A DNA stretch of 64,000 nt from Cryobacterium sp. (GTDB taxonomy: Bacteria > Actinomycetota > Actinomycetes > Actinomycetales > Microbacteriaceae): assembly GCF_025463825.1 (NCBI RefSeq), contig NZ_JAODBG010000119.1, forward strand, positions 1-64,000, read 5' to 3'. Shown here one piece after another: positions 1-64,000 of the stretch (positions within the stretch are counted from its first letter, which is position 1; every line of letters starts with the position of its first letter). A program made the position numbers and the translations under genes. The notes under the pieces were generated by a model. It worked only from the letters and a program-made list of their open reading frames with translations. It was not told where the DNA came from and ran no database searches.

Positions 1-826
1 AGGCCTTCGTGTACAGCTCGAGCAGCTGCGCGTTGTCGTAGAGCATCCGCTCGTAGTGCGGGTCGCTCCAGTCCCGGTTCACCGCATACCGGAAGAACCC
101 GCCCTCGACCGGGTCGCGCAACGGTGATGCACCCATCCGCTTGAGGGTGCGGAGGGCCAGGTCGCGGGAGTCGTCCCGGTCCAGCAGCAGGGCCAGCGCG
201 GGTGAGGCGGGGAATTTCGGGGCTCCGCCGAAGCCGCCGTAGACCGGGTCTTCGGCGGCCGCGAGGGTGGCGACGATCGCGGCAAGCTGGGCCTGGTCGG
301 GCAGCCGGCGCTCCGCCGGGTCCGGGGCCGGTTGCGCCAGCGCCTCGGCCAGTCCGGCCGCACTCTGCTCCACCTCGTTGCGGCGGCTGGTCCAGGCATC
401 CGTCACCGCGTCGAGCACCTCACGGAACGCCGGATGACCCGGCATCGGCACCGGCGGGGAGTAGGTGCCGGCGTAGAACGGCCGGCCGGCCGGGGTGACG
501 AAGACGTTCAGCGGCCAGCCGAGGTTCTGGGTGAACGCGCCGGCGGCGGTGAGGTAGCTGGCGTCGACGTCCGGATGCTCCTCCCGGTCCACCTTGATGC
601 TCACGAAGTGCTCGTTCAGGTACGCGGCTACGCCCGAGTCGCTGAAGCTCTCGCGTGCCATCACGTGGCACCAGTGGCAGGTGGCGTACCCGATCGACAC
701 GAGAACGGGCACATCGCGCTCGCGCGCCTCGGCGAACGCGGCCTCGCCCCACGGGTGCCAGTCGACCGGGTTCTCGGCGTGGGAACGCAGGTAGGGGCTG
801 ATGGCATCGGCGAGGCGATTCGTCAT
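1..826 (-). CDS. thioredoxin-domain protein (DUF255/YyaL-like), 3' end outside window
   Basis: Reverse strand from ATG at 826 reads [66 protein letters not shown] motif typical of the family; open to the window edge. Confidence 0.9.
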
Positions 827-1049
827 GCATCCATTGTGCCGCGACACCTTCCATCTCGCCCCGTCGTTGCGCGAACGCTCAGCCGCAGGTTGCCGGGACG
901 GGCGATGGAGAGTCTTGCCGTGCCCGGGAGTGGCTGTGAGACTTGATAGTCAACCGCGGCGCGCTCGCCAGGATGCGCCGCCCGCGCACCATCCGCAGCC
1001 GGAGGCACCGTGACCCACGACGACGTGACAGCATGAGCGAGAACCGCCC

Positions 1050-1745
1050 GTGACCGAACGCACGATGACCCCGGCCGAAGCGGCGGCGCTGCTCGAGGTG
1101 CCCGTCGACGCCGAACTCGAGCAGGTCGAACGTGCCTTCCGCTATCAGGCCCAGCGGTCGCATCCGGACCGGCTGGCCTCGGCGTCGCCCGCGGAGCTGG
1201 CCGCGGCGGCCGCCCGGTTCGACCGGTTCACCCTGGCGCGTTCGGTGCTGCGGGCGGCCGACGACGAGCGCCGCCACTCCCCCGGCATCGGCGCCCCCGG
1301 GCCGGAGCGCGGGCCGGTGGGCGGCCCGACCGCGCCCGGCTCATCCGCGCGGACGGGCCGCAGGTTCGCGGAGGAGTCCTGGGGGGGCCCGGTGTGGGCG
1401 GCCGACGAGCCCTACCAGCCGGTGGTCCCGGCGGGGCCGTGGTTGTTCTGGGTGTGGCTGGGGCTGTACGTCGTTGCGGCCGTGATCGCCTTCATCGGCG
1501 GCCCGCTGCCGTACTCCGGGCTGGACCTCTGGCTGCGGCTGCTGCCGCTCGGGCTCGCCGCCGGGGCGTACGCCCGCACCGGCCGGCAGGGGTTTCTCGC
1601 CGTGGTCGTGGCGCTGGGCGGCGCGACCGCCGCGCTCACCATTGCGTTCGCGTCGTTCGGACCGCTCGTGTCGATGATCCTGCTCGCGGCGCCGGTGCTC
1701 GGCCTGGTGGCGTTGGGCCGGTACCGTCGGCTCATCCGGCCCTGA
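1050..1745 (+). CDS. J-domain-like membrane protein
   Basis: N-terminus MTPAEAAALLEVPVDAELEQVERAFRYQAQRSHPDR resembles a DnaJ domain (HPD); hydrophobic C-terminal half. Confidence 0.75.
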   Translation: MTERTMTPAEAAALLEVPVDAELEQVERAFRYQAQRSHPDRLASASPAELAAAAARFDRFTLARSVLRAADDERRHSPGIGAPGPERGPVGGPTAPGSSARTGRRFAEESWGGPVWAADEPYQPVVPAGPWLFWVWLGLYVVAAVIAFIGGPLPYSGLDLWLRLLPLGLAAGAYARTGRQGFLAVVVALGGATAALTIAFASFGPLVSMILLAAPVLGLVALGRYRRLIRP

Positions 1746-1746
1746 C

Positions 1747-2415
1747 TCAGGCCGGGGCGTGCTCGAGCAGCAGCTGCCGGCGGCGCTGCACGCGGGTCCA
1801 GATCACGAACCCGGTGAGCGTGAACGCACCGTAGAAGAGATACAGCACCGCAGAGGCGTAGTAGCCGGCGCTGATCAGCAGCGGCACCCCGACGATGTCC
1901 ACCGCCACCCAGATCAGCCAGAACTCCGTCCAGCCGCGGGCCATGCCGTAGGTGGCCAACAGCGACCCGGTGAAGATCCAGGCGTCGGCCCAGACCGGTT
2001 CGAACGAACCCAGGGCGCGGAAGATCGGGGTGAGGATGAGGGTTCCGGCGATCAGGCCCACGCCCAGGCCGATGCGCGCCCGGCTGCCGGCCCAGTGCGG
2101 GGCGACGGCGACGTGCCCGGCCCCGCGGCTGCGCGACCACTGCACCCAGCCGTAGAGCGACACGACGATGAACATGACCTGCCGGCCGGCCTGGCCGAGC
2201 AGGTTCACCGGGTTGGGGGTGCCGAAGACGGCACCGAGGAACACCGTGAAGAGCAGGGCGTTGCCGATGATGCCGACGGGCCAGGCCCAGAGCTTGCGGC
2301 GCATTCCGCCGACGGCGCTGGCGATGCCGAAGACGTTGCCGATGATCTCCCGCCAGAGGATCGTTTGGCTGCCGACCTGCAGTTGGGCGTCGAACAGCCA
2401 GTCGATCAGGGACAT
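1747..2415 (-). CDS. pnuC: nicotinamide riboside transporter PnuC
   Basis: MSLIDWLFDAQLQVGSQTILWREIIGNVFGIASAVGGMRRKLWAWPVGIIGNALLF is typical PnuC; start moved to the internal ATG at 2415. Confidence 0.88.
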   Translation of the reverse strand: MSLIDWLFDAQLQVGSQTILWREIIGNVFGIASAVGGMRRKLWAWPVGIIGNALLFTVFLGAVFGTPNPVNLLGQAGRQVMFIVVSLYGWVQWSRSRGAGHVAVAPHWAGSRARIGLGVGLIAGTLILTPIFRALGSFEPVWADAWIFTGSLLATYGMARGWTEFWLIWVAVDIVGVPLLISAGYYASAVLYLFYGAFTLTGFVIWTRVQRRRQLLLEHAPA

Positions 2416-2494
2416 CGGGTGCTTCTTTCTGCGGATGGGTCGCATCCGGTACGTCCCAATGTAAGGCGTGGGGGCGCGGGACTATTCCGCGCGG

Positions 2495-3076
2495 CTACCA
2501 GACGATGGCGGCGGAGTCCGCGGACAGGTTGGCCGGCAGGCTCGCGCGCACCAGCGGCAGTCCGCGGCGGATGGCCTGGTCGATCCGTTCGCTGAGCTCA
2601 GCGTTGGTCACCCGGTAGTTGGTGAAATCGGAGTCCTTGGCGTACACGCCCAGAGGAAGGGTCAGGGCCTGGAAGAAGCTGAACAGCGGCCGGAACTGGT
2701 GCTCGAGGATCAGTGCGTGCCGGTCGCTGCCGCCGGTCGCGGCCAGCAGCACCGGCTTGTCGACCAGGGAGTATTGCTCGACGAAGTCGAAGACGTGCTT
2801 GAACAGGCCGGTGAACGAGGCCCGGTACACCGGGGACGCCACGATGAGGAGGTCGGCGCCCTCGATGCGCTGCAGGTCGGCTTCGGCCGCCGCGGAGAGC
2901 TCGTCGCGGCGCAGCGCGCCGGAGAACTCGCGGCCCACCTGGCTGAGTTCGATCAGGTGCACGTCGATCGAGAGTTCCCGTTCGAGCGCGGCGAGGATCT
3001 CCCGCACCAGGGCGGTCGTTTTCGACGGCGCGTGCAGGCTGCCGGAGACGGCGACGACATTCAGGGTGTACGACAT
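2495..3076 (-). CDS. NADPH-dependent FMN reductase family protein (MsuE/SsuE-like)
   Basis: VVAVSGSLHAPSKTTALVREIL...LLIVASPVYRASFTGLFKHVFDFV flavodoxin-like signature. Confidence 0.85.
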   Translation of the reverse strand: MSYTLNVVAVSGSLHAPSKTTALVREILAALERELSIDVHLIELSQVGREFSGALRRDELSAAAEADLQRIEGADLLIVASPVYRASFTGLFKHVFDFVEQYSLVDKPVLLAATGGSDRHALILEHQFRPLFSFFQALTLPLGVYAKDSDFTNYRVTNAELSERIDQAIRRGLPLVRASLPANLSADSAAIVW

Positions 3077-3141
3077 GCTTCGACGCTAGGGCCGCCTGCC
3101 GGATGCCGCCACTCGCGCCGACACACGGCGTAAGACGGCGG

Positions 3142-3984
<843 letters not shown>

Positions 3985-4041
3985 CTAGGGACTGGGCCCG
4001 AGCGGCGCACGTCAGGTGTGCCCACAGCGTAATCGGCGCAC

Positions 4042-4103
4042 CTGTTGCCGATGCGGACAACTGTTGCCGGCGCACCGGGTGCAAATGTCCGCTGAGGCAA
4101 CAG
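4042..4103. repeat. intergenic inverted repeat between divergent AKR and hrpA
   Basis: CTGTTGCC-gat-GCGGACA (4042-4059) pairs with TGTCCGC-tga-GGCAACAG (4086-4103). Confidence 0.8.
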
Positions 4104-4159
4104 TTGCGACCCGGGCCCGTCGTCGGGGGCGTGCCTGGAGGCAATACGATGGAGGGCTA

Positions 4160-7100
4160 ATGATTCCCGTCCAGATCACCTTCCCGCCCGAGTTGCCGAT
4201 CAGCCAGCGCCGCGACGACATCGCGCGCGCCATCCGCGACAACCAGGTCGTTATCGTCGCCGGGTCCACCGGATCGGGCAAGACCACCCAGCTGCCCAAG
4301 ATCTGCCTGGAGCTCGGCCGGGAGTCGATCGGTCACACCCAGCCGCGCCGGCTCGCCGCGCGCACCATCGCCGAGCGCATCGCCGAGGAACTCGGCCAGG
4401 AGGTCGGCGAACTCGTCGGCTACCAGGTGCGCTTCACCGACCGCGTCGGCGCGAATACCCGCATCAAGCTGATGACCGACGGCATCCTGCTCAACGAGAT
4501 CCACCGCGACCGGATGCTGCGCAAGTACGACACCATCATCATCGACGAGGCGCACGAGCGCAGCCTCAACATCGACTTCCTGCTCGGCTACCTGCAGCAG
4601 CTGCTGCCCCAGCGCCCCGAGCTCAAGCTGATCATCACCTCCGCCACCATCGACCCGGCCAGCTTCGCCAAGCATTTCGCGGCCGCCGACGGCACCCCGG
4701 CGCCCATCATCGAGGTGTCCGGCCGCACCTATCCGGTCGAGATCCGTTACCGGCCGCTCGTGGCCGAGGCCGCGATCGACGACGAGGACGAGATCACGGA
4801 TGCCGCGCCCAGCGTGGACCGCGACTACATCGAGGGCATCTCCGCCGCGCTCGACGAGCTCGAGCAGGAGTCCAACGGGGACGTGCTGGTGTTCCTCTCC
4901 GGTGAGACCGAGATCCGCGACGCCGCCGACGCGCTGCAGGGCAAGTTCGCCGGCGGTGGCCGCACCAGCCCCACCGAGGTGCTGCCGCTCTACGGCCGGC
5001 TCTCCTCCGCCGACCAGCACAAGGTGTTCCAGCCCTCCACCGTCGCCGGGGTGCGGCGTCGCATCGTGCTGGCCACCAACGTGGCCGAGACCAGCCTCAC
5101 CGTGCCTGGCATCCGCTACGTCATCGACGCCGGCACCGCCCGGATCAGTCGTTACAGCGTGCGCTCCAAGGTGCAGCGACTGCCGATCGAGGCCATCGCG
5201 CAGGCCTCCGCCAACCAGCGCTCCGGCCGGAGCGGCCGCACCAGCGACGGCATCGCCATCCGCCTGTACAGCGAAGAGGACTTCACCCGCCGGCCGGAGT
5301 ACACCGAGCCGGAGATCCTGCGCACCAACCTGGCCGCGGTGATCCTGCAGATGATCTCGCTGGGCCTGGGCGACATCGCGCAGTTCCCGTTCCTCACCCC
5401 GCCGGACTCCCGCAACATCAAGGACGGCCTCGACCTGCTCACCGAGCTCGGCGCGGTCAAGGCCGTCGTGGCGCCCACCGGTACCCCCAGCGAAGACCCG
5501 AGCCAGGCCGGCGGTCGCTCCGGTCGCAATGGCGGCCGTAACGGCGGGCGCGGGCGTGGCGGCGGGCGGATGGCCGTCACGGCCGGCACCCACAGCCTCA
5601 CCCGGGTGGGCCAACAGCTGGCCCAGCTGCCCATCGACCCGAGGTTCGGCCGCATGGTGATCGAGTCCAAGGCGCAGGGCACCAGCCGCGAGGTGATGGC
5701 CATCGTCGCCGGCCTCACCATCCAGGACGTGCGCGAGCGCCCGCTCGAGCGCCGTGGGTCCGCCGACGAGAAGCACGCCCGGTTCGCCGACCCCACCAGC
5801 GATTTCCTCTCGCTGCTCAACCTCTGGAACTACCTCGAGACCCAGCAGAAGGAGCTCGGCTCCAGCGCGTTCCGGCGACTGTGCAAGAACGAGTACCTCA
5901 ACTACCTGCGGGTGCGCGAGTGGCAGGACGTCTACAAGCAGCTCCGCCAGCTGGCCAAGCCGCTTGGCCTGCACATCGGCGACCCGGCCGTGAACCCCGA
6001 CGGCATCCACCGGTCGATGCTCTCGGGCCTGCTCTCCCACATCGGCCTGAAGGATGTGGCCAAGAAGGACTACGTCGGCGCCCGGCAGCAGCGGTTTGTG
6101 CTCTTCCCCGGTTCCGCGCTGGCCAAGAAGCAGCCCAATGCCGTGATGAGCGCCGAACTGGTCGAGACCAGCCGCCTGTTCGCCCGGATGAACGCCGTCG
6201 TCGACCCGGCCTGGGCCGAGCAGCTGGCCGGCGACCTGTGCAAGCGCAGCTACTCCGAGCCGCACTGGGAGAAGAAGCAGGGCGCCGTGGTCGCCTACGA
6301 ACGGGTCACCCTCTACGGGGTGCCGATCGTGCCGCGCCGCCGGGTGCAGTTCTCCCGGGTGGACCCGGCCTACGCGCGCGAGCTGTTCATCCGGCACGCC
6401 CTCGTCGACGGCGAGTGGGACCTCGACCGGGTCGACCAGCGGGTGACCGCGTTCGACCGCGCCAACACGGCGCTCCGCAAGGAACTCGCCGAGCTCGAGG
6501 AACGCACCCGGCGCCGCGACATCCTCTTCGACGACGAGGCCGTCTTCGAGTTCTACCACCGCCGCATCCCGGCCGAGGTGCACAGCACCCGCACCTTCGA
6601 GACCTGGTGGCGGGTCGCCCGCGCCCAGACACCCGACCTGCTCACCATGACCGCGGATGCTCTCGTGCCCGAGGACGCGCCGGAGATCGACGAGTCGCTG
6701 TTCCCGCCGGTCTGGCAGCAGCGCGACCAGCGGTTCGCGCTGGGCTACCGGTTCGAGCTCGGCGAGGAGGACGACGGCGTCACGGTGCAGGTGCCCCTCG
6801 CCCTGCTCGCCCGGGTCTCCCCCACCGGCTTCGACTGGCAGGTGCCGGGCCTTCGCGCCGACCTGGTCACGTCCCTGATCAAGTCCCTACCCAAGGCCAT
6901 CCGGCGAAACGTCGTGCCCGCCGCCGACTGGGCGGTGCGCCTGCTCGCCGAGCTGCCGCCCGCCCCCGGTGTTGAAGGGGGTTCGCTGGTTGAGCCCGTC
7001 GAAACCTCGCGACATGCCTCAAATAGCGCCCCCTCGCTGGTCGAGCTTGTCGAGACCCCGCGAGTCGCCTCGAACCGCACCCACAGCCACGGCGACACAT

Positions 7101-8209
7101 CCGACCCGTCCTTCGCCGAGACCCTCGCCGCCCTCATCCAGCGCCTCACCTACGTGCCCGTCACCGTGCGCGACTTCGACCTCTCCCGGGTGCCCGCGCA
7201 CCTGCGGATGACCTTCCGGGTCGTCGACGAGCGCGGCCGGGCCGTGGCCTCCGGCAAGGACCTGGCCGAGCTGCAGCGCCGGCTGGGCACCAAGGTGCGC
7301 GAGAGCGTCGCCAAGGCCTCCGCCGCCACTCCGAAGAACGCCATCGAGCGCGGCGGCCTCACCACCTGGGACTTCGTCGAGCTGCCCCGCTTCATCGACA
7401 CCAAGCAGGGTGACAACACCATCCGCGGCTACCCCACCCTGATCGACGACGGCACGTCGGTGAGCATCCGCATGATGAGCACCGCCGAGGAGCAGGCCCG
7501 CACCCTGCCGGGCGGAGTACGCCGGTTGCTGCTGTTGGCGACCGCATCACCGGTGGCGTACGTGCAGCAGCACCTCACGGGCGGCGAGAAGCTCTCGCTG
7601 GCCACGAGCCCGTACCGGTCGACCCAGGCCCTGTTCGACGATTGCCTCGCGGCGGCCGTGGACGACGTGCTCTACCGGGTGCGCCCGGACGGTCTGGTGT
7701 TCATGAAGGCCGAGTTCGACAGCATCCGGGACCGGGTCTCCGGGGTGGTGATGGACTCCATGTTCGAGACCGTCGGCCTCGTCGCGCGCATCCTCACGGC
7801 CTCCCGCGCCGCGGACAAGGCGCTCAAGGGTTCCACGAGCATGGCCCTGCTCGCCGCGTTGACGGATGCCCGTGAGCAGCTGAACGGGCTGGTCTTCCCC
7901 GGTTTCGTCAGCGCCACCGGGCTGGCCCAGCTGCGGCACGTGCCGCGCTACCTGGGCGGCATCAGCGCGCGCATCGAGAAGCTTCTCGACAACCCCAACC
8001 GGGACCGGGTCTGGATGAACGAAGTGCAGTCGGCCACGGCGAAATTCACCGACGCTGGCGGGCGCATCCCGCTGCCGGCGGATGCCGCGCCCCACCTCGT
8101 GCGCGCGCGATGGATGATCGAGGAGCTGCGCATCAGCCTTTTCGCCCAGGAGCTGCGAGCGGCGGAAAGTGTCTCCCTGCAGCGCATCCAGAAGGTGCTC
8201 GCCTCCTGA
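4160..8209 (+). CDS. hrpA: ATP-dependent RNA helicase HrpA
   Basis: VIVAGSTGSGKTTQLPKICLELG, DEAHERSLNIDFLLGYL, SATIDPASFAKHF; ~1350 aa from ATG at 4160. Confidence 0.95.
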   Translation: MIPVQITFPPELPISQRRDDIARAIRDNQVVIVAGSTGSGKTTQLPKICLELGRESIGHTQPRRLAARTIAERIAEELGQEVGELVGYQVRFTDRVGANTRIKLMTDGILLNEIHRDRMLRKYDTIIIDEAHERSLNIDFLLGYLQQLLPQRPELKLIITSATIDPASFAKHFAAADGTPAPIIEVSGRTYPVEIRYRPLVAEAAIDDEDEITDAAPSVDRDYIEGISAALDELEQESNGDVLVFLSGETEIRDAADALQGKFAGGGRTSPTEVLPLYGRLSSADQHKVFQPSTVAGVRRRIVLATNVAETSLTVPGIRYVIDAGTARISRYSVRSKVQRLPIEAIAQASANQRSGRSGRTSDGIAIRLYSEEDFTRRPEYTEPEILRTNLAAVILQMISLGLGDIAQFPFLTPPDSRNIKDGLDLLTELGAVKAVVAPTGTPSEDPSQAGGRSGRNGGRNGGRGRGGGRMAVTAGTHSLTRVGQQLAQLPIDPRFGRMVIESKAQGTSREVMAIVAGLTIQDVRERPLERRGSADEKHARFADPTSDFLSLLNLWNYLETQQKELGSSAFRRLCKNEYLNYLRVREWQDVYKQLRQLAKPLGLHIGDPAVNPDGIHRSMLSGLLSHIGLKDVAKKDYVGARQQRFVLFPGSALAKKQPNAVMSAELVETSRLFARMNAVVDPAWAEQLAGDLCKRSYSEPHWEKKQGAVVAYERVTLYGVPIVPRRRVQFSRVDPAYARELFIRHALVDGEWDLDRVDQRVTAFDRANTALRKELAELEERTRRRDILFDDEAVFEFYHRRIPAEVHSTRTFETWWRVARAQTPDLLTMTADALVPEDAPEIDESLFPPVWQQRDQRFALGYRFELGEEDDGVTVQVPLALLARVSPTGFDWQVPGLRADLVTSLIKSLPKAIRRNVVPAADWAVRLLAELPPAPGVEGGSLVEPVETSRHASNSAPSLVELVETPRVASNRTHSHGDTSDPSFAETLAALIQRLTYVPVTVRDFDLSRVPAHLRMTFRVVDERGRAVASGKDLAELQRRLGTKVRESVAKASAATPKNAIERGGLTTWDFVELPRFIDTKQGDNTIRGYPTLIDDGTSVSIRMMSTAEEQARTLPGGVRRLLLLATASPVAYVQQHLTGGEKLSLATSPYRSTQALFDDCLAAAVDDVLYRVRPDGLVFMKAEFDSIRDRVSGVVMDSMFETVGLVARILTASRAADKALKGSTSMALLAALTDAREQLNGLVFPGFVSATGLAQLRHVPRYLGGISARIEKLLDNPNRDRVWMNEVQSATAKFTDAGGRIPLPADAAPHLVRARWMIEELRISLFAQELRAAESVSLQRIQKVLAS
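6983..7071 (+). repeat. two tandem 38-nt REP-like units (TCGCTGGTTGAGCCCGTCGAAACCTCGCGA.../TCGCTGGTCGAGCTTGTCGAGACCCCGCGA...) inside hrpA
   Basis: Units 6983-7020 and 7034-7071, offset 51 nt, about 30/38 identical, translated in frame as SLVEPVETSRHAS-NSAP-SLVELVETPRVAS. Confidence 0.85.
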
Positions 8210-8234
8210 CCCCACTGTCCCGCGAGCCGTGACC

Positions 8235-8265
8235 TGAGCCCCAAAACGCGCGTTTTAGGTGCTCA
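8235..8265. terminator. bidirectional terminator-like palindrome
   Basis: AAAACGCGCGTTTT (8243-8256) is a perfect palindrome flanked by GAGCCC/GGTGCTC, between convergent hrpA and marR; overlaps the marR stop codon. Confidence 0.65.
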
Positions 8266-8731
8266 GCTCACAGTTCGCGGGGTCGTCGGCGTGCGTGAGG
8301 GCGCGGGCCACCTCGTTCAGGGACTCTACCTGGGCGGGGGTGAGCCGGTCGAAGACCAGGCGGCGCACCTGCGCGACGTGGCCGGGCGCCGCGGCGACGA
8401 GCTTGGCCATGCCCGCGTCGGTGAGGGTCGCCAGCACCGCCCGGCGGTCATCCGGCGCCATCCGCCGCGTGGCATATCCGGCTGCCTCCAGCCGGGCCAC
8501 GATGCGGGACAGCCGGGATTGTGACGTGTTGGAGGATGCGGCCAACTCCGTCATCCGCATGCAGTGATCCTCCCGCTCCGAGAGCATCACGAGCACCATG
8601 TAGCCCGCCATGGTCAGGTCCGAGTCCCGCTGCAACTGCGAATCGAGTGCCGCCGGCAAGAGGAAGAGGACTCCCGCGAGGGCCTTCCACGCGGCCAGCT
8701 CGTCGGCGCTCAGCCACTCCGGTTCGTCCAT
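8255..8731 (-). CDS. MarR family transcriptional regulator
   Basis: MRMTELAASSNTSQSRLSRIVARLEAAGYATRRMAPDDRRAVLATLTDAG winged-helix signature. Confidence 0.92.
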   Translation of the reverse strand: MDEPEWLSADELAAWKALAGVLFLLPAALDSQLQRDSDLTMAGYMVLVMLSEREDHCMRMTELAASSNTSQSRLSRIVARLEAAGYATRRMAPDDRRAVLATLTDAGMAKLVAAAPGHVAQVRRLVFDRLTPAQVESLNEVARALTHADDPANCELST

Positions 8732-8749
8732 GTTTCCACCCTACCGAGA

Positions 8750-8805
8750 TTTATTTGACGAGGAAAGTAGTTCACGCTAGTTTATTTGAAGCGGCAACTA
8801 CTTCC
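8750..8805. promoter_or_regulatory. candidate MarR operator region between marR and doxX
   Basis: Inverted repeat GGAAAGTAGTT...AACTACTTCC and direct repeat TTTATTTGA (8750-8758, 8781-8789). Confidence 0.5.
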
Positions 8806-8859
8806 GCTGCAAATATCATCGCGTTCGGCGTCGGGCCGACATCAGCTCCGGAGTCCCCC

Positions 8860-9234
8860 ATGAACATCGCCATCTGGATCATCACCGGCCTGCTCGCCCT
8901 CGCCTTCATCGGCGCCGGCCTGATGAAGGTCGCCCAGCCCCGCGCGAAGCTCGCCGCGAACGGCATGGCCTGGACCAACGACTACTCGGATGCCGGCGTG
9001 AAGCTCGTCGGCCTCGCCGAACTGCTCGGCGGCATCGGCCTGGTCCTGCCCGCGCTCACCGGGATCGCCCCGGTCCTGGTACCCATCGCGGCCGCCGCCC
9101 TCACCGTGATCATGATCGGCGCCGTCGTCTGGCACCTCCGCGCCAACGACGCCAAGGGCGCCCTGCCCAGCGCGGTGCTCGGCATCCTGTCGCTTGTCGT
9201 GGCCGTCACCCGCTTCGGCCCCTGGGCGTTCTAA
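8860..9234 (+). CDS. DoxX family membrane protein
   Basis: MNIAIWIITGLLALAFIGAGLMKVAQPRAKLAANGMAWTNDYSDAGVKLVGLAELLGGIGLVLP. Confidence 0.9.
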   Translation: MNIAIWIITGLLALAFIGAGLMKVAQPRAKLAANGMAWTNDYSDAGVKLVGLAELLGGIGLVLPALTGIAPVLVPIAAAALTVIMIGAVVWHLRANDAKGALPSAVLGILSLVVAVTRFGPWAF

Positions 9235-9254
9235 TCGGCAACGGCACCGGCAAA

Positions 9255-9320
9255 TAAGGAAATAGCGACGGAATACGGACCGAATCGCACCTAACGTCCT
9301 TGTCAGCGACCTTTATCCTT
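9255..9320. repeat. 66-bp dispersed imperfect-palindrome repeat, copy A
   Basis: TAAGGAAATAGCGACGGAATACGGACCGAATCGCACCTAACGTCCTTGTCAGCGACCTTTATCCTT; same length and ends as 32474-32539 and 49801-49866. Confidence 0.75.
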
Positions 9321-9350
9321 GCCAGAGGGCTGGGGCGCCTGTCGCGCTTG

Positions 9351-10148
9351 TCAGAGCACCTTGGAAAGGAACGCCTGGGTGCGGGCGTGCCGCGGGTTGG
9401 CCAAGACCTCGCTGGGCAGCCCGGACTCGACCACCACCCCGGCGTCCATGAAGACCAGGGAGTCGGCGACCTCGCGGGCGAAGCCCATCTCGTGGGTGAC
9501 CACGATCATGGTCATGCCCTCCTTGGCCAGGCCCTTCATCACGTCGAGCACCTCGCCGACGAGTTCGGGGTCGAGCGCGCTGGTGGGCTCGTCGAAGAGC
9601 ATCAGCTTGGGCTCCATCGCCAGCGCCCGGGCGATCGCCACCCGCTGCTGCTGCCCGCCGGAGAGGTGCGCCGGGTAGTAGTCGGCCCGGTCGGCCAGTC
9701 CCACCCGGGCGAGCAGGTCACGGGCGGTGGCCTCCACCTTGGCCTTGGGCAGCCCCTTCACCCGCAACGGCGCCTCCATCACGTTCTGCAGCGCCGTCAT
9801 GTGCGGAAACAGGTTGAAGCGCTGGAAAACCATACCGATGTCGCGGCGCTGCTTCGCGGCTTCCTTCGGCGCCATCTCGTAGAGCTTGCCGTTGGACTCG
9901 CGGTAGCCGATCAGCTCACCGTCCACGCTCAGCCGCCCCGCGGAGAGCACCTCGAGGTGGTTGATGCAACGCAGGAATGTGGACTTGCCCGAGCCGCTCG
10001 GCCCGACCAGGCACATCACCTCGCCGCGCCTCACCTCGAGGCTGATGCCCTTGAGCACCTCGTTCGAGCCGAAGCTCTTCGTCACCTGCTCTGCAAGCAC
10101 CATCGGCGGTTCGACGACTGTGCTGCCCGGTCCTGTGCTGCCGCTCAT
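9351..10148 (-). CDS. polar amino acid ABC transporter ATP-binding protein
   Basis: [59 protein letters not shown] (GlnQ-like). Confidence 0.93.
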
Positions 10149-11176
10149 CGTGCTCCTTCGGTGCCGGGCGTGCCGGGGGTGTCCTGTTTCGGCGGCAGCA
10201 CCACGGTCGGCTGCCCCGCTCCGATGACGGGTAGGGCGCCGGTGAGAGCGGTGGCGTTGCCCGCATCCGACTTGTTCGACTGCCGGTCGCCCACGCCGCG
10301 GGAGAAGCGCTTCTCGAGGAAGTACTGCCCGACCATGAGGATCGAGGTGAAGAACAGGTACCAGATCGACGCCACGATCAGCAGCGGGATCGGGTTGAAG
10401 GTCTCCGCCGAGATGTCTCGTGATCGCGTGAACAGTTCGAGGCTGAACGGCACGGCGGTGACCAGCGAGGTGGTTTTCAACATCGAGATCACCTCGTTGC
10501 CGGTCGGCGGGATGATCACGCGCATCGACTGCGGCAGGATGACCCGGGTCATCGTCTGCGACCAGCTCATCCCCAGCGCGATCGACGCCTCCTCCTGGCC
10601 CTTGTCCACGGAGAGCAGGCCGGCGCGCACGATCTCGGCCATGTACGCGGCCTCGTTCAGGGCCAGGCCGATCACGGCCAGGGTGAAGGTGTTCAGCGCC
10701 GCGTTGGTGCTGAATGAGATCCACGGGGTCATGAACGGCAGGCCGATGTCGATGGTGGTGTAGATCAGCGAGATCAGGCCCCAGATGGTCAGCTGAACGT
10801 ACACCGGGGTGCCGCGGAAGATCCACAGGTAGAACCAGGCCACGCTCTTGACCACGGGATTGGGTGAAAGCCGCATCACGGCCAGGATCACACCGAGGAC
10901 GATCGCGATCACCATCGAGAACACGGTCAGCTCGATGGTGACCAGGGCGGCCATGGAGATGCGCCGGTCGAACAGGTACTTGCCCACCGCCGGCCAGTCG
11001 TACGCGGGCCGGAAGGCCGCGTCGATGACGAAGAGGGCGAAGATCGCCACGAGCAGGACCGCGAACACCATCCGCCACGGGTGCCGCAGCCGGATGGCCT
11101 TGATCGGCGCGGATGCATCCGGTTGGCCCAGCGGCGGGGTGACCGCCGCCGGGCCGTTCACGTTCGTGGTGCTCAC
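10145..11176 (-). CDS. amino acid ABC transporter permease
   Basis: [16 protein letters not shown]...[32 protein letters not shown]. Confidence 0.93.
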
Positions 11177-11179
11177 GGG

Positions 11180-12073
11180 CTAGCCGTTCGCGGCTGCGTT
11201 GATCGTGATTTCGTCGATGCCGCCGTCAGCGACGCCCCATTCGTCGAGGATCGCCTGGTAGCTGCCGTCGTCGACCATGGACTGCAGGGCGGCCTGCACG
11301 GCCGTGGTCAGTTCGGAGCCCTTGGCCACGACGATGCCGTACGGGGCCACGTCGAAGGTCTCGCCGGCGGGCTGCAGCTTGTCACCGGTCTGCGCGATGG
11401 CGTACAGGGTGACCGGGGAGTCGGCGCTGAGCGCATCCGCCTGGCCGAGGATGACGGCGTTGGTGGCGGCGTCCTGCGTGTCGAACTTGAGCTTCTCGAT
11501 CGGCGGCTTGCCGGCAGCGACGCAGGCGTCGCTCTTGGCGGGAACCTCGTCGGTGTCCTCGTACGTGGTGGCCTGCACGGCGACCTTGAGGCCACAGGCG
11601 TTGTCGGGGTCGACGTCCTTGCCCTTCTGGGAGGCCCACTGGATGCCGGCGGTGTAGTAGTTGACGAAGTCGACCTGCTGCTCGCGCTCGACGGTGTCGG
11701 TGAACGACGATTCGCCGATGTTCGCCTTGCCACCGGAGACGCTCGGGATGATGTTGTCGAACTTGGCGACCTGGAACTCCGGCTCGAGGCCGAGCTTGGC
11801 GGCGATGCCGTTGGCGATCTCGATGCCCCAGCCGATCGGGTCGCCGGCCTCGTTCTTGAACTCGTTGGGCGCGTAGGTGGGGTCGGTGCCGATGACCAGA
11901 GTGCCGGTGTCGGCGACCTCGGCGGGCACGAGTGCCGCTGCCGCGTCGTCGGCCTCGATGGCCGGTGCCGTGCTTTCGGAGCCACCCGTGGCGGGTGTCG
12001 AGTTGTCGACACAGCCGGTGAGCATCAGAGCCGCAGCGGCGGCGAGGGCGGGGAATACGTATCTAGCGCGCAT
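11180..12073 (-). CDS. amino acid ABC transporter substrate-binding lipoprotein
   Basis: Lipobox [42 protein letters not shown] (SBP family 3). Confidence 0.92.
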
Positions 12074-12329
12074 GGCACAACCTTCTTCGTAGGGCGTCGA
12101 GGTTTGGGTTCGACAGAATTGCAGTGGCGGTACGACTGCAGCGAGCCTAATACACCCCTGCGCTGGAGGAATGGGCTCTCGATATCGGTTCGGGAACAGC
12201 CGACAACTCGCCCGTCAAGGCTACCGCGCCCCGTGTCGTCGGCTTTCCAGGCCCCAGGGACACGACGAAGCGCCCGACCGAAACCGGCCGGGCGCCTCCC
12301 TGCACTGTGCTCGCGTGCGACGGATGCGC

Positions 12330-13352
12330 CTACTCGGCGGCGTCCGCGGCCAGCGCAGCAGCCGAGAGCAGGTCGACGTAGTCGTCGATGCCCCAGGTGA
12401 GCGAGAGTCCGGTGGGCGGGGAAACCGACGAGACGAAAGCGGGCCCGAACGGGGACGCCACGGCGCCGGCCTGCACCTGCGGCATGACCTGGGCGTAGCC
12501 GGCGGCGAGGAAGGCGTTGGTCTCGTCCTCGGTGGCGCCGAAGTTCACGATGACGTCGCTGCTGAGCTGGTCGAGCTGCTCATAGCTGAGCGTGTAGAAG
12601 AATTCGGACTCTCCGTTGGCCAGCTCGGCAACGCTCGGTGCGCTCTCGAAACCGAGCTCGGTGGCGAAGGTCACCCGCGGGTCGGCATCCGTGTAGACGT
12701 AGAACACTCCACCGGTGTCGGAGGTGAGGGCGACGGTCTTGCCCTCGAACTCCGGGTGCGCCGCGGCCTTTTCCGCGATCGTCGTGTCGATGTCGGCCAG
12801 CAGGGTGGTGGCTTCCTCGGTCTTGCCCAGCGCGGTGCCGGTGATCTCGATCAGCTCACGCCAGTCGGTGGACCAGGGCTCATCGGGGTACGCCACGACG
12901 GGGGCGATATCGCTGAGCAGTTCGTACTGCTCCTCGGTGAGGCCGGAGTACGCGGCGAGGATCACCTCGGGCGCGGCCTCGGCGATTTCCTCGTAGGGCG
13001 GTTCGGTGGAGTCGGAGAGCACCGTCGGCAGGTCCTCGCCCTGCTCGTCGAGGGCCTCGGAAATCCACGGCAGCACGCCGTTCTCGTCGCCGCCGTAGGC
13101 CTGGAACGGGATGGCGACGGGAATCACGCCGAGGGCGATGGCGTCGTCGGCGCTGCCCCAGCCCCAGGTGACCACCCGGGTGGGTTCGGCGTCGATGGTG
13201 GTTTCACCGAAGGCGTGCTCGATGGTGACGGGGAACGAGCCGCTCGACGCTGCATCGGAGCCGGCGTCGCTGTCGGCGGCGGAGCACCCGCTGAGCGTGA
13301 GGGCGGCGATGGCCGCGGTCGCGGCGAGCACGGTGGTCAAACGTCTGGGCAC
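12330..13352 (-). CDS. iron-siderophore ABC transporter substrate-binding protein
   Basis: Lipobox LTLSGC; VTIEHAFGETTIDAEPTRVVTWGWGSADDAIALGVIPV (FecB-like). Confidence 0.92.
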   Translation of the reverse strand: MPRRLTTVLAATAAIAALTLSGCSAADSDAGSDAASSGSFPVTIEHAFGETTIDAEPTRVVTWGWGSADDAIALGVIPVAIPFQAYGGDENGVLPWISEALDEQGEDLPTVLSDSTEPPYEEIAEAAPEVILAAYSGLTEEQYELLSDIAPVVAYPDEPWSTDWRELIEITGTALGKTEEATTLLADIDTTIAEKAAAHPEFEGKTVALTSDTGGVFYVYTDADPRVTFATELGFESAPSVAELANGESEFFYTLSYEQLDQLSSDVIVNFGATEDETNAFLAAGYAQVMPQVQAGAVASPFGPAFVSSVSPPTGLSLTWGIDDYVDLLSAAALAADAAE

Positions 13353-13391
13353 AGGTAACTCCGGTTCTGAAGAGGGAAAGGGTCAAGCTGA

Positions 13392-13410
13392 TAAGGGTAG
13401 CCTTCCCTAA
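13392..13410. promoter_or_regulatory. putative DtxR/IdeR iron box upstream of the siderophore SBP gene
   Basis: Reverse strand TTAGGGAAGGCTACCCTTA matches the 19-bp TTAGGTTAGSCTAACCTAA-type consensus; 40 bp upstream of the ATG at 13352. Confidence 0.75.
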
Positions 13411-13419
13411 TATAGTGGC

Positions 13420-14313
13420 TCAGGCCGGTCTGTGGAACCGTCCGATGGGCACGACCAGGGGCGCTCCGCAGACCGGGTCGGCGATGATGCGGGCACGCAG
13501 GCCGAACGCCTCGAGCACGACGGCCTCGGTGAGCACCTCCGCGGGGGTGCCCTCGGCGAGAATGCGGCCCTGTCGCATGACCACGAGCCGGTCGGCATAC
13601 CGGGCGGCCAGGTTGAGGTCGTGCAGCACCATCACCACCGTGGTGCCCTGCTGGTGGTTGAGCTCGTGCAACAGATCGAGCACCTCGACCTGGTGCGTCA
13701 CGTCGAGGAAGGTGGTGGGCTCGTCGAGCAGCAGGAGGTCGGGCTTCTGGGCGAGGGCCATGGCGATCCAGACCCGTTGGCGCTGGCCGCCGGAGAGTTC
13801 CTCCATGCGCCGCGGGGCCAGTTTGAGGGTGTCGGTTGCGGCCATGGCCGCGGCGACGATGGCGTCGTCGGTGCTCGACCAGTGCCGGAACCAGCCCTGG
13901 TGCGGGTACCGGCCGCGGCCGACGAGGTCGGCCACGCCGATGCCTTCGGGCGCGATGGGTTGCTGGGGCAGCAGGCCCACAATCGTGGCCACCTGGCGGC
14001 TCGGCAGGGCCGTGATGTCGCGGCCGTCGAGGGTCACCGCGCCGGCCTGCGGTGGCAGCAGCCGGGCGAGGCCGCGCAGCAGGGTGGACTTCCCCGAGGC
14101 GTTGGCGCCGACGATCACGGTGACCGCGCCGGGTTCGATCGCGAGGTCGAGGGCGTCGACGATGCGGTTGCCGTCGTAGCCGAGGCTGAGGCCCGTCGCG
14201 GTCAGTTCGTGGCGGCCGGATGCGGCGGGCTCGCCAGGCGCGGCTGCCGTCGGGCCTGCGGCGGCGGCGTTCGTGGCGGCGGTGTCGGCGGCCTGGTCGG
14301 TGGGCTGGGGCAT
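13420..14313 (-). CDS. iron-siderophore ABC transporter ATP-binding protein
   Basis: VTVIVGANASGKSTLLRGLARLL, LSGGQRQRVWIAMALAQKPDLLLLDEPTTFLD (FecE/FepC-like). Confidence 0.93.
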   Translation of the reverse strand: MPQPTDQAADTAATNAAAAGPTAAAPGEPAASGRHELTATGLSLGYDGNRIVDALDLAIEPGAVTVIVGANASGKSTLLRGLARLLPPQAGAVTLDGRDITALPSRQVATIVGLLPQQPIAPEGIGVADLVGRGRYPHQGWFRHWSSTDDAIVAAAMAATDTLKLAPRRMEELSGGQRQRVWIAMALAQKPDLLLLDEPTTFLDVTHQVEVLDLLHELNHQQGTTVVMVLHDLNLAARYADRLVVMRQGRILAEGTPAEVLTEAVVLEAFGLRARIIADPVCGAPLVVPIGRFHRPA

Positions 14314-15389
14314 CAGGCTCCCTTTCCGATTCGGTTCTGGGTCGCGAGCAACCAGAGCAGGTAGGGGGCGCCGATCGCACCCGTGATGATGCCGGCCGGC
14401 AGTTCGAGCGAGCCGGGCAGCAGATGCTGGGCGGTGAAGTCGGCGACGGTGGTGATCAGAACGCCGATCAGCGTCGCGGGCAGGAGGGCCAGGCTGCCGG
14501 TGCCCACCAGCCGGCGGGCGATCGGCGCCGAGACGAACGCGATGAACGCGAGCGGACCCACGAACGCGGTGGCGAGGGCAGCGAGCGCCACGGCCGCCAC
14601 GAGAAGCGCCAGCCGGGAGCGTTCGGCGCGCACGCCGAGGCTGTTGGCGGTGTCGTCGCCGAGCTGGAGCATCCGCATCCGCCCGGCGAGCACCCCGACG
14701 CCCGGCAGCAGCACCGCCAGGCACCCGGCCAGCACCGCGATTTCCGGCCAGCGGGCGCCACTGACGCTGCCCACCAGCCAGGTGAGGGCGTCCTGGGCGT
14801 TCCGGAGGTCGGCGCGGGAGAGCAGGTAGCCCAGCAGGCCCTGCACCATGAACGCGACGCCGACGCCGATGAGCACGAACCGGTAACCCACGACTCCGCC
14901 GCGCCAGGCGAGCAGGTAGATGGCCGCGGTCACGATCATGGCACCGGCGAAGGCCATCGCCGAGGTGGCGACGCTGCCCAGGCCCAGCACCAGCAGGCCG
15001 AACACCGCGGCGGCGCTGGCGCCGCCGGTGACGCCGATGATGTCGGGGCTGGCCAGGGGGTTGCGCAGCACGGTCTGGAACAGCGCGCCGGAGACGGCGA
15101 ACGCCACACCGACGATAATCGCCAGGGTGAGCCGCGGCAGACGCAGCTTGAAGACGATGAAGTTCTCGCTGCCCGAGCCCTGGCCGGCCAGGGTGCGCAG
15201 CAGGTCGGGAACGCTCAGGCTGTAGGCGCCCACCATCAGGCTCACTGCGGCGACGACCAGCGCCAGCAGGGCCAGCACCAGCACGATGCGGCGTTCCCGG
15301 CGGTGCGTGAGAGTGCGGGCCAGCACCAGCGGCGCGGCGGCATCCGCTGTCGGCGCCGGGGGGACGGATGCGCGCAGGCCCCCGCTCAC
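14313..15389 (-). CDS. FecCD family iron ABC transporter permease
   Basis: LRLPRLTLAIIVGVAFAVSGALFQTVLRNPLASPDIIGVTGGASAAAV. Confidence 0.92.
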   Translation of the reverse strand: MSGGLRASVPPAPTADAAAPLVLARTLTHRRERRIVLVLALLALVVAAVSLMVGAYSLSVPDLLRTLAGQGSGSENFIVFKLRLPRLTLAIIVGVAFAVSGALFQTVLRNPLASPDIIGVTGGASAAAVFGLLVLGLGSVATSAMAFAGAMIVTAAIYLLAWRGGVVGYRFVLIGVGVAFMVQGLLGYLLSRADLRNAQDALTWLVGSVSGARWPEIAVLAGCLAVLLPGVGVLAGRMRMLQLGDDTANSLGVRAERSRLALLVAAVALAALATAFVGPLAFIAFVSAPIARRLVGTGSLALLPATLIGVLITTVADFTAQHLLPGSLELPAGIITGAIGAPYLLWLLATQNRIGKGA

Positions 15390-16462
15390 AGTCCGGCCAG
15401 CTTCACGCGGCGCACGAGCGCGATGAGCATCGGGGCGCCGAGGAACGCGACGACCAGGCCGGCCTCGATCTCCCCGGAGCCGCCCAGCACCCGGCCGAGC
15501 ACGTCCGCGGCCAGCAGCAGCACCGGGCCGAGCACGGCGGAGTAGAGCAGGATCCAGCGGTAGTCCGGGCCGGTGAAGCGGCGGGCGATGTGCGGCACGG
15601 CCAGTCCGACGAACACGATCGGGCCGGCCATCGCGGTCGCCGATCCGCAGAGCAACACCACGGCGACGGCGCAGACGATGCGGGCGGCCACGAGATTCTG
15701 GCCGAGGCCGCGGGCCAGGTCGTCGCCGAGGGCGAGCGCGTTGAGCATCCGCCCGGCCAGCAGGCAGAGCACCGCGCCGGCGGCGATGAACGGGGCCAGT
15801 GGCAGGGTGGAGTCCAGGTCGCGGGCGACGAGCGATCCGGCCGACCAGAACCGGTACTTGTCGAACGCCTCGGCGTCGCTGAGCAGCACGATCGTGATCA
15901 GCGAGGTCAGCAAGGCGGTGAGGGCGGTGCCGGCCAGCGCCAGCTTCACCGGGGTGGCGCCCTCGCGGCCGAGCGAGCCGACCACGTAGACGATCACGGC
16001 GGCGGCGAACGCGCCGGCGAAGGCGAACCAGACGTAGCCGAGCGCGGAGGTGACGCCGAACCAGGCGATGCCGGCGACGACGAAGAGGGAGGCGCCGGCG
16101 TTGACGCCGAGCAGGCCCGGGTCGGCCAACGGGTTGCGGGTGATGCCCTGCATGAGGGCGCCGGCCAGGCCGAGCGCGAGGCCGGCGAGCAGGCCGATCA
16201 CGGTGCGGGGCACCCGCAGATCGAGCACCACGGTGTGGTCGGTGCTGCTGGGGTCCGGGGTCAGCAGTGCCGCGAGCACGGTGCCGAACGGGATGGCGCG
16301 GCTGCCGATCACGAGGGACGCGGTGACGGCAAGGACCAGCAGGATCACCGCGAGCAGCAGACCGGTGAGTTGGCGGCGGCGCGGCACCCGCAGGACATCC
16401 TCCGCGACCGCGGAGCCGCGGCCGGGCGCGTCCGTCGTCCCGGTTCCCGCTGAGGTAAGCAT
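15386..16462 (-). CDS. FecCD family iron ABC transporter permease
   Basis: LRVPRTVIGLLAGLALGLAGALMQGITRNPLADPGLLGVNAGASLFVV; 4-nt overlap with next gene. Confidence 0.92.
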   Translation of the reverse strand: MLTSAGTGTTDAPGRGSAVAEDVLRVPRRRQLTGLLLAVILLVLAVTASLVIGSRAIPFGTVLAALLTPDPSSTDHTVVLDLRVPRTVIGLLAGLALGLAGALMQGITRNPLADPGLLGVNAGASLFVVAGIAWFGVTSALGYVWFAFAGAFAAAVIVYVVGSLGREGATPVKLALAGTALTALLTSLITIVLLSDAEAFDKYRFWSAGSLVARDLDSTLPLAPFIAAGAVLCLLAGRMLNALALGDDLARGLGQNLVAARIVCAVAVVLLCGSATAMAGPIVFVGLAVPHIARRFTGPDYRWILLYSAVLGPVLLLAADVLGRVLGGSGEIEAGLVVAFLGAPMLIALVRRVKLAGL

Positions 16463-16469
16463 TACCTAA
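16451..16469. promoter_or_regulatory. putative DtxR/IdeR iron box overlapping the permease start codon
   Basis: Reverse strand TTAGGTAATGCTTACCTCA; start codon of the 15386..16462 CDS lies inside the palindrome. Confidence 0.78.
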
Positions 16470-16665
16470 GTATGCCAGCCCGCGCCGTTCCGCAACATGA
16501 CCCCTGCCCGTTCTCGGACCCGCCCTCCCCCTGACCGGCCCGGTTTCGCTAGTGGGGTGCGGGTCCGCACGAGCGGATCCGGGCCGGTCATGATCCGGCG
16601 GACGAGGCCAGGGACGGTGGATTGGCATCGGGCGCCGGCGGTCGGGGGCTGGCAGCATAGGTGGC

Positions 16666-17550
16666 ATGACCGCTACCGCGCCTGGAACCATTCCCGTCCT
16701 GCGGTTCGCCGCGTTCACCGACCCCGCCACGGGCCGCGGCCAGGACGGTGGCAACCCCGCCGGCGTCGTGCTGGACGCGAGCGGCCTCGACGACACCGCC
16801 ATGCAGGCACTCGCGGCGCAGGTCGGCTATGCCGAGACGGCCTTCGTCACGGTGCCCGTCGTCGACGGCGACCGGCGGCACAGCCGGCTGCGGTTCTTCT
16901 CCCCCGTCGCCGAGGTGCCCTTCTGCGGACATGCCACTGTCGCCACGGCGGTGGCGCTGGCCGGCCGGGGCGGCGTCGGGGCGCTCACGTTCGACACCAG
17001 CGTCGGGCCGATCACCATCGAGACCCGCAACACGGATGCCGGCATCACAGCGTCGTTCACCAGCGTCGAGCCACAGGTGCGTCCGATCGTACCCGGGGTG
17101 CTGGCCGCCCTCCTCGGACTGCTCGGCGTTCCCCCCGCGGCCCTGCACCCCGATTTCCCGCCGCGGTTGTCCTTCGCCGGCAACTGGCATCCGGTGCTGG
17201 TCTTCGCCGACCAGGGCCAGTTCGACACCTTCACCTTCGAGCCCACCGCGATGCGCGCGCTGATGGATGAGCAGGGCTGGGCCGGCACCGTCACCACCCT
17301 GTCGGTGCGGGGCCCGGCCGAATTCGAGGCGCGCAACCTGTTTCCGGTGGGCACGATGAGCGAGGATCCGGCGACCGGGTCGGCTGCCGCCTCGGTCGGC
17401 GGTTACCTGCGCGAGCTCGGCCGGGTGGCGCCGCCGGCACGCGTCGTCATCCGCCAGGGGCGCCACGTCGGCCGGCCGAGCCTGCTGCTGGTGGACGTGC
17501 CCGTCACGGGCGGCATCGTGGTGAGCGGCAGCGCGGCCCAGATCGACTAG
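16666..17550 (+). CDS. PhzF family isomerase
   Basis: FTDPATGRGQDGGNPAGVVLDASGL...AETAFV...RFFSPVAEVPFCGHATVATA...SEDPATGSAAASVGGYL. Confidence 0.92.
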   Translation: MTATAPGTIPVLRFAAFTDPATGRGQDGGNPAGVVLDASGLDDTAMQALAAQVGYAETAFVTVPVVDGDRRHSRLRFFSPVAEVPFCGHATVATAVALAGRGGVGALTFDTSVGPITIETRNTDAGITASFTSVEPQVRPIVPGVLAALLGLLGVPPAALHPDFPPRLSFAGNWHPVLVFADQGQFDTFTFEPTAMRALMDEQGWAGTVTTLSVRGPAEFEARNLFPVGTMSEDPATGSAAASVGGYLRELGRVAPPARVVIRQGRHVGRPSLLLVDVPVTGGIVVSGSAAQID

Positions 17551-17602
17551 CACTCGCGGCAGCGCTCGCGGCACGCGTTAGGCCCGGCGGCACGCGGTAC
17601 AC

Positions 17603-18502
17603 CTAGTGCCGACGGGCGTGACTAGGCCGCGACGCTCCGGTGCCGGCACCCGGCTCAGCGCCGGTGGCGACCGGACGGTCGGGCAGGTTGGCCCACTGCG
17701 ACCAGGAGCCCGGGTACAGCGCCGGGGTGAAGCCGGCCACGGTGAGGGCCACCGCTTCGTGCGCGGCCGTGACGCCGGAACCGCAGTAGACGCCCACGTC
17801 GAACCCGTCTCCCGGTGCGGACCGGGCACGCACGCCGAGCGCTTCGAACCGGGCCCGCAACGCGGCGGCGGACAGGAACCGGCCGTTCGCGTCGAGGTTA
17901 CCGCCGGTCGGGGCGTTGATGGCGCCGGGGATGTGGCCGGCGCGCGGGTCGATCGGTTCGGTGTCGCCCCGGTAGCGTTCGGCGGCGCGGGCATCGAGCA
18001 GCACGCCGTCCTCGGCGAGCGCGGCCGCCGCATCCGCGTCGAGGGTGGGCAGGGAGCCGGGCGCGAGGGTCACCGAACCGGCCGGAACCGGCTCCTCCCC
18101 CGCCACCACCGGCAGCCCCTCGGCGCGCCAGGCGGCCAGGCCACCGTCCAGCAGGCGCACGTCGCGCACGCCGGCGTTCCGCAGCAACCACCACGCCCGG
18201 GCGGCCGACATGTTGCCCAGGTCGTCGTAGACCACGACCGTGTCGCCGTCGTCGAGGCCCCAGCCGCGGGCGGCGGCCTGCAGGTCGGCCAGGGCAGGCA
18301 GCGGATGCCGGCCGTCGGCCGGTTCCCCGTGCCCGGCCAGCTCGGTGTCCAGATCGACGTACACGGCACCGGGCAGGTGCCCGCGCCGGAACTCCGCCCG
18401 GCCGGGCGGGCCACCGAGCTTCCACCGTACGTCGAGGATCCGCGGCGCGGGGCCGGCAACGAGGAGCTCGGCCAGTCCGGCCGCCGAAATCAGAGTGCGC
18501 AT
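17603..18502 (-). CDS. rhodanese-type sulfurtransferase
   Basis: ILDVRWKLGG...DDGDTVVVYDDLGNMSAARAWWLLR...GVYCGSGVTAAHEAVAL; active-site Cys in YCGSGVTA. Confidence 0.92.
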   Translation of the reverse strand: MRTLISAAGLAELLVAGPAPRILDVRWKLGGPPGRAEFRRGHLPGAVYVDLDTELAGHGEPADGRHPLPALADLQAAARGWGLDDGDTVVVYDDLGNMSAARAWWLLRNAGVRDVRLLDGGLAAWRAEGLPVVAGEEPVPAGSVTLAPGSLPTLDADAAAALAEDGVLLDARAAERYRGDTEPIDPRAGHIPGAINAPTGGNLDANGRFLSAAALRARFEALGVRARSAPGDGFDVGVYCGSGVTAAHEAVALTVAGFTPALYPGSWSQWANLPDRPVATGAEPGAGTGASRPSHARRH

Positions 18503-18575
18503 CCGTTCACGTTAGCGGGCAGCGGACCCGACCCGCAGTGCGCCGGGCGCCACTCCGGCCGTAGACTGAACGGTT

Positions 18576-19784
18576 GTGAGCAGTTACTGGACCCTTCTGA
18601 AAACCCCGGGCGTCGCCCGACTCATCGGAGCCCAGCTCACCGCCCGATTCCCGTTCGGGATGCTCTCACTCGCGTTCCTGATCCACATCGAGGCACTGTT
18701 CGACTCCTACGCGGCCGCCGGCCTCGTGCTGGCCGCCATGAGCATCGGCCAGGCCATCGCCGGCCCGCTCACCTCCCGGCTGATGGGCCGCTTGGGCATG
18801 CGCCCGGTCATCATCGCCACCATGGCCGTCTGCACGGCCTCGATCGTCGCCATGGCCCTGGTGCCGCTGCCCATCGTGGGCCTGATGATCGTGGGCTTCG
18901 TCGCCGGCCTGTCGATGCCGCCCATCCAGCCGGCCGTGCGCACCATCTACCCCAAGGTCGTCAACTCCCGCCAGCTCGCGCCGCTGTTCTCCCTGGACGC
19001 CTCCGCGCAGGAGATCATCTGGGTGCTCGGACCGGTCATCGCCACCTTCGTGGCCATCCAGGTCAGCAGCATCGCCGGCATCCTGCTCGCCGCGTTCTTC
19101 CTCGTCGCCGGCGGCATCTGGTTCGTGGTCCTGCCCGAGGTCGGCCGGGTGCGCATCCCCCGCAGCCGTCGCAAACTCGGGGTGGTGCTGAAGAAGCCCG
19201 AGGTGCTGCTGAGCACCGTCGTGGGCTTCATGCTCGTGGCCGCCTGCGCCGCCGTCGAGGCCGGCGTGGTCGCGGTGTTCGGCCACGGCAGTGCGAACGC
19301 CGGTTGGGTGCTGGGCATCTTCGCGGTCGGCTCCCTCATCGGCGGGCTCGCCCTTGGCCATGCCCCGATCGGCCCCTGGGCGCTGGCCGGCCGGATGCTG
19401 ATCGTCACGATCGGCCTGGCTGTCGCCGCGATCTGGCTGAACTTCTGGTGGCTCTCCGGGGCGCTGCTGCTGGCCGGGATCGGCATCGCGCCGTCCTTCG
19501 CCGTCCTGTTCGGCATCGTCTCGGCGAGCGTCAAATTCAGCGACACCGCGGAAGCGTACGGCTGGATCGGCACCGGGCAGCTCATCGGCGCCGCGCTCGG
19601 CTCCGCGCTGGCCGGCTTCGCCATCGACCACTCCGGCGCCGCGTCCGCGATCTATGTCGCCGCCGGTTTCGCGGCCCTCGGCACGATCATCCCCGCGCTC
19701 GGCCGCCGCTGGCACCCCGACCTGCGCGGGCGCGACGTGAGCCCGATCCCCGACACCGAACCGATCAGCATCCAGGTCTCCTGA
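18576..19784 (+). CDS. MFS transporter
   Basis: ~12 hydrophobic segments; LTSRLMGRLGMRPVIIATM. Confidence 0.88.
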   Translation: MSSYWTLLKTPGVARLIGAQLTARFPFGMLSLAFLIHIEALFDSYAAAGLVLAAMSIGQAIAGPLTSRLMGRLGMRPVIIATMAVCTASIVAMALVPLPIVGLMIVGFVAGLSMPPIQPAVRTIYPKVVNSRQLAPLFSLDASAQEIIWVLGPVIATFVAIQVSSIAGILLAAFFLVAGGIWFVVLPEVGRVRIPRSRRKLGVVLKKPEVLLSTVVGFMLVAACAAVEAGVVAVFGHGSANAGWVLGIFAVGSLIGGLALGHAPIGPWALAGRMLIVTIGLAVAAIWLNFWWLSGALLLAGIGIAPSFAVLFGIVSASVKFSDTAEAYGWIGTGQLIGAALGSALAGFAIDHSGAASAIYVAAGFAALGTIIPALGRRWHPDLRGRDVSPIPDTEPISIQVS

Positions 19785-19970
19785 CCCGCGAACGATCCTC
19801 CGGACAGCACCGTCCCGCGCTGTTCCTCATGAGCCCCTGGAATCGGCACTTCCGCACTGCGGGCCCCGCAACTACGGTTGTGCCATGACAGCGCCGCAGC
19901 CGACCGCCCCTGCCCGAGACGCACCGATGCAGAACAGGCCCGGCGCCCCCTCGATCCCCGGCGCGCAGCC

Positions 19971-20951
19971 GTGACCGCCGGAACCGACGCCACGCTCGCC
20001 GCCGGCCTGCGAATGCGCGTCGGCCGGCGCCACCGCGTGATCGCCGCGGCCACCGTGACGTCGGGTGAGGTGACCACGGCGACGCTCGGCGCCGACCCCG
20101 ACGCGGACTTCGAGATCGGGTCGATCTCGAAGGGCTTCACGGGCCTGCTCTACGTCGACGCTCTCGAGCGCGGAGAGATCGATGCTCGGTCGACCCTGGG
20201 CGACTATCTGCCGCTGGGATCGAGCGCGGCCGCGGCGTTGGCCCTGCGGGAGGTGAGCACCCACTCCTCGGGGCTCCCCCGGCTTCCGCCGGGAATCGTG
20301 TCGCCGCGCACGATGGGTCAGATGTGGCTTCACGGGGCGAACCCGTACGGGGAGGACTTGCCGGAGCTGCTCGAGCAGGTGACGCAGGTGAAACTCGGCC
20401 GGCCCCGCCCCGCCTATTCCAATCTCGGCTTCGAGTTGCTCGGGCACGCGATCGCCGCCGCGGCGGGCACCACCTACCGCGAGCTGGTGGCGGCCCGGCT
20501 CACCGGACCGCTCGATCTGCCCAGCGTCTACGCGCCCTCCTCCGCCGACGAGCTGCGTTCCGGCTCCCTCCTCGGAACCAGCCGACTCGGACGACCGCAA
20601 CAGGCGTGGACGGGTGAAGCCCTCGCGCCCGCCGGCGGCATCCGCGCTTCAATCCAGGACATGGGCCGGTTCACTCTCGCGCTCCTGGACGGGTCGGCGC
20701 CGGGCATCGCCGCGCTCGACCCCGTCGCGCCCCTGGCGGGCCCGGCGGTGCGCATCGGGGCGGCCTGGATCACGCTTGACCGGCACGGGCGCCACATCGT
20801 CTGGCACAACGGCGGCACGGGCGGGTTCCGGTCGTGGATCGGGATCGACCGCGCCGCGGGGACCGGGGTCGTGGTGATCTCCGCGACGGCACGCTCTGTC
20901 GACCGGCTCGGGATGTCGATGCTCACCGCGCTCACAGAGGCTGCCGGCTGA
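19971..20951 (+). CDS. serine hydrolase, beta-lactamase family
   Basis: FEIGSISKGFTGLLYVDALERGEI (SxxK), HSSGLPRLPPG, YSNLGFELLGHAI, HNGGTGGFRS. Confidence 0.88.
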   Translation: MTAGTDATLAAGLRMRVGRRHRVIAAATVTSGEVTTATLGADPDADFEIGSISKGFTGLLYVDALERGEIDARSTLGDYLPLGSSAAAALALREVSTHSSGLPRLPPGIVSPRTMGQMWLHGANPYGEDLPELLEQVTQVKLGRPRPAYSNLGFELLGHAIAAAAGTTYRELVAARLTGPLDLPSVYAPSSADELRSGSLLGTSRLGRPQQAWTGEALAPAGGIRASIQDMGRFTLALLDGSAPGIAALDPVAPLAGPAVRIGAAWITLDRHGRHIVWHNGGTGGFRSWIGIDRAAGTGVVVISATARSVDRLGMSMLTALTEAAG

Positions 20952-21000
20952 CGCGGCCGGCTCCGGCGGCGTGGTTGACCGGCTTGGTTTAATGGGAGGC

Positions 21001-21819
21001 ATGGATCACACGCTGAAACTCAACGACGGTCAGCTCATTCCGCAATTGGGGCTGGGCGTGTACAAGGTGGCGGATGCCCTGGCGGCGGACACCGTGCAGT
21101 TTGCGTTGGAGGCCGGCTACCGGCACGTCGACACCGCTGAGCTGTATGCCAATGAGCGCGGCGTCGGCGAGGGCCTGGCCCGGGTGGGCCTGCCGCGCGC
21201 CGAGGTTTTCGTCACCACCAAGGTCTGGAACGACCGGCACGGCTACGACGACACCCTGCGCGCCTTCGACGAGAGCCTGGCCAAGCTGGGCCTTGACTAC
21301 GTCGACCTGTACCTGATCCACTGGCCGGCGCCGCGGCAGGACCGCTACGTCGACACCTACCGGGCCCTGGAGGCCCTCCGAGCCGACGGGCGGGCCCGCT
21401 CGATCGGCGTGTCCAACTTCCACCCCCACCACCTCGACCGGCTGCTGGCCGAGACGAACGTCGTGCCGGCGGTCAACCAGGTGGAACTGCACCCGTGGCT
21501 GGTGCAGACGGAGGCGCGCGCCTACAACGCCGCGCACGGCATCCGCACCGAGGCCTGGTCGCCGCTGGCCCGCGGCCGGGCGATCGGTGACCCCACCCTC
21601 GACGCGATCGGTGCCCGTTACGGCAAGTCCGCCGCGCAGGTGGTGGTCCGCTGGCACCTGCAGCTGGGCAACATCGTGATCCCCAAATCGGTGACGCCGG
21701 AACGCATCCGAGCGAACTTGGACGTCTTCGACTTCACCCTGACGGATGCCGACGTCGCCGCGATCTCTGCGCTGGACGCGGGCGAGCGCACCGGCAAGGA
21801 CCCCGACGACCTCGGCTGA
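21001..21819 (+). CDS. aldo/keto reductase
   Basis: LIPQLGLGVYKVADA...GYRHVDTAELYANERGVGEGL...LYLIHWPAP. Confidence 0.92.
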   Translation: MDHTLKLNDGQLIPQLGLGVYKVADALAADTVQFALEAGYRHVDTAELYANERGVGEGLARVGLPRAEVFVTTKVWNDRHGYDDTLRAFDESLAKLGLDYVDLYLIHWPAPRQDRYVDTYRALEALRADGRARSIGVSNFHPHHLDRLLAETNVVPAVNQVELHPWLVQTEARAYNAAHGIRTEAWSPLARGRAIGDPTLDAIGARYGKSAAQVVVRWHLQLGNIVIPKSVTPERIRANLDVFDFTLTDADVAAISALDAGERTGKDPDDLG

Positions 21820-21824
21820 GCCCC

Positions 21825-22811
21825 CTACCAGCGCGGGTGGATGGCCTCCCGCAGCAGGCGGTCGTAGATGTCCTGCACGCCGACCATGAACTCGTCGGGC
21901 AGCTGCGGCAGAGCGCCGGCTGAGCCGTTGCCCTGGGCCTGCTTCACGGACCGGGCGCCGGGGATGACCGAGCTGACGCCATCGATCTGCGCCACCCAGG
22001 CCAGCGCCGCCTGCGCCGGGGTGAGTCCTTCCGGCACCAGGGCGGCGAACTCGTTGGCGGCGGTCAGGCCGGTCTCGAAGTCCACGCCGGAGAAGGTCTC
22101 CCCCACGTCGAAGGCGCTGCCGTCGCGATTGAAGTTGCGGTGGTCGTTCGCGGCGAAGGTGGTCTCGCGGGTGTACTTGCCGGTGAGCAGGCCGCTGGCC
22201 AGCGGCACCCGGGCGATGATTCCCACGCCGGCGGCGCGCGCAGCCGGCACGACCTCGTCGAGCGGCTTGAGCCGGAACGCGTTGAGGATGATCTGCACGG
22301 TCGCGATGCCGGGCCGGGCGATGGCCGCCAGGGCCTGCTCACAGGTTTCCACGCTCACACCGTAATTGGCGATCACCCCGTCGTCGACGAGGGTGTCGAG
22401 GGCGTCGTAGACCTCACCGGAGTCGATCACCGCGCTCGGCGGGCAATGCAGCTGCACCAGGTCGAGCGTCTCGGTGCCGAGGTTCCGGCGGGACCGCTCG
22501 GTCCAGGCCCGGAAGTTGTCGAGCACATAGTTCTCCGGCAGCTGGTCGACCCTGCGGCCCATCTTGGTGGCCACGGTGATGCCCTCGTCCGGGGCGACGT
22601 GCTCGAGGAAGTGCCCGATGATCTGCTCGCTGCGGCCGTCACCGTAGACATCCGCGGTGTCGAAGAAGGTGACGCCGGCGTCGACGGATGCGGCGAGCAC
22701 CTCGGTGGCGTCGGCTTCGGTGACGTCGCCCCAGTCGGCGCCGAGCTGCCAGGTGCCCAGTCCGATGACGGAGACGGTGCGGCCGGTTCTGCCTAGTGTT
22801 CTCGTGTTCAT
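21825..22811 (-). CDS. aldo/keto reductase
   Basis: MNTRTLGRTGRTVSVIGLGTWQLGADWGDV...FFDTADVYGDGRSEQIIG. Confidence 0.92.
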   Translation of the reverse strand: MNTRTLGRTGRTVSVIGLGTWQLGADWGDVTEADATEVLAASVDAGVTFFDTADVYGDGRSEQIIGHFLEHVAPDEGITVATKMGRRVDQLPENYVLDNFRAWTERSRRNLGTETLDLVQLHCPPSAVIDSGEVYDALDTLVDDGVIANYGVSVETCEQALAAIARPGIATVQIILNAFRLKPLDEVVPAARAAGVGIIARVPLASGLLTGKYTRETTFAANDHRNFNRDGSAFDVGETFSGVDFETGLTAANEFAALVPEGLTPAQAALAWVAQIDGVSSVIPGARSVKQAQGNGSAGALPQLPDEFMVGVQDIYDRLLREAIHPRW

Positions 22812-22820
22812 CTGACCAGC

Positions 22821-23621
22821 CTAACCACGCGTCCAGGTGTAGGGCGTGGTGGTGGAGACCTTCACCAGGCCAGAGCGCTCAAGGATCGGGCGGGAGTCCT
22901 CGGTGGAGTCGCTGTGCACGAGCGTCTTGCCCTGGGCGAGGGCGGAGCGGGCCCGGGCGTTCAGCAGGGCGCGGTAGATGCCCCGACCGCGGTAGCCGGC
23001 CAGGGTGGCGCCGCCCCAGATGCCGACGAAGTCGGTGCCGGGCACCGGTTCCAGCCGGCCGCCGCAGACGAACCCGCCGTCGGCCTCGGCCGCCCACAGC
23101 TCCATGCCATCGCCGCGCGCGAGGCGATCCAGCAGAACCTCGGCCATCCGGGTGTCGACGGGATCGCCGAACGCCTCGTCGACTGCGGCGCTCATCGCCC
23201 GCACGTCGGCCGCCGAGGTGACCCGGCGCACCGTCACACCGGCCGGGACGGCCACGTCGGTGCAGAGCGCCTCGAGCGGGCCGATCATGATCGATTCGGG
23301 GTCGTCGGGCGTGAAACCGGCCGCGAGTAGCGTCCTGTGCAGTCCGGGCGCGGCGTCGTGACCGCGACTCTTCCATTCCACCCGGGTGATCGACGCGTCG
23401 GCCCGGAAATGCGCCAACGCGCCGGCGACCAGCCCGTGGATCGCGGGGGCGTCGGCCCCGTCGAGGTCGCGGTAGGTGATGAAGCCGCGTCCGCCCGGGA
23501 AGGTCACCAGGCGCAGCGGGCCGAGCCGCGTCACGCCGATCGCACCGGAGGTTTCCGCGTCGGTGCGCAGTTGATCGTCATAAGCCTGGAGGTAGCGCGC
23601 GGAAGCAGTCATCTGGTTCAT
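22821..23621 (-). CDS. GNAT family N-acetyltransferase
   Basis: GFVCGGRLEPVPGTDFVGIWGGATLAGYRGRGIYRALLNARARSALAQG (R/QxxGxG/A). Confidence 0.82.
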   Translation of the reverse strand: MNQMTASARYLQAYDDQLRTDAETSGAIGVTRLGPLRLVTFPGGRGFITYRDLDGADAPAIHGLVAGALAHFRADASITRVEWKSRGHDAAPGLHRTLLAAGFTPDDPESIMIGPLEALCTDVAVPAGVTVRRVTSAADVRAMSAAVDEAFGDPVDTRMAEVLLDRLARGDGMELWAAEADGGFVCGGRLEPVPGTDFVGIWGGATLAGYRGRGIYRALLNARARSALAQGKTLVHSDSTEDSRPILERSGLVKVSTTTPYTWTRG

Positions 23622-24475
23622 GCTGGCACATCCGTCGGGGCGGCCCCGTCGAGCACCCGCACCAGCACCCGGCCGATGCGGCTGCGCACGATGTGGTCGT
23701 TCGCCTCGACCCGGTGGGTGGTGACGTGACGCATCCGCTCGACCACCCGCAGGCTGCCCGGCGCGACGAACGCGTCGAGCGCCCCGTAGATGAGGTCGAC
23801 CGGCTGGTGCAGCACGGCGATGTCACTGACCATGGTCTGCGATTCGATGCAGTTCTTGAGCGACTTCACGAACGGCGTCCAGTTCTCGGCTGTCAGATCC
23901 AGGATGCCCTTGGGCAGCAGCCGGGAGAGCACCGCGGCGTTGGCGAGGGTGAAGTCCCGGTTGGCGCGCAGGAACTCGTAGGCCCGGAGGTAGGCGGACA
24001 CCCGCGCCCGCACCCAGGGGTCGCCGATGTCGGAGGGCGAGAGGTAGATCGGCGGGCCGACCAGCACCAGCCGGGACACCCGGGTGCCCGGGCTGGAGAA
24101 CCAGCGCCGCTCGGCCGCGTACCGGGTGGCGATCAGGCTGCCGAGGGAGTGTCCGACCAGTACGAACGGTTCGCGCAGCCGGAGCGCCCGGATGGTCCCG
24201 GCGAGCGCGGCAACGTGGTCGTCGAGGGTGTACTCGCAGTCGGCGGGCGCCGGGGAGGCGCCATGGCCGAGGATGTCGATCGCGATCACCCGGTGCCGCG
24301 GCGCGAGCAAGGGGACGACCTTGCGCCAGGTGGCGGAGGTGGACGCGATACCGTGCACCAGGATCACCACCGGTCCGCTGCCGGTGTCGGTGTCCAGGTG
24401 TAACCGTGGGGCACGGCGCCGACGCAGACGATCCGTCAACGCCGTGGCCCTGGACCGACCCGGGAGCTCGTCCAC
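23618..24475 (-). CDS. alpha/beta hydrolase
   Basis: VVILVHGIASTSATWRKVVPLLAPRHRVIAIDILGHGASP...FVLVGHSLGSLIA. Confidence 0.92.
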   Translation of the reverse strand: MDELPGRSRATALTDRLRRRRAPRLHLDTDTGSGPVVILVHGIASTSATWRKVVPLLAPRHRVIAIDILGHGASPAPADCEYTLDDHVAALAGTIRALRLREPFVLVGHSLGSLIATRYAAERRWFSSPGTRVSRLVLVGPPIYLSPSDIGDPWVRARVSAYLRAYEFLRANRDFTLANAAVLSRLLPKGILDLTAENWTPFVKSLKNCIESQTMVSDIAVLHQPVDLIYGALDAFVAPGSLRVVERMRHVTTHRVEANDHIVRSRIGRVLVRVLDGAAPTDVPA

Positions 24476-24499
24476 GGGTCGCTGTGAAGCTTCGACGGG

Positions 24500-24712
24500 C
24501 TAGCGCAGCCCTTCTTTGTAGTCGTTCTTGGCCCGGGTGGCGTCCCGCTCCGCTTCCGCGCGCTTGACGTCCCCTTCGGCCTTCCTCACCTCGGCGTCCG
24601 CCTTGACCTCATCGAGCTTGTCGGAGACGCGTTCCTTCGTGTCCTCGGCGGCACGGCCGATCTTCTGGCCGGTTGCGTCGAGCGCGTCCTTGGCATCGTC
24701 TGCAAATCCCAT
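24500..24712 (-). CDS. CsbD-like/coiled-coil stress-type small protein
   Basis: MGFADDAKDALDATGQKIGRAAEDTKERVSDKLDEVKADAEVRKAEGDVKRAEAERDATRAKNDYKEGLR. Confidence 0.75.
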   Translation of the reverse strand: MGFADDAKDALDATGQKIGRAAEDTKERVSDKLDEVKADAEVRKAEGDVKRAEAERDATRAKNDYKEGLR

Positions 24713-24874
24713 GGGTTCCTCCTCAAGCACGAACTGAATGTTTCTTCGGGCGCTGGCACCGCGCCAGCGGCACCGTTTCGAGCGTACGGCCCGGCCTCGC
24801 GCCGAGACTCGATTGTGATCCGACTCCCAGACATCACCCAGATTTGCGCGATGGCCCGACCCTACAGTGGGGCC

Positions 24875-25747
24875 ATGAAACACAGCAGCACGCACCGAGG
24901 TTCCGCCTCCCGCGCCGGTTGGGCGGCCGGTGCCGTTCTCGTCACGCTGCTGCTGGCCGGTTGCACAGCCGGTCAATCCGACAGTTCGAGCAGCGAGTCC
25001 GGGCCGCGGGACAGTCCCAGCGAGGTGCAGGGCGAGTCCGGCGACGCAGCCACCGCCGAAGACGCCTCGGTCGCCGACCGGTCCGTGGTCACCACCGGGT
25101 CGGTCTCGGTCACGGCGACCGACCCGATCAAGGCGGCCCAGGATGCCGTCACCGTCGTCGAGCAAGCCGGCGGCCGGGTCGACAACCGCACCGAGAACCC
25201 CGAGACCGACACCCAGGCCGCGAGCGCCAACCTGTCCCTGCGCATCCCGGCCGGAGACCTCGACCGCACCCTCGACGAGCTGCGGGCGCTCGGCACGGTG
25301 AATCACGTGTCACTGAACGCCTCCGACGTCACCCAGCAAAGCGCCGACATCGATGCCCGCGTCACCGCCCTGACGACCTCGGTCGACCGGCTCCTCGCCC
25401 TGATGGCCCAGGCGACCAGCACCACCGACCTGATCGCCATCGAGGGCGAACTCTCCACCCGCCAGGCCGACCTGGAGAGCATGAAGTCCCAGCGGGACTA
25501 CCTGTCCGACCAGATCGAATACTCCACCATCACCCTCGACCTGTACGCCACCGGCACGATCGCCGCCGGCGCGCCCGACAACTTCTGGACGGGCGTGGTG
25601 GCCGGCTGGCACACCATGGTGGCGGTCCTCGGAGCGGTCCTGGTAGGCGTCGGATTCATTCTGCCCTGGCTGGTACCCGTCGCCGTCATCATCGGTATCG
25701 TCGCCCTCATCGTGCGGCTGATCACACGAAAGGGAAAGGCTACGTAG
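24875..25747 (+). CDS. DUF4349 domain lipoprotein
   Basis: Lipobox LLLAGCTAGQS; VVTTGSVSVTATDPIKAAQDAVTVVEQAGGRVDNRTE...ANLSLRIPAGDLDRTLDELRALG. Confidence 0.88.
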   Translation: MKHSSTHRGSASRAGWAAGAVLVTLLLAGCTAGQSDSSSSESGPRDSPSEVQGESGDAATAEDASVADRSVVTTGSVSVTATDPIKAAQDAVTVVEQAGGRVDNRTENPETDTQAASANLSLRIPAGDLDRTLDELRALGTVNHVSLNASDVTQQSADIDARVTALTTSVDRLLALMAQATSTTDLIAIEGELSTRQADLESMKSQRDYLSDQIEYSTITLDLYATGTIAAGAPDNFWTGVVAGWHTMVAVLGAVLVGVGFILPWLVPVAVIIGIVALIVRLITRKGKAT

Positions 25748-25757
25748 GCTTGCAGGT

Positions 25758-26951
25758 GTGACATCGTCCTCCCGCGCCGCAGCGCCCTCCCCCCGCACCG
25801 CACCAGAGGTGCTCGGCGACGCCCTGCTCGCCCGGATCCGCTCACGCGCGGCGGCCCACGACGCGGACAACTCGTTCCCGTTCGACGATGTCACCGAGCT
25901 GGCCGAGGCCGGCTACCTGCGCGCCCTCGTGCCCGTACAGTTCGGCGGGCTCGGCCTCACCCTGCCGCAGTTGGCCACCGAGCAGGCGCGGCTCGCCGCG
26001 CACGCACCGGCCACCGCCCTCGCCGTGAACATGCACCTGGTCTGGACCGGCGTGGCCAAGGCCATGCACGATCGCGGCGACCCGGCCCTCGACTTCGTCC
26101 TCGCGGAGGCCGCCCACGGCGCGATCTTCGGGTTCGGCGTCAGCGAGCCCGGCAACGACCTGGTCCTGTTCGGCTCCGGCACGGATGCCGCCCCGCAGCC
26201 CGACGGCGGCTACCGGTTCACCGGCACCAAGATCTTCACCTCCCTCTCCCCGGTCTGGACCCAGCTGGGCACCATGGGCCTGGACAGCTCCGATCCGGCC
26301 CGGCCGCTGATCGTCTGGGCGTTCCTCGACCGCGCCGACCCGGGTATCACCCGCACGGACGACTGGGACACCCTCGGAATGCGCGGCAGCCAGAGCCAGA
26401 CCACCCGGCTGGACGGTGCCTACGCAGCCGCCGGCCGCGTGGTGCGGAAGCTGCCGCCGGGGCCGGTGAACGACCCGCTGATCTTCGGCATCTTCGCCAC
26501 CTTCGAGATCCTGCTCTCGGCGGTGTACACCGGCATCGCCCAGCGTGCGCTTGAACTCGGCGTCGCGGCGGCGAAACGGCGCCGCTCGGCCAAGAACGAC
26601 GGCCGGTCCCTCGCGCAAGACCCCGACATCCGCCGCCGCATCGCGCAGGCCGCGATGCTGCTGGACGCCGTCAACCCGCAGATCCAGGAGCTCGGCCGCG
26701 ACGTCGATGCCCTCGCCGACCACGGTGCGTTCTGGTTCGCCCGGCTGGCCGGACTCAAACATCGCAGTGTCGAGAGCGCCAAGGAGGTCGTCGACCTCAT
26801 GCTGCGCGTGAACGGCGGTGCCAGCTATTTCACCGGCGACGAACTCGGCCGGCTCTACCGTGACGTCCTGGCCGGGCTGTTCCACCCGTCCAACTCCGAC
26901 TCCGCGCACGCCACCGTCGCCGCCGCCTGGCTCGGCCCGCTCGATGTCTGA
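25758..26951 (+). CDS. acyl-CoA dehydrogenase family protein
   Basis: FGFGVSEPGNDLVLFGSGTDAAPQPDGGYRFTGTKIFTSLSPVW; C-terminal helical bundle. Confidence 0.88.
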   Translation: MTSSSRAAAPSPRTAPEVLGDALLARIRSRAAAHDADNSFPFDDVTELAEAGYLRALVPVQFGGLGLTLPQLATEQARLAAHAPATALAVNMHLVWTGVAKAMHDRGDPALDFVLAEAAHGAIFGFGVSEPGNDLVLFGSGTDAAPQPDGGYRFTGTKIFTSLSPVWTQLGTMGLDSSDPARPLIVWAFLDRADPGITRTDDWDTLGMRGSQSQTTRLDGAYAAAGRVVRKLPPGPVNDPLIFGIFATFEILLSAVYTGIAQRALELGVAAAKRRRSAKNDGRSLAQDPDIRRRIAQAAMLLDAVNPQIQELGRDVDALADHGAFWFARLAGLKHRSVESAKEVVDLMLRVNGGASYFTGDELGRLYRDVLAGLFHPSNSDSAHATVAAAWLGPLDV

Positions 26952-28554
26952 CCCGCAGCGCACCCGCCCCACCCGCACCCGCACCACCGACCCCCGAAGT
27001 GTTGACGTTGTTCCCGTGACCACCCTCCTCCCGACCCCGCCGCCCACTTCCACCGAGCCGGTCACGCTTGTCGCCGACCAGGCCACCCGGCAGCCGTACC
27101 GGGCCCCGCATCCCACGACCCCGCGGCCGGTCACGACGAGTATCCCGATCCTGCGCGCCGACGCCAGCGGGATCGCCCAGGTGCGCGCCTACGAGGATGC
27201 GCCCAGCACCTCCACCGTCGCCGTCCCCGTCATCGACATCGCCGCGTACACCCGGTCGGTGCTCGACCTCACCATGCGCCTGGCCGAGGTCATCTTCGCC
27301 TCCGGTGCCGGCGCCGAGGACGCCACGGCGGCCATGCTCGCCCTCACCCGCGCCTACGGCTTGCGCGGCACCGAGGCGAACATCACCCATACGATCATCA
27401 CCCTCACCCACGAGGACCAGTCCACCCACGAGTCCATCTCGCGCAGCCGCGACGTCAAGTACCGCACCCTCAACTACGCCAAGCTCACCGCCACCTCCGA
27501 GCTGATCGCCGACCTCATCAACGAGCCCACGGATGTCGCGGAGGCCCGCAAGCGCCTCGCCAGCATCGTGTCGTCCAAGCCCCAGGTGAAGCTGCTCTAC
27601 CGTCGGGTCGGCTGGAGCCTCGTCGGCGCCGGCGCCGCCGCGCTGATCGGCGGTGGCCCGATCGTGGTGCTCGCCGCGTTCGTCGCCGCGTTCGTGATCG
27701 ACCTGCTCACCACGGCCCTGGACAAACGGAGGGTGCCGCTGTTCTACCAGACCGTCGCCGGCGGGGCCATCGGCCCGCTGTTCGCCGCGTTCGTTCCCCT
27801 CGTGGACCCCACCGCCACCCCGTCCCTCGTCGTGGTCGCGACCATCATCATGCTCCTGGCTGGGGTGACCACCTTCGGCGCGGTGCATGACACCCTGTCC
27901 GGGTTCTATCTCACCGGCACCGCCCGCTTGATCGAGGCCCTGCTCATTACCGGCGGCCTGGTCGCCGGGGTGGCCGGTTCCTCGCTGGTCCTGGCCAGGT
28001 TCGGCCTCGACCTGCGCATCACGGCCGATGTCTCCCCCACCCTGGGCATCCTGGCGATCCAACTCGTCGCTGCCGTGATCATCGTCGTGGGCTTCGCCCT
28101 GGGCACGCAGGTACCGTGGCGGGCGTTCTGGGTGGTCTGCCTGCTCGGCGCTGTGGCCGAGGCGATCTACCTCGGCGCCAGCAACTCCGGCTTCGGCCTG
28201 GTCTGGTCCTCCGGGGTGGCGGCGATGGGTGCCGGGCTGCTCGCGGCGGTGGGCGCGCGCATCGTGCGCACCCCGCCGCTGGTGATCGTCGTCTGCGCGC
28301 TGGTGCCTTTGGTGCCCGGCCTGGCGTTGTTCCGGGGCCTGCTCCAGATGTCCGACGGCGACATCAACGGGCTGCTCAACCTGCTGACCGCCGGTGCGAT
28401 CGCCGTGGCCCTGGCGGCCAGCGCCATCCTGGCTCAGTTGATCGTGCAATACGTCTGGGGTCCGGGCCGTCGCCTGCAGCGACGCTTCGTCGGGCCGCTG
28501 ATGGCACTGCCGGTTCGGCTCAGCCGGCGTGCCGGCCCGGGCCCCCGCATGTAG
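26944..28554 (+). CDS. threonine/serine exporter family protein (ThrE-like)
   Basis: LDLTMRLAEVIFASGAGAEDATAAMLALTRAYGLRGTEANITHTIITLTH plus ~10 TM segments; overlaps previous stop. Confidence 0.9.
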   Translation: MSDPQRTRPTRTRTTDPRSVDVVPVTTLLPTPPPTSTEPVTLVADQATRQPYRAPHPTTPRPVTTSIPILRADASGIAQVRAYEDAPSTSTVAVPVIDIAAYTRSVLDLTMRLAEVIFASGAGAEDATAAMLALTRAYGLRGTEANITHTIITLTHEDQSTHESISRSRDVKYRTLNYAKLTATSELIADLINEPTDVAEARKRLASIVSSKPQVKLLYRRVGWSLVGAGAAALIGGGPIVVLAAFVAAFVIDLLTTALDKRRVPLFYQTVAGGAIGPLFAAFVPLVDPTATPSLVVVATIIMLLAGVTTFGAVHDTLSGFYLTGTARLIEALLITGGLVAGVAGSSLVLARFGLDLRITADVSPTLGILAIQLVAAVIIVVGFALGTQVPWRAFWVVCLLGAVAEAIYLGASNSGFGLVWSSGVAAMGAGLLAAVGARIVRTPPLVIVVCALVPLVPGLALFRGLLQMSDGDINGLLNLLTAGAIAVALAASAILAQLIVQYVWGPGRRLQRRFVGPLMALPVRLSRRAGPGPRM

Positions 28555-28566
28555 TCCGCGGGCCGG

Positions 28567-28812
28567 CTAGTTGGGAACTTCTCCCTCGTCGGTCTCGTCC
28601 GACACGTCTTCGTCGACGAATCGGTACGGGATGGGTTCGGCGGTTTCGCGTCCCTTGCGGTAGGTGCGGGTGATCGTCTGGCCTTCTTCAACGGCCTCGA
28701 GCACCACCACGTCCTGGTACTCGCCGTTGGTGTAGTGCAGCTCCACCTCGGTACCGGCCCCGATCACGTTCGGACCGAATAGAACTGCTTTATAGGTTCC
28801 CTGTTCGCTCAT
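28567..28812 (-). CDS. hypothetical protein
   Basis: MSEQGTYKAVLFGPNVIGAGTEVELHYTNGEYQDVVVLEAVEEGQTITRTYRKGRETAEP; plausible start at 28812. Confidence 0.65.
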   Translation of the reverse strand: MSEQGTYKAVLFGPNVIGAGTEVELHYTNGEYQDVVVLEAVEEGQTITRTYRKGRETAEPIPYRFVDEDVSDETDEGEVPN

Positions 28813-29027
28813 GTTCTCCCGGCTCTCCTGCGCCCTTCCCGTCCCACTGACGAGGCGCCTCATCGCAGACAGCCTACGTCGACACCCGCGAAAGGCACAG
28901 GGCCCCGCGCCGCCCCCACCTGGGGGCCACCCGGCGCGGGTGCCGAGCGGTTCAAGATGCCCTTTCTGCCGAACCCGCGTAGGGTCAGATCATCGGTGCC
29001 GCTAGGGCTCGGGTCGAAGGAGTACAC

Positions 29028-29147
29028 ATGGCTGACAAATCACCCAAGAAGGATGCGACCAAGAAGGTCGCTGGCAAGTCACTCAAGGAAAAGCGCGCTG
29101 ACAAGCAGGCGAAGTCCGCTGAAACCGAGAAGGCCCGTAAGCGCTGA
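29028..29147 (+). CDS. small Lys/Ala-rich basic protein, 39 aa
   Basis: Absent from the ORF track: ATG at 29028 gives MADKSPKKDATKKVAGKSLKEKRADKQAKSAETEKARKR*; upstream GAAGGAG SD-like sequence; hairpin terminator downstream. Confidence 0.75.
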   Translation: MADKSPKKDATKKVAGKSLKEKRADKQAKSAETEKARKR

Positions 29148-29194
29148 CTCGCTTTCGCACCCGGCGGAATCCGCCTGATCGCGCACGGCTCACC

Positions 29195-29232
29195 GGCGTC
29201 GCCCGATTTTCGGGCGGCGCCGCTTTCGTTTG
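29195..29232 (+). terminator. rho-independent terminator-like hairpin
   Basis: GGCGTCGCCCGA-TTT-TCGGGCGGCGCC followed by GCTTTCGTTT. Confidence 0.7.
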
Positions 29233-29279
29233 CCGGACACCCGTCCGGCCCGAACCTGACCGGCTCGAACCGGCCCGGT

Positions 29280-30416
29280 TCAGACCATGAACCGCACCCC
29301 GGCCGCGACGGCCCCGCCGCCGGGCATGTCGTCGGCCCGCACCGCGAAGATCTCCGCGCCGGACAGCAGGGCCCGCCGCAGGATCTCGTCGACCACGCCG
29401 TAGGTGACGGCATCGTCCTCCTCGCTCAGGGTGAGAGCCCCGGTCTCCTCGTCGACCAGACCGGGCACCGTCTGGTCGATGTCCACGAACAGGGTTTCGA
29501 CCGCACCGTAGGTCGCGGCCCGCGCCACATCGCTGAGGTCGGTGACGGCGCGACCGTGCGCGGCCCGGCGGGCCATCCGGTCTTTGAGCTCGGTGAGTTC
29601 GGCGGCGTAGAGTTCGTCGAGGATTCCCCGGGCGGCACCGCCGAGATCCTCATCGGGGGTCTCCTCAGGGTTGCCGGCGATGATCGCCTCGGTGAGGTTC
29701 GGGTAGCTGTTCACCGACCGGTGGATCCCGGCGAGGGGCTCCGCGGCGGCGAGGATCAGGGGCAGGTTGAGACCGCTGAGCACCGGCCGCAACGCCCGGT
29801 CGATCGCCCGCGCGTACTGGCGCATCCGCACCTTCTGGCCCTCGGCGCCCTGGATGCGCCCACCCATGATGTGGCTGTCCTGGGTGCGACCGCTGATGGA
29901 CTCCAGCCCCACCGCGTCGGCGACGTTGCTGGGCAGGCCGGGTACCGACACCGCGTACACCGGGCTGTCCGCGCTGATCTCCAGCAGCCGCACCGAGTTC
30001 TGGGCGAGGGCGAGCACGAACGCGGCCTGCGGGAACGTGACGGCGCGCAGCAGCGGTTTGAGATAGAACCGGTCGGAAACCTCCACGGCGCCGCTGAGCC
30101 GGTTGGGCAGCCGGAAGGTGCGCACGCCGACCGGGGTGGCGAAGATGGCCAGGCTGTACGACAGCGACCGCCAGAAGTCCGAGTCGTCGATGAGGTCGTC
30201 GAGGGTCTCCTGCAGCTGCTCGATGGGGCCCTTGTCCGTGCCGGCGTCCCGTAGTTGTTGCACCGCCTCGGCCAGCCGGTTCTTGAGCTCGACCCTGGCT
30301 TTGTCCGACTCCTGCGGCAGCGGGCTGGTGCTCAGGTAGATCGATACGCACGGATGCCGGCGCACCGCTGCGAGGGTGTCGACGTCGTCCCGGGTAGGTA
30401 TATCGGTGTGCAGCAC
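29280..30416 (-). CDS. baeRF-type (bacterial archaeo-eukaryotic release factor-like) domain protein
   Basis: HPCVSIYLSTSPLPQESDKARVELKNRLAEAVQQL...VFVLALAQNSVRLLEIS...LVDEETGALTLSEEDDAVTYGVVDEILRRALLSGAEIFAV. Confidence 0.75.
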   Translation of the reverse strand: MLHTDIPTRDDVDTLAAVRRHPCVSIYLSTSPLPQESDKARVELKNRLAEAVQQLRDAGTDKGPIEQLQETLDDLIDDSDFWRSLSYSLAIFATPVGVRTFRLPNRLSGAVEVSDRFYLKPLLRAVTFPQAAFVLALAQNSVRLLEISADSPVYAVSVPGLPSNVADAVGLESISGRTQDSHIMGGRIQGAEGQKVRMRQYARAIDRALRPVLSGLNLPLILAAAEPLAGIHRSVNSYPNLTEAIIAGNPEETPDEDLGGAARGILDELYAAELTELKDRMARRAAHGRAVTDLSDVARAATYGAVETLFVDIDQTVPGLVDEETGALTLSEEDDAVTYGVVDEILRRALLSGAEIFAVRADDMPGGGAVAAGVRFMV

Positions 30417-30553
30417 GGCGCGACTCCTTTGCTCCGGACGCCTCACGTGCCGGCCCCCTTCGCTCGACCGTGAGCCTCTTGTCCGGCCCACTCTATCCAC
30501 TCGGCTCTGTTCCCATAAGGTCGGCCGGCGGGCGGTGGACCCACCGTCCCGGG

Positions 30554-31330
30554 CTACCCACCCGGTCGCTGCGCCAGCGCCGCCACCGCCGCCTCTCCGC
30601 GGATCTGGCCGAGCAGCGTGATGAGCTCGTCGACGAGGGCGCCGGTCACCCCCGGCGTCACGATGCTGTACCGCCCGACGGGCTCAAGGCCGTCGGCGCG
30701 CACCCGGATCACCGCCCAGCCCACCTCCTCGAGGGCCGCGTCCTTCTCCCGGTCGGACACCTCCTTGAGGCCGCGGTGGGAGGTTTTGTCCCGGCCGGGT
30801 GAGTCGTATTCGATTGCCACCTTGAGGGCGGGGATGATGATGTCCGGCCACACCTCCGGCTTGCCGTAGAAAATGCGGTTGATGCGGATGGCGTTCACCC
30901 GGTGCGGCAGCCGGATGCGTTCGCCCAGCAGCATTCGCAGCTTCTGTTCCGCCTGCGAGGTGCGCAGCTTCAGGCCGGGCTTCATGAACGGCACGCCGCC
31001 CTCGAATCGGGCCGCCGGCGCCTGGGCGTTCTTCTGGCATTTGGGGCAGCCGGGGCCGGTGAGCGTTTCCCGCACGCTCGCCGAGTACCGGGAGTGCCCG
31101 CGGCTGCAGATCCACTCGTAGTCGGTGCCGATACGGGTCTCCTGTGCCAGGGCGGCGCGCGATGCCGGGGCCACCCGGTGCAGGAGTTGTTCTCGGCTGC
31201 GCTTGGTTTCGTCCAGCAGCATGCACAGCGGACAGTCCCGCTGCAGGGTGAGACGGGCCTCGCCGGCCGCCGCGCCGTGTCCGCATCGGAACCGCACGGC
31301 GGTGTCCGTCGGTGTCCCATCGTCGTTCAT
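30554..31330 (-). CDS. zinc-ribbon protein with C-terminal Vsr/DUF559-like nuclease-fold domain
   Basis: Cys pairs CGHG...CPLC, CSRGH...CPKC, then SQAEQKLRMLLGERIRLPHRVNAIRINRIFYGKPEVWPDIIIPALKVAIEYDS. Confidence 0.65.
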   Translation of the reverse strand: MNDDGTPTDTAVRFRCGHGAAAGEARLTLQRDCPLCMLLDETKRSREQLLHRVAPASRAALAQETRIGTDYEWICSRGHSRYSASVRETLTGPGCPKCQKNAQAPAARFEGGVPFMKPGLKLRTSQAEQKLRMLLGERIRLPHRVNAIRINRIFYGKPEVWPDIIIPALKVAIEYDSPGRDKTSHRGLKEVSDREKDAALEEVGWAVIRVRADGLEPVGRYSIVTPGVTGALVDELITLLGQIRGEAAVAALAQRPGG

Positions 31331-31407
31331 TCCCGCGCCCGGTCCTTCCGCTCGTGTCGGTCACCGTCACGCTAGCAACGACCTCCGACAGCCACGAGCG
31401 TTCATGG

Positions 31408-31452
31408 GCAGACTTCCGGCCTTCGTCGTCGAAACGACGGCCGGAAGTCTGC
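31408..31452. repeat. long perfect-arm hairpin
   Basis: GCAGACTTCCGGCC (31408-31421) and GGCCGGAAGTCTGC (31439-31452), inner GTCGT-CGAA-ACGAC stem. Confidence 0.9.
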
Positions 31453-31455
31453 AAT

Positions 31456-31914
31456 TCACTCGCCGGGCCGCCGGGCGGGCCGGCGCAGGGCGCGACGGCC
31501 CGCATCCGCGTGAGCGGTGACGAGGAGGTCGCGAAGGGTGGGCATCGTCCGCTCCCCGGGGTTCACCACGGCGATCCAGCCCGGCGGGGCGTAGACCGGG
31601 TGCGGCTGGAACACGTCGGCCGCGGCGGGATCGTGCGGGCCGGCGCCGGCCAGTTCGACCAGCGCGGCCCGGCCGACATGGATGTTCCGCCGCCAGCGAT
31701 CGGCCGGGTCAAGCCGCGATCGGGCGTCATCCGGGTAGTCCTTGGTGATGATCGTCGCGAAGGGCTGCCCGTGCTGGGGTACCTGGCCGTCCGGGGCGTA
31801 GTAGAAGAAGAAGTCACCCCAGGCGATCTGGGGAGCCTCGCTGCCCACTGCGGGCGCGAGCACCAGCACCCCGCTCTGAGAGCGGACCAGCTCGACAACC
31901 TGCTCTATCGTCAT
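31456..31914 (-). CDS. hypothetical protein (DUF6194-like)
   Basis: MTIEQVVELVRSQSGVLVLAPAVGSEAPQIAWGDFFFYYAPDGQVPQHGQPFATIITKDYPDD. Confidence 0.6.
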   Translation of the reverse strand: MTIEQVVELVRSQSGVLVLAPAVGSEAPQIAWGDFFFYYAPDGQVPQHGQPFATIITKDYPDDARSRLDPADRWRRNIHVGRAALVELAGAGPHDPAAADVFQPHPVYAPPGWIAVVNPGERTMPTLRDLLVTAHADAGRRALRRPARRPGE

Positions 31915-31937
31915 GCCCGCAGTCTCCCCCCGTGCGT

Positions 31938-32351
31938 TTAGTTGCCGGGCGTATTGCCGTGCGCCTCGAGGACCTCGCGCATGTGTGGCCGGGCGAACTG
32001 GTCGGCGATCTGGATGGCCGTGTGGCTGCCCAGGTCGGGGTCGGCGCCGGCCTGCAGCAGGTCGGTCAGGATGGCCTCGTTGCCCCGGAACACCGCACAG
32101 GCCAGGGCGGTCTGGCCCATGCCGTTCACGACGCCGGTGTCGGCGCCTCGCCTCAGCAGCTCCTGAACGGTCTCGCGGTGCTGGGCGTAGGCGGCGACAA
32201 TGAGCAGGCTGTCGCCACGCCCGTTGAGCAGGTTCAGGGGCACCCCGGCATCGATCATCTCGCCCAGCGGGCCGGTGCGGCCGTCCCTGGCGAGGTCGAA
32301 GACGCCCTCGACGACCGGTTCGGCCGACTGGTTGTCCGCACGCGCTGTCAT
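31938..32351 (-). CDS. ankyrin repeat protein
   Basis: GVPLNLLNGRGDSLLIVAAYAQHRETVQELLRRGADTGVVNGMGQTALACAVFRGNEAILTDLLQAGADPDLG. Confidence 0.88.
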   Translation of the reverse strand: MTARADNQSAEPVVEGVFDLARDGRTGPLGEMIDAGVPLNLLNGRGDSLLIVAAYAQHRETVQELLRRGADTGVVNGMGQTALACAVFRGNEAILTDLLQAGADPDLGSHTAIQIADQFARPHMREVLEAHGNTPGN

Positions 32352-32473
32352 GGTCGTCTCCCTGGGTGTGAACAACCGCCAGGTGCCTGCCGGTTCGAGT
32401 GATCTCACCAAGTCTAGGCGGGTCTCCTCACGCCTCCCGGCCCCGCCCGCGGCCCCATGCACAGACCTTGGCC

Positions 32474-32539
32474 TAAGGAAGAAGTGCCCAAAAAAGGACG
32501 GGATGGATCACAACGTCCTTATTTCGGGCCTTTTTCCTT
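32474..32539. repeat. 66-bp dispersed imperfect-palindrome repeat, copy B
   Basis: TAAGGAAGAAGTGCCCAAAAAAGGACGGGATGGATCACAACGTCCTTATTTCGGGCCTTTTTCCTT. Confidence 0.8.
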
Positions 32540-32603
32540 ATGAACGCCCGTCGCTTCGGCAAAAAAGGACCGCGGCCCGTAGGCTGCGATCCCTTTGCTT
32601 TAC

Positions 32604-32679
32604 TGGTGGAGCTAAGGAGATTCGAACTCCTGACCTTCTCATTGCGAACGAGACGCGCTACCAACTGCGCCATAGCCCC
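32604..32679 (-). tRNA. tRNA-Ala (anticodon CGC), 3' CCA encoded
   Basis: GGGGCTATGGCGCAGTTGGTAGCGCGTCTCGTTCGCAATGAGAAGGTCAGGAGTTCGAATCTCCTTAGCTCCACCA; full cloverleaf, loop TTCGCAA. Confidence 0.95.
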
Positions 32680-32732
32680 TGACTGCGTATTTACAATATC
32701 ACGCGTGCCGGATGCTCCGAACCGCGACCCGG

Positions 32733-33731
32733 TCAGCCGACGGCGCGGCGGCGGCGGAGCACGGCGTCGAGGTCGGTCATGCCCGGTTCGGTGTCGCCGA
32801 TGATACCCATGTTGGCGAATCGGCTCGGCGCTGCCTGCGGGGCCTTGGCGGCGGCGGCGGCCGTCGCGTTGACCCTGGCGACCACCGGGCGGGTGATCGG
32901 GGTGACCTCCGACGGTGCGATGGCCTCGGCCATGGCCAGTGCGCGTCGCTGCAGTTCGGCCTCGGCGGCCGCCTGACGCAGCTGGGCGGCGGCATCCACC
33001 GAAGCCATCGCGGCTTGGGCGATGGAACCCGGGGACAGGTGCAGGGGCTTGGGCAGCGGCTGTGGGGTCCAGGGGGTCGGCTGGGCGACGGGCGCCTCCT
33101 CGAAGTGGACGGGTTCGAAGCGCTGGCCGCGGCTGCCGGCCGGGGCGCGGCGTTCGGCGTCGGCCGGGGCATCCGCCGTGGCGAGCGGCGCGCGGGCAGA
33201 CCGGTTCACGGTGGCGAGCCGGCTGAGGGTGGCCACCGCGACGAGGACGGCCACCAGGCCGCCAGCCAGGAAGGTCCAGGTGCCCGCTGCGAGCGTGGTG
33301 GCACCGACGATCGCGAAGACGAGCCCAATCACCAGCAGAAGGGTGGAGAGGGCGCGCATGGTGCGCAGGCGCTTGGCCTTGCCCGCCGGGGTGAGCGCCT
33401 TGGGGCGCGCGGCGGCGGCACGCAGCACGGCGGCGCGCCGGGCGGCCGTGGCGGCGTCGCCGGCGGTCTTCGCGGCGATCCGGGCGTCTTCCTCGGCCTG
33501 GGCGAGTAGTTTGCGCTGGGCTGACACACCGCGGGCGTTGGTCTCCACGCGAACCTCCTGGGGGATTTCCGACGTCTCGGCCAGGATCCGCAGGGTCTGC
33601 TGCAGTCGCACGGCGTTGCGTTCGGTGGCGAGATACTGCCGGCGTCTGGCCCATGTCGGCATGAGATACGTCACCCAGAGCGCGGCGGCAACCGCCACCA
33701 TCACTCCCCCGCCCAGGACTTCGCTACTCAT
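32733..33731 (-). CDS. hypothetical membrane protein
   Basis: MSSEVLGGGVMVAVAAALWVTYLMPTWARRRQYLATERNAVRLQQTLRILAETSE; central TM pair. Confidence 0.75.
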   Translation of the reverse strand: MSSEVLGGGVMVAVAAALWVTYLMPTWARRRQYLATERNAVRLQQTLRILAETSEIPQEVRVETNARGVSAQRKLLAQAEEDARIAAKTAGDAATAARRAAVLRAAAARPKALTPAGKAKRLRTMRALSTLLLVIGLVFAIVGATTLAAGTWTFLAGGLVAVLVAVATLSRLATVNRSARAPLATADAPADAERRAPAGSRGQRFEPVHFEEAPVAQPTPWTPQPLPKPLHLSPGSIAQAAMASVDAAAQLRQAAAEAELQRRALAMAEAIAPSEVTPITRPVVARVNATAAAAAKAPQAAPSRFANMGIIGDTEPGMTDLDAVLRRRRAVG

Positions 33732-33785
33732 GCTCCCTACGGTATGAGTCGCGGGACCTTCCGTGCTTGATTACCGGGGGGTGTG

Positions 33786-34445
33786 TCACTTGTCGGCTAC
33801 CTCGAGCGGATGCGCAGCAGCCGCCCTGTCGAACTCGTTCACGGTGGCCACACCCGGCGGAACCAGCCCGTCCTGCCAGCGGCGCAACACACCGCCGCGC
33901 ACCTCCTCGGCCACCAGGCCGAAGGCGAAGTGGTCGCGCCAGGCGCCGTTGATGTGGATGAACCGGCGGCGCAGCCCCTCGTACCGGAAGCCCAGCTTCT
34001 CGACGACCCGCAGCGACGGGGCGTTCTCGGGGCGGATGCAGATCTCCATCCGGTGCAGGCCCAGCTGGCCGAAGCAGTAATCCGTGGCCAGCGCCACCGC
34101 GATCGGGGTGATCGACCGGCCGGCGAACTTCTCGCCCACCCAGTACCCGATCGACGCGCTCGACAACGACCCCCAGGTGATCGACGACACGTTGAGCTGG
34201 CCCGCCAGTTCGCCGTTGTACTCCACCAGGAACGGCAGTCCGCTGCCGGTGCGCGAGTGCGCGAGCAGGCTGCGGATACTGGCCCTGGTGTCGAACGACA
34301 TGGGCGCGTACGGACTGGTGGCCTCCCAGGTGCGCAGCCACGACCGGTTCTCCATCAGTTCACGCTCGAGGGCCCTGGCATCGCGCAACCGGATCGGGCG
34401 CAGGGTGACAGCACCCTCACGGAGCGTAGGAATCGCGGTCGGCAC
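33786..34445 (-). CDS. GNAT family N-acetyltransferase (RimJ-like)
   Basis: LRPIRLRDARALERELMENRSWLRTWEAT...SIGYWVGEKFAGRSITPIAVALATDYCFGQLGLHRMEICIRPENAPSLRVVEKLGF. Confidence 0.9.
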   Translation of the reverse strand: MPTAIPTLREGAVTLRPIRLRDARALERELMENRSWLRTWEATSPYAPMSFDTRASIRSLLAHSRTGSGLPFLVEYNGELAGQLNVSSITWGSLSSASIGYWVGEKFAGRSITPIAVALATDYCFGQLGLHRMEICIRPENAPSLRVVEKLGFRYEGLRRRFIHINGAWRDHFAFGLVAEEVRGGVLRRWQDGLVPPGVATVNEFDRAAAAHPLEVADK

Positions 34446-34517
34446 GATAAACCCGTCTATTTGGGGGCCGAAGCCCGATGATGCCCGAATTGTAGTCCGG
34501 GCCGACCTGTGGAACCG

Positions 34518-35411
34518 CTACTCGAGGGTCGCGGTGAACTCCTGCAGCCAGGGGCGCAGCTCCGCGCCGAGGTCGTCACGGTCGACGGCCAGCTGGATGA
34601 TGGCCTTGATGTAGTCCAGCCGGTCGCCGGTGTCGTAGCGGCGGCCACGGAAGATGACGCCGTAGACGCCGCCCGAGGTCTCGGTGGTGACGGCCATTTC
34701 CTGCAGGGCGTCGGTGAGCTGGATCTCGTTGCCCTTCCCAGGGGCGGTGCGCTCGAGCACCTCGAACACCTCGGGGCGCAGCACGTAGCGGCCGATGATG
34801 GCCAGGTTGGACGGCGCATCCGCCGCGGACGGCTTCTCGACCAGGCCGGTGATGCGCACCACGTCGGGGTCGTCGGTCTTCTCGATCGCGGCGGCGCCGT
34901 ACAGGTGGATCTGCGACGGGTCCACCTCGAGCAGGGCGACGACGCTGGTGTTGCGGCTGATCTGCTCGGCGAGCATCTTGTCGAGCAACGGGTCGCGGGC
35001 GTCGATGATGTCATCGCCGAGCAGCACGGCGAAGGGTTCGTGGCCCACGTGCATCTTGGCGCGCAGCACCGCGTGGCCCAGGCCCAGCGGGTCCCCCTGG
35101 CGCACGTAGTGCATGTCGGCGAGGTCGGTGGATGCGTTCACCTTGGCGAGACGGTCGCGGTCGCCCTTCTGGATGAGCACCGCCTCCAGCTCGGTGACGC
35201 GGTCGAAATGGTTCTCCAGGGCGTTCTTGTTGCGCCCGGTGATCATCAGCACATCGGTCAGTCCGGCGGCGACGGCCTCTTCGACGACGTACTGGATAGC
35301 CGGCTTGTCGACGACAGGCAGCATCTCCTTGGGCATCGCCTTGGTCGCAGGCAGGAAGCGGGTTCCCATTCCAGCAGCGGGAATGACGGCCTTAGTAATC
35401 TGAGTAACCAT
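34518..35411 (-). CDS. galU: UTP--glucose-1-phosphate uridylyltransferase
   Basis: KAVIPAAGMGTRFLPATKAMPKEMLPVVDKPAIQYVVEEAVAAG. Confidence 0.95.
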   Translation of the reverse strand: MVTQITKAVIPAAGMGTRFLPATKAMPKEMLPVVDKPAIQYVVEEAVAAGLTDVLMITGRNKNALENHFDRVTELEAVLIQKGDRDRLAKVNASTDLADMHYVRQGDPLGLGHAVLRAKMHVGHEPFAVLLGDDIIDARDPLLDKMLAEQISRNTSVVALLEVDPSQIHLYGAAAIEKTDDPDVVRITGLVEKPSAADAPSNLAIIGRYVLRPEVFEVLERTAPGKGNEIQLTDALQEMAVTTETSGGVYGVIFRGRRYDTGDRLDYIKAIIQLAVDRDDLGAELRPWLQEFTATLE

Positions 35412-35462
35412 GGCATTAGGTTAGCGGCATCCCCGGCCGATTCCGCACCTAGGATGACTTGT

Positions 35463-36041
35463 ATGGACTCTGATATCGAGCACCGAAAGCGGGCGCTCCG
35501 CGCGGAGCTCCGGGAGCGCCGCCACAATCAGACCGCTGCCGAGCGTGACGCGGCCACCACCGGCTTCACCGAGAACCTGCAGAGGGTGGTCCTGGACCTC
35601 TCTGCCCGGTCGATCTCCTGCTACCTGTCCGGTCCCACGGAGCCGAACACCCGGCCGTTCGTGAACTGGGCCGAAGCCCGCGGCATCCGGGTGTTGTTCC
35701 CCGTTTCCCGCGACGACGGCCTGCTCGACTGGACCGTCGGCGAGGATGAGACCGAGATTCGGGGTCTCTCCGGCGCGCCGGAGCCCACCGGTGAGCTGCT
35801 CGGGCCGATCGCGATCAACGACGTCGACCTGATCATCGTCCCGGCCGCGGCGATCGACCACACCGGCCTGCGGATGGGCTGGGGGCGCGGCTACTTCGAC
35901 AAGACCCTCGGCTCGATGGAGAAATGCCCACCCGTCTACGCCGTGGTCTTCGACAACGAGTATCTCGACGAGGTGCCCCGCGAGGTGCACGATCAGCCGG
36001 TGAACGGCCTCGTCACCCCCACCCGGATCGTCGTCTTCTAG
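35463..36041 (+). CDS. 5-formyltetrahydrofolate cyclo-ligase
   Basis: KRALRAELRERRHNQTAAERDAA...LIIVPAAAIDHTGLRMGWGRGYFDKTL. Confidence 0.93.
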   Translation: MDSDIEHRKRALRAELRERRHNQTAAERDAATTGFTENLQRVVLDLSARSISCYLSGPTEPNTRPFVNWAEARGIRVLFPVSRDDGLLDWTVGEDETEIRGLSGAPEPTGELLGPIAINDVDLIIVPAAAIDHTGLRMGWGRGYFDKTLGSMEKCPPVYAVVFDNEYLDEVPREVHDQPVNGLVTPTRIVVF

Positions 36042-36098
36042 ACTTTCCCTGCCGGCGATGCCGGTTACGACCTTCGAACCACGAACCGAAAAGACGCA

Positions 36099-36467
36099 GT
36101 GCCTACCTATTCCTACCGTTGCACCGAGTGCGACACGGCCTTCGACATCCAGCAGGCCTTCACCGACAACACCCTCACGGAGTGCCCCGCCTGCGGCGGC
36201 AAGCTGCGCAAGGTGTACTCGTCCATCGGGGTCAGCTTCACCGGCTCCGGTTTCTACCGCAACGACTCCCGAACCGAATCCAACGGCACGTCGAAGTCGC
36301 TCTCCGCCGAGAAGAGCGCCGCCAAGTCGGATTCGACGCCCGCCGCGAAGCCGGCCGAGAAGTCCAGCACCGGGACGCCGTCATCCTCCGGGGCGTCGTC
36401 GTCCGGCTCCTCCGGCGGTTCCAGCTCGTCCAGCTCCTCCCCCACGCCCGCGTCGAAGCCTTCCTGA
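36099..36467 (+). CDS. FmdB family zinc ribbon protein
   Basis: MPTYSYRCTECDTAFDIQQAFTDNTLTECPACGGKLRKVYSSIGVSFTGSGFYRND. Confidence 0.93.
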   Translation: MPTYSYRCTECDTAFDIQQAFTDNTLTECPACGGKLRKVYSSIGVSFTGSGFYRNDSRTESNGTSKSLSAEKSAAKSDSTPAAKPAEKSSTGTPSSSGASSSGSSGGSSSSSSSPTPASKPS

Positions 36468-36504
36468 CCGTCCGGTGCCGCTCGAACTTTCTGAAGGAAC
36501 GACC

Positions 36505-36987
36505 ATGATCCAAGGCTTCAAAGCATTCATCATGCGAGGCAATGTCATCGACCTCGCCGTCGCCGTGGTCATCGGCGCCGCGTTCACGGCCGTCGTCACC
36601 GCCATCGTCGAGAGTGTGTTCAACCCCCTGATCGGCGCCATTTTCAACGCCGACAGCCTGAAAACCTCCTTCCTCTTCGGGCTCTCCGGCGGCGGCGAGC
36701 TGGCCCTCGGTGCGGTGCTGGCGGCCGTCATCAACTTCTTGCTGATCGCGGCGGTGGTCTATTTCGCGTTCGTGCTGCCGATCAACCGCATGAAGCAGGC
36801 GCAGGAGCGCCGCCTGGCCGCCCAGGCTCCGGGTGTCGAGGAAGCCGCGCCCCTGACCGACATCGTCCTGCTGAGCGAGATCCGGGACCTGCTCGCCGCC
36901 TCGACGGGCGCCACGGCCCACCCCCACGTCACGGATGCCGCCGCCGCGGCGCGCCCCAGCGACGGCGCCCCCAAGCACACGCTGTAA
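36505..36987 (+). CDS. mscL: large-conductance mechanosensitive channel
   Basis: MIQGFKAFIMRGNVIDLAVAVVIGAAFTAVVTAIVESVFNPLIGAIF. Confidence 0.95.
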   Translation: MIQGFKAFIMRGNVIDLAVAVVIGAAFTAVVTAIVESVFNPLIGAIFNADSLKTSFLFGLSGGGELALGAVLAAVINFLLIAAVVYFAFVLPINRMKQAQERRLAAQAPGVEEAAPLTDIVLLSEIRDLLAASTGATAHPHVTDAAAAARPSDGAPKHTL

Positions 36988-37033
36988 GCCCACGATCCGC
37001 CCCGCCGCCGCTGCGCAGGGCGGGGCGCATGCT

Positions 37034-37337
37034 GAGTTGCCGGTTGCGGCCCACTCCACGCGCGCCACGGGACAGCAACTGGCAACTCACCGCGGTGCCC
37101 CCGGCTGAATTCGCAGTTGCGGCCCATTCTGTCTTCCCCGCGCGGCCGCAACTGGCAACTCGCTCGCGGCGACGCCCCCGGCGCTTCGCGACTTGCCGCT
37201 CAGTGTCCCTTGGATGCGTCCAAAAGGGGGCATGTGCCGCATCTCGCGACGGGATGGTGCGCCGACTTGCTTCGAAGTGCCCCGTGGATGCGCTCCAAGG
37301 GGTATGTGCCGCGAGTCGATCGGCCGACAGCCGCCGA
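37034..37337. repeat. tandem cluster of four ~74-bp hairpin-forming units (two subfamilies)
   Basis: GTTGCGGCCCAYTC...GCAACTGGCAACTC at 37043 and 37116; GACTTGC...CCCYKTGGATGCG.TCCAARGGGG.ATGTGCCGC at 37190 and 37264. Confidence 0.75.
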
Positions 37338-37350
37338 GCGGACGGGTGGG

Positions 37351-37590
37351 CTACCAGTGTGGGGGCTTGTCCTGACGGAGCCGGGCGTCGTTGGCGCTCG
37401 TGGCGGAGCCGTCGCCGGAAGTCTGGCCGCCCTCCTCGCGGGGCGCGGGTTCGGGGCTGGGGTCGGTGTCCGGGGCCGGGGTCAGGCGCGCTCGGCGGGC
37501 ACCGGCCGACCGCACGACACGCTGGCGCGGCTCGGCCGCCGACACGGTCTCGGCGGGCGTGGCCGGGTCAGCCGCGGCGGGGTCAGGCAC
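37351..37590 (-). CDS. small hypothetical protein, overlaps 3' end of upstream gene
   Basis: GTG at 37590: VPDPAAADPATPAETVSAAEPRQRVVRSAGARRARLTPAPDTDPSPEPAPREEGGQTSGDGSATSANDARLRQDKPPHW*; GTGCCTGA overlap with the upstream stop. Confidence 0.6.
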   Translation of the reverse strand: MPDPAAADPATPAETVSAAEPRQRVVRSAGARRARLTPAPDTDPSPEPAPREEGGQTSGDGSATSANDARLRQDKPPHW

Positions 37591-40500
37591 GGTGCGCCGG
37601 ACCGTTTGACCCCTCGGTCGGCGTGATCCCTGCGAGGGCGGCGACGCGGGCGGCCACCGCATCCGGATTGCTGAACAGTTCGAAGCTGTGCACCCGCAGG
37701 TAGTGCCAGCCGAGGCGCCGCAGCACCTCGGGGCGCAGCCGCAGGGACTCGCGCAGACTGGCCCGGTTGACCACGGCGTCGGTCTCCACGACCACGGCGC
37801 GGCCGGCGTGCGAGGCGGCCAGCGCGAGCTTCCCGCGGTGTCCGAGCGATACGGTGAGGCCCTTGCGTTCAAGGCGGCGGGCGAGGTCGACCAGCATGGC
37901 TTCGCGGGCATCCGGCACGGCAACCTCGTTGCGACGCGCCTCGGTCTCGGTCAGCACCTGCGAGAGGGCCAGGATGCCGTGCCGCTGCCGGTCGGCGTCG
38001 ATGTCGATGGGGCGGAAGCAGGAGACGATGTCCATGGCGCGGCGGGCGCGGGTCATGCCGATCGCGAGCAGGCGTTCACCGCCGGGTTCGCCGAGGGAAC
38101 CGAAGTTGCTCAGCAGCCGGCCGTGCGGGGTGCGGCCGTAGCCGATCGAGAAGATCACCCGGTCGCGGCTCTGCGCCACGGCCTGCTCGAGGGTGAGCAC
38201 CGTGAAGGGTTCGGCGCGGTCCTTGAGGATGAAGTCGCTCAGGTCGGTGCGCTTGGCGAACGCGGCGAGCACGGCCTGGTGCACGCGCACGGCGTGCCGG
38301 GCGCTGGCGGTGATCACCATCAGGGATTCCCGGGGGCGCTTGACGGCGTGGTCCATGACCAGGTCGACGACCTTCGACACCTCGGCGTCCACGCTCTCCA
38401 CAGCGCCACTGTCGGCGTCGGGCATTCCGTGCCCGCCGGCGACGTAGTTGAGGGTGAGGCTGCCGTGGCCGAGGAAGCTGCCCGCCCAGGGCAGCGAGTC
38501 GATCCGGCCGCCGTAGAAGCGGTGGTTGACCAGCTCGGCGAGGTCTTCGCCGCCGGCCCGGTAGCTGCGGGTGAGCGTGAGGGTCGGCAGCAGCTCGCCG
38601 AGGCGGGCCAGGGCGGAGTCGGCGTGCAGGGCGTCGACGTTGGTCTCCTGCGGCACGGGCACGTCGGCCGGTTCCAGGATGCCGGTCTCGAACGGTGACG
38701 GCGTCTGCGTGACCGGGTCACCGAACGCGACGACCTGCTTGCCGCGACGGATCGCGCCCACGTTCTCGGCGAGGGTGGTCGCGCCGGCGTCGACGAGCAG
38801 CACGGCGTCGAAGGTCATGGTGTCGTCGAGGGCGGCCACCTCGTAGGGCGAGGCGAGCCAGACGGGGGCGAGCACCCGGCCCAGGTGCGGCGAGACCTCG
38901 TTGATGCGCGAGGGCGTGGCGCGGTCGGCCCGGAGCAACCGGCGCAGCTGGTCGGCTTCTTCCGGCCAGTCGACGACGCCGATCTTCCAGGTCTCGGCGA
39001 GCAGCCAGGCCAGGATCTGGCCGGTGCTGGCGGCGTGGGCCTCATCGACGAGCTTGAAGTCGGCTTCGAGCCGGTCCAGCACCTGGGTGTTGGCGTTCAG
39101 CAGGGCCTTGTCGCCGCCCAGCATGACCTCCAGCACGGACTGCCACCAGGCCAGCTCGAGCTCCGCGGCGACATCCTGCTCCGACACGTGCCGCAGCGAC
39201 AGATCGGTCATCAGTGGGTCGAGGTTGTGTTCGCGCAGGGTCGCGAGCAGGGCGGTGCGCTCGTGCAGGTTGGCGAGCACCTCGCTGTCCGCTGCGAGGC
39301 CGGCGATGGTGCGCTGCAGGTCGCGGATCGGCTGCGAGATGAGCTGGCGGGGGGTGCCGGCGTTGCCCAGCGGACCGTCGAGCCTGCCGAGGTCTTCGGC
39401 GACCCGCTGGAACGCCACGTGCACGTCGTTGATGCCGACCGGGACCTCCGGGGTGACGCCGGCGGCGGCATACCGCTGCCACAGCGTGCGCTGCTGCTGG
39501 ATGCGCCGCAGGCTCTCGTTCATGTCGCTCACGTGCACCCCCGGCCGCAGGTACTCGTCGGCGAGGCGGCGCAACCGGCGCCGGTTCGACGAGGTCATCT
39601 CCGGGGCATCCCGGCGCGCCGAGGTGGCGGCGATCAGTTCGGTGAGCGACCTGTCGAACACCGAGGGCTGGAACTTGTCCAGGGTCTCGCGGATGTCCAG
39701 CAACAGGCGCAGGTAGATGCCGAGCTCGTGCACCGTCTCGAACGGGCGCAGCCGGGTCTGGCCGACCAGATTGGTTGCGCGGTCCAGCAGGCGCTGCAGC
39801 TCGGGCTGGTTGAGCCGTTTCGCGAGCTCGTGCGCGGCGCCGGCATCCGCGGTGGAGGAGAACGATGCCCCGTACCAGGGCGAGTCGCCCGGCCCGTAGC
39901 GGAACTGGCCCAGCACGGCGGCCTTGATCAGGATCGCGGCGGCGCTGGCCCGGTCGTGGGCGAGGCGCTCGAGCGCCACCCGGTCCAGCCGGGCGGTGGT
40001 CGACGGCGGCGACGGCAGCTGGGCGAGCCGGGCAAGTTCACCGAGGGCATCGAGCACCGACACGCCGAGCACGGCGTCCTTGCGGGTGAGTGCCGAACGG
40101 TAGTCCAGCAGCACCTTGCGCAGGCGCACGAGGGCGTCGTCGACGTCGCCGACCTTGGGCTGCACGCACTTCTCGTTGCGGGTGATCGACTGGATCAGGT
40201 CGCGGCGCAGAGTGCGCGGCGTCACGGCGACGCCGGGCAGGCCCACCTGCACGAGGCGGTGGGCGATGCCGTCGAGGCTGGAGCGGCGGGCACTGACCAC
40301 GAGCACCCGCTTGTGCTGGGCGATCAGCGAGCCGATGGCGTTCACGATGGTCTGGGTGCCGCCGGTGCCCGGCAGGGTCTTCACGACGAGGGAGTTGCCG
40401 GCGCTGATCTGCGCGACGACGTTCTCCTGCTCGGCGTCGGCATCCAGCAGCAGGGTGTCGGTGCCGGGCGGGCGCACGTCCTGGCCGACCGGCAGCACCG

Positions 40501-41338
40501 GGTGGTAGGCCATTTCGATGGCGCGGCGGGCCGTGGGGTTTCCGGCGACGGCGTCGAGCACGGAGTGGGTGAGCTTGTGCGCGTCGACGGCCATGGCCCG
40601 GCCGACGTCGGCGAAGGAGGACGCCACCAGGCGTGGGGAGACGTTGAACCAGGGCAGGTGCGAGGTCAGTCCGCGCAACCGGTCGATCACCGGTTGCGGC
40701 TTGAACGCGCCGTTGGTCACGGCGAGGGCCACGAACGCATCCGCGTCGAGGGTGATCGTGAACTGGTCGTGCAGGGCCCGGGCCAACTCGGGGTTGAGGA
40801 ACGGGGCGCCCTTGAGCTTGAGCTCGAAGTCCCGGCCGTACCGGCGGATGGCCAGGGGCCGCAGCAGCACCGGCGCGGTGTACTCGACGTCGCCGTGGCG
40901 CCACTGGGCCAGCCCGATGGCGAGGTGCACCGATTCGATGCCGCGCATCGAACGCAGTTCGATGCCCTTCTGGGTGATCTCGTTGGCGGCCAGGCGGGCG
41001 TTGCGCAACGCCAGCTCGTCCCGGATGAGGTTGGACAGCAGGGTGGTCTTGCCGGTGATGAACTGCGGCAGGCCACCGGGGTGGGTGGCGGAGAGTTCGA
41101 TGCGGGAGCGCGGGCTGTCGCCGAAGTGCAGCAGCGGCGAGTGGCCGCCGACGGCGGCCAGTTCGTCGCGCCAGCGCTGCCAGGTGGGTTCGGCGATGTT
41201 CCCGGCCACGAGGGCCGGGTCGCCCAGGCTCACCGAGTCCGGGGAGGTCGCAGATCGCGAATCGGCTGACGGCACGTCGGTGTACTCCGACGTGAAATCG
41301 TCATCTTCTGGTTTTCTATCGAGGCGCCACACACCCAC
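37583..41338 (-). CDS. SF1 helicase-like protein with degenerate ATPase motifs and C-terminal restriction-endonuclease-like domain
   Basis: LVVKTLPGTGGTQTIVNAIGSLIAQHKRVLVVSAR, VLLVDAGATTL, VVAFGDPVTQTPS, ERLLAIGMTRARRAMDIV; C-terminal AVVVETDAVVNRASLRESLRLRPEVLRRLGWHYLRVHSFELFSNP. Confidence 0.8.
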   Translation of the reverse strand: MGVWRLDRKPEDDDFTSEYTDVPSADSRSATSPDSVSLGDPALVAGNIAEPTWQRWRDELAAVGGHSPLLHFGDSPRSRIELSATHPGGLPQFITGKTTLLSNLIRDELALRNARLAANEITQKGIELRSMRGIESVHLAIGLAQWRHGDVEYTAPVLLRPLAIRRYGRDFELKLKGAPFLNPELARALHDQFTITLDADAFVALAVTNGAFKPQPVIDRLRGLTSHLPWFNVSPRLVASSFADVGRAMAVDAHKLTHSVLDAVAGNPTARRAIEMAYHPVLPVGQDVRPPGTDTLLLDADAEQENVVAQISAGNSLVVKTLPGTGGTQTIVNAIGSLIAQHKRVLVVSARRSSLDGIAHRLVQVGLPGVAVTPRTLRRDLIQSITRNEKCVQPKVGDVDDALVRLRKVLLDYRSALTRKDAVLGVSVLDALGELARLAQLPSPPSTTARLDRVALERLAHDRASAAAILIKAAVLGQFRYGPGDSPWYGASFSSTADAGAAHELAKRLNQPELQRLLDRATNLVGQTRLRPFETVHELGIYLRLLLDIRETLDKFQPSVFDRSLTELIAATSARRDAPEMTSSNRRRLRRLADEYLRPGVHVSDMNESLRRIQQQRTLWQRYAAAGVTPEVPVGINDVHVAFQRVAEDLGRLDGPLGNAGTPRQLISQPIRDLQRTIAGLAADSEVLANLHERTALLATLREHNLDPLMTDLSLRHVSEQDVAAELELAWWQSVLEVMLGGDKALLNANTQVLDRLEADFKLVDEAHAASTGQILAWLLAETWKIGVVDWPEEADQLRRLLRADRATPSRINEVSPHLGRVLAPVWLASPYEVAALDDTMTFDAVLLVDAGATTLAENVGAIRRGKQVVAFGDPVTQTPSPFETGILEPADVPVPQETNVDALHADSALARLGELLPTLTLTRSYRAGGEDLAELVNHRFYGGRIDSLPWAGSFLGHGSLTLNYVAGGHGMPDADSGAVESVDAEVSKVVDLVMDHAVKRPRESLMVITASARHAVRVHQAVLAAFAKRTDLSDFILKDRAEPFTVLTLEQAVAQSRDRVIFSIGYGRTPHGRLLSNFGSLGEPGGERLLAIGMTRARRAMDIVSCFRPIDIDADRQRHGILALSQVLTETEARRNEVAVPDAREAMLVDLARRLERKGLTVSLGHRGKLALAASHAGRAVVVETDAVVNRASLRESLRLRPEVLRRLGWHYLRVHSFELFSNPDAVAARVAALAGITPTEGSNGPAHRA

Positions 41339-41428
41339 ACCCTAATTCTCCGGCGGCCGGTTCTCGGTTAGGCCACCCGGGTTTCTCGCGCATTCGCAGG
41401 TTTTTCGTGGGTTGGGAAAGGCTCTGGC

Positions 41429-42445
41429 CTACAGCCAGCCCTTGCGCTTGAACACCGCGTATAGCCCGAAACCCATGGCGAACATCAGCGCGATCGCAAA
41501 CGGGTAGCCCAATCGCCAGTCCAGTTCGGGCATGTGCCTGAAGTTCATCCCGTAGATGGTGCCCACCAGGGTGGGGGCGAACAGGATCGCCGCCCAGCTG
41601 GAGATTTTCTTCACTTCCTCGCTCTGCGCTAGCCCGGTCTCGGACAGGCGGCGGGTCTCGTCGTTCTGCCGTTGCGCGACGAGGGTGCTGTGCACGGTGA
41701 GAGCGTTCTGCAGCAGCTGCCGGAAGGCGTCGACCCTTTCGACGACCCGGATGGTGTGGTCGAGCACGTCCCGCAGGTGCCTGTGCAGTTCCACGTCCAC
41801 GTGGTGCTTCTCGTAGCCCTCCTGCAGCGACTCCAGCATCCCGATCAGCGGCTGGGTGGCGCGCTGGAATTCGATGACTTCCCGCGACAGCGCGTAGATC
41901 CGCCGGGACACCGCCTGGTCGCCGTCGAAAAGCTGGTCCTCGATCTCATCGATGTCGTTCTCGAGGCCGGCCACAACGGGCGCATACTCGTCGATCACCT
42001 GGTCCAGGATGGCGTACAGCACCGCCTGCGGGCCGAACGCTAAAAGCTCGGGCGTGCCCTCCAGGCGGCGGCGCACCGAGGCGAGGTCGGGCGATTCGGC
42101 GTGCCGGATGGTGACCACGAAGTCGGGGCCCACGAACACGTGCAGCTCTCCGAACTCCACCCGCTCGTCGGCGTCCAGGTACCTGGCCGGCCGCAGCACC
42201 AGGAACAGGGTGTCGGTGAATCGCTCGATCTTGGCCCGCTGGTGGCCCTTGAGGGCGTCCTCGATGGCCAGGTGGTGCAGCGTGAATTCGTCGGCGACGC
42301 TGCGCACTTCGTCGTCGGTCGGCCGGTACAGGCCGATCCAGGCGAAACCCTTCTTCTCCTTGAGCACCGCGAAAACGTCCTGCAGCGTCTCCGGGGTCGC
42401 CACCCGCCTGCCATCCACATAGATCGCGTCATCAACTAGCGCCAC
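41429..42445 (-). CDS. magnesium/cobalt transporter CorA family protein
   Basis: C-terminal TM plus YGMNFRHMPEL; N-terminal CorA-type soluble domain. Confidence 0.93.
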   Translation of the reverse strand: MALVDDAIYVDGRRVATPETLQDVFAVLKEKKGFAWIGLYRPTDDEVRSVADEFTLHHLAIEDALKGHQRAKIERFTDTLFLVLRPARYLDADERVEFGELHVFVGPDFVVTIRHAESPDLASVRRRLEGTPELLAFGPQAVLYAILDQVIDEYAPVVAGLENDIDEIEDQLFDGDQAVSRRIYALSREVIEFQRATQPLIGMLESLQEGYEKHHVDVELHRHLRDVLDHTIRVVERVDAFRQLLQNALTVHSTLVAQRQNDETRRLSETGLAQSEEVKKISSWAAILFAPTLVGTIYGMNFRHMPELDWRLGYPFAIALMFAMGFGLYAVFKRKGWL

Positions 42446-42509
42446 GGCTGCTCCTCACTCGCGGTACAAGTGTGGCACCGGGCAGGCGCCCCGCCGGACA
42501 CGACGCGAA

Positions 42510-43127
42510 TCAGGAACGCTGCGGTCCCTCGTGCTTGCGGTAGGTGGGGCTGAAGGCCAGCAGCACCAGGCCGACGCCGAGCACCGCCTGTCCGATCGCT
42601 GTGGAGGGCAGCACCGAGACGGCGCCGCCGAGCACGAGCAGCACGGCGGGGAGAACCCGGTAGACGCGGGCGCGCAGCATGGCGATGCCCAGCAGGATCC
42701 AGCCGACCCCGAACACCGCGGCGCTCAGCAGCAGGCCGAACGCGGACGAACCCGGCCGGACTGATCCGTCGAGCAGCTCCGGGGTCACCCGGCCCAGGGT
42801 GGGATAGAGGAACGCCTCCGCCCAGAACAGCCCGCTGATCAGGATGGTGCCGGTGCCGGCGACGATCGCGGCGGAGAACCCGAACGGGCCGATATTGCGG
42901 GCGTGGCGCTCGTAGATGGACACCAGCGCCAGGATGAGCAGCAGCGCCCCGCCGAGCAGGGCCACCGAGCGCACGGCGTAGAGCGGAGTCTGCACGATGC
43001 TGCTGGCCGGGTCCCCGGTGAGCCGCAGCACCTGGTCGAGCACGCCGCCGACGATGAACACCGTTCCGGCCGCGAGAGTCGCGGGCTTGGCCACGCCTTC
43101 GAACCTCTTCACCAGGACCTCGCTCAC
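42510..43127 (-). CDS. hypothetical membrane protein
   Basis: ~5 hydrophobic segments; likely GTG start at 43127 (VSEVLVKRFEGVAKPATLAAGTVFIVGGVLDQVLRL). Confidence 0.7.
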   Translation of the reverse strand: MSEVLVKRFEGVAKPATLAAGTVFIVGGVLDQVLRLTGDPASSIVQTPLYAVRSVALLGGALLLILALVSIYERHARNIGPFGFSAAIVAGTGTILISGLFWAEAFLYPTLGRVTPELLDGSVRPGSSAFGLLLSAAVFGVGWILLGIAMLRARVYRVLPAVLLVLGGAVSVLPSTAIGQAVLGVGLVLLAFSPTYRKHEGPQRS

Positions 43128-43227
43128 CGCGTAATAACATCGGCCCCCGGGGTCTGGGCCGATTGACTCGATTCTCGCACCCGTCGATGCCACCGACAAG
43201 AGCCGCCGTCGCCCAGTGCAGCCCGTC

Positions 43228-43353
43228 AGTTGCCACGTCGCGCCCCCTCAGCGCCCCGGAGTGGGCGCCAACCGTCAGGTCACCGACGGGTGCGCCGGCG
43301 ACATGACGGTTGGTGCCCCTTCCCGGGTGCGGAAAGGGCCGGAAGTGGCAACT
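43228..43353. repeat. nested inverted repeats
   Basis: Outer AGTTGCCAC (43228-43236)/GTGGCAACT (43345-43353); inner GGGCGCCAACCGTCA (43263-43277)/TGACGGTTGGTGCCC (43304-43318). Confidence 0.8.
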
Positions 43354-43387
43354 CAGGGCGGCCCGCCGGCCGGGCTAGGGTGAGGGC

Positions 43388-44161
43388 GTGCTCCCACTCC
43401 CCTCCGCCGGCCCGGATCGTGGTGGTCCGATCAGCGCCGACCCGATCAGCGCCGACCCGTTCAGCGCCGACGTGGCCGGCGTCACCCCGGCCGGGGTCGA
43501 CCTGGCCACCACCGTGGTGGTGCAGCTGGCCGACCAGGCGCCGACGAGGGCGGGCGACCACCAGAGGTTGGTGGCCCTGGTCGGCCGGGTGACCGGTGTT
43601 GATCCGGCGGCCGTCACGCTTGACCGGGTCTGCCCGAACTGTGGGGAGTCCGGCCACGGGCCGCTCCGGGTCGGGTTCAGCGCCGCGCCGGATGCCGCCC
43701 CTCCCGTGCACGTGAGCCTTGCCCGGGCGGGCGGGCGGCTCGCCCTCGCCGTGACCGCGGCCGGCACGGTGGGCATCGACCTGGAGTCCGTCGCCGAGCT
43801 GGGCCGGTCGCCGGTCGCCGACGTCGTGTTGTCCGGCGCCGAAGCGCGCGCTCTGGCCGACCTCGACCCGGGCGCCGCGGAGGTCACCGTTGCCGTCGTC
43901 TGGACCGCGAAGGAGGCGGTACTGAAGGCCGCCGGGGTCGGCCTGAGGGTCGATCCGCGCGACCTCACCGTCGCCCTGCCCGGGCCAGCCGGCGCCACCG
44001 CCGCCGGCTGGCCCGTCCTCGCCGACTGGCCGGCTGCGCCGTTCCCGCCAGGGCACGTGCACCTGCTGCCGCTGGCCGCAGCCGCCGGTCTCGTCGGTAC
44101 CGTCGCGGTGGTCCGCACCGACCGGCCCGCGCTGAGAATGCTACCCGCCCCGACCCGCTGA
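43388..44161 (+). CDS. 4'-phosphopantetheinyl transferase superfamily protein
   Basis: VGIDLESVAEL...AVVWTAKEAVLKAAGVGL (GxD and WxxKEAxxK motifs). Confidence 0.9.
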   Translation: MLPLPSAGPDRGGPISADPISADPFSADVAGVTPAGVDLATTVVVQLADQAPTRAGDHQRLVALVGRVTGVDPAAVTLDRVCPNCGESGHGPLRVGFSAAPDAAPPVHVSLARAGGRLALAVTAAGTVGIDLESVAELGRSPVADVVLSGAEARALADLDPGAAEVTVAVVWTAKEAVLKAAGVGLRVDPRDLTVALPGPAGATAAGWPVLADWPAAPFPPGHVHLLPLAAAAGLVGTVAVVRTDRPALRMLPAPTR

Positions 44162-44275
44162 CCGGCCGGAGCTGACGCCTCACAACCTCCCTCGCGACGT
44201 GCCGCAGGATGCCCCTTGGCGACCGGCGACGGGGCCGTTTGCCGCGACTCGGGGCGCGCGGGCCGGGGCGGGCGG

Positions 44276-45631
44276 TTAGTGCGCCGGCGCCGGCGGGTCG
44301 GGTTTGAGCTGCGGCAGGGCCTTGGCCGACACCCAGCGGGCCACGATCTTGTCGGCGACGGCGGTGCCGGCCGCTGCGCTGAAGCAGCCGAGCAGGTGCT
44401 CCGGCGTGACGTTGCCGTGCCGGTGGGTGCGGGCGTAGGCGCGCAGTGCCGTGAAGAACGCCTCGTCGCCGATGGCCTGGCGCACGGCGTGCAGGGCGAG
44501 CGCCCCGCGCTTGTACACCCGGTCGTCGAACATGTCCTGCGGGCCGGGGTCGCCCACGACGATGTTCTTGGGCAGGGCGTCCAGCTCGGCTCGGTGCAGC
44601 ACGGCGCTCGCGTGCGCGGTGATCCCGCCGCTGGCCTCCGCCCAGATCCATTCGGCGTAGCAGGCGAAGCCCTCGTGCAGCCAGATGTCGGCCCACCGGG
44701 TGAGGGTGAGGCTGTTGCCGAACCACTGGTGGGCCAGTTCGTGCGCGATCAGCCGGTCGCTTCCGTGCAGGCCGTCGACGTGGTTGCGGCCGAACACGCC
44801 GAGGCCGTGCGCTTCGAGTGGGATCTCCAGTTCGTCGTCGGTGACGACGACCGCGTACGCCGGGAACGGGTAGGGGCCGAAGGCCGCGCTGAACACGGCG
44901 ATCATCTCACCGAGCCGGGCGAAGTCCACGGCCACCTGGCGGGCCAGTGCGGGTGGGAAGAACAGGCTGTGCGCCACCGGTGCGGCGGCGATGTCGTGCC
45001 GGCGGTACCGGCCGATCTGCACGCTGGCCAGGTAGGGCGCCATCGGCTCCACGACGCCGAAGGTCCAGGTGGTGCGGCCGGAGCGGGTGCTCTTGGCCAG
45101 CACCGGCCCGTTGCTCACCACCGTGTACGGCGCCTCGCAGGTGAGCTGGATGCGGAAGGAGGCCTTGTCCCTGGGGTGGTCGTTGCACGGGAACCAGGAC
45201 GGCGCCCCGCTGGGCTGGCCGGCGACGAGCACGCCGTCGGTGAGCTCCTCCCAACCCACCTCGCCCCAGTGGCTGCGCACCGGATGCGGCGCCCCGCGGT
45301 ACCGCACCGTCACCTCGAACGGCTCCCCCGCGACCAGCGGTGTCGCCGGCGTGATCACGAGCTTCCGCGCCGAATGCACGATTTTCGCGGCCGGGGCACC
45401 GGCAACGGTGACCTTCTCGACGGTGAGGCCGGCCAGGTCCAGGCTGAACCGGTCCAGCCCGGTGAGGGCCCTGGCCCGGATCGTGGCCGTGGCGGTCAAC
45501 CGGTTGGTGGCGACGCGGTAGTCCAGGTTCAGGTCGTAGTGGTCGACCCGGTAGCCGCCGTTGCCGCTGGCGGGCAGGTATGCGTCACCCGCGGACGCGG
45601 ATCCGTGCACGGGGGGCGGAGTTTGCAACAT
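44276..45631 (-). CDS. M1 family metallopeptidase
   Basis: LIAHELAHQWFGNSLTLTRWADIWLHEGFACYAEWIW (HExxH-x18-E). Confidence 0.95.
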   Translation of the reverse strand: MLQTPPPVHGSASAGDAYLPASGNGGYRVDHYDLNLDYRVATNRLTATATIRARALTGLDRFSLDLAGLTVEKVTVAGAPAAKIVHSARKLVITPATPLVAGEPFEVTVRYRGAPHPVRSHWGEVGWEELTDGVLVAGQPSGAPSWFPCNDHPRDKASFRIQLTCEAPYTVVSNGPVLAKSTRSGRTTWTFGVVEPMAPYLASVQIGRYRRHDIAAAPVAHSLFFPPALARQVAVDFARLGEMIAVFSAAFGPYPFPAYAVVVTDDELEIPLEAHGLGVFGRNHVDGLHGSDRLIAHELAHQWFGNSLTLTRWADIWLHEGFACYAEWIWAEASGGITAHASAVLHRAELDALPKNIVVGDPGPQDMFDDRVYKRGALALHAVRQAIGDEAFFTALRAYARTHRHGNVTPEHLLGCFSAAAGTAVADKIVARWVSAKALPQLKPDPPAPAH

Positions 45632-45637
45632 AGAAGG

Positions 45638-48600
45638 TCAAGTCTTCCACGGCGGCCGGTGCCACGGCGCAATCGGGTTGCCGGACCAGAGGGAGTCGGT
45701 GGGCACCCGCTCGCCCCGCATCACCAGCGACCCCGGCCCGACGGTGGCGTTGTCGTCGATCCGGGCCGCGGGCAGGATCACGCTGTTGGGCCCGAGGGTG
45801 CCGCCGGTGCCGATCGACACGGTGTCCAACTGCATGATCCGGTCGTGGAACAGGTGCGTCTGCACGACGCAGCCGCGGTTGACGCTACTGCCGGCGGCGA
45901 GGTGCACCAGGTCGGCTTCCGGCAGCCAGTACGACTCGCACCACACGCCCCGCCCGATGGTGGCGCCCAGCGACCGCAGCCACAGCGCCAGCGCCGGGGT
46001 GCCCGACGCGTTCTGCGCGAACCACGGCCGGGCGACCATCTCCACGAAGGTGTCCGACACCTCGTTCCGCCAGATGAACGACGACCAGAGCGGATGCTCC
46101 GACACCCGGATGCGCCCCACCAGCAGCCACTTGGCGGCGCTGGTCAGCGCCGCCGCGACCACCCCGGCGGCCAGCAGCACGAACGGGGACAGGAGCAGTG
46201 CCACCCCGGGCCCGGCCGCCAGCCACAGGGCATCGAGCCCGGCGAGCACGCCAAGGCCGATCCACGCGGAGACGAAGACGGGCACCAGGCGGAGCACCTC
46301 CCACAGCGACCGGGCCAGGATCAGCCGGGCCGGCGGGTGGAAGGTGCGGGCCTCGTCGATGTCGGTCACCCGGCGGCGGAGGCGGGTGGGCGGGTTGCCC
46401 AGCCAGGAGGAACCGCGCTTGGCCTTCCGCGGGGTGGACGACAGCACGGCCACGAGGCCGTCCCGCGGCACGGTGCGGCCGGGCCCGGCGATGCCGCTGT
46501 TGCCCAGGAAAGCCCGCCGGCCGATCTTGGCGCGGCCGATGCGCATCCAGCCGCCGCCGAGTTCGTAGCAGGCGACCATGGTGTCGTCGGCGAGGAACGC
46601 GCCGGGCGCGATGGTGCTCAGCGACGGCACCAGCAGCACGGTGGACGCCTCGACGCCGGGGCCGACCTTCGCGCCGAGCAGCCGCAGCCACACCGGAGTG
46701 AGCAGGCTGGCGTAGACCGGGAACAGCAGGGTGCGGGCGCCGTCGAGCAGCCGTTCGGTCATCCAGACCTGCCAGCCCACCCGGCTGCGCACCGCGTGGT
46801 GTCCCTCGGTCAGGCCGAGGCCCAGCAGCCGCACCGCCCCGATGACGGCGCCGGCGTAGAGCAGGCCGGCGGCGAGAACGGCACCCGGCACGGCCAGGGC
46901 GGCCCGGCCGAACGCGCTGCCCAGGCTGCCGGCGTCACCGATGGCCAGGCCCACGATGAGCAGGCCGAGCAGCACGGCCGCGGCGGGGATGCCGGCCAGC
47001 GCGACCGAGCCGGCGCCGTAGGCGATGAGCCAGCGCCGGCGGGCGGGCGGGCGTTCGATTGGCCAGGCCCGGCGGGCTGAGCCGACCCGCACGGCGGGCG
47101 AGCCGGCCCAGCGTTCGCCGCGCGGCACCCGGCCGGATACGGCCGAACCCGGTTCGATCTCGGCGCCGTCGCCGATCTTCGCACCGCCCAGCATGGTGCT
47201 GCGGGAGCCGACCACGGCATCCGCGCCGATGCGCACCCGGCCGATGCGCAGGATGTCGCCGTCGAGCCAGTAGCCGGCCAGGTCCACCTCCGGTTCGATC
47301 GCCGCGCGCTCGCCGATGCTGAGCATCCCCGTGACCGGCGGCACCGAGTGCAGGTCGACGCCGGGTTCGATGCGGGCGCCGAGCATGCGGGCGTAGTAGC
47401 TGATCCACGGCGCCCCGGCGAGGCTGGCGGCGTCGACGAAGTGGGCGACCTGTTCGGCCAGCCACAGCCGCAGGTGCACCCTGCCGCCGCGGGGGTAGTT
47501 CCCCGGGGTGACGCCGCGCAGCAGCAGCCGGGCCACGCCGACGGAGATGGCGATCTTGCCCAGCGGGGTGACGAGCAGCACGAAGCCGGCCAGCACCCAC
47601 CACCACGAGATGGAGGGGGCGAAGGAGGCGCCGGCGGCGGCGAGCACATTGTTGGCCGCCATCAGGTACACCAGCCAGCGGGCGCCGATGAGCAGGTGCA
47701 GCGGCACGCCCAGCAGGCTCTGCAGCAGCCCGGTCTGCGCCGGGACCGGCAGCACCTGCCGGCTGCGGCGGGCCACCGGCGGCAGGCGGCTGTCGAGTTC
47801 GTCGGCCAGCGCGCCGATGCGGGGGTGGTCGTAGATGTCGCTGATGCGGGTGTCGGGAAAGCGCTCGCGGATGGCGGCGACGAACTGGGCCGCCGAAAGG
47901 GAACCGCCGCCGTAGGCGAAGAAGTCGCTGTCCGCGTCGGCGACGGGCACACCGAGGATCGCGGCCCAGTGCCCGGCGAGCCAGCCGGCGGTGCCGCGCA
48001 GCGCAGCCGTGCCGGTGGTGCTGCCGCCGGGCAGCGGCCAGGGCAGCGCGGCCCGGTCGACCTTGCCGGAGGTGCGGGTGGGGATGTTCTCGACGACGGT
48101 GAGCAGCGGTACCAGGGCGGCGGGCAGTGCGGTGCGCAGCGCGTCGGATGCGGCGGGCAGGTCGAACCCGCCTGGTTCGGTCGGTGCGGCGTCGGTGAGG
48201 GACAGGTAGCCGACCAGCACCTGGTTGCCGGCCGGGGTGGTCTGCACGACGGCGGCGGCGCCGGCCACGCCGGGCAGCGCCTGCAGGGCGGCGTCGATCT
48301 CGCCGAGCTCGATGCGCCGGCCGCCGAGCTTGATCTGGTCGTCGGCGCGGCCCACGAACACCAGGCCGGCCGGATCGAACCGCACGAGGTCGCCGCTGCG
48401 GTAGGCGCGCTGCCAGCCGAGGCCGGCGTGCGGGGCATACTTCACGGCATCCTGCGCCGGGTCGAGGTAACGGGCCAGGCCGACACCGCCGATGATCAGC
48501 TCGCCGGTCTCGCCGGCGCGCACCCGGTTGCCGGCCGGGTCGACCACGGCCAGGCTCCAGCCGTCCAGCGGCAGGCCGATACGCACCGGGTCGCTGCCGT

Positions 48601-49666
48601 CCAGCAGGGCGCCGCAGGCCACGACCGTGGCCTCGGTGGGGCCGTAGGTGTTCCACACTTCGCGGCCGCGGGCGCTGATGCGGGCGGCCAGCTCGGGCGG
48701 GCAGGCCTCGCCCCCGAAGATCACCAGGCGCACGTTCTCGAGGGCCTCCTCGGGCCAGAGCGCGGCGAGGGTGGGCACGGTGGAGACCACGGTGATGCCG
48801 TGCGCGATCAGCCACGGACCGAGGTCGGCGCCGCTGCGCACCAGGGTGCGTGGGGCGGGTACCAGGCAGGCCCCGTTCCGCCAGGCCAGCCACATCTCCT
48901 CGCAGGAGGCGTCGAACGCGACCGACAGCCCGGCCAGCACCCGGTCGCCGGGGCCGATGGGTTCGCGGGCGAGGAACAGGCCGGCCTCGGCGTCGACGAA
49001 CGCGGCCGCCGACCGTTGGGTGACGGCGACGCCCTTGGGCACGCCGGTGGAGCCGGAGGTGAAGATGATCCAGGCGTCGTCGTCGGGGGCGGGCATGGGT
49101 TCGCCCCAGTGCGCCAGCGACGGATCCTCCTCCGCGGTCAACGGCCGGTCGGTGAGCACACCGGCATCGAGGCCGTCGCGCACTGTGAAGACGCCGCCGG
49201 CGCCGATCACGCCCACCACTCGGGCCTCACCGAAGACCAGGCGGGCGCGTTCCTCGGGGTCGTCGGCGTCGACGGGCACGTAGGCGGCGCCGACGACGAG
49301 GGTGGCCAGGATCGACAGGTACAGCTCGCGGGTGCCCGACGGGATGCGGATGCCGACGGTGTCGCCGCGGCGCACACCGGCCCGGCTCAGCCGCACGGCC
49401 TGCTCGTTGACCAGCCGCACGACGCGCCGGTAGCTCAGGGCGCCGGTCGCGTCCTCGAGCGCGAGCGCTGTGGGGTGTTCCTCGGCCGTGGCCAGCAGGA
49501 TCTCCACCAGGGTGCGCTCCGGGTGCACCAGGTGGCCGGCATCCAGCACGCCCTGCTCGTGGGCGGGCGCCGACGGGGGCCCGCCGGCCGGGATGGTCGG
49601 CGGCACCGTGTCGGTGTCGGCGGACTCGGCGACGCGCTGGCCGGGCTCCGGGTGGATCTGGGTCAC
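45638..49666 (-). CDS. Pls/PosA family non-ribosomal peptide synthetase (A-T-TM with three left-handed beta-helix-type repeats)
   Basis: WIIFTSGSTGVPKGVAVTQ, NTYGPTEATVVA, PTRTSGKVDRAALP, carrier DFFAYGGGSLSAAQFV; several TM segments; three hexapeptide-repeat segments (LGARIEPGVDLHSVPP / LGAKVGPGVEASTVLL / LGATIGRGVWCESYWL). Confidence 0.9.
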   Translation of the reverse strand: MTQIHPEPGQRVAESADTDTVPPTIPAGGPPSAPAHEQGVLDAGHLVHPERTLVEILLATAEEHPTALALEDATGALSYRRVVRLVNEQAVRLSRAGVRRGDTVGIRIPSGTRELYLSILATLVVGAAYVPVDADDPEERARLVFGEARVVGVIGAGGVFTVRDGLDAGVLTDRPLTAEEDPSLAHWGEPMPAPDDDAWIIFTSGSTGVPKGVAVTQRSAAAFVDAEAGLFLAREPIGPGDRVLAGLSVAFDASCEEMWLAWRNGACLVPAPRTLVRSGADLGPWLIAHGITVVSTVPTLAALWPEEALENVRLVIFGGEACPPELAARISARGREVWNTYGPTEATVVACGALLDGSDPVRIGLPLDGWSLAVVDPAGNRVRAGETGELIIGGVGLARYLDPAQDAVKYAPHAGLGWQRAYRSGDLVRFDPAGLVFVGRADDQIKLGGRRIELGEIDAALQALPGVAGAAAVVQTTPAGNQVLVGYLSLTDAAPTEPGGFDLPAASDALRTALPAALVPLLTVVENIPTRTSGKVDRAALPWPLPGGSTTGTAALRGTAGWLAGHWAAILGVPVADADSDFFAYGGGSLSAAQFVAAIRERFPDTRISDIYDHPRIGALADELDSRLPPVARRSRQVLPVPAQTGLLQSLLGVPLHLLIGARWLVYLMAANNVLAAAGASFAPSISWWWVLAGFVLLVTPLGKIAISVGVARLLLRGVTPGNYPRGGRVHLRLWLAEQVAHFVDAASLAGAPWISYYARMLGARIEPGVDLHSVPPVTGMLSIGERAAIEPEVDLAGYWLDGDILRIGRVRIGADAVVGSRSTMLGGAKIGDGAEIEPGSAVSGRVPRGERWAGSPAVRVGSARRAWPIERPPARRRWLIAYGAGSVALAGIPAAAVLLGLLIVGLAIGDAGSLGSAFGRAALAVPGAVLAAGLLYAGAVIGAVRLLGLGLTEGHHAVRSRVGWQVWMTERLLDGARTLLFPVYASLLTPVWLRLLGAKVGPGVEASTVLLVPSLSTIAPGAFLADDTMVACYELGGGWMRIGRAKIGRRAFLGNSGIAGPGRTVPRDGLVAVLSSTPRKAKRGSSWLGNPPTRLRRRVTDIDEARTFHPPARLILARSLWEVLRLVPVFVSAWIGLGVLAGLDALWLAAGPGVALLLSPFVLLAAGVVAAALTSAAKWLLVGRIRVSEHPLWSSFIWRNEVSDTFVEMVARPWFAQNASGTPALALWLRSLGATIGRGVWCESYWLPEADLVHLAAGSSVNRGCVVQTHLFHDRIMQLDTVSIGTGGTLGPNSVILPAARIDDNATVGPGSLVMRGERVPTDSLWSGNPIAPWHRPPWKT

Positions 49667-49800
49667 GCACGCTCCTGTCCGGCTTCCGCGACAAACCGCG
49701 ACGGCGCCAGCGTAGAACCGTCAGGTAACCAGCGGGTGAACACACGTCACATCCCAATTCTCTCCCCGCCCCGCCCCGACCCGATTCCCGCACCGCCAGA

Positions 49801-49866
49801 TAAGGAAAAAGCGCCTGAAAAAGGATGGGATTCCGCAACGGACCCTTAATTCCGGCCGTTGTCCTT
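49801..49866. repeat. 66-bp dispersed imperfect-palindrome repeat, copy C
   Basis: TAAGGAAAAAGCGCCTGAAAAAGGATGGGATTCCGCAACGGACCCTTAATTCCGGCCGTTGTCCTT. Confidence 0.8.
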
Positions 49867-49897
49867 TTCGGCGTTCGTGGCCCGGCGCGCTGACAGG

Positions 49898-50860
49898 TCA
49901 GCGGATGCGAGCCCGAACCGCCGTGGCCGCGCAGAGGATCACGGCCAGCGCACCGACCAGCACGACCAGGTCCAGCCGCTCGCCGAGGAGCAGCCCTGCC
50001 CACACGATCGTGAGCACCGGTTGCACCAGCTGGATCTGGCTCACCCGGGCGATCGGACCGATGGCCAGGCCCCGGTACCAGGCGAAGAAGCCCAGGAACA
50101 TGCTCACCCCGGCCAGATACCCGAACGCCAGCCAGGTAGGCGCATCCGCCTGCGGCCAGGCCGGTCCCATCACCACCAGCATCAACGGTGTCATGACCGG
50201 CAGTGCCACGATCAGGGCCCAGCAGATGGTCTGCCAGGAGCCGAGCTCCCGGGACAGCAGCGCACCCTCGCCGTACCCGACCGCCGCGAGCAGGACGGCG
50301 CCCACCAGCAGCAGGTCGGCCGGGTGCAGGCTGTCGAGCCCGCCCGCAGTGAGGGCCACGAAGCCGATCACGGCCGCGACGCCGAGCCCGCTGGCCAACC
50401 AGAACCGTACGGATGGGCGCTCCCGGGCACGCAGCACCGCGACCACCGCCGTGGCGGCCGGGAGCAGGCCGATCACCACGGCGCCGTGCGCGGCCGGCAC
50501 GCTCTGCAGGGCGTAGGACGTGAGGATCGGGAAGCCCGCGATGACGCCCGCGGCCACCACGGCCAGGCGCAACCACTGCCGGCCTCGCGGGAGCCGTTGC
50601 CGCAGCACCGAGAGCACACCGATCGCGAGGATCCCGGCCAGCACGGCCCGGCCCGCACCGACGAACAGCGGGTCGAGCTGGCCGACCGCCACCCGCGTGA
50701 ACGGCAGGGTGAACGAGAACGCGAGCACGCCGATCAGGCCGAAGGTCAGACCGGCTGCGGGTGAGAGGGACCACGGCAACGGGCCGCGGTCCACCGGAGT
50801 GGCCGCAGTCGCCGATAGCGCTGGCGCGAGCGGGACGATAGCGCTATTCTGTGGATTCAT
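49898..50860 (-). CDS. EamA family (DMT) transporter
   Basis: ~10 TM; GLIGVLAFSFTLPFTRVAVGQLDPLFVGAGRAVLAGI...VSQIQLVQPVLTIVWAGLLLGERL. Confidence 0.9.
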   Translation of the reverse strand: MNPQNSAIVPLAPALSATAATPVDRGPLPWSLSPAAGLTFGLIGVLAFSFTLPFTRVAVGQLDPLFVGAGRAVLAGILAIGVLSVLRQRLPRGRQWLRLAVVAAGVIAGFPILTSYALQSVPAAHGAVVIGLLPAATAVVAVLRARERPSVRFWLASGLGVAAVIGFVALTAGGLDSLHPADLLLVGAVLLAAVGYGEGALLSRELGSWQTICWALIVALPVMTPLMLVVMGPAWPQADAPTWLAFGYLAGVSMFLGFFAWYRGLAIGPIARVSQIQLVQPVLTIVWAGLLLGERLDLVVLVGALAVILCAATAVRARIR

Positions 50861-50871
50861 GCAACAGGATA
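50845..50871. promoter_or_regulatory. face-to-face divergent promoters with overlapping start codons
   Basis: + strand TATTCT (50845-50850) then ATG at 50859; - strand TATCCT (50871-50866) then ATG at 50860. Confidence 0.6.
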
Positions 50872-52292
50872 GCACCCGGCCGGTCGCTTCGGACGACGAT
50901 TCCGCCCACCTCGCCATCGAACGCCGGCTGCGCTCCCTGGTCGCCCGGCTCCCGGCCGGCGACCGCCTCCCGTCCACCCGCACCCTGGTGCAGGAACACG
51001 CCGCCAGCCCGCTCACCGTGCAGCGCGCCCTGCAGCGGCTGGTGCTCGAGGGCCTCGTGGAGACCCGGCCGGGCGCCGGCAGCTTCGTGGCCCGACCGCA
51101 CGCCGTGCACCGCGCCGACTTCGGTTGGCAGACCACCGCGCTCGGCGCGGCCCGAACCGGCGCCGACGCGATCGGCACCGCCATGGCGAGCGCCGGTCCC
51201 GGCGTGATCGCCCTGCACTCCGGGTATCCCGCCGAGGAGCTCCTGCCCACCCGGCTGGTGCGCACCGCCCTGGTCCGCGCGGCCCGCACCAGCACCGCCG
51301 TCGACCGCGCCCCCGTCGCCGGGCTGCCCGAGCTGCGCAGCTGGTTCGCGGCGGAGCTGGCCCCGGCCGGGGCATCCGCCGCCGCCCCGCCGGCCCCCGA
51401 CGACGTCGTGATCACCCCGGGCGGTCAGAGCGCACTGTCCTCGATCTTCCGGGCGCTGGCCGTGCCGGGCGACGCGATCGTGATGGAGTCGCCCACCTAT
51501 TGGGGCGCCATGGCCGCCGCCCGGCAGGCGGGGCTGCGAATTGTGCCGATCGCACGCGGCGCCGGCGCCCCGTCGGCGGCCGACCTCGACGACGCCCTCG
51601 GGGCCAGCGGGGCGCGCCTGTTCTATGCGCAACCGCACTTCGCCAATCCCACCGGAGCGCTGTGGACCAGCGCCGAGCGCAGCGCCGTCACCGCGGTCCT
51701 CAGCGCCCGCGGGGTGTACCTGATCGAGGACGACTGGGCACACGACTTCGGCATCGAGGCGGATGTCGCCACGCTCGCCGCCGACGACGCCGACGGCCAC
51801 ATCGTCTATGTACGCTCGCTCACCAAAAGCCTCTCCCCCGCCATCCGCGTCGCCGCCGTCGTGGCCCGCGGCCCGGCGCTGGCCCGCATCCAGGCGGACC
51901 GCACCGTGGACGACCTGTACGTGAGCGGCATCCTCCAGGCGGCGGCGGTCGACGTACTCACCGACCCCGGCTGGCGCAGCCACCTCACCCGGTTGCGCGG
52001 GTCTCTGCGCGGCCGCCGCGACGAAATGGCCCGGCAGGTGCGCGGCCGGCTGGGCCCGGACGCTCTCGAGCTGGTCCCCCGGGGCGGCCTGAACCTCTGG
52101 GTGCGCGTCGCTGACGGGGTGGACGTGGCCGACCTGGCCCGCCGCGCCGCCGCGGAGGGGGTGCTCTTCTCCCCCGGCGGCGACTGGTTCCCCGCCGAAC
52201 CGACCGGGTCGTTCTTCCGGCTGAACTACTCCCGCGCCCGCCCGGAACTCTTCGACGGCGCCGTGGCGACCCTGGCCGGCCTGCTGCCCTGA
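50859..52292 (+). CDS. MocR-type regulator (GntR HTH + PLP aminotransferase domain)
   Basis: RLPAGDRLPSTRTLVQEHAASPLTVQRALQRLVLEGLVETRPGAGSFVARP; YAQPHFANPTGALW; YVRSLTKSLSPAIRVA. Confidence 0.93.
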   Translation: MQQDSTRPVASDDDSAHLAIERRLRSLVARLPAGDRLPSTRTLVQEHAASPLTVQRALQRLVLEGLVETRPGAGSFVARPHAVHRADFGWQTTALGAARTGADAIGTAMASAGPGVIALHSGYPAEELLPTRLVRTALVRAARTSTAVDRAPVAGLPELRSWFAAELAPAGASAAAPPAPDDVVITPGGQSALSSIFRALAVPGDAIVMESPTYWGAMAAARQAGLRIVPIARGAGAPSAADLDDALGASGARLFYAQPHFANPTGALWTSAERSAVTAVLSARGVYLIEDDWAHDFGIEADVATLAADDADGHIVYVRSLTKSLSPAIRVAAVVARGPALARIQADRTVDDLYVSGILQAAAVDVLTDPGWRSHLTRLRGSLRGRRDEMARQVRGRLGPDALELVPRGGLNLWVRVADGVDVADLARRAAAEGVLFSPGGDWFPAEPTGSFFRLNYSRARPELFDGAVATLAGLLP

Positions 52293-52320
52293 CCGACCTC
52301 CCCGCACATCACGCCAGTGG

Positions 52321-52413
52321 GCATGACTCCTGCTATTTCTCGCCGACGACCCGTCGCCGGCCCCGAAACACTGGGCTCGTCGTATCCGTCGAGGAAAACT
52401 GCAGGAGTTATGC
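52321..52413. repeat. long imperfect palindrome between convergent genes
   Basis: GCATGACTCCTGC (52321-52333)/GCAGGAGTTATGC (52401-52413), inner partial complementarity. Confidence 0.7.
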
Positions 52414-53118
52414 AACTCCCGGGGCGGGCGTGGCGGCCTGCGCCGCCGCGGCGAGCCAGTCGGTCCAGAACTGTTTCCATCCCTCGCCCGCGTCGAAGGT
52501 GGCCAGTTTGTCGTGCGTCACGCCCACCCCCAGTCGGCCCTCCGGCAGCTCATCGGCGGAGAACAGCAACGACCCCAGCGGCTGCCCGGCCATCGCGGCG
52601 TGGAATCGCAGTGCCTTCGAGGCGGGCCTGGACCGCAGCACCGTGTCGATGCCCGGGAGCATCTCGGCGCGGGCGGCGTCGTCGAGCAGGGCGTCGCGCA
52701 GCCGTCGCACCGGTGACGCCAGCACCCGGGAGCGGCTGACGCTGAAGGTGCCGTCGGGCATCTGGCCGGGCAACCGCAGTCCGGCGATGCGCTCGTAGCC
52801 CACCGTCACGCCCTGCGCCCACCATCCGGGCACCCCGTGCTCGGCGTGCACCCACCCGGCGATCGCGGTGTGCCCGGCCAGCCGGCCGGGGCCGGCGTCG
52901 ATCAGCTCGGCCCACTCGTCCCAACTGTGCCCGGTGCTCTCCCGGATCTTCTCATCGGAGTGCAGGGGCTCGGCGGCCCAGGTCCGTGCCCGGGTCGAGG
53001 CCGCTGCCGACGGCCCGGCGGGAGGGGCCTGGGCCGGTGCCGGGCTGACCGGGGCGGCCACCCCGGCCGCCGCCAGTCGGTCCCGGATGCGGCGGGTGAA
53101 CGTGTCGTGAGTGATCAT
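52408..53118 (-). CDS. hypothetical protein
   Basis: MITHDTFTRRIRDRLAAAG...DEKIRESTGHSWDEWAELIDAGPGRLAGHTAIAGWVHAEHGVPGWWAQGVTVGYERIAGLR (DUF4287-like N-part). Confidence 0.75.
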   Translation of the reverse strand: MITHDTFTRRIRDRLAAAGVAAPVSPAPAQAPPAGPSAAASTRARTWAAEPLHSDEKIRESTGHSWDEWAELIDAGPGRLAGHTAIAGWVHAEHGVPGWWAQGVTVGYERIAGLRLPGQMPDGTFSVSRSRVLASPVRRLRDALLDDAARAEMLPGIDTVLRSRPASKALRFHAAMAGQPLGSLLFSADELPEGRLGVGVTHDKLATFDAGEGWKQFWTDWLAAAAQAATPAPGVA

Positions 53119-53213
53119 TGACCTTCCGGGACGAAAGCGGTGCCGCCGAGTGCTCCGCGGCAACCGGAAGTCCAGGTTATTCCCTACAATCGAGGCAGGG
53201 GAGAAAATTCGCA

Positions 53214-53525
53214 ATGACACAGAAGCAGAACAACGAACCAGGCGACGAGTTCGACCGCATCATGATTCCGGCGTTCCTCGCGCGACCGTTCGAGCGCCTC
53301 GGCGGCAGACCGCTCCCGGCGCCTCCTGCCGGCCGGGCCGGTTCCTCCGCCGATGCCGGCCCCGATCGCCCGCGGTACGCGGACGACGAGACCGAGAACC
53401 CGGATGCCGCATCCGCCGACGACGAGCAGCCGGCGCCCCGCGCCTGGTGGGCCGGGTACCGCGGCAAACTGTTGCTCTACGGCGCGGGCACCCTCGTCAT
53501 GGTCTTCCTGCAGTCCCGCGGCTAG
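53214..53525 (+). CDS. hypothetical protein
   Basis: MTQKQNNEPGDEFDRIMIPAFLARPFERLGGRPLPAP...GYRGKLLLYGAGTLVMVFLQSRG; TAGTG overlap with next gene. Confidence 0.6.
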   Translation: MTQKQNNEPGDEFDRIMIPAFLARPFERLGGRPLPAPPAGRAGSSADAGPDRPRYADDETENPDAASADDEQPAPRAWWAGYRGKLLLYGAGTLVMVFLQSRG

Positions 53526-54127
53526 TGCAGTTCTACTCCGACTTCGCCGCCCACCGCTCCCGCCAGATCGCGGTCGACCTGTTCGCCGTCGCGGCGATCG
53601 CCGCGTGGGTGTGCCTGGGCGCGATCGTCTACTCGCTCGTGATCGACCTCGCCCGGTTCGGTCGGCAGATGCAGTCCGCGGGGTCGGACTTCTCGAGCAC
53701 CATGACCGACATCGGCGACCAGCTCGGCGGGGTGCCGCTCATCGGCGGCGGCATCAGCGCCCCCTTCGAGGCGGCCAGCGGAGCGGGCGAAAGCCTGGAG
53801 GCGGCCGGGCGCAGCCAGCAGGAGGCGGTGCTGAACCTCGCTGTCGGCCTGGGCTGGGGAATCGCCGTGGTACCGGTCGGGACGATCCTGCTGTTCTGGC
53901 TCGTTGGCCGCCTGCGGTTCACCCGCAGGGCTGCCACCACCCGACGGCTGATCGGCGCCGGCGTCACCGTGGACATGCTCGCCCTCCGGGCCCTGACCAA
54001 CCAGAAACTGTCGGTGCTCGCCACCGTCGACGCCGACCCCGTCGCCGCCTGGCGGCGGGGCGACCCGACGGTCATGCGGTCGCTCGCGCAGCTGGAACTC
54101 AAGGCATCCGGCGTGCGCATCGGCTGA
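53525..54127 (+). CDS. hypothetical two-TM membrane protein
   Basis: VQFYSDFAAHRSRQIAVDLFAVAAIAAWVCLGAIVYSLVIDLARFGRQMQSAGSDF; GTG start overlapping upstream TAG. Confidence 0.75.
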   Translation: MQFYSDFAAHRSRQIAVDLFAVAAIAAWVCLGAIVYSLVIDLARFGRQMQSAGSDFSSTMTDIGDQLGGVPLIGGGISAPFEAASGAGESLEAAGRSQQEAVLNLAVGLGWGIAVVPVGTILLFWLVGRLRFTRRAATTRRLIGAGVTVDMLALRALTNQKLSVLATVDADPVAAWRRGDPTVMRSLAQLELKASGVRIG

Positions 54128-54484
54128 TCAGCACGCTGAACCCACGCCGCACACGGTAGTCGGGTTCATCCGTTCGGAGGATGCCTCCGGCGACCCGGGC
54201 CGCGACGATGGAATCACCGAACTCGCTCGAGCGCTCGGGTGTCGCTTGGCCGAGAGGATTCCTGATGACCACCATCCTGCGCACCATTCCCGCACATTGC
54301 GGGCTCCGCCCCATCGTCATGACGGCCAGCCTCGTGGCCGTGCCGGTATGCAGCCACGGCCCCGCCGACCTGCCGCTCAGCGTGGACCGCGCACCCGCAC
54401 ATGCCCTCGACCGGATCGCCCTGTGGGCCGCCGATCCCGCCGTCGTCGGCCACGCCGCCTGAGCCGCCCCACCCGCGGACCGGG

Positions 54485-54688
54485 TCAGCCGCCGAGCAGG
54501 AGCAGCAGGGTCTGATAGGTCACGTAGACCGGCCAGACGATCGCCTGCAGGAGACCCAGGATGACGCCCCAGAACGAGCCGTCCGACACCGAGATGAAGT
54601 AGATGGCCGCGCCCAGATAGGCCAGGAGGAAGAAGAACCCCCAGGACCCGTCCCGCACGATGACCCGGCCTCGCCCGTCCGTTGCCAT
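54485..54688 (-). CDS. small membrane protein
   Basis: MATDGRGRVIVRDGSWGFFFLLAYLGAAIYFISVSDGSFWGVILGLLQAIVWPVYVTYQTLLLLLGG. Confidence 0.75.
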   Translation of the reverse strand: MATDGRGRVIVRDGSWGFFFLLAYLGAAIYFISVSDGSFWGVILGLLQAIVWPVYVTYQTLLLLLGG

Positions 54689-54855
54689 GGGAGCCTTTCG
54701 CCTTGTGTCCCGGTGACCGCTTCTGGCGAACAGGCTAACCGCGGTTCTGGGAATGCGGAACCTCCCGCCACCTGCTCGCCGCCTGATCAGGCACTCTCGA
54801 CACGGAAGACGCCGGGCTGCTGGCGGCCGGGGCCTCCGCGGGCGAGGATGGTCCC

Positions 54856-55734
54856 ATGGTCGCCACCCTCGCCACACTCGCCCGGGAGCTCTACGGCCTC
54901 CAGCCCCAGGACTTCACGGCCGCCCGCAACGCCAGGGCTGCGGAGCTGAAGACTTCTGATGCCGCCCTCGCCAAACAGATCGCCGCCCTGCGGAAGCCAG
55001 CACCCGCGGCCTGGGTGGTGAACCTCCTCGCCCGGGAGGACACGGACGCCCTCACCGCGCTCCTCGACCTTGGCGAGCAGATGCGCACCGCGCAGGAGCA
55101 GCTTGACCGGGACGCGCTGCGGCGGCTCGGCGGAGAGCGCCGCGCCGCCGTCGCCGCCCTCACCCGGGCGGGTGCCGCGCGAGCCGCCGGCCTCGACCGC
55201 CCGCCCACCGCGGCCGTTCTCGGCGAGGTCGAGCAGACCCTGCTGGCCGGAACGTCGGATCCGGCGGCCGCCGGCGCGGTCGCCAGCGGACTGCTGGTCA
55301 AACCGTTGCACGCCGGCGGCTTCGACCCCGTAGACCTGGGCGACGCCGTCGCCGTGCCGACCACGGAGTCGTGGACCGCGTCGTCCGGCACCTCCCGTAC
55401 GTCCGCCCCGCCGGACCCCGTGCAACTCGCCGACGTCCGCCGCCGCAAGGAGGCCAGGCGGGAGGCGGAGCGGCTGGAGCGCGATGCGGAGGCCGCCGTC
55501 GCCGAGGTCGACGCCCTGGAGCGCCGGGCCCACCGGCTCGAGCTTCGCCGGACCAGCCTCGAGGCGGAGATCGCGGAGCTCCGGGAGCAGTTGGACACGG
55601 CCGAGGCTGCGCTCGCGGCCGTCACCGACGACGACAGCGCCCTGGCCGAGGCGCGCGCACGAGCTACCCGTGCCGCGGACGACGCCGGAAACCGCGCCCG
55701 CGACGCCCGCGCCGCCGTCGACGCCCTCGACTGA
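54856..55734 (+). CDS. hypothetical coiled-coil protein
   Basis: LARELYGLQPQDFTAARNARAAELKTSDAALAKQIAALRKPAPAAWVVNLLARE. Confidence 0.85.
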   Translation: MVATLATLARELYGLQPQDFTAARNARAAELKTSDAALAKQIAALRKPAPAAWVVNLLAREDTDALTALLDLGEQMRTAQEQLDRDALRRLGGERRAAVAALTRAGAARAAGLDRPPTAAVLGEVEQTLLAGTSDPAAAGAVASGLLVKPLHAGGFDPVDLGDAVAVPTTESWTASSGTSRTSAPPDPVQLADVRRRKEARREAERLERDAEAAVAEVDALERRAHRLELRRTSLEAEIAELREQLDTAEAALAAVTDDDSALAEARARATRAADDAGNRARDARAAVDALD

Positions 55735-55788
55735 GCCGAGGTGCTCGGCCCCTGCCGCCAGCCGATCGGCGGCGGCTAGGATACCGCC

Positions 55789-57659
55789 ATGACTCCCAGC
55801 GATGCGGTCGACGCGGTCAGCCGGCTCAAGGCGAAAGCGGATGCGGCCAAGGCCGCCGCGCTTCGTGCCCAGGCCGACGCTGAGGAGGCAGAAACCCCGC
55901 TGCGCCAGGCGGAGGAGGATGCACGCGCCGCATCCGCCGACACCCCTAGCCTCGAGCCGGTCCCGTCGGCCGGGTCGGCCCGCGCCGAACCCACCGGGAC
56001 GCCCGCCGCCGGGCCCCTCGACGACACACAGGTGGAGGCGATCCGGTCCGGCTACGCCTTCGACGGGCCGGCACTCGAGCTCGGCGCCCTCGTCAACGGC
56101 GCCGCCCGCCCCGACGTGCAGATCCGCATCCCGCTGGCCATGACCAACCGGCACGGGCTCGTCGCCGGCGCGACCGGCACCGGCAAGACCCGGACGCTCC
56201 AGCTGCTCGCCGAGCAGCTGTCGGCGCACGGGGTGCCGGTGTTCGCCGCCGACATCAAGGGCGACCTCTCCGGCATCGCCAGCGCCGGTACGTCCACCGA
56301 GAAACTGCTCGCCCGCACCTCCGCCCTCGGCCAGGACTGGGTCGGTACCGCCTCGCCCACGGAGTTCTTCTGCCTCGGCCGCATCGGCCACGGCGTCCCG
56401 ATCCGGGCCACCGTCGCCGGGTTCGGCCCGTTGCTGCTGAGCAAGGTCCTCGGCCTCAACGACACCCAGGAGTCCAGTCTGGGCCTGGTCTTCCACTACG
56501 CCGACGAGGCCTGGCAGCCGCTGCTGGACCTCACCGACCTGCGCGCCGTGCTCGGCTTCCTGATCAGCGACGACGGCAAGGGCGGGCTCACCGGCCTCGG
56601 CGGGCTCTCCAGCGCCACCGTCGGCGTCATCCTGCGCGAACTGATCACCTTCGCGGACCAGGGCGCCGACGTCTTCTTCGGTGAACCCGAGATCGACACC
56701 ACGGAATTCCTCGCCGTCACCGCCGACGGCCGCGGCCTGGTCAGCCTGCTCGAAGTGCCCGGGGTACAGGAGAGGCCGGCGCTGTATTCGACGTTCCTGA
56801 TGTGGCTGCTCGCCGACCTGTTCAACGACCTGCCCGAGGTGGGCGACCTGGACAAGCCCAAGCTGGTGTTGTTCTTCGACGAGGCGCACCTGTTGTTCCG
56901 GGACGCGTCCAAGGACTTCCTGGCCGCGATCACCCAGACCGTGCGGCTCATCCGCTCGAAGGGGGTCGGCATCTTCTTTGTCACCCAGACCCCGAAGGAC
57001 GTGCCCGGCGACGTGCTCGCCCAGTTGGGCTCGCGGGTGCAACACCAGCTGCGGGCGTTCACGCCGGATGACGCCAAGGCGCTCCGGGCGACGGTGTCGA
57101 CCTTTCCGCACTCCGGCTATGAACTCGATGAGGTACTCACCGGGCTCGGCATCGGTGAGGCCGTGGTCACGGTGATGAATGAGAAGGGCGCGCCCAGCCC
57201 GGTCGCCTGGACCCGGCTGCGGGCGCCGCGGGGGTCGATGGCGCCCACCCCCGCGGAACAGATCGAGGCCACCATCGCCGCGTCCCCGCTGCTGGCCCGC
57301 TACGGCGAGCCGGTCGACCGGGATTCCGCCCGGGAGATGCTGGCGGCCCGTCTGAAAGCGCGACCCGGGCTGCCGAAGCCGAGCAGCGGGCGATCGACCA
57401 GGCCAAGGCCGACGCCGAGCTCGCCAACCGGCAGGCGGCCGCGGATGCGCAACAGGCCAAGGCCCAGAAGAAGGCCGACGCCGACTATGAGCGGCTCCGG
57501 CGCCAGGCCGACACCGCCTCCCGCACCCGCACGCGCCCGCACCCGCGCGCCAAGCCGGAAAAGTCGGTGCTCGAGGAGGTGCTCGGCTCCCCCGCCACGA
57601 AGACCATCCTCACCGGCATCGTCACGGGCATCTTCGGTACCCGCCGCCGGCGCCGCTGA
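55789..57659 (+). pseudogene. HerA-like/DUF853 ATPase with apparent -1 frameshift near 57345-57375
   Basis: LVAGATGTGKTRTLQLLAEQLSAHGVPVFAADIKGDLSGIA; after ~57360 the plausible C-terminus (EAEQRAIDQAKADAELANRQAAADAQQ...SVLEEVLGSPATKTILTGIVTGIFGTRRRRR*) continues in another frame to TGA at 57657-57659. Confidence 0.8.
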
Positions 57660-58487
57660 GCGCCGCGGCACCTGGGTCGGCCGGCCCGTCACCGTCTGCT
57701 GGACGGCCTCCTCCTCACCAGCGCCCATGTGGTTGCCGGCGCCGACATCGTCAACGTCGGATTCGCCGACGGCACCAGCACCCGCGCCGACGTGGCCGGT
57801 CGCGACCCGCTCTCGGACCTGGCGGTGTTGCACGCCCGCGGTGCCACGCCGCATCCGGTGGAGCTCGGCGACGCAGCGCACCTGCGGGTCGGCCAGGTGG
57901 TGGTGGCGCTGGGCAACCCGCTCGGGCTGGCCGGCAGCGTCACCGCCGGCATCGCGTCGGCGCTCGCCCGGTCGCTGCCCACCCGGTCCGGGCGGGTGAT
58001 CGACGAGGTCATCCAGACCGACGCCGCCCTCAACCCGGGCAACAGCGGTGGCGTGCTCGCGGACAGCTCCGGGCGGATGGTCGGCGTCAACACCGCCCTG
58101 GCCGGGATCGGGGTGGGCATGGCGGTGCCGATCAACGCCACCACTCGGGAGATCATCACCGCGCTGATGACTCGGGGGCGGATGCGCCGCGCCTGGCTGG
58201 GCATCGCCGGCGCCCAGGTGCCGCTGGCGCCCGCCCTCGCCACCCGGATCGGCTCCCCCACCGGCCTGCAGGTCGCCGCCGTGGCGCCGGGCAGCCCGGC
58301 GGCCGAGGCGGGGCTGCTGCGCGGCGACATCGTGGTGGCACTCGCCGGCCAGCCGGTGGTCACGGCCACCGCGGTGCAGAAGCTGATGGTGGAGACCGCC
58401 ATCGACAAGCCCATCGAGATCACCGTGTGGCGAAACGGCGCCCTGGTCGACGCCATCACGGTGCCGCGGGAGCTCCAGGAGCCCTGA
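57660..58487 (+). pseudogene. HtrA/S1C-like serine protease with PDZ domain, N-terminus missing
   Basis: Same frame directly after the DUF853 stop: LLDGLLLTSAHVVAGADIVNVGF...DPLSDLAVLHA...NPGNSGGVLADSSGRMVGVNTA; first ATG/GTG/TTG in frame (GTG 57729) lies after the catalytic His. Confidence 0.7.
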
Positions 58488-58527
58488 ACCGGACGAGCCG
58501 ATCGAGCCGGCGGCTCGGTCGGGTGGA

Positions 58528-58800
58528 TCAGGCGGCGGCGAACCGCTTCGCCGACCGCTCCTTGGCCTTCGCGGCCTCGACCTCCCGGTTCTTCGGCGGC
58601 GCGGACGTCACCAGGTCCGCCAGCAGGTGCCGCGAGATGTGGGCGATCTCCTCGACGGCCCGGTTGAAGGCCGCTTCGTTCGCCTTCGATGGTTTCGTCG
58701 AGCCGCTGATCTTGCGCACGAACTGCAGCGACGCCGCGTACACCTCATCGTCGGTGGCGGCCGGTTGGAAATTGTGGAGTTGATGAATGTTCCGACACAT
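58528..58800 (-). CDS. DUF2277 family protein
   Basis: MCRNIHQLHNFQPAATDDEVYAASLQFVRKISGSTKPSKANEAAFNRAVEEIAHISRHLLADLVT. Confidence 0.92.
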   Translation of the reverse strand: MCRNIHQLHNFQPAATDDEVYAASLQFVRKISGSTKPSKANEAAFNRAVEEIAHISRHLLADLVTSAPPKNREVEAAKAKERSAKRFAAA

Positions 58801-58914
58801 ATTTCGAGGGTACCCAGCCGGATGCATCCGGGGAACCGGCAATCTTGGCTATTGTGCGACCGGCGCACATCCCGCTACGGTGTTGCCTACGCCATCAGAC
58901 GAAAGGAGCCCAGC

Positions 58915-58983
58915 GTGTTCATCCAGAAGAGTGCAATTGCATCCCTCACCACCGTCGGCTTCGTCGGCGTCTTCACCGCCTGA
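58915..58983 (+). CDS. candidate 22-aa hydrophobic micro-ORF
   Basis: GTG preceded by GAAAGGAGCCCAGC; VFIQKSAIASLTTVGFVGVFTA*. Confidence 0.35.
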   Translation: MFIQKSAIASLTTVGFVGVFTA

Positions 58984-59218
58984 TCGTCCGGTAGCTCACG
59001 CCCACCGGTCCAGACGGTGGTGACGCTCTCGAAGCCGGACCAGGCAGCGGCTGCACGCTAGTGCTCGCGGCCCTCGGTCATCCACCCGCCAGCGGTGCGC
59101 GTTCCCGCGCCTCGCTTCCCGCCGTCCTGTGCGGCCACCCCTCATTCGGCGATCCCGAACGCGCTCTGCGAGCGCCCGGTTTCGCGACCCGTTTTGCACC
59201 TTCCAGAAGGAAACCACC

Positions 59219-59485
59219 ATGAATACCCGTTTGGCGCCCACGACCGGTCGCCAGGACCACCCGCCCCAACCCGACCGCGCTCCCGAGCCGCACCCCGTGC
59301 GCCGCGTGGGCGTCCTCGACCGCGCGGCCATGCACCTCGGCCTCGCCCTCATCCACTGGGGCCGCAGGCCCGTTCGGCAGCGCCGCGAACGCCCCGTTTT
59401 CGCCCCGGAGTCCATCCAAGCCCGCCGCGAACTGGACCGAGTGCGGGACCAGTACCTGGTCCTGAAGCTCACCCAGTTCCGGTGA
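59219..59485 (+). CDS. hypothetical protein
   Basis: MNTRLAPTTGRQDHPPQPDRAPEPHPVRRVGVLDRAAMHLGLALIHWGRRPVRQRRERP; AGAAGGAAA upstream. Confidence 0.7.
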   Translation: MNTRLAPTTGRQDHPPQPDRAPEPHPVRRVGVLDRAAMHLGLALIHWGRRPVRQRRERPVFAPESIQARRELDRVRDQYLVLKLTQFR

Positions 59486-59528
59486 GCTTCACCCCGAAGC
59501 GCGCGCCTGAACGATTCGCGGGTGCGGC

Positions 59529-59564
59529 GCCGCTACGCGGGTGGCGCGCCACCCGCGTAGCGGC
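59529..59564. repeat. perfect 36-bp palindrome between convergent genes
   Basis: GCCGCTACGCGGGTGGCG|CGCCACCCGCGTAGCGGC. Confidence 0.92.
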
Positions 59565-59603
59565 ACCTGACCCGCGTACCGCCCTGCCGGGACCTGGTCG
59601 TGC

Positions 59604-60587
59604 TCAGCCGTCCAGAGCCGCGCGCCACTGCTCAAGCAGGCGGGCGACGGCCCGGCTGTGCGCCCACGGCACCTCGGGCGCTTCGGTGCGGCCCTGGGCG
59701 AGGGCCAGCGAGACCGCGTCGGCCTCAGCGGCGAACGGATCGACCGTCGGCAGCTCGATGTCGACGTCGCGGCCGTCCGCGTGCAGGATGAAGGAGGCCG
59801 CAGAGGACTCTCGGCTGCCGAACGAGTCGGTCAGTTCGAGGGTCGCGTTGGCGCCGGTGACCGATCCGGAGCGCGGCAGCTCCGCGGCGATGGCGCACGC
59901 CACGTCAGCGCTGAACCCGGCCGCCGTGATGGTCGCGCGCGCCTGCTCGTCCACCCCGGTGTCCCCGATGGTGCCGGTCGCGTCGGTCACGCTGAGGTCG
60001 GCCAGGTCGACGCCGGCGGCCGCGGCAAGCCCCACGGCGAGGGCGACGGGGTACCCGCCCACGTCCAGGATCGCCCCGCCGGCCAGCGCCGGGTCGAACA
60101 GGCGCCCGGATCGTTGCACGGCCGCGAACCCGAACGACGCCACGACGTGCAACGGACCGACCAGCTGGGGATCGGCGACGGCGGCGTCGAGGGAACGGGC
60201 GAACGGACCGAACCGGTGCTTGTAGGCTTCCACGAACGGCAACCCGGCGGCCGCCGCGCGGGCGAGGATCGGCTCCAGTTCGGCAGCGGTGGGCGTGACC
60301 GGCTTCTCGCACAGGACCGCCTTTCCGGCGTCGAGCGCGGCGAGGGCCAGCTCGGCGTGGGCGGTGTTCACGGTGGCGATGTACACAGCGTCGACGTCGT
60401 CCCGGGCGAGGATCTCCGCGTATGTTCCGCTGACCGCGGCACCGTGCTCGGCGGCGAACGCGGCGGCCCGCTCCGGGTTGGTGCTGCCGACGGCGTGCAG
60501 CACCCCGTGCGCCGACCCGGGTAACGCTCGCGCGAACCATCCGCCGATTTCGCCCGGACCCAGGATCGCCCACCGTGTAGTTGTCAT
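59604..60587 (-). CDS. Gfo/Idh/MocA family oxidoreductase
   Basis: MTTTRWAILGPGEIGGWFARALPG...VDAVYIATVNTAHAELALAALDAGKAVLCEKPVT. Confidence 0.93.
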   Translation of the reverse strand: MTTTRWAILGPGEIGGWFARALPGSAHGVLHAVGSTNPERAAAFAAEHGAAVSGTYAEILARDDVDAVYIATVNTAHAELALAALDAGKAVLCEKPVTPTAAELEPILARAAAAGLPFVEAYKHRFGPFARSLDAAVADPQLVGPLHVVASFGFAAVQRSGRLFDPALAGGAILDVGGYPVALAVGLAAAAGVDLADLSVTDATGTIGDTGVDEQARATITAAGFSADVACAIAAELPRSGSVTGANATLELTDSFGSRESSAASFILHADGRDVDIELPTVDPFAAEADAVSLALAQGRTEAPEVPWAHSRAVARLLEQWRAALDG

Positions 60588-60701
60588 ATCTCGACGGTAC
60601 CAACCCGGTGCCCCGCGGATGACGGGCACGCCGACCCCGAACCGGTGGCAGACTGTGCGCACCCCGTGCTGCGCACACCCGATACCGGAAAGACGCGCTC
60701 G

Positions 60702-61130
60702 GTGACCACACTGTCACCGCGGCTGGCCGCCGTCGTGCAGGCGCTGCCCCTGCGACCCGGACTTCGGGTCTTGGAGATCGGCGGCGCTCCCGGTGCCGCG
60801 GCCCGTGCCGTCGCGCACCTCCTCGGCCAGGGCCACATCCTCGTGATCGACCGCTCCGCCGCCGGTGTCGCGCAGATCATCCGGACCGCCGGACTGGAGA
60901 TCGCGGCAGGAACCCTCGGTGCGCGGCAGGTGGCCGCGGAGGATTTCGAGCTGCTACCCGGGGAAGCCCCGTTCGACCTGGCCTTCGCGATCCGGGTCGG
61001 CGCCTTCGACGGCCGGCATCCGCTGGCGGGCATCGCAGCGACCAAACGCATCGCTGCGGCGCTCAACCCGTCGGGCCGGTTCTTCATCGACGGCGGCGAC
61101 CCGCTGCGGGAGATTGAGCTGCCGCGCTGA
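60702..61130 (+). CDS. SAM-dependent methyltransferase-like protein
   Basis: VTTLSPRLAAVVQALPLRPGLRVLEIGGAPGAAARAVAHLLGQGHILVIDRSAAGV. Confidence 0.85.
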   Translation: MTTLSPRLAAVVQALPLRPGLRVLEIGGAPGAAARAVAHLLGQGHILVIDRSAAGVAQIIRTAGLEIAAGTLGARQVAAEDFELLPGEAPFDLAFAIRVGAFDGRHPLAGIAATKRIAAALNPSGRFFIDGGDPLREIELPR

Positions 61131-61145
61131 GACGGATGCCTGGGG

Positions 61146-61217
61146 TGCCCCTGGAGGGACTCGAACCCCCAACCCTTTCCTTAGGACGGAACTGCTCTTC
61201 CATTGAGCTACAGAGGC
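61146..61217 (-). tRNA. tRNA-Arg (anticodon CCT)
   Basis: GCCTCTGTAGCTCAATGGAAGAGCAGTTCCGTCCTAAGGAAAGGGTTGGGGGTTCGAGTCCCTCCAGGGGCA; loop GTCCTAA. Confidence 0.94.
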
Positions 61218-61242
61218 TGACCGGGAAAGTTTAGCCGGAACT

Positions 61243-62283
61243 CTAGGACGGCGGGTACAGGAAGAGCTTCACGGCGCTGATCGGCACCGTGCGGGTGTGA
61301 TAGGCGTGCGAACCCATCCAGTTGTACTCCTCGAGCACGACGGTGCCGTCGCCGGGCACCAACTGCACATAGGCCACGTGGTTGTAGTTGAAGGTGGCGA
61401 CGGCACCCACGACGGGCGTGGTTCCGGTGGGCCGGCCCTTGGCCGCCCAGTTACGTGCCCAGGCGTCGCCGTTGCCGCCGCCGGGTGTCAGGTTCCCCCA
61501 GGTCCACTTCCACGGGCTGCCCGAAGCGCCGGCATCGCGGTTCAGTCGCCACGCCACGAAGTCCACGCACTCCCGGTAGTAGTAACCGAGGGGCGAGAGC
61601 CCGCCGCCCTGGTCATCCGTCGCCGCGGTCGGCCACGGGTAGTCGTCGCCTTCGGCGCGAATGCCGTACACGGCGAAGCCGGCGGCAGCCGAGCGTTCGG
61701 CCGCATCCTCGGCCAGTCGGCGAGCCTCGATCTCGTCGATCTCGGCCTGACTCGTCGAGCTGAAGGCGTCGCCCACGATGCTCACTGCCACGGCGGCGGC
61801 AGCCACGGAGACCCGCTGGGCCTCACCGGACGGCTGGGCCGTGATCGCCGTCGACCCGCCCTGCGGGGCGAATGCGTACGCCGGCAGTGCTGTGGTCAGG
61901 AAAATCGCCGGGATCGCGAGCAGGGTCACCATCTTCGCGAGTGGCTTCCGACTCGCGCGTCGGCGAGCGGCGGCGGGCGGCCGGGAATCGAGAGGAGGGA
62001 GTGTCGAACGGGTCCGCGGGCGGGCCGGGCGGGCGGGCGGCCGGCGGACGCGGGCGGCTGCGTCGGGCGTGATCGCGGGCACCGCGGTTCCGACCACGAC
62101 GGCCAGGTCCGGGGACACGGACGCGATCGGCGTCGGCGGCACGGGTACAGGCACCGGCGCCAGGGCGGACGGTTCCACGGTTTCAGCGGCGAGGGCTTCG
62201 GCTTCGCGGCGGGCGCGCAACTCACGGCGCGTGGGAAGCGCGCCGTCGCCCTCGGGCGAACCGGCTGGGCCGGAAAAAGTCAC
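61243..62283 (-). CDS. CHAP-domain peptidoglycan hydrolase-like exported protein
   Basis: LPAYAFAPQ... leader; YYYRECVDFVAWRLNRDAG...NGDAWARNWAAKGRPTGTTPVVGAVATFNYNHVAYVQLV. Confidence 0.88.
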   Translation of the reverse strand: MTFSGPAGSPEGDGALPTRRELRARREAEALAAETVEPSALAPVPVPVPPTPIASVSPDLAVVVGTAVPAITPDAAARVRRPPARPARPRTRSTLPPLDSRPPAAARRRASRKPLAKMVTLLAIPAIFLTTALPAYAFAPQGGSTAITAQPSGEAQRVSVAAAAVAVSIVGDAFSSTSQAEIDEIEARRLAEDAAERSAAAGFAVYGIRAEGDDYPWPTAATDDQGGGLSPLGYYYRECVDFVAWRLNRDAGASGSPWKWTWGNLTPGGGNGDAWARNWAAKGRPTGTTPVVGAVATFNYNHVAYVQLVPGDGTVVLEEYNWMGSHAYHTRTVPISAVKLFLYPPS

Positions 62284-62407
62284 AGATATTCCTTTAGACG
62301 GCCAAAACCGGGAGGGGACTTTCCAACCTTAACTGATGCGGGCCGCTCCTGTCGCATTGAGCGTTACGTTTTCGTGACATTGGTGCGACATCCGCGCGAC
62401 TATCTGG

Positions 62408-62917
62408 TCATGCGGCGCTCTGCGCGGCCGGCGCGAGGAACTCGTCCCACTGCGGCAGCGGCCGCTCCACCCCGCTCAGGGTCCACGTCGTACCCTGCGG
62501 CATCCGCGGGTTGAAGTGCATGGCCCAGCCCATTTCCGCGGGGGTGCGGTCGCTTTTGAGGTTGTTGCAGCGCAGGCAGCAGGCGACCAGGTTGTCCCAG
62601 GTGTCGCGGCCGCCGCGGGACCGCGGCTGCACGTGGTCGATGGTGCTGGCGGATTTGCCGCAGTAGCAGCAGCGGTGCTCGTCGCGCCGCAGCACCCCGC
62701 GCCGGCTGACCGGCACCGACCGGGAGCGCGGCAGGCGCACGTACCGGGTGAGCAGGATGACGCTGGGCCGCTCCCACGGCCCGGTGGCCGCCCACACCGG
62801 GTGGCCTTGGTCTGCCTGGATGATGGTTGCCTTCTGATTCATGACGAGCACGAGTGCACGCTTGAACGAAACGACCGCAAGGGGTTCATACCCTGCGTTG
62901 AGGACCAGTGTGCGCAT
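62408..62917 (-). CDS. HNH endonuclease
   Basis: MRTLVLNAGYEPLAVVSFKRALVLVMNQKATI...CCYCGKSASTIDHVQPRSRGGRDTWDNLVACCLRCNNLKSDRTPAEMGW. Confidence 0.94.
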   Translation of the reverse strand: MRTLVLNAGYEPLAVVSFKRALVLVMNQKATIIQADQGHPVWAATGPWERPSVILLTRYVRLPRSRSVPVSRRGVLRRDEHRCCYCGKSASTIDHVQPRSRGGRDTWDNLVACCLRCNNLKSDRTPAEMGWAMHFNPRMPQGTTWTLSGVERPLPQWDEFLAPAAQSAA

Positions 62918-62999
62918 GCGCTCCCTTTCGAAAAAGGCTGGACGGCTTCCAGCCATTCGAACTGCTGCCTGATGTCGACGGGGAGGAGGGGCAGGCAAA

Positions 63000-63032
63000 C
63001 AAAAAGGGGCGTCGTCATCATGACAACGCCCC
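63000..63032 (-). terminator. rho-independent terminator-like hairpin in the leader of the HNH gene
   Basis: Reverse strand GGGGCGTTGTCAT-G-ATGACGACGCCCC-TTTTTGTTTG. Confidence 0.75.
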
Positions 63033-63180
63033 TCGGGCCACAGAGCTCGAAGCCCCCCCGATAGATTTGACTGCTGTGCCGCAACACAAAGCGTCCGCGC
63101 ACATCCATGGTGTGGATCGTGCGTAGCTTGCGCATCGGCTCTCCTGTAATCCCGCAGAACATCAGGGGATCAGGTTAACT

Positions 63181-63219
63181 CACAAATGGTGCGCCGCGAA
63201 ACGTGGCGCACCATTTGTG
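63181..63219. terminator. 15-bp perfect-arm hairpin downstream of the C40 peptidase gene
   Basis: CACAAATGGTGCGCC-GCGAAACGT-GGCGCACCATTTGTG. Confidence 0.8.
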
Positions 63220-63274
63220 CTAGGCGTTACCCAGTGTTAACCGGCCAGGACCGACAAGCGGCTGCCGCCGGGCG

Positions 63275-64000
63275 TCAGATGCCCAGGCGCACGATGAAGT
63301 AGTCGCTGGTCCAGAGCGGCTGAACGCGCACGGCGGCTCCTTCATACGGGGCGTGCAAAATGTTGCCGTTGCCGGCATAGAACCCGTCGTGCCCGTCCAT
63401 AATCACCAGGTCGCCCGGCTGGGCGTCGGCCAGCGCGATACGGGTGCCGGCGGCACCCTGCCCGGTGGAGGAGTGCGGCAACGAGATGCCGAACTGGGCG
63501 TACACGTACATGACGAAGCCCGAGCAGTCGAAGCCGGCCGGAGTGGCGCCGCCGTACACGTACGGCACACCCTGGTACTGCAGGGCGACGTTGTACACCG
63601 AGGCGAGGTGGAAGCTGGGGTAGGTGGGGCTGGCGGCGAACTCGGCCGCGGACGGTCCGGAGTAGGAAGCAGCGTAGCTGGTCATCGATGCGGCGGCAGC
63701 GACCCGGGTGGCTTCCGCAGCTTCCGCGGCTTCCGCAGCTTCCGCGGCGTCGATGTCGGCCTGCGGGGTGGACGAGAAGCCGTCTTCGGCCACAGTGACG
63801 GTGGCGGCCGCGTTGTCCACGGCCACGTTCTGGGCGCCCGCCTTGGTCAATTCGGTGGCATCGGTGGCGGCGAAGGTCGATTCGGTGTCCGAGGGCGCGA
63901 ACGCGTACGCGGGCAGGGCCATCGTCGCGACGAGCCCGGTCGCGAGGGTCATCATCACCATGCTGCCGACCTGGCCGCGTCGGGCCGCGCGTTTGACCGG
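63275..64000 (-). CDS. C40 family (NlpC/P60) peptidase, 5' end outside window
   Basis: YQGVPYVYGGATPAGFDCSGFVMYVYAQFGISLPHSSTGQGAAG...AQPGDLVIMDGHDGFYAGNGNILHAP; frame open to the window edge. Confidence 0.93.
   Translation of the reverse strand, partial: PVKRAARRGQVGSMVMMTLATGLVATMALPAYAFAPSDTESTFAATDATELTKAGAQNVAVDNAAATVTVAEDGFSSTPQADIDAAEAAEAAEAAEATRVAAAASMTSYAASYSGPSAAEFAASPTYPSFHLASVYNVALQYQGVPYVYGGATPAGFDCSGFVMYVYAQFGISLPHSSTGQGAAGTRIALADAQPGDLVIMDGHDGFYAGNGNILHAPYEGAAVRVQPLWTSDYFIVRLGI
63711..63746. repeat. 9-bp tandem repeat (GCTTCCGCR x4) in the C40 peptidase linker
   Basis: gcttccgca gcttccgcg gcttccgca gcttccgcg, encoding the EAAEAAEAAEA region. Confidence 0.85.

Follow-up and report, generated by a model that had tools for sequence, protein, structure and literature searches.

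The Cryobacterium sp. DNA analyzed here, a stretch of 64,000 nucleotides referred to as the window, carries a locus that very probably makes and breaks down epsilon-poly-L-lysine (epsilon-PL), with a synthetase of the Pls/PosA family and a PldII-type M1 peptidase that would serve in self-protection or length control. Epsilon-PL, a chain of about 25–35 residues, is the defining product of Pls. The original prediction, a system that synthesizes and trims or degrades a cationic or other homo-poly amino acid, is supported, and the match of the substrate code narrows the predicted product to epsilon-PL. The pairing of pls with a peptidase gene for synthesis and degradation of epsilon-PL is already published, and the window holds a further member of this family. 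It is not a new kind of locus, because the pls-pldII operon of Streptomyces albulus, the product of Corynebacterium variabile Pls and Pls homologs of Micrococcales have all been published. The addition to known biology is modest and consists of a gene for a 4'-phosphopantetheinyl transferase (PPTase) that recurs as a neighbor in Micrococcales, and of its statistical link to Pls. In the open-licence literature searched, no relevant paper on polylysine in Cryobacterium and no description of a Pls-linked PPTase was found.

Organization of the locus

The draft genome amounts to 3.53 Mb in 147 contigs, with a completeness of 96%, and the window belongs to its contig 86. The nearest relative judged by Pls is Cryobacterium sp. 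1639 (88% Pls identity). An ORF check reproduced the coordinates and strands originally given for synthetase, M1 peptidase and PPTase (Table 1), including the six bases between the synthetase gene and a same-strand HExxH peptidase gene, the motif of which is intact, and the convergent PPTase gene, recognized by a Pfam ACPS match and by its motifs. Profile matches for all three proteins were well beyond chance. The short gap is consistent with a single transcript and coupled translation. The real start codon of the PPTase gene may lie slightly downstream of the annotated position 43388.

Table 1. Position and predicted identity of the features of the locus in the window.
Feature	Position	Strand	Remarks
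pls, Pls/PosA-family epsilon-poly-L-lysine synthetase (predicted)	45638-49666	-	1342 aa; A domain to ~residue 541, carrier 562-623, TM1-6 + C1-C3 648-1332
pldII-like two-domain M1 zinc aminopeptidase	44276-45631	-	451 aa; HExxHx18E intact; signal peptide not evident
Sfp-type 4'-phosphopantetheinyl transferase	43388-44161	+	257 aa; convergent; presumed activator of Pls carrier
pls stop/M1 start intergenic gap	45632-45637	-	6 bp

Genes for an EamA transporter, a MocR regulator, CorA and a 229-aa protein were considered as parts of a wider conserved cluster and rejected; they are placed outside the unit because among 80 loci they are kept in Cryobacterium sp. 1639 (L005) only. The 229-aa protein (42510-43199, minus strand), which adjoins the PPTase and among the 80 loci shares this restriction, is hydrophobic-looking and has no Pfam or NCBIfam match. 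Elsewhere in the window, a 1251-aa protein (37583-41338, minus strand) matches an MTES_1575 endonuclease domain and DUF4011 only weakly, below cutoff in both cases. For a HerA-like ATPase (55789-57999, plus strand) the HerA_C match stops at protein residue 527, profile position 428 of 502, while the frame continues to 736 aa, and a frameshift near the end is therefore possible.

The synthetase

By sequence, the synthetase is a full-length member of the Pls/PosA family. Pfam domains were found at residues 60–399 (AMP-binding), 562–623 (PP-binding) and 811–844 (Hexapep), and TIGR02353 (NRPS_term_dom) matches residues 648–1332; its score of 707 bits exceeds the curated cutoff of 423. Judged by hydropathy, the C-terminal half has six TM-like segments (651–669, 681–700, 880–900, 918–936, 1123–1150, and 1151–1183), and an AlphaFold model of residues 640–1342 (pLDDT 84, pTM 0.86) contains three repeats of a TM hairpin with a left-handed beta-helix. 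When this model was compared with the PDB by Foldseek, the matches were partial, of modest TM-score and nearly all to hexapeptide acyltransferases, e.g., CysE. The order of domains is that of the Pls family: behind A-T come six TM segments and three beta-helix domains in tandem, and there is no C or TE domain. The published description of Pls lists A, T, and three C domains in tandem, together with six TM segments (PMC8117764). The A-T-TM-C1-C2-C3 arrangement anticipated in the original prediction is borne out by Pfam, TIGR02353, the six TM segments and the three beta-helix units, and the domain search that it proposed returned Pls-type C-terminal domains. The carrier serine, Ser589, is kept in 136/136 aligned proteins.

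Among solved structures, the A domain of epsilon-poly-L-lysine synthase (PDB 7wew) is the best match, at E=6e-185. Over 503 aligned residues the window A domain is 64% identical to this S. albulus Pls, and the ten-residue code DAESIGTVVK is the same in both. Position 2 of the code tracks chain length, with Phe for Dap/Dab, Met for Orn and Ala for Lys (PosA study, PMC10522769). In the window Pls it is Ala, the lysine-linked residue.

The M1 peptidase

The peptidase consists of Peptidase_M1_N and Peptidase_M1 domains and is without the C-terminal part of PepN. Its model (pLDDT 88.7) has as closest solved fold the two-domain M1 peptidase of Deinococcus radiodurans (PDB 6a8z, 6ifg; 32% identity, Foldseek TM 0.83–0.89), a likeness of fold only, by which no link to Pls or activity on epsilon-PL is implied. 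The zinc motif found in the window protein is also intact in 131/131 aligned Pls-linked M1 proteins, and Glu273 and Tyr373, which we take to be the amine-binding Glu and the catalytic Tyr of M1 enzymes, are invariant in the same alignment. Gene position, size and family suggest orthology to PldII. Neither a signal peptide nor a TM segment is evident in the window protein, a counter-point to a PldII-like role, as S. albulus PldII is reported to be located at the cell surface (PMC9205021); Streptomyces-like homologs, however, likewise show none. The same genome has a second M1-family gene (G000:C65:7222-8571, contig 65), the product of which is 38% identical to the Pls-linked M1.

Linkage of pls and the peptidase gene

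Loci were picked by Pls alone. For all 80 of the closest Pls relatives an M1 homolog was found downstream, encoded on the same strand, mostly directly after pls and with a larger gap in four (L033, L036, L042, and L051). A class-wide sample of 247 genomes, spread evenly, contained 60 with the Pls family; 55 family genes have an A domain, 50 of these with the lysine code. M1 was present in the stretch read for 47/50 lysine-code genes and for 0/17 family genes without A domain. It was not found in the stretch read near L145, L163, and L180, the second of which is close to a contig end, and no annotated M1 is located beside one R. opacus plasmid Pls; the link is therefore strong, not absolute. 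A Kitasatospora plasmid record has the same annotated pls-peptidase pair. Among 120 Microbacteriaceae genomes Pls was found in 47; the same 47, and none of the other 73, had an M1 match of more than 370 bits, located beside Pls (Fisher p=2e-34, shared ancestry ignored); two further genomes of the family had weak M1 matches only (<195 bits). The synteny check suggested with the original prediction hence gave conserved linkage at each of these three scales.

Five family genes of the class-wide sample carry DFE-type codes, and for four of them an M1 gene lies at a distance of about 900 bases. In these relatives (L185–L188) the code is DFEYIGTVTK or DFEYLGTVTK, and the M1 sequences that were read (L185, L187) have a signal-peptide-like N-terminus, unlike the lysine-type partners. 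At L184 a DFECLSAVTK synthetase precedes an apparent aminotransferase and a protein start that looks like aspartate kinase (MALIVRKYGGSSV), which resembles the dat/ask context of poly-diaminobutyrate clusters. In one Microbacteriaceae genome (G322:C1:2188642-2190701) the Pls terminal domain is in two frames beside an M1 without internal stops, a case of frameshift, sequencing error or decay.

The PPTase neighbor

The PPTase is intact and has a Pfam ACPS domain with GIDLE at 129 and WTAKEAVLK at 172, i.e., the GxDxE and KEA motifs. Besides it the genome has one other PF01648 gene, AcpS by sequence, and carrier domains occur in Pls and in one 154-aa frame only, the latter presumed to be AcpP. 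As the genome otherwise holds only AcpS, the window PPTase is by elimination the probable activator of the Pls carrier. A PPTase gene is present in 36/80 of the closest loci, in Micrococcales genera, convergent to Pls in 35 and mostly just past M1. None was found near Pls in the sampled Nocardia, Rhodococcus, Mycobacterium, and Streptomyces-like loci. At least two PF01648 (ACPS-family) genes are present in 35/47 Pls-positive vs. 8/73 Pls-negative Microbacteriaceae genomes (p=1e-12), and 12/47 Pls-positive genomes have a single ACPS-family match.

Discussion

The PPTase would place a phosphopantetheine arm on Ser589 of Pls, and the A domain, with a pocket that is the same as in the characterized enzyme, is predicted to activate L-lysine with ATP and to load the arm. 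By homology to PldII, the neighboring M1, probably made from the same transcript, would hydrolyze epsilon-PL and so protect the producer and/or set the chain length. It is conceivable on chemical grounds that the M1 active site could in principle also cut internal bonds, as each epsilon-PL residue keeps a free alpha-amino group beside the scissile carbonyl, and this would accord with the endo-type action that PldII is reported to have. In S. albulus PldII degrades epsilon-PL, and its repression leads to lower tolerance and longer product (PMC9223678). The role of PldII in chain length is disputed, as chain-length diversity has been credited to the synthetase instead (review, PMC9205021). The locus could also be silent, since C. 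variabile, with the same genes, gave no detectable epsilon-PL in culture (PMC8117764).

The pls-pldII operon of S. albulus resembles the window in synthetase architecture, A-domain code, gene order, common strand and near-zero spacing. It differs in that the A domains are only 64% identical, that pldII overlaps pls by 4 bp within one operon (PMC4361855) where the window has a 6-bp gap, and that a PPTase neighbor is not reported for S. albulus in the literature searched. The C. variabile operon also combines an actinobacterial Pls with a peptidase, in a different bacterial family, and a PPTase neighbor is not mentioned for it in the text consulted (PMC8117764). According to the same source, expression of this Pls in S. 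coelicolor yields epsilon-PL, the protein is expressed without product in C. glutamicum, and homologs occur in Arthrobacter, Microbacterium, and Brevibacterium. PosA, the delta-poly-L-ornithine synthetase of Acinetobacter baumannii, has the family and layout of the window Pls, but its code is DMEHNGTVSK, its substrate ornithine and its operon a single gene without peptidase (PMC10522769).

A different substrate for the synthetase has to be considered, as the Pls/PosA family includes enzymes for other diamino acids (PMC10522769) and as the five sampled class members with DFE-type codes include one with an apparent dat/ask pair next to it, an arrangement like that of poly-Dab clusters. The lysine enzyme nevertheless has the same code as the window Pls, Ala at position 2 included, and L184 and L185, the DFE-type proteins used for comparison, share only ~33–34% identity with the window Pls, which makes polymerization of ornithine, diaminobutyrate, diaminopropionate or beta-lysine very improbable. 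That the peptidase is a general housekeeping aminopeptidase adjoining pls by chance could be argued from the commonness of M1 aminopeptidases and from the second M1 on contig 65, yet a close M1 homolog adjoins Pls in all 47 Pls-positive Microbacteriaceae genomes and is found in none of the 73 Pls-negative ones, and such a coincidence is hardly credible.

For the PPTase, an association by chance, not dedicated to Pls, is unlikely, if less decidedly so. It would agree with the lack of PPTase genes near Pls in the sampled Rhodococcus, Nocardia, Mycobacterium, and Streptomyces-like loci and with the Pls-positive Microbacteriaceae that have one ACPS-family match only. Against it stand the inventory of the genome itself, with AcpS as the sole other enzyme of this kind and two carrier domains in all, the excess of second ACPS-family genes among Pls-positive genomes, and the recurrent, nearly always convergent position in the closest relatives. 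It is tempting to speculate that the epsilon-PL module of Micrococcales is a three-gene unit with a dedicated Sfp-type PPTase, which could function on its own and be transferred into genomes with nothing but AcpS and AcpP, and that in the DFE-code subgroup (L185–L188) a predicted secreted M1 does the equivalent for another polymer; this proposal could equally prove right or wrong.

The PPTase link suggests a gene to co-express when the pathway is rebuilt in other hosts, and a lacking activator is one possible reason why C. variabile Pls yielded nothing in C. glutamicum. Epsilon-PL is an antimicrobial polymer that serves in food preservation, and the predicted capacity to make it now includes a Cryobacterium-like organism and ~40% of the Microbacteriaceae sampled.
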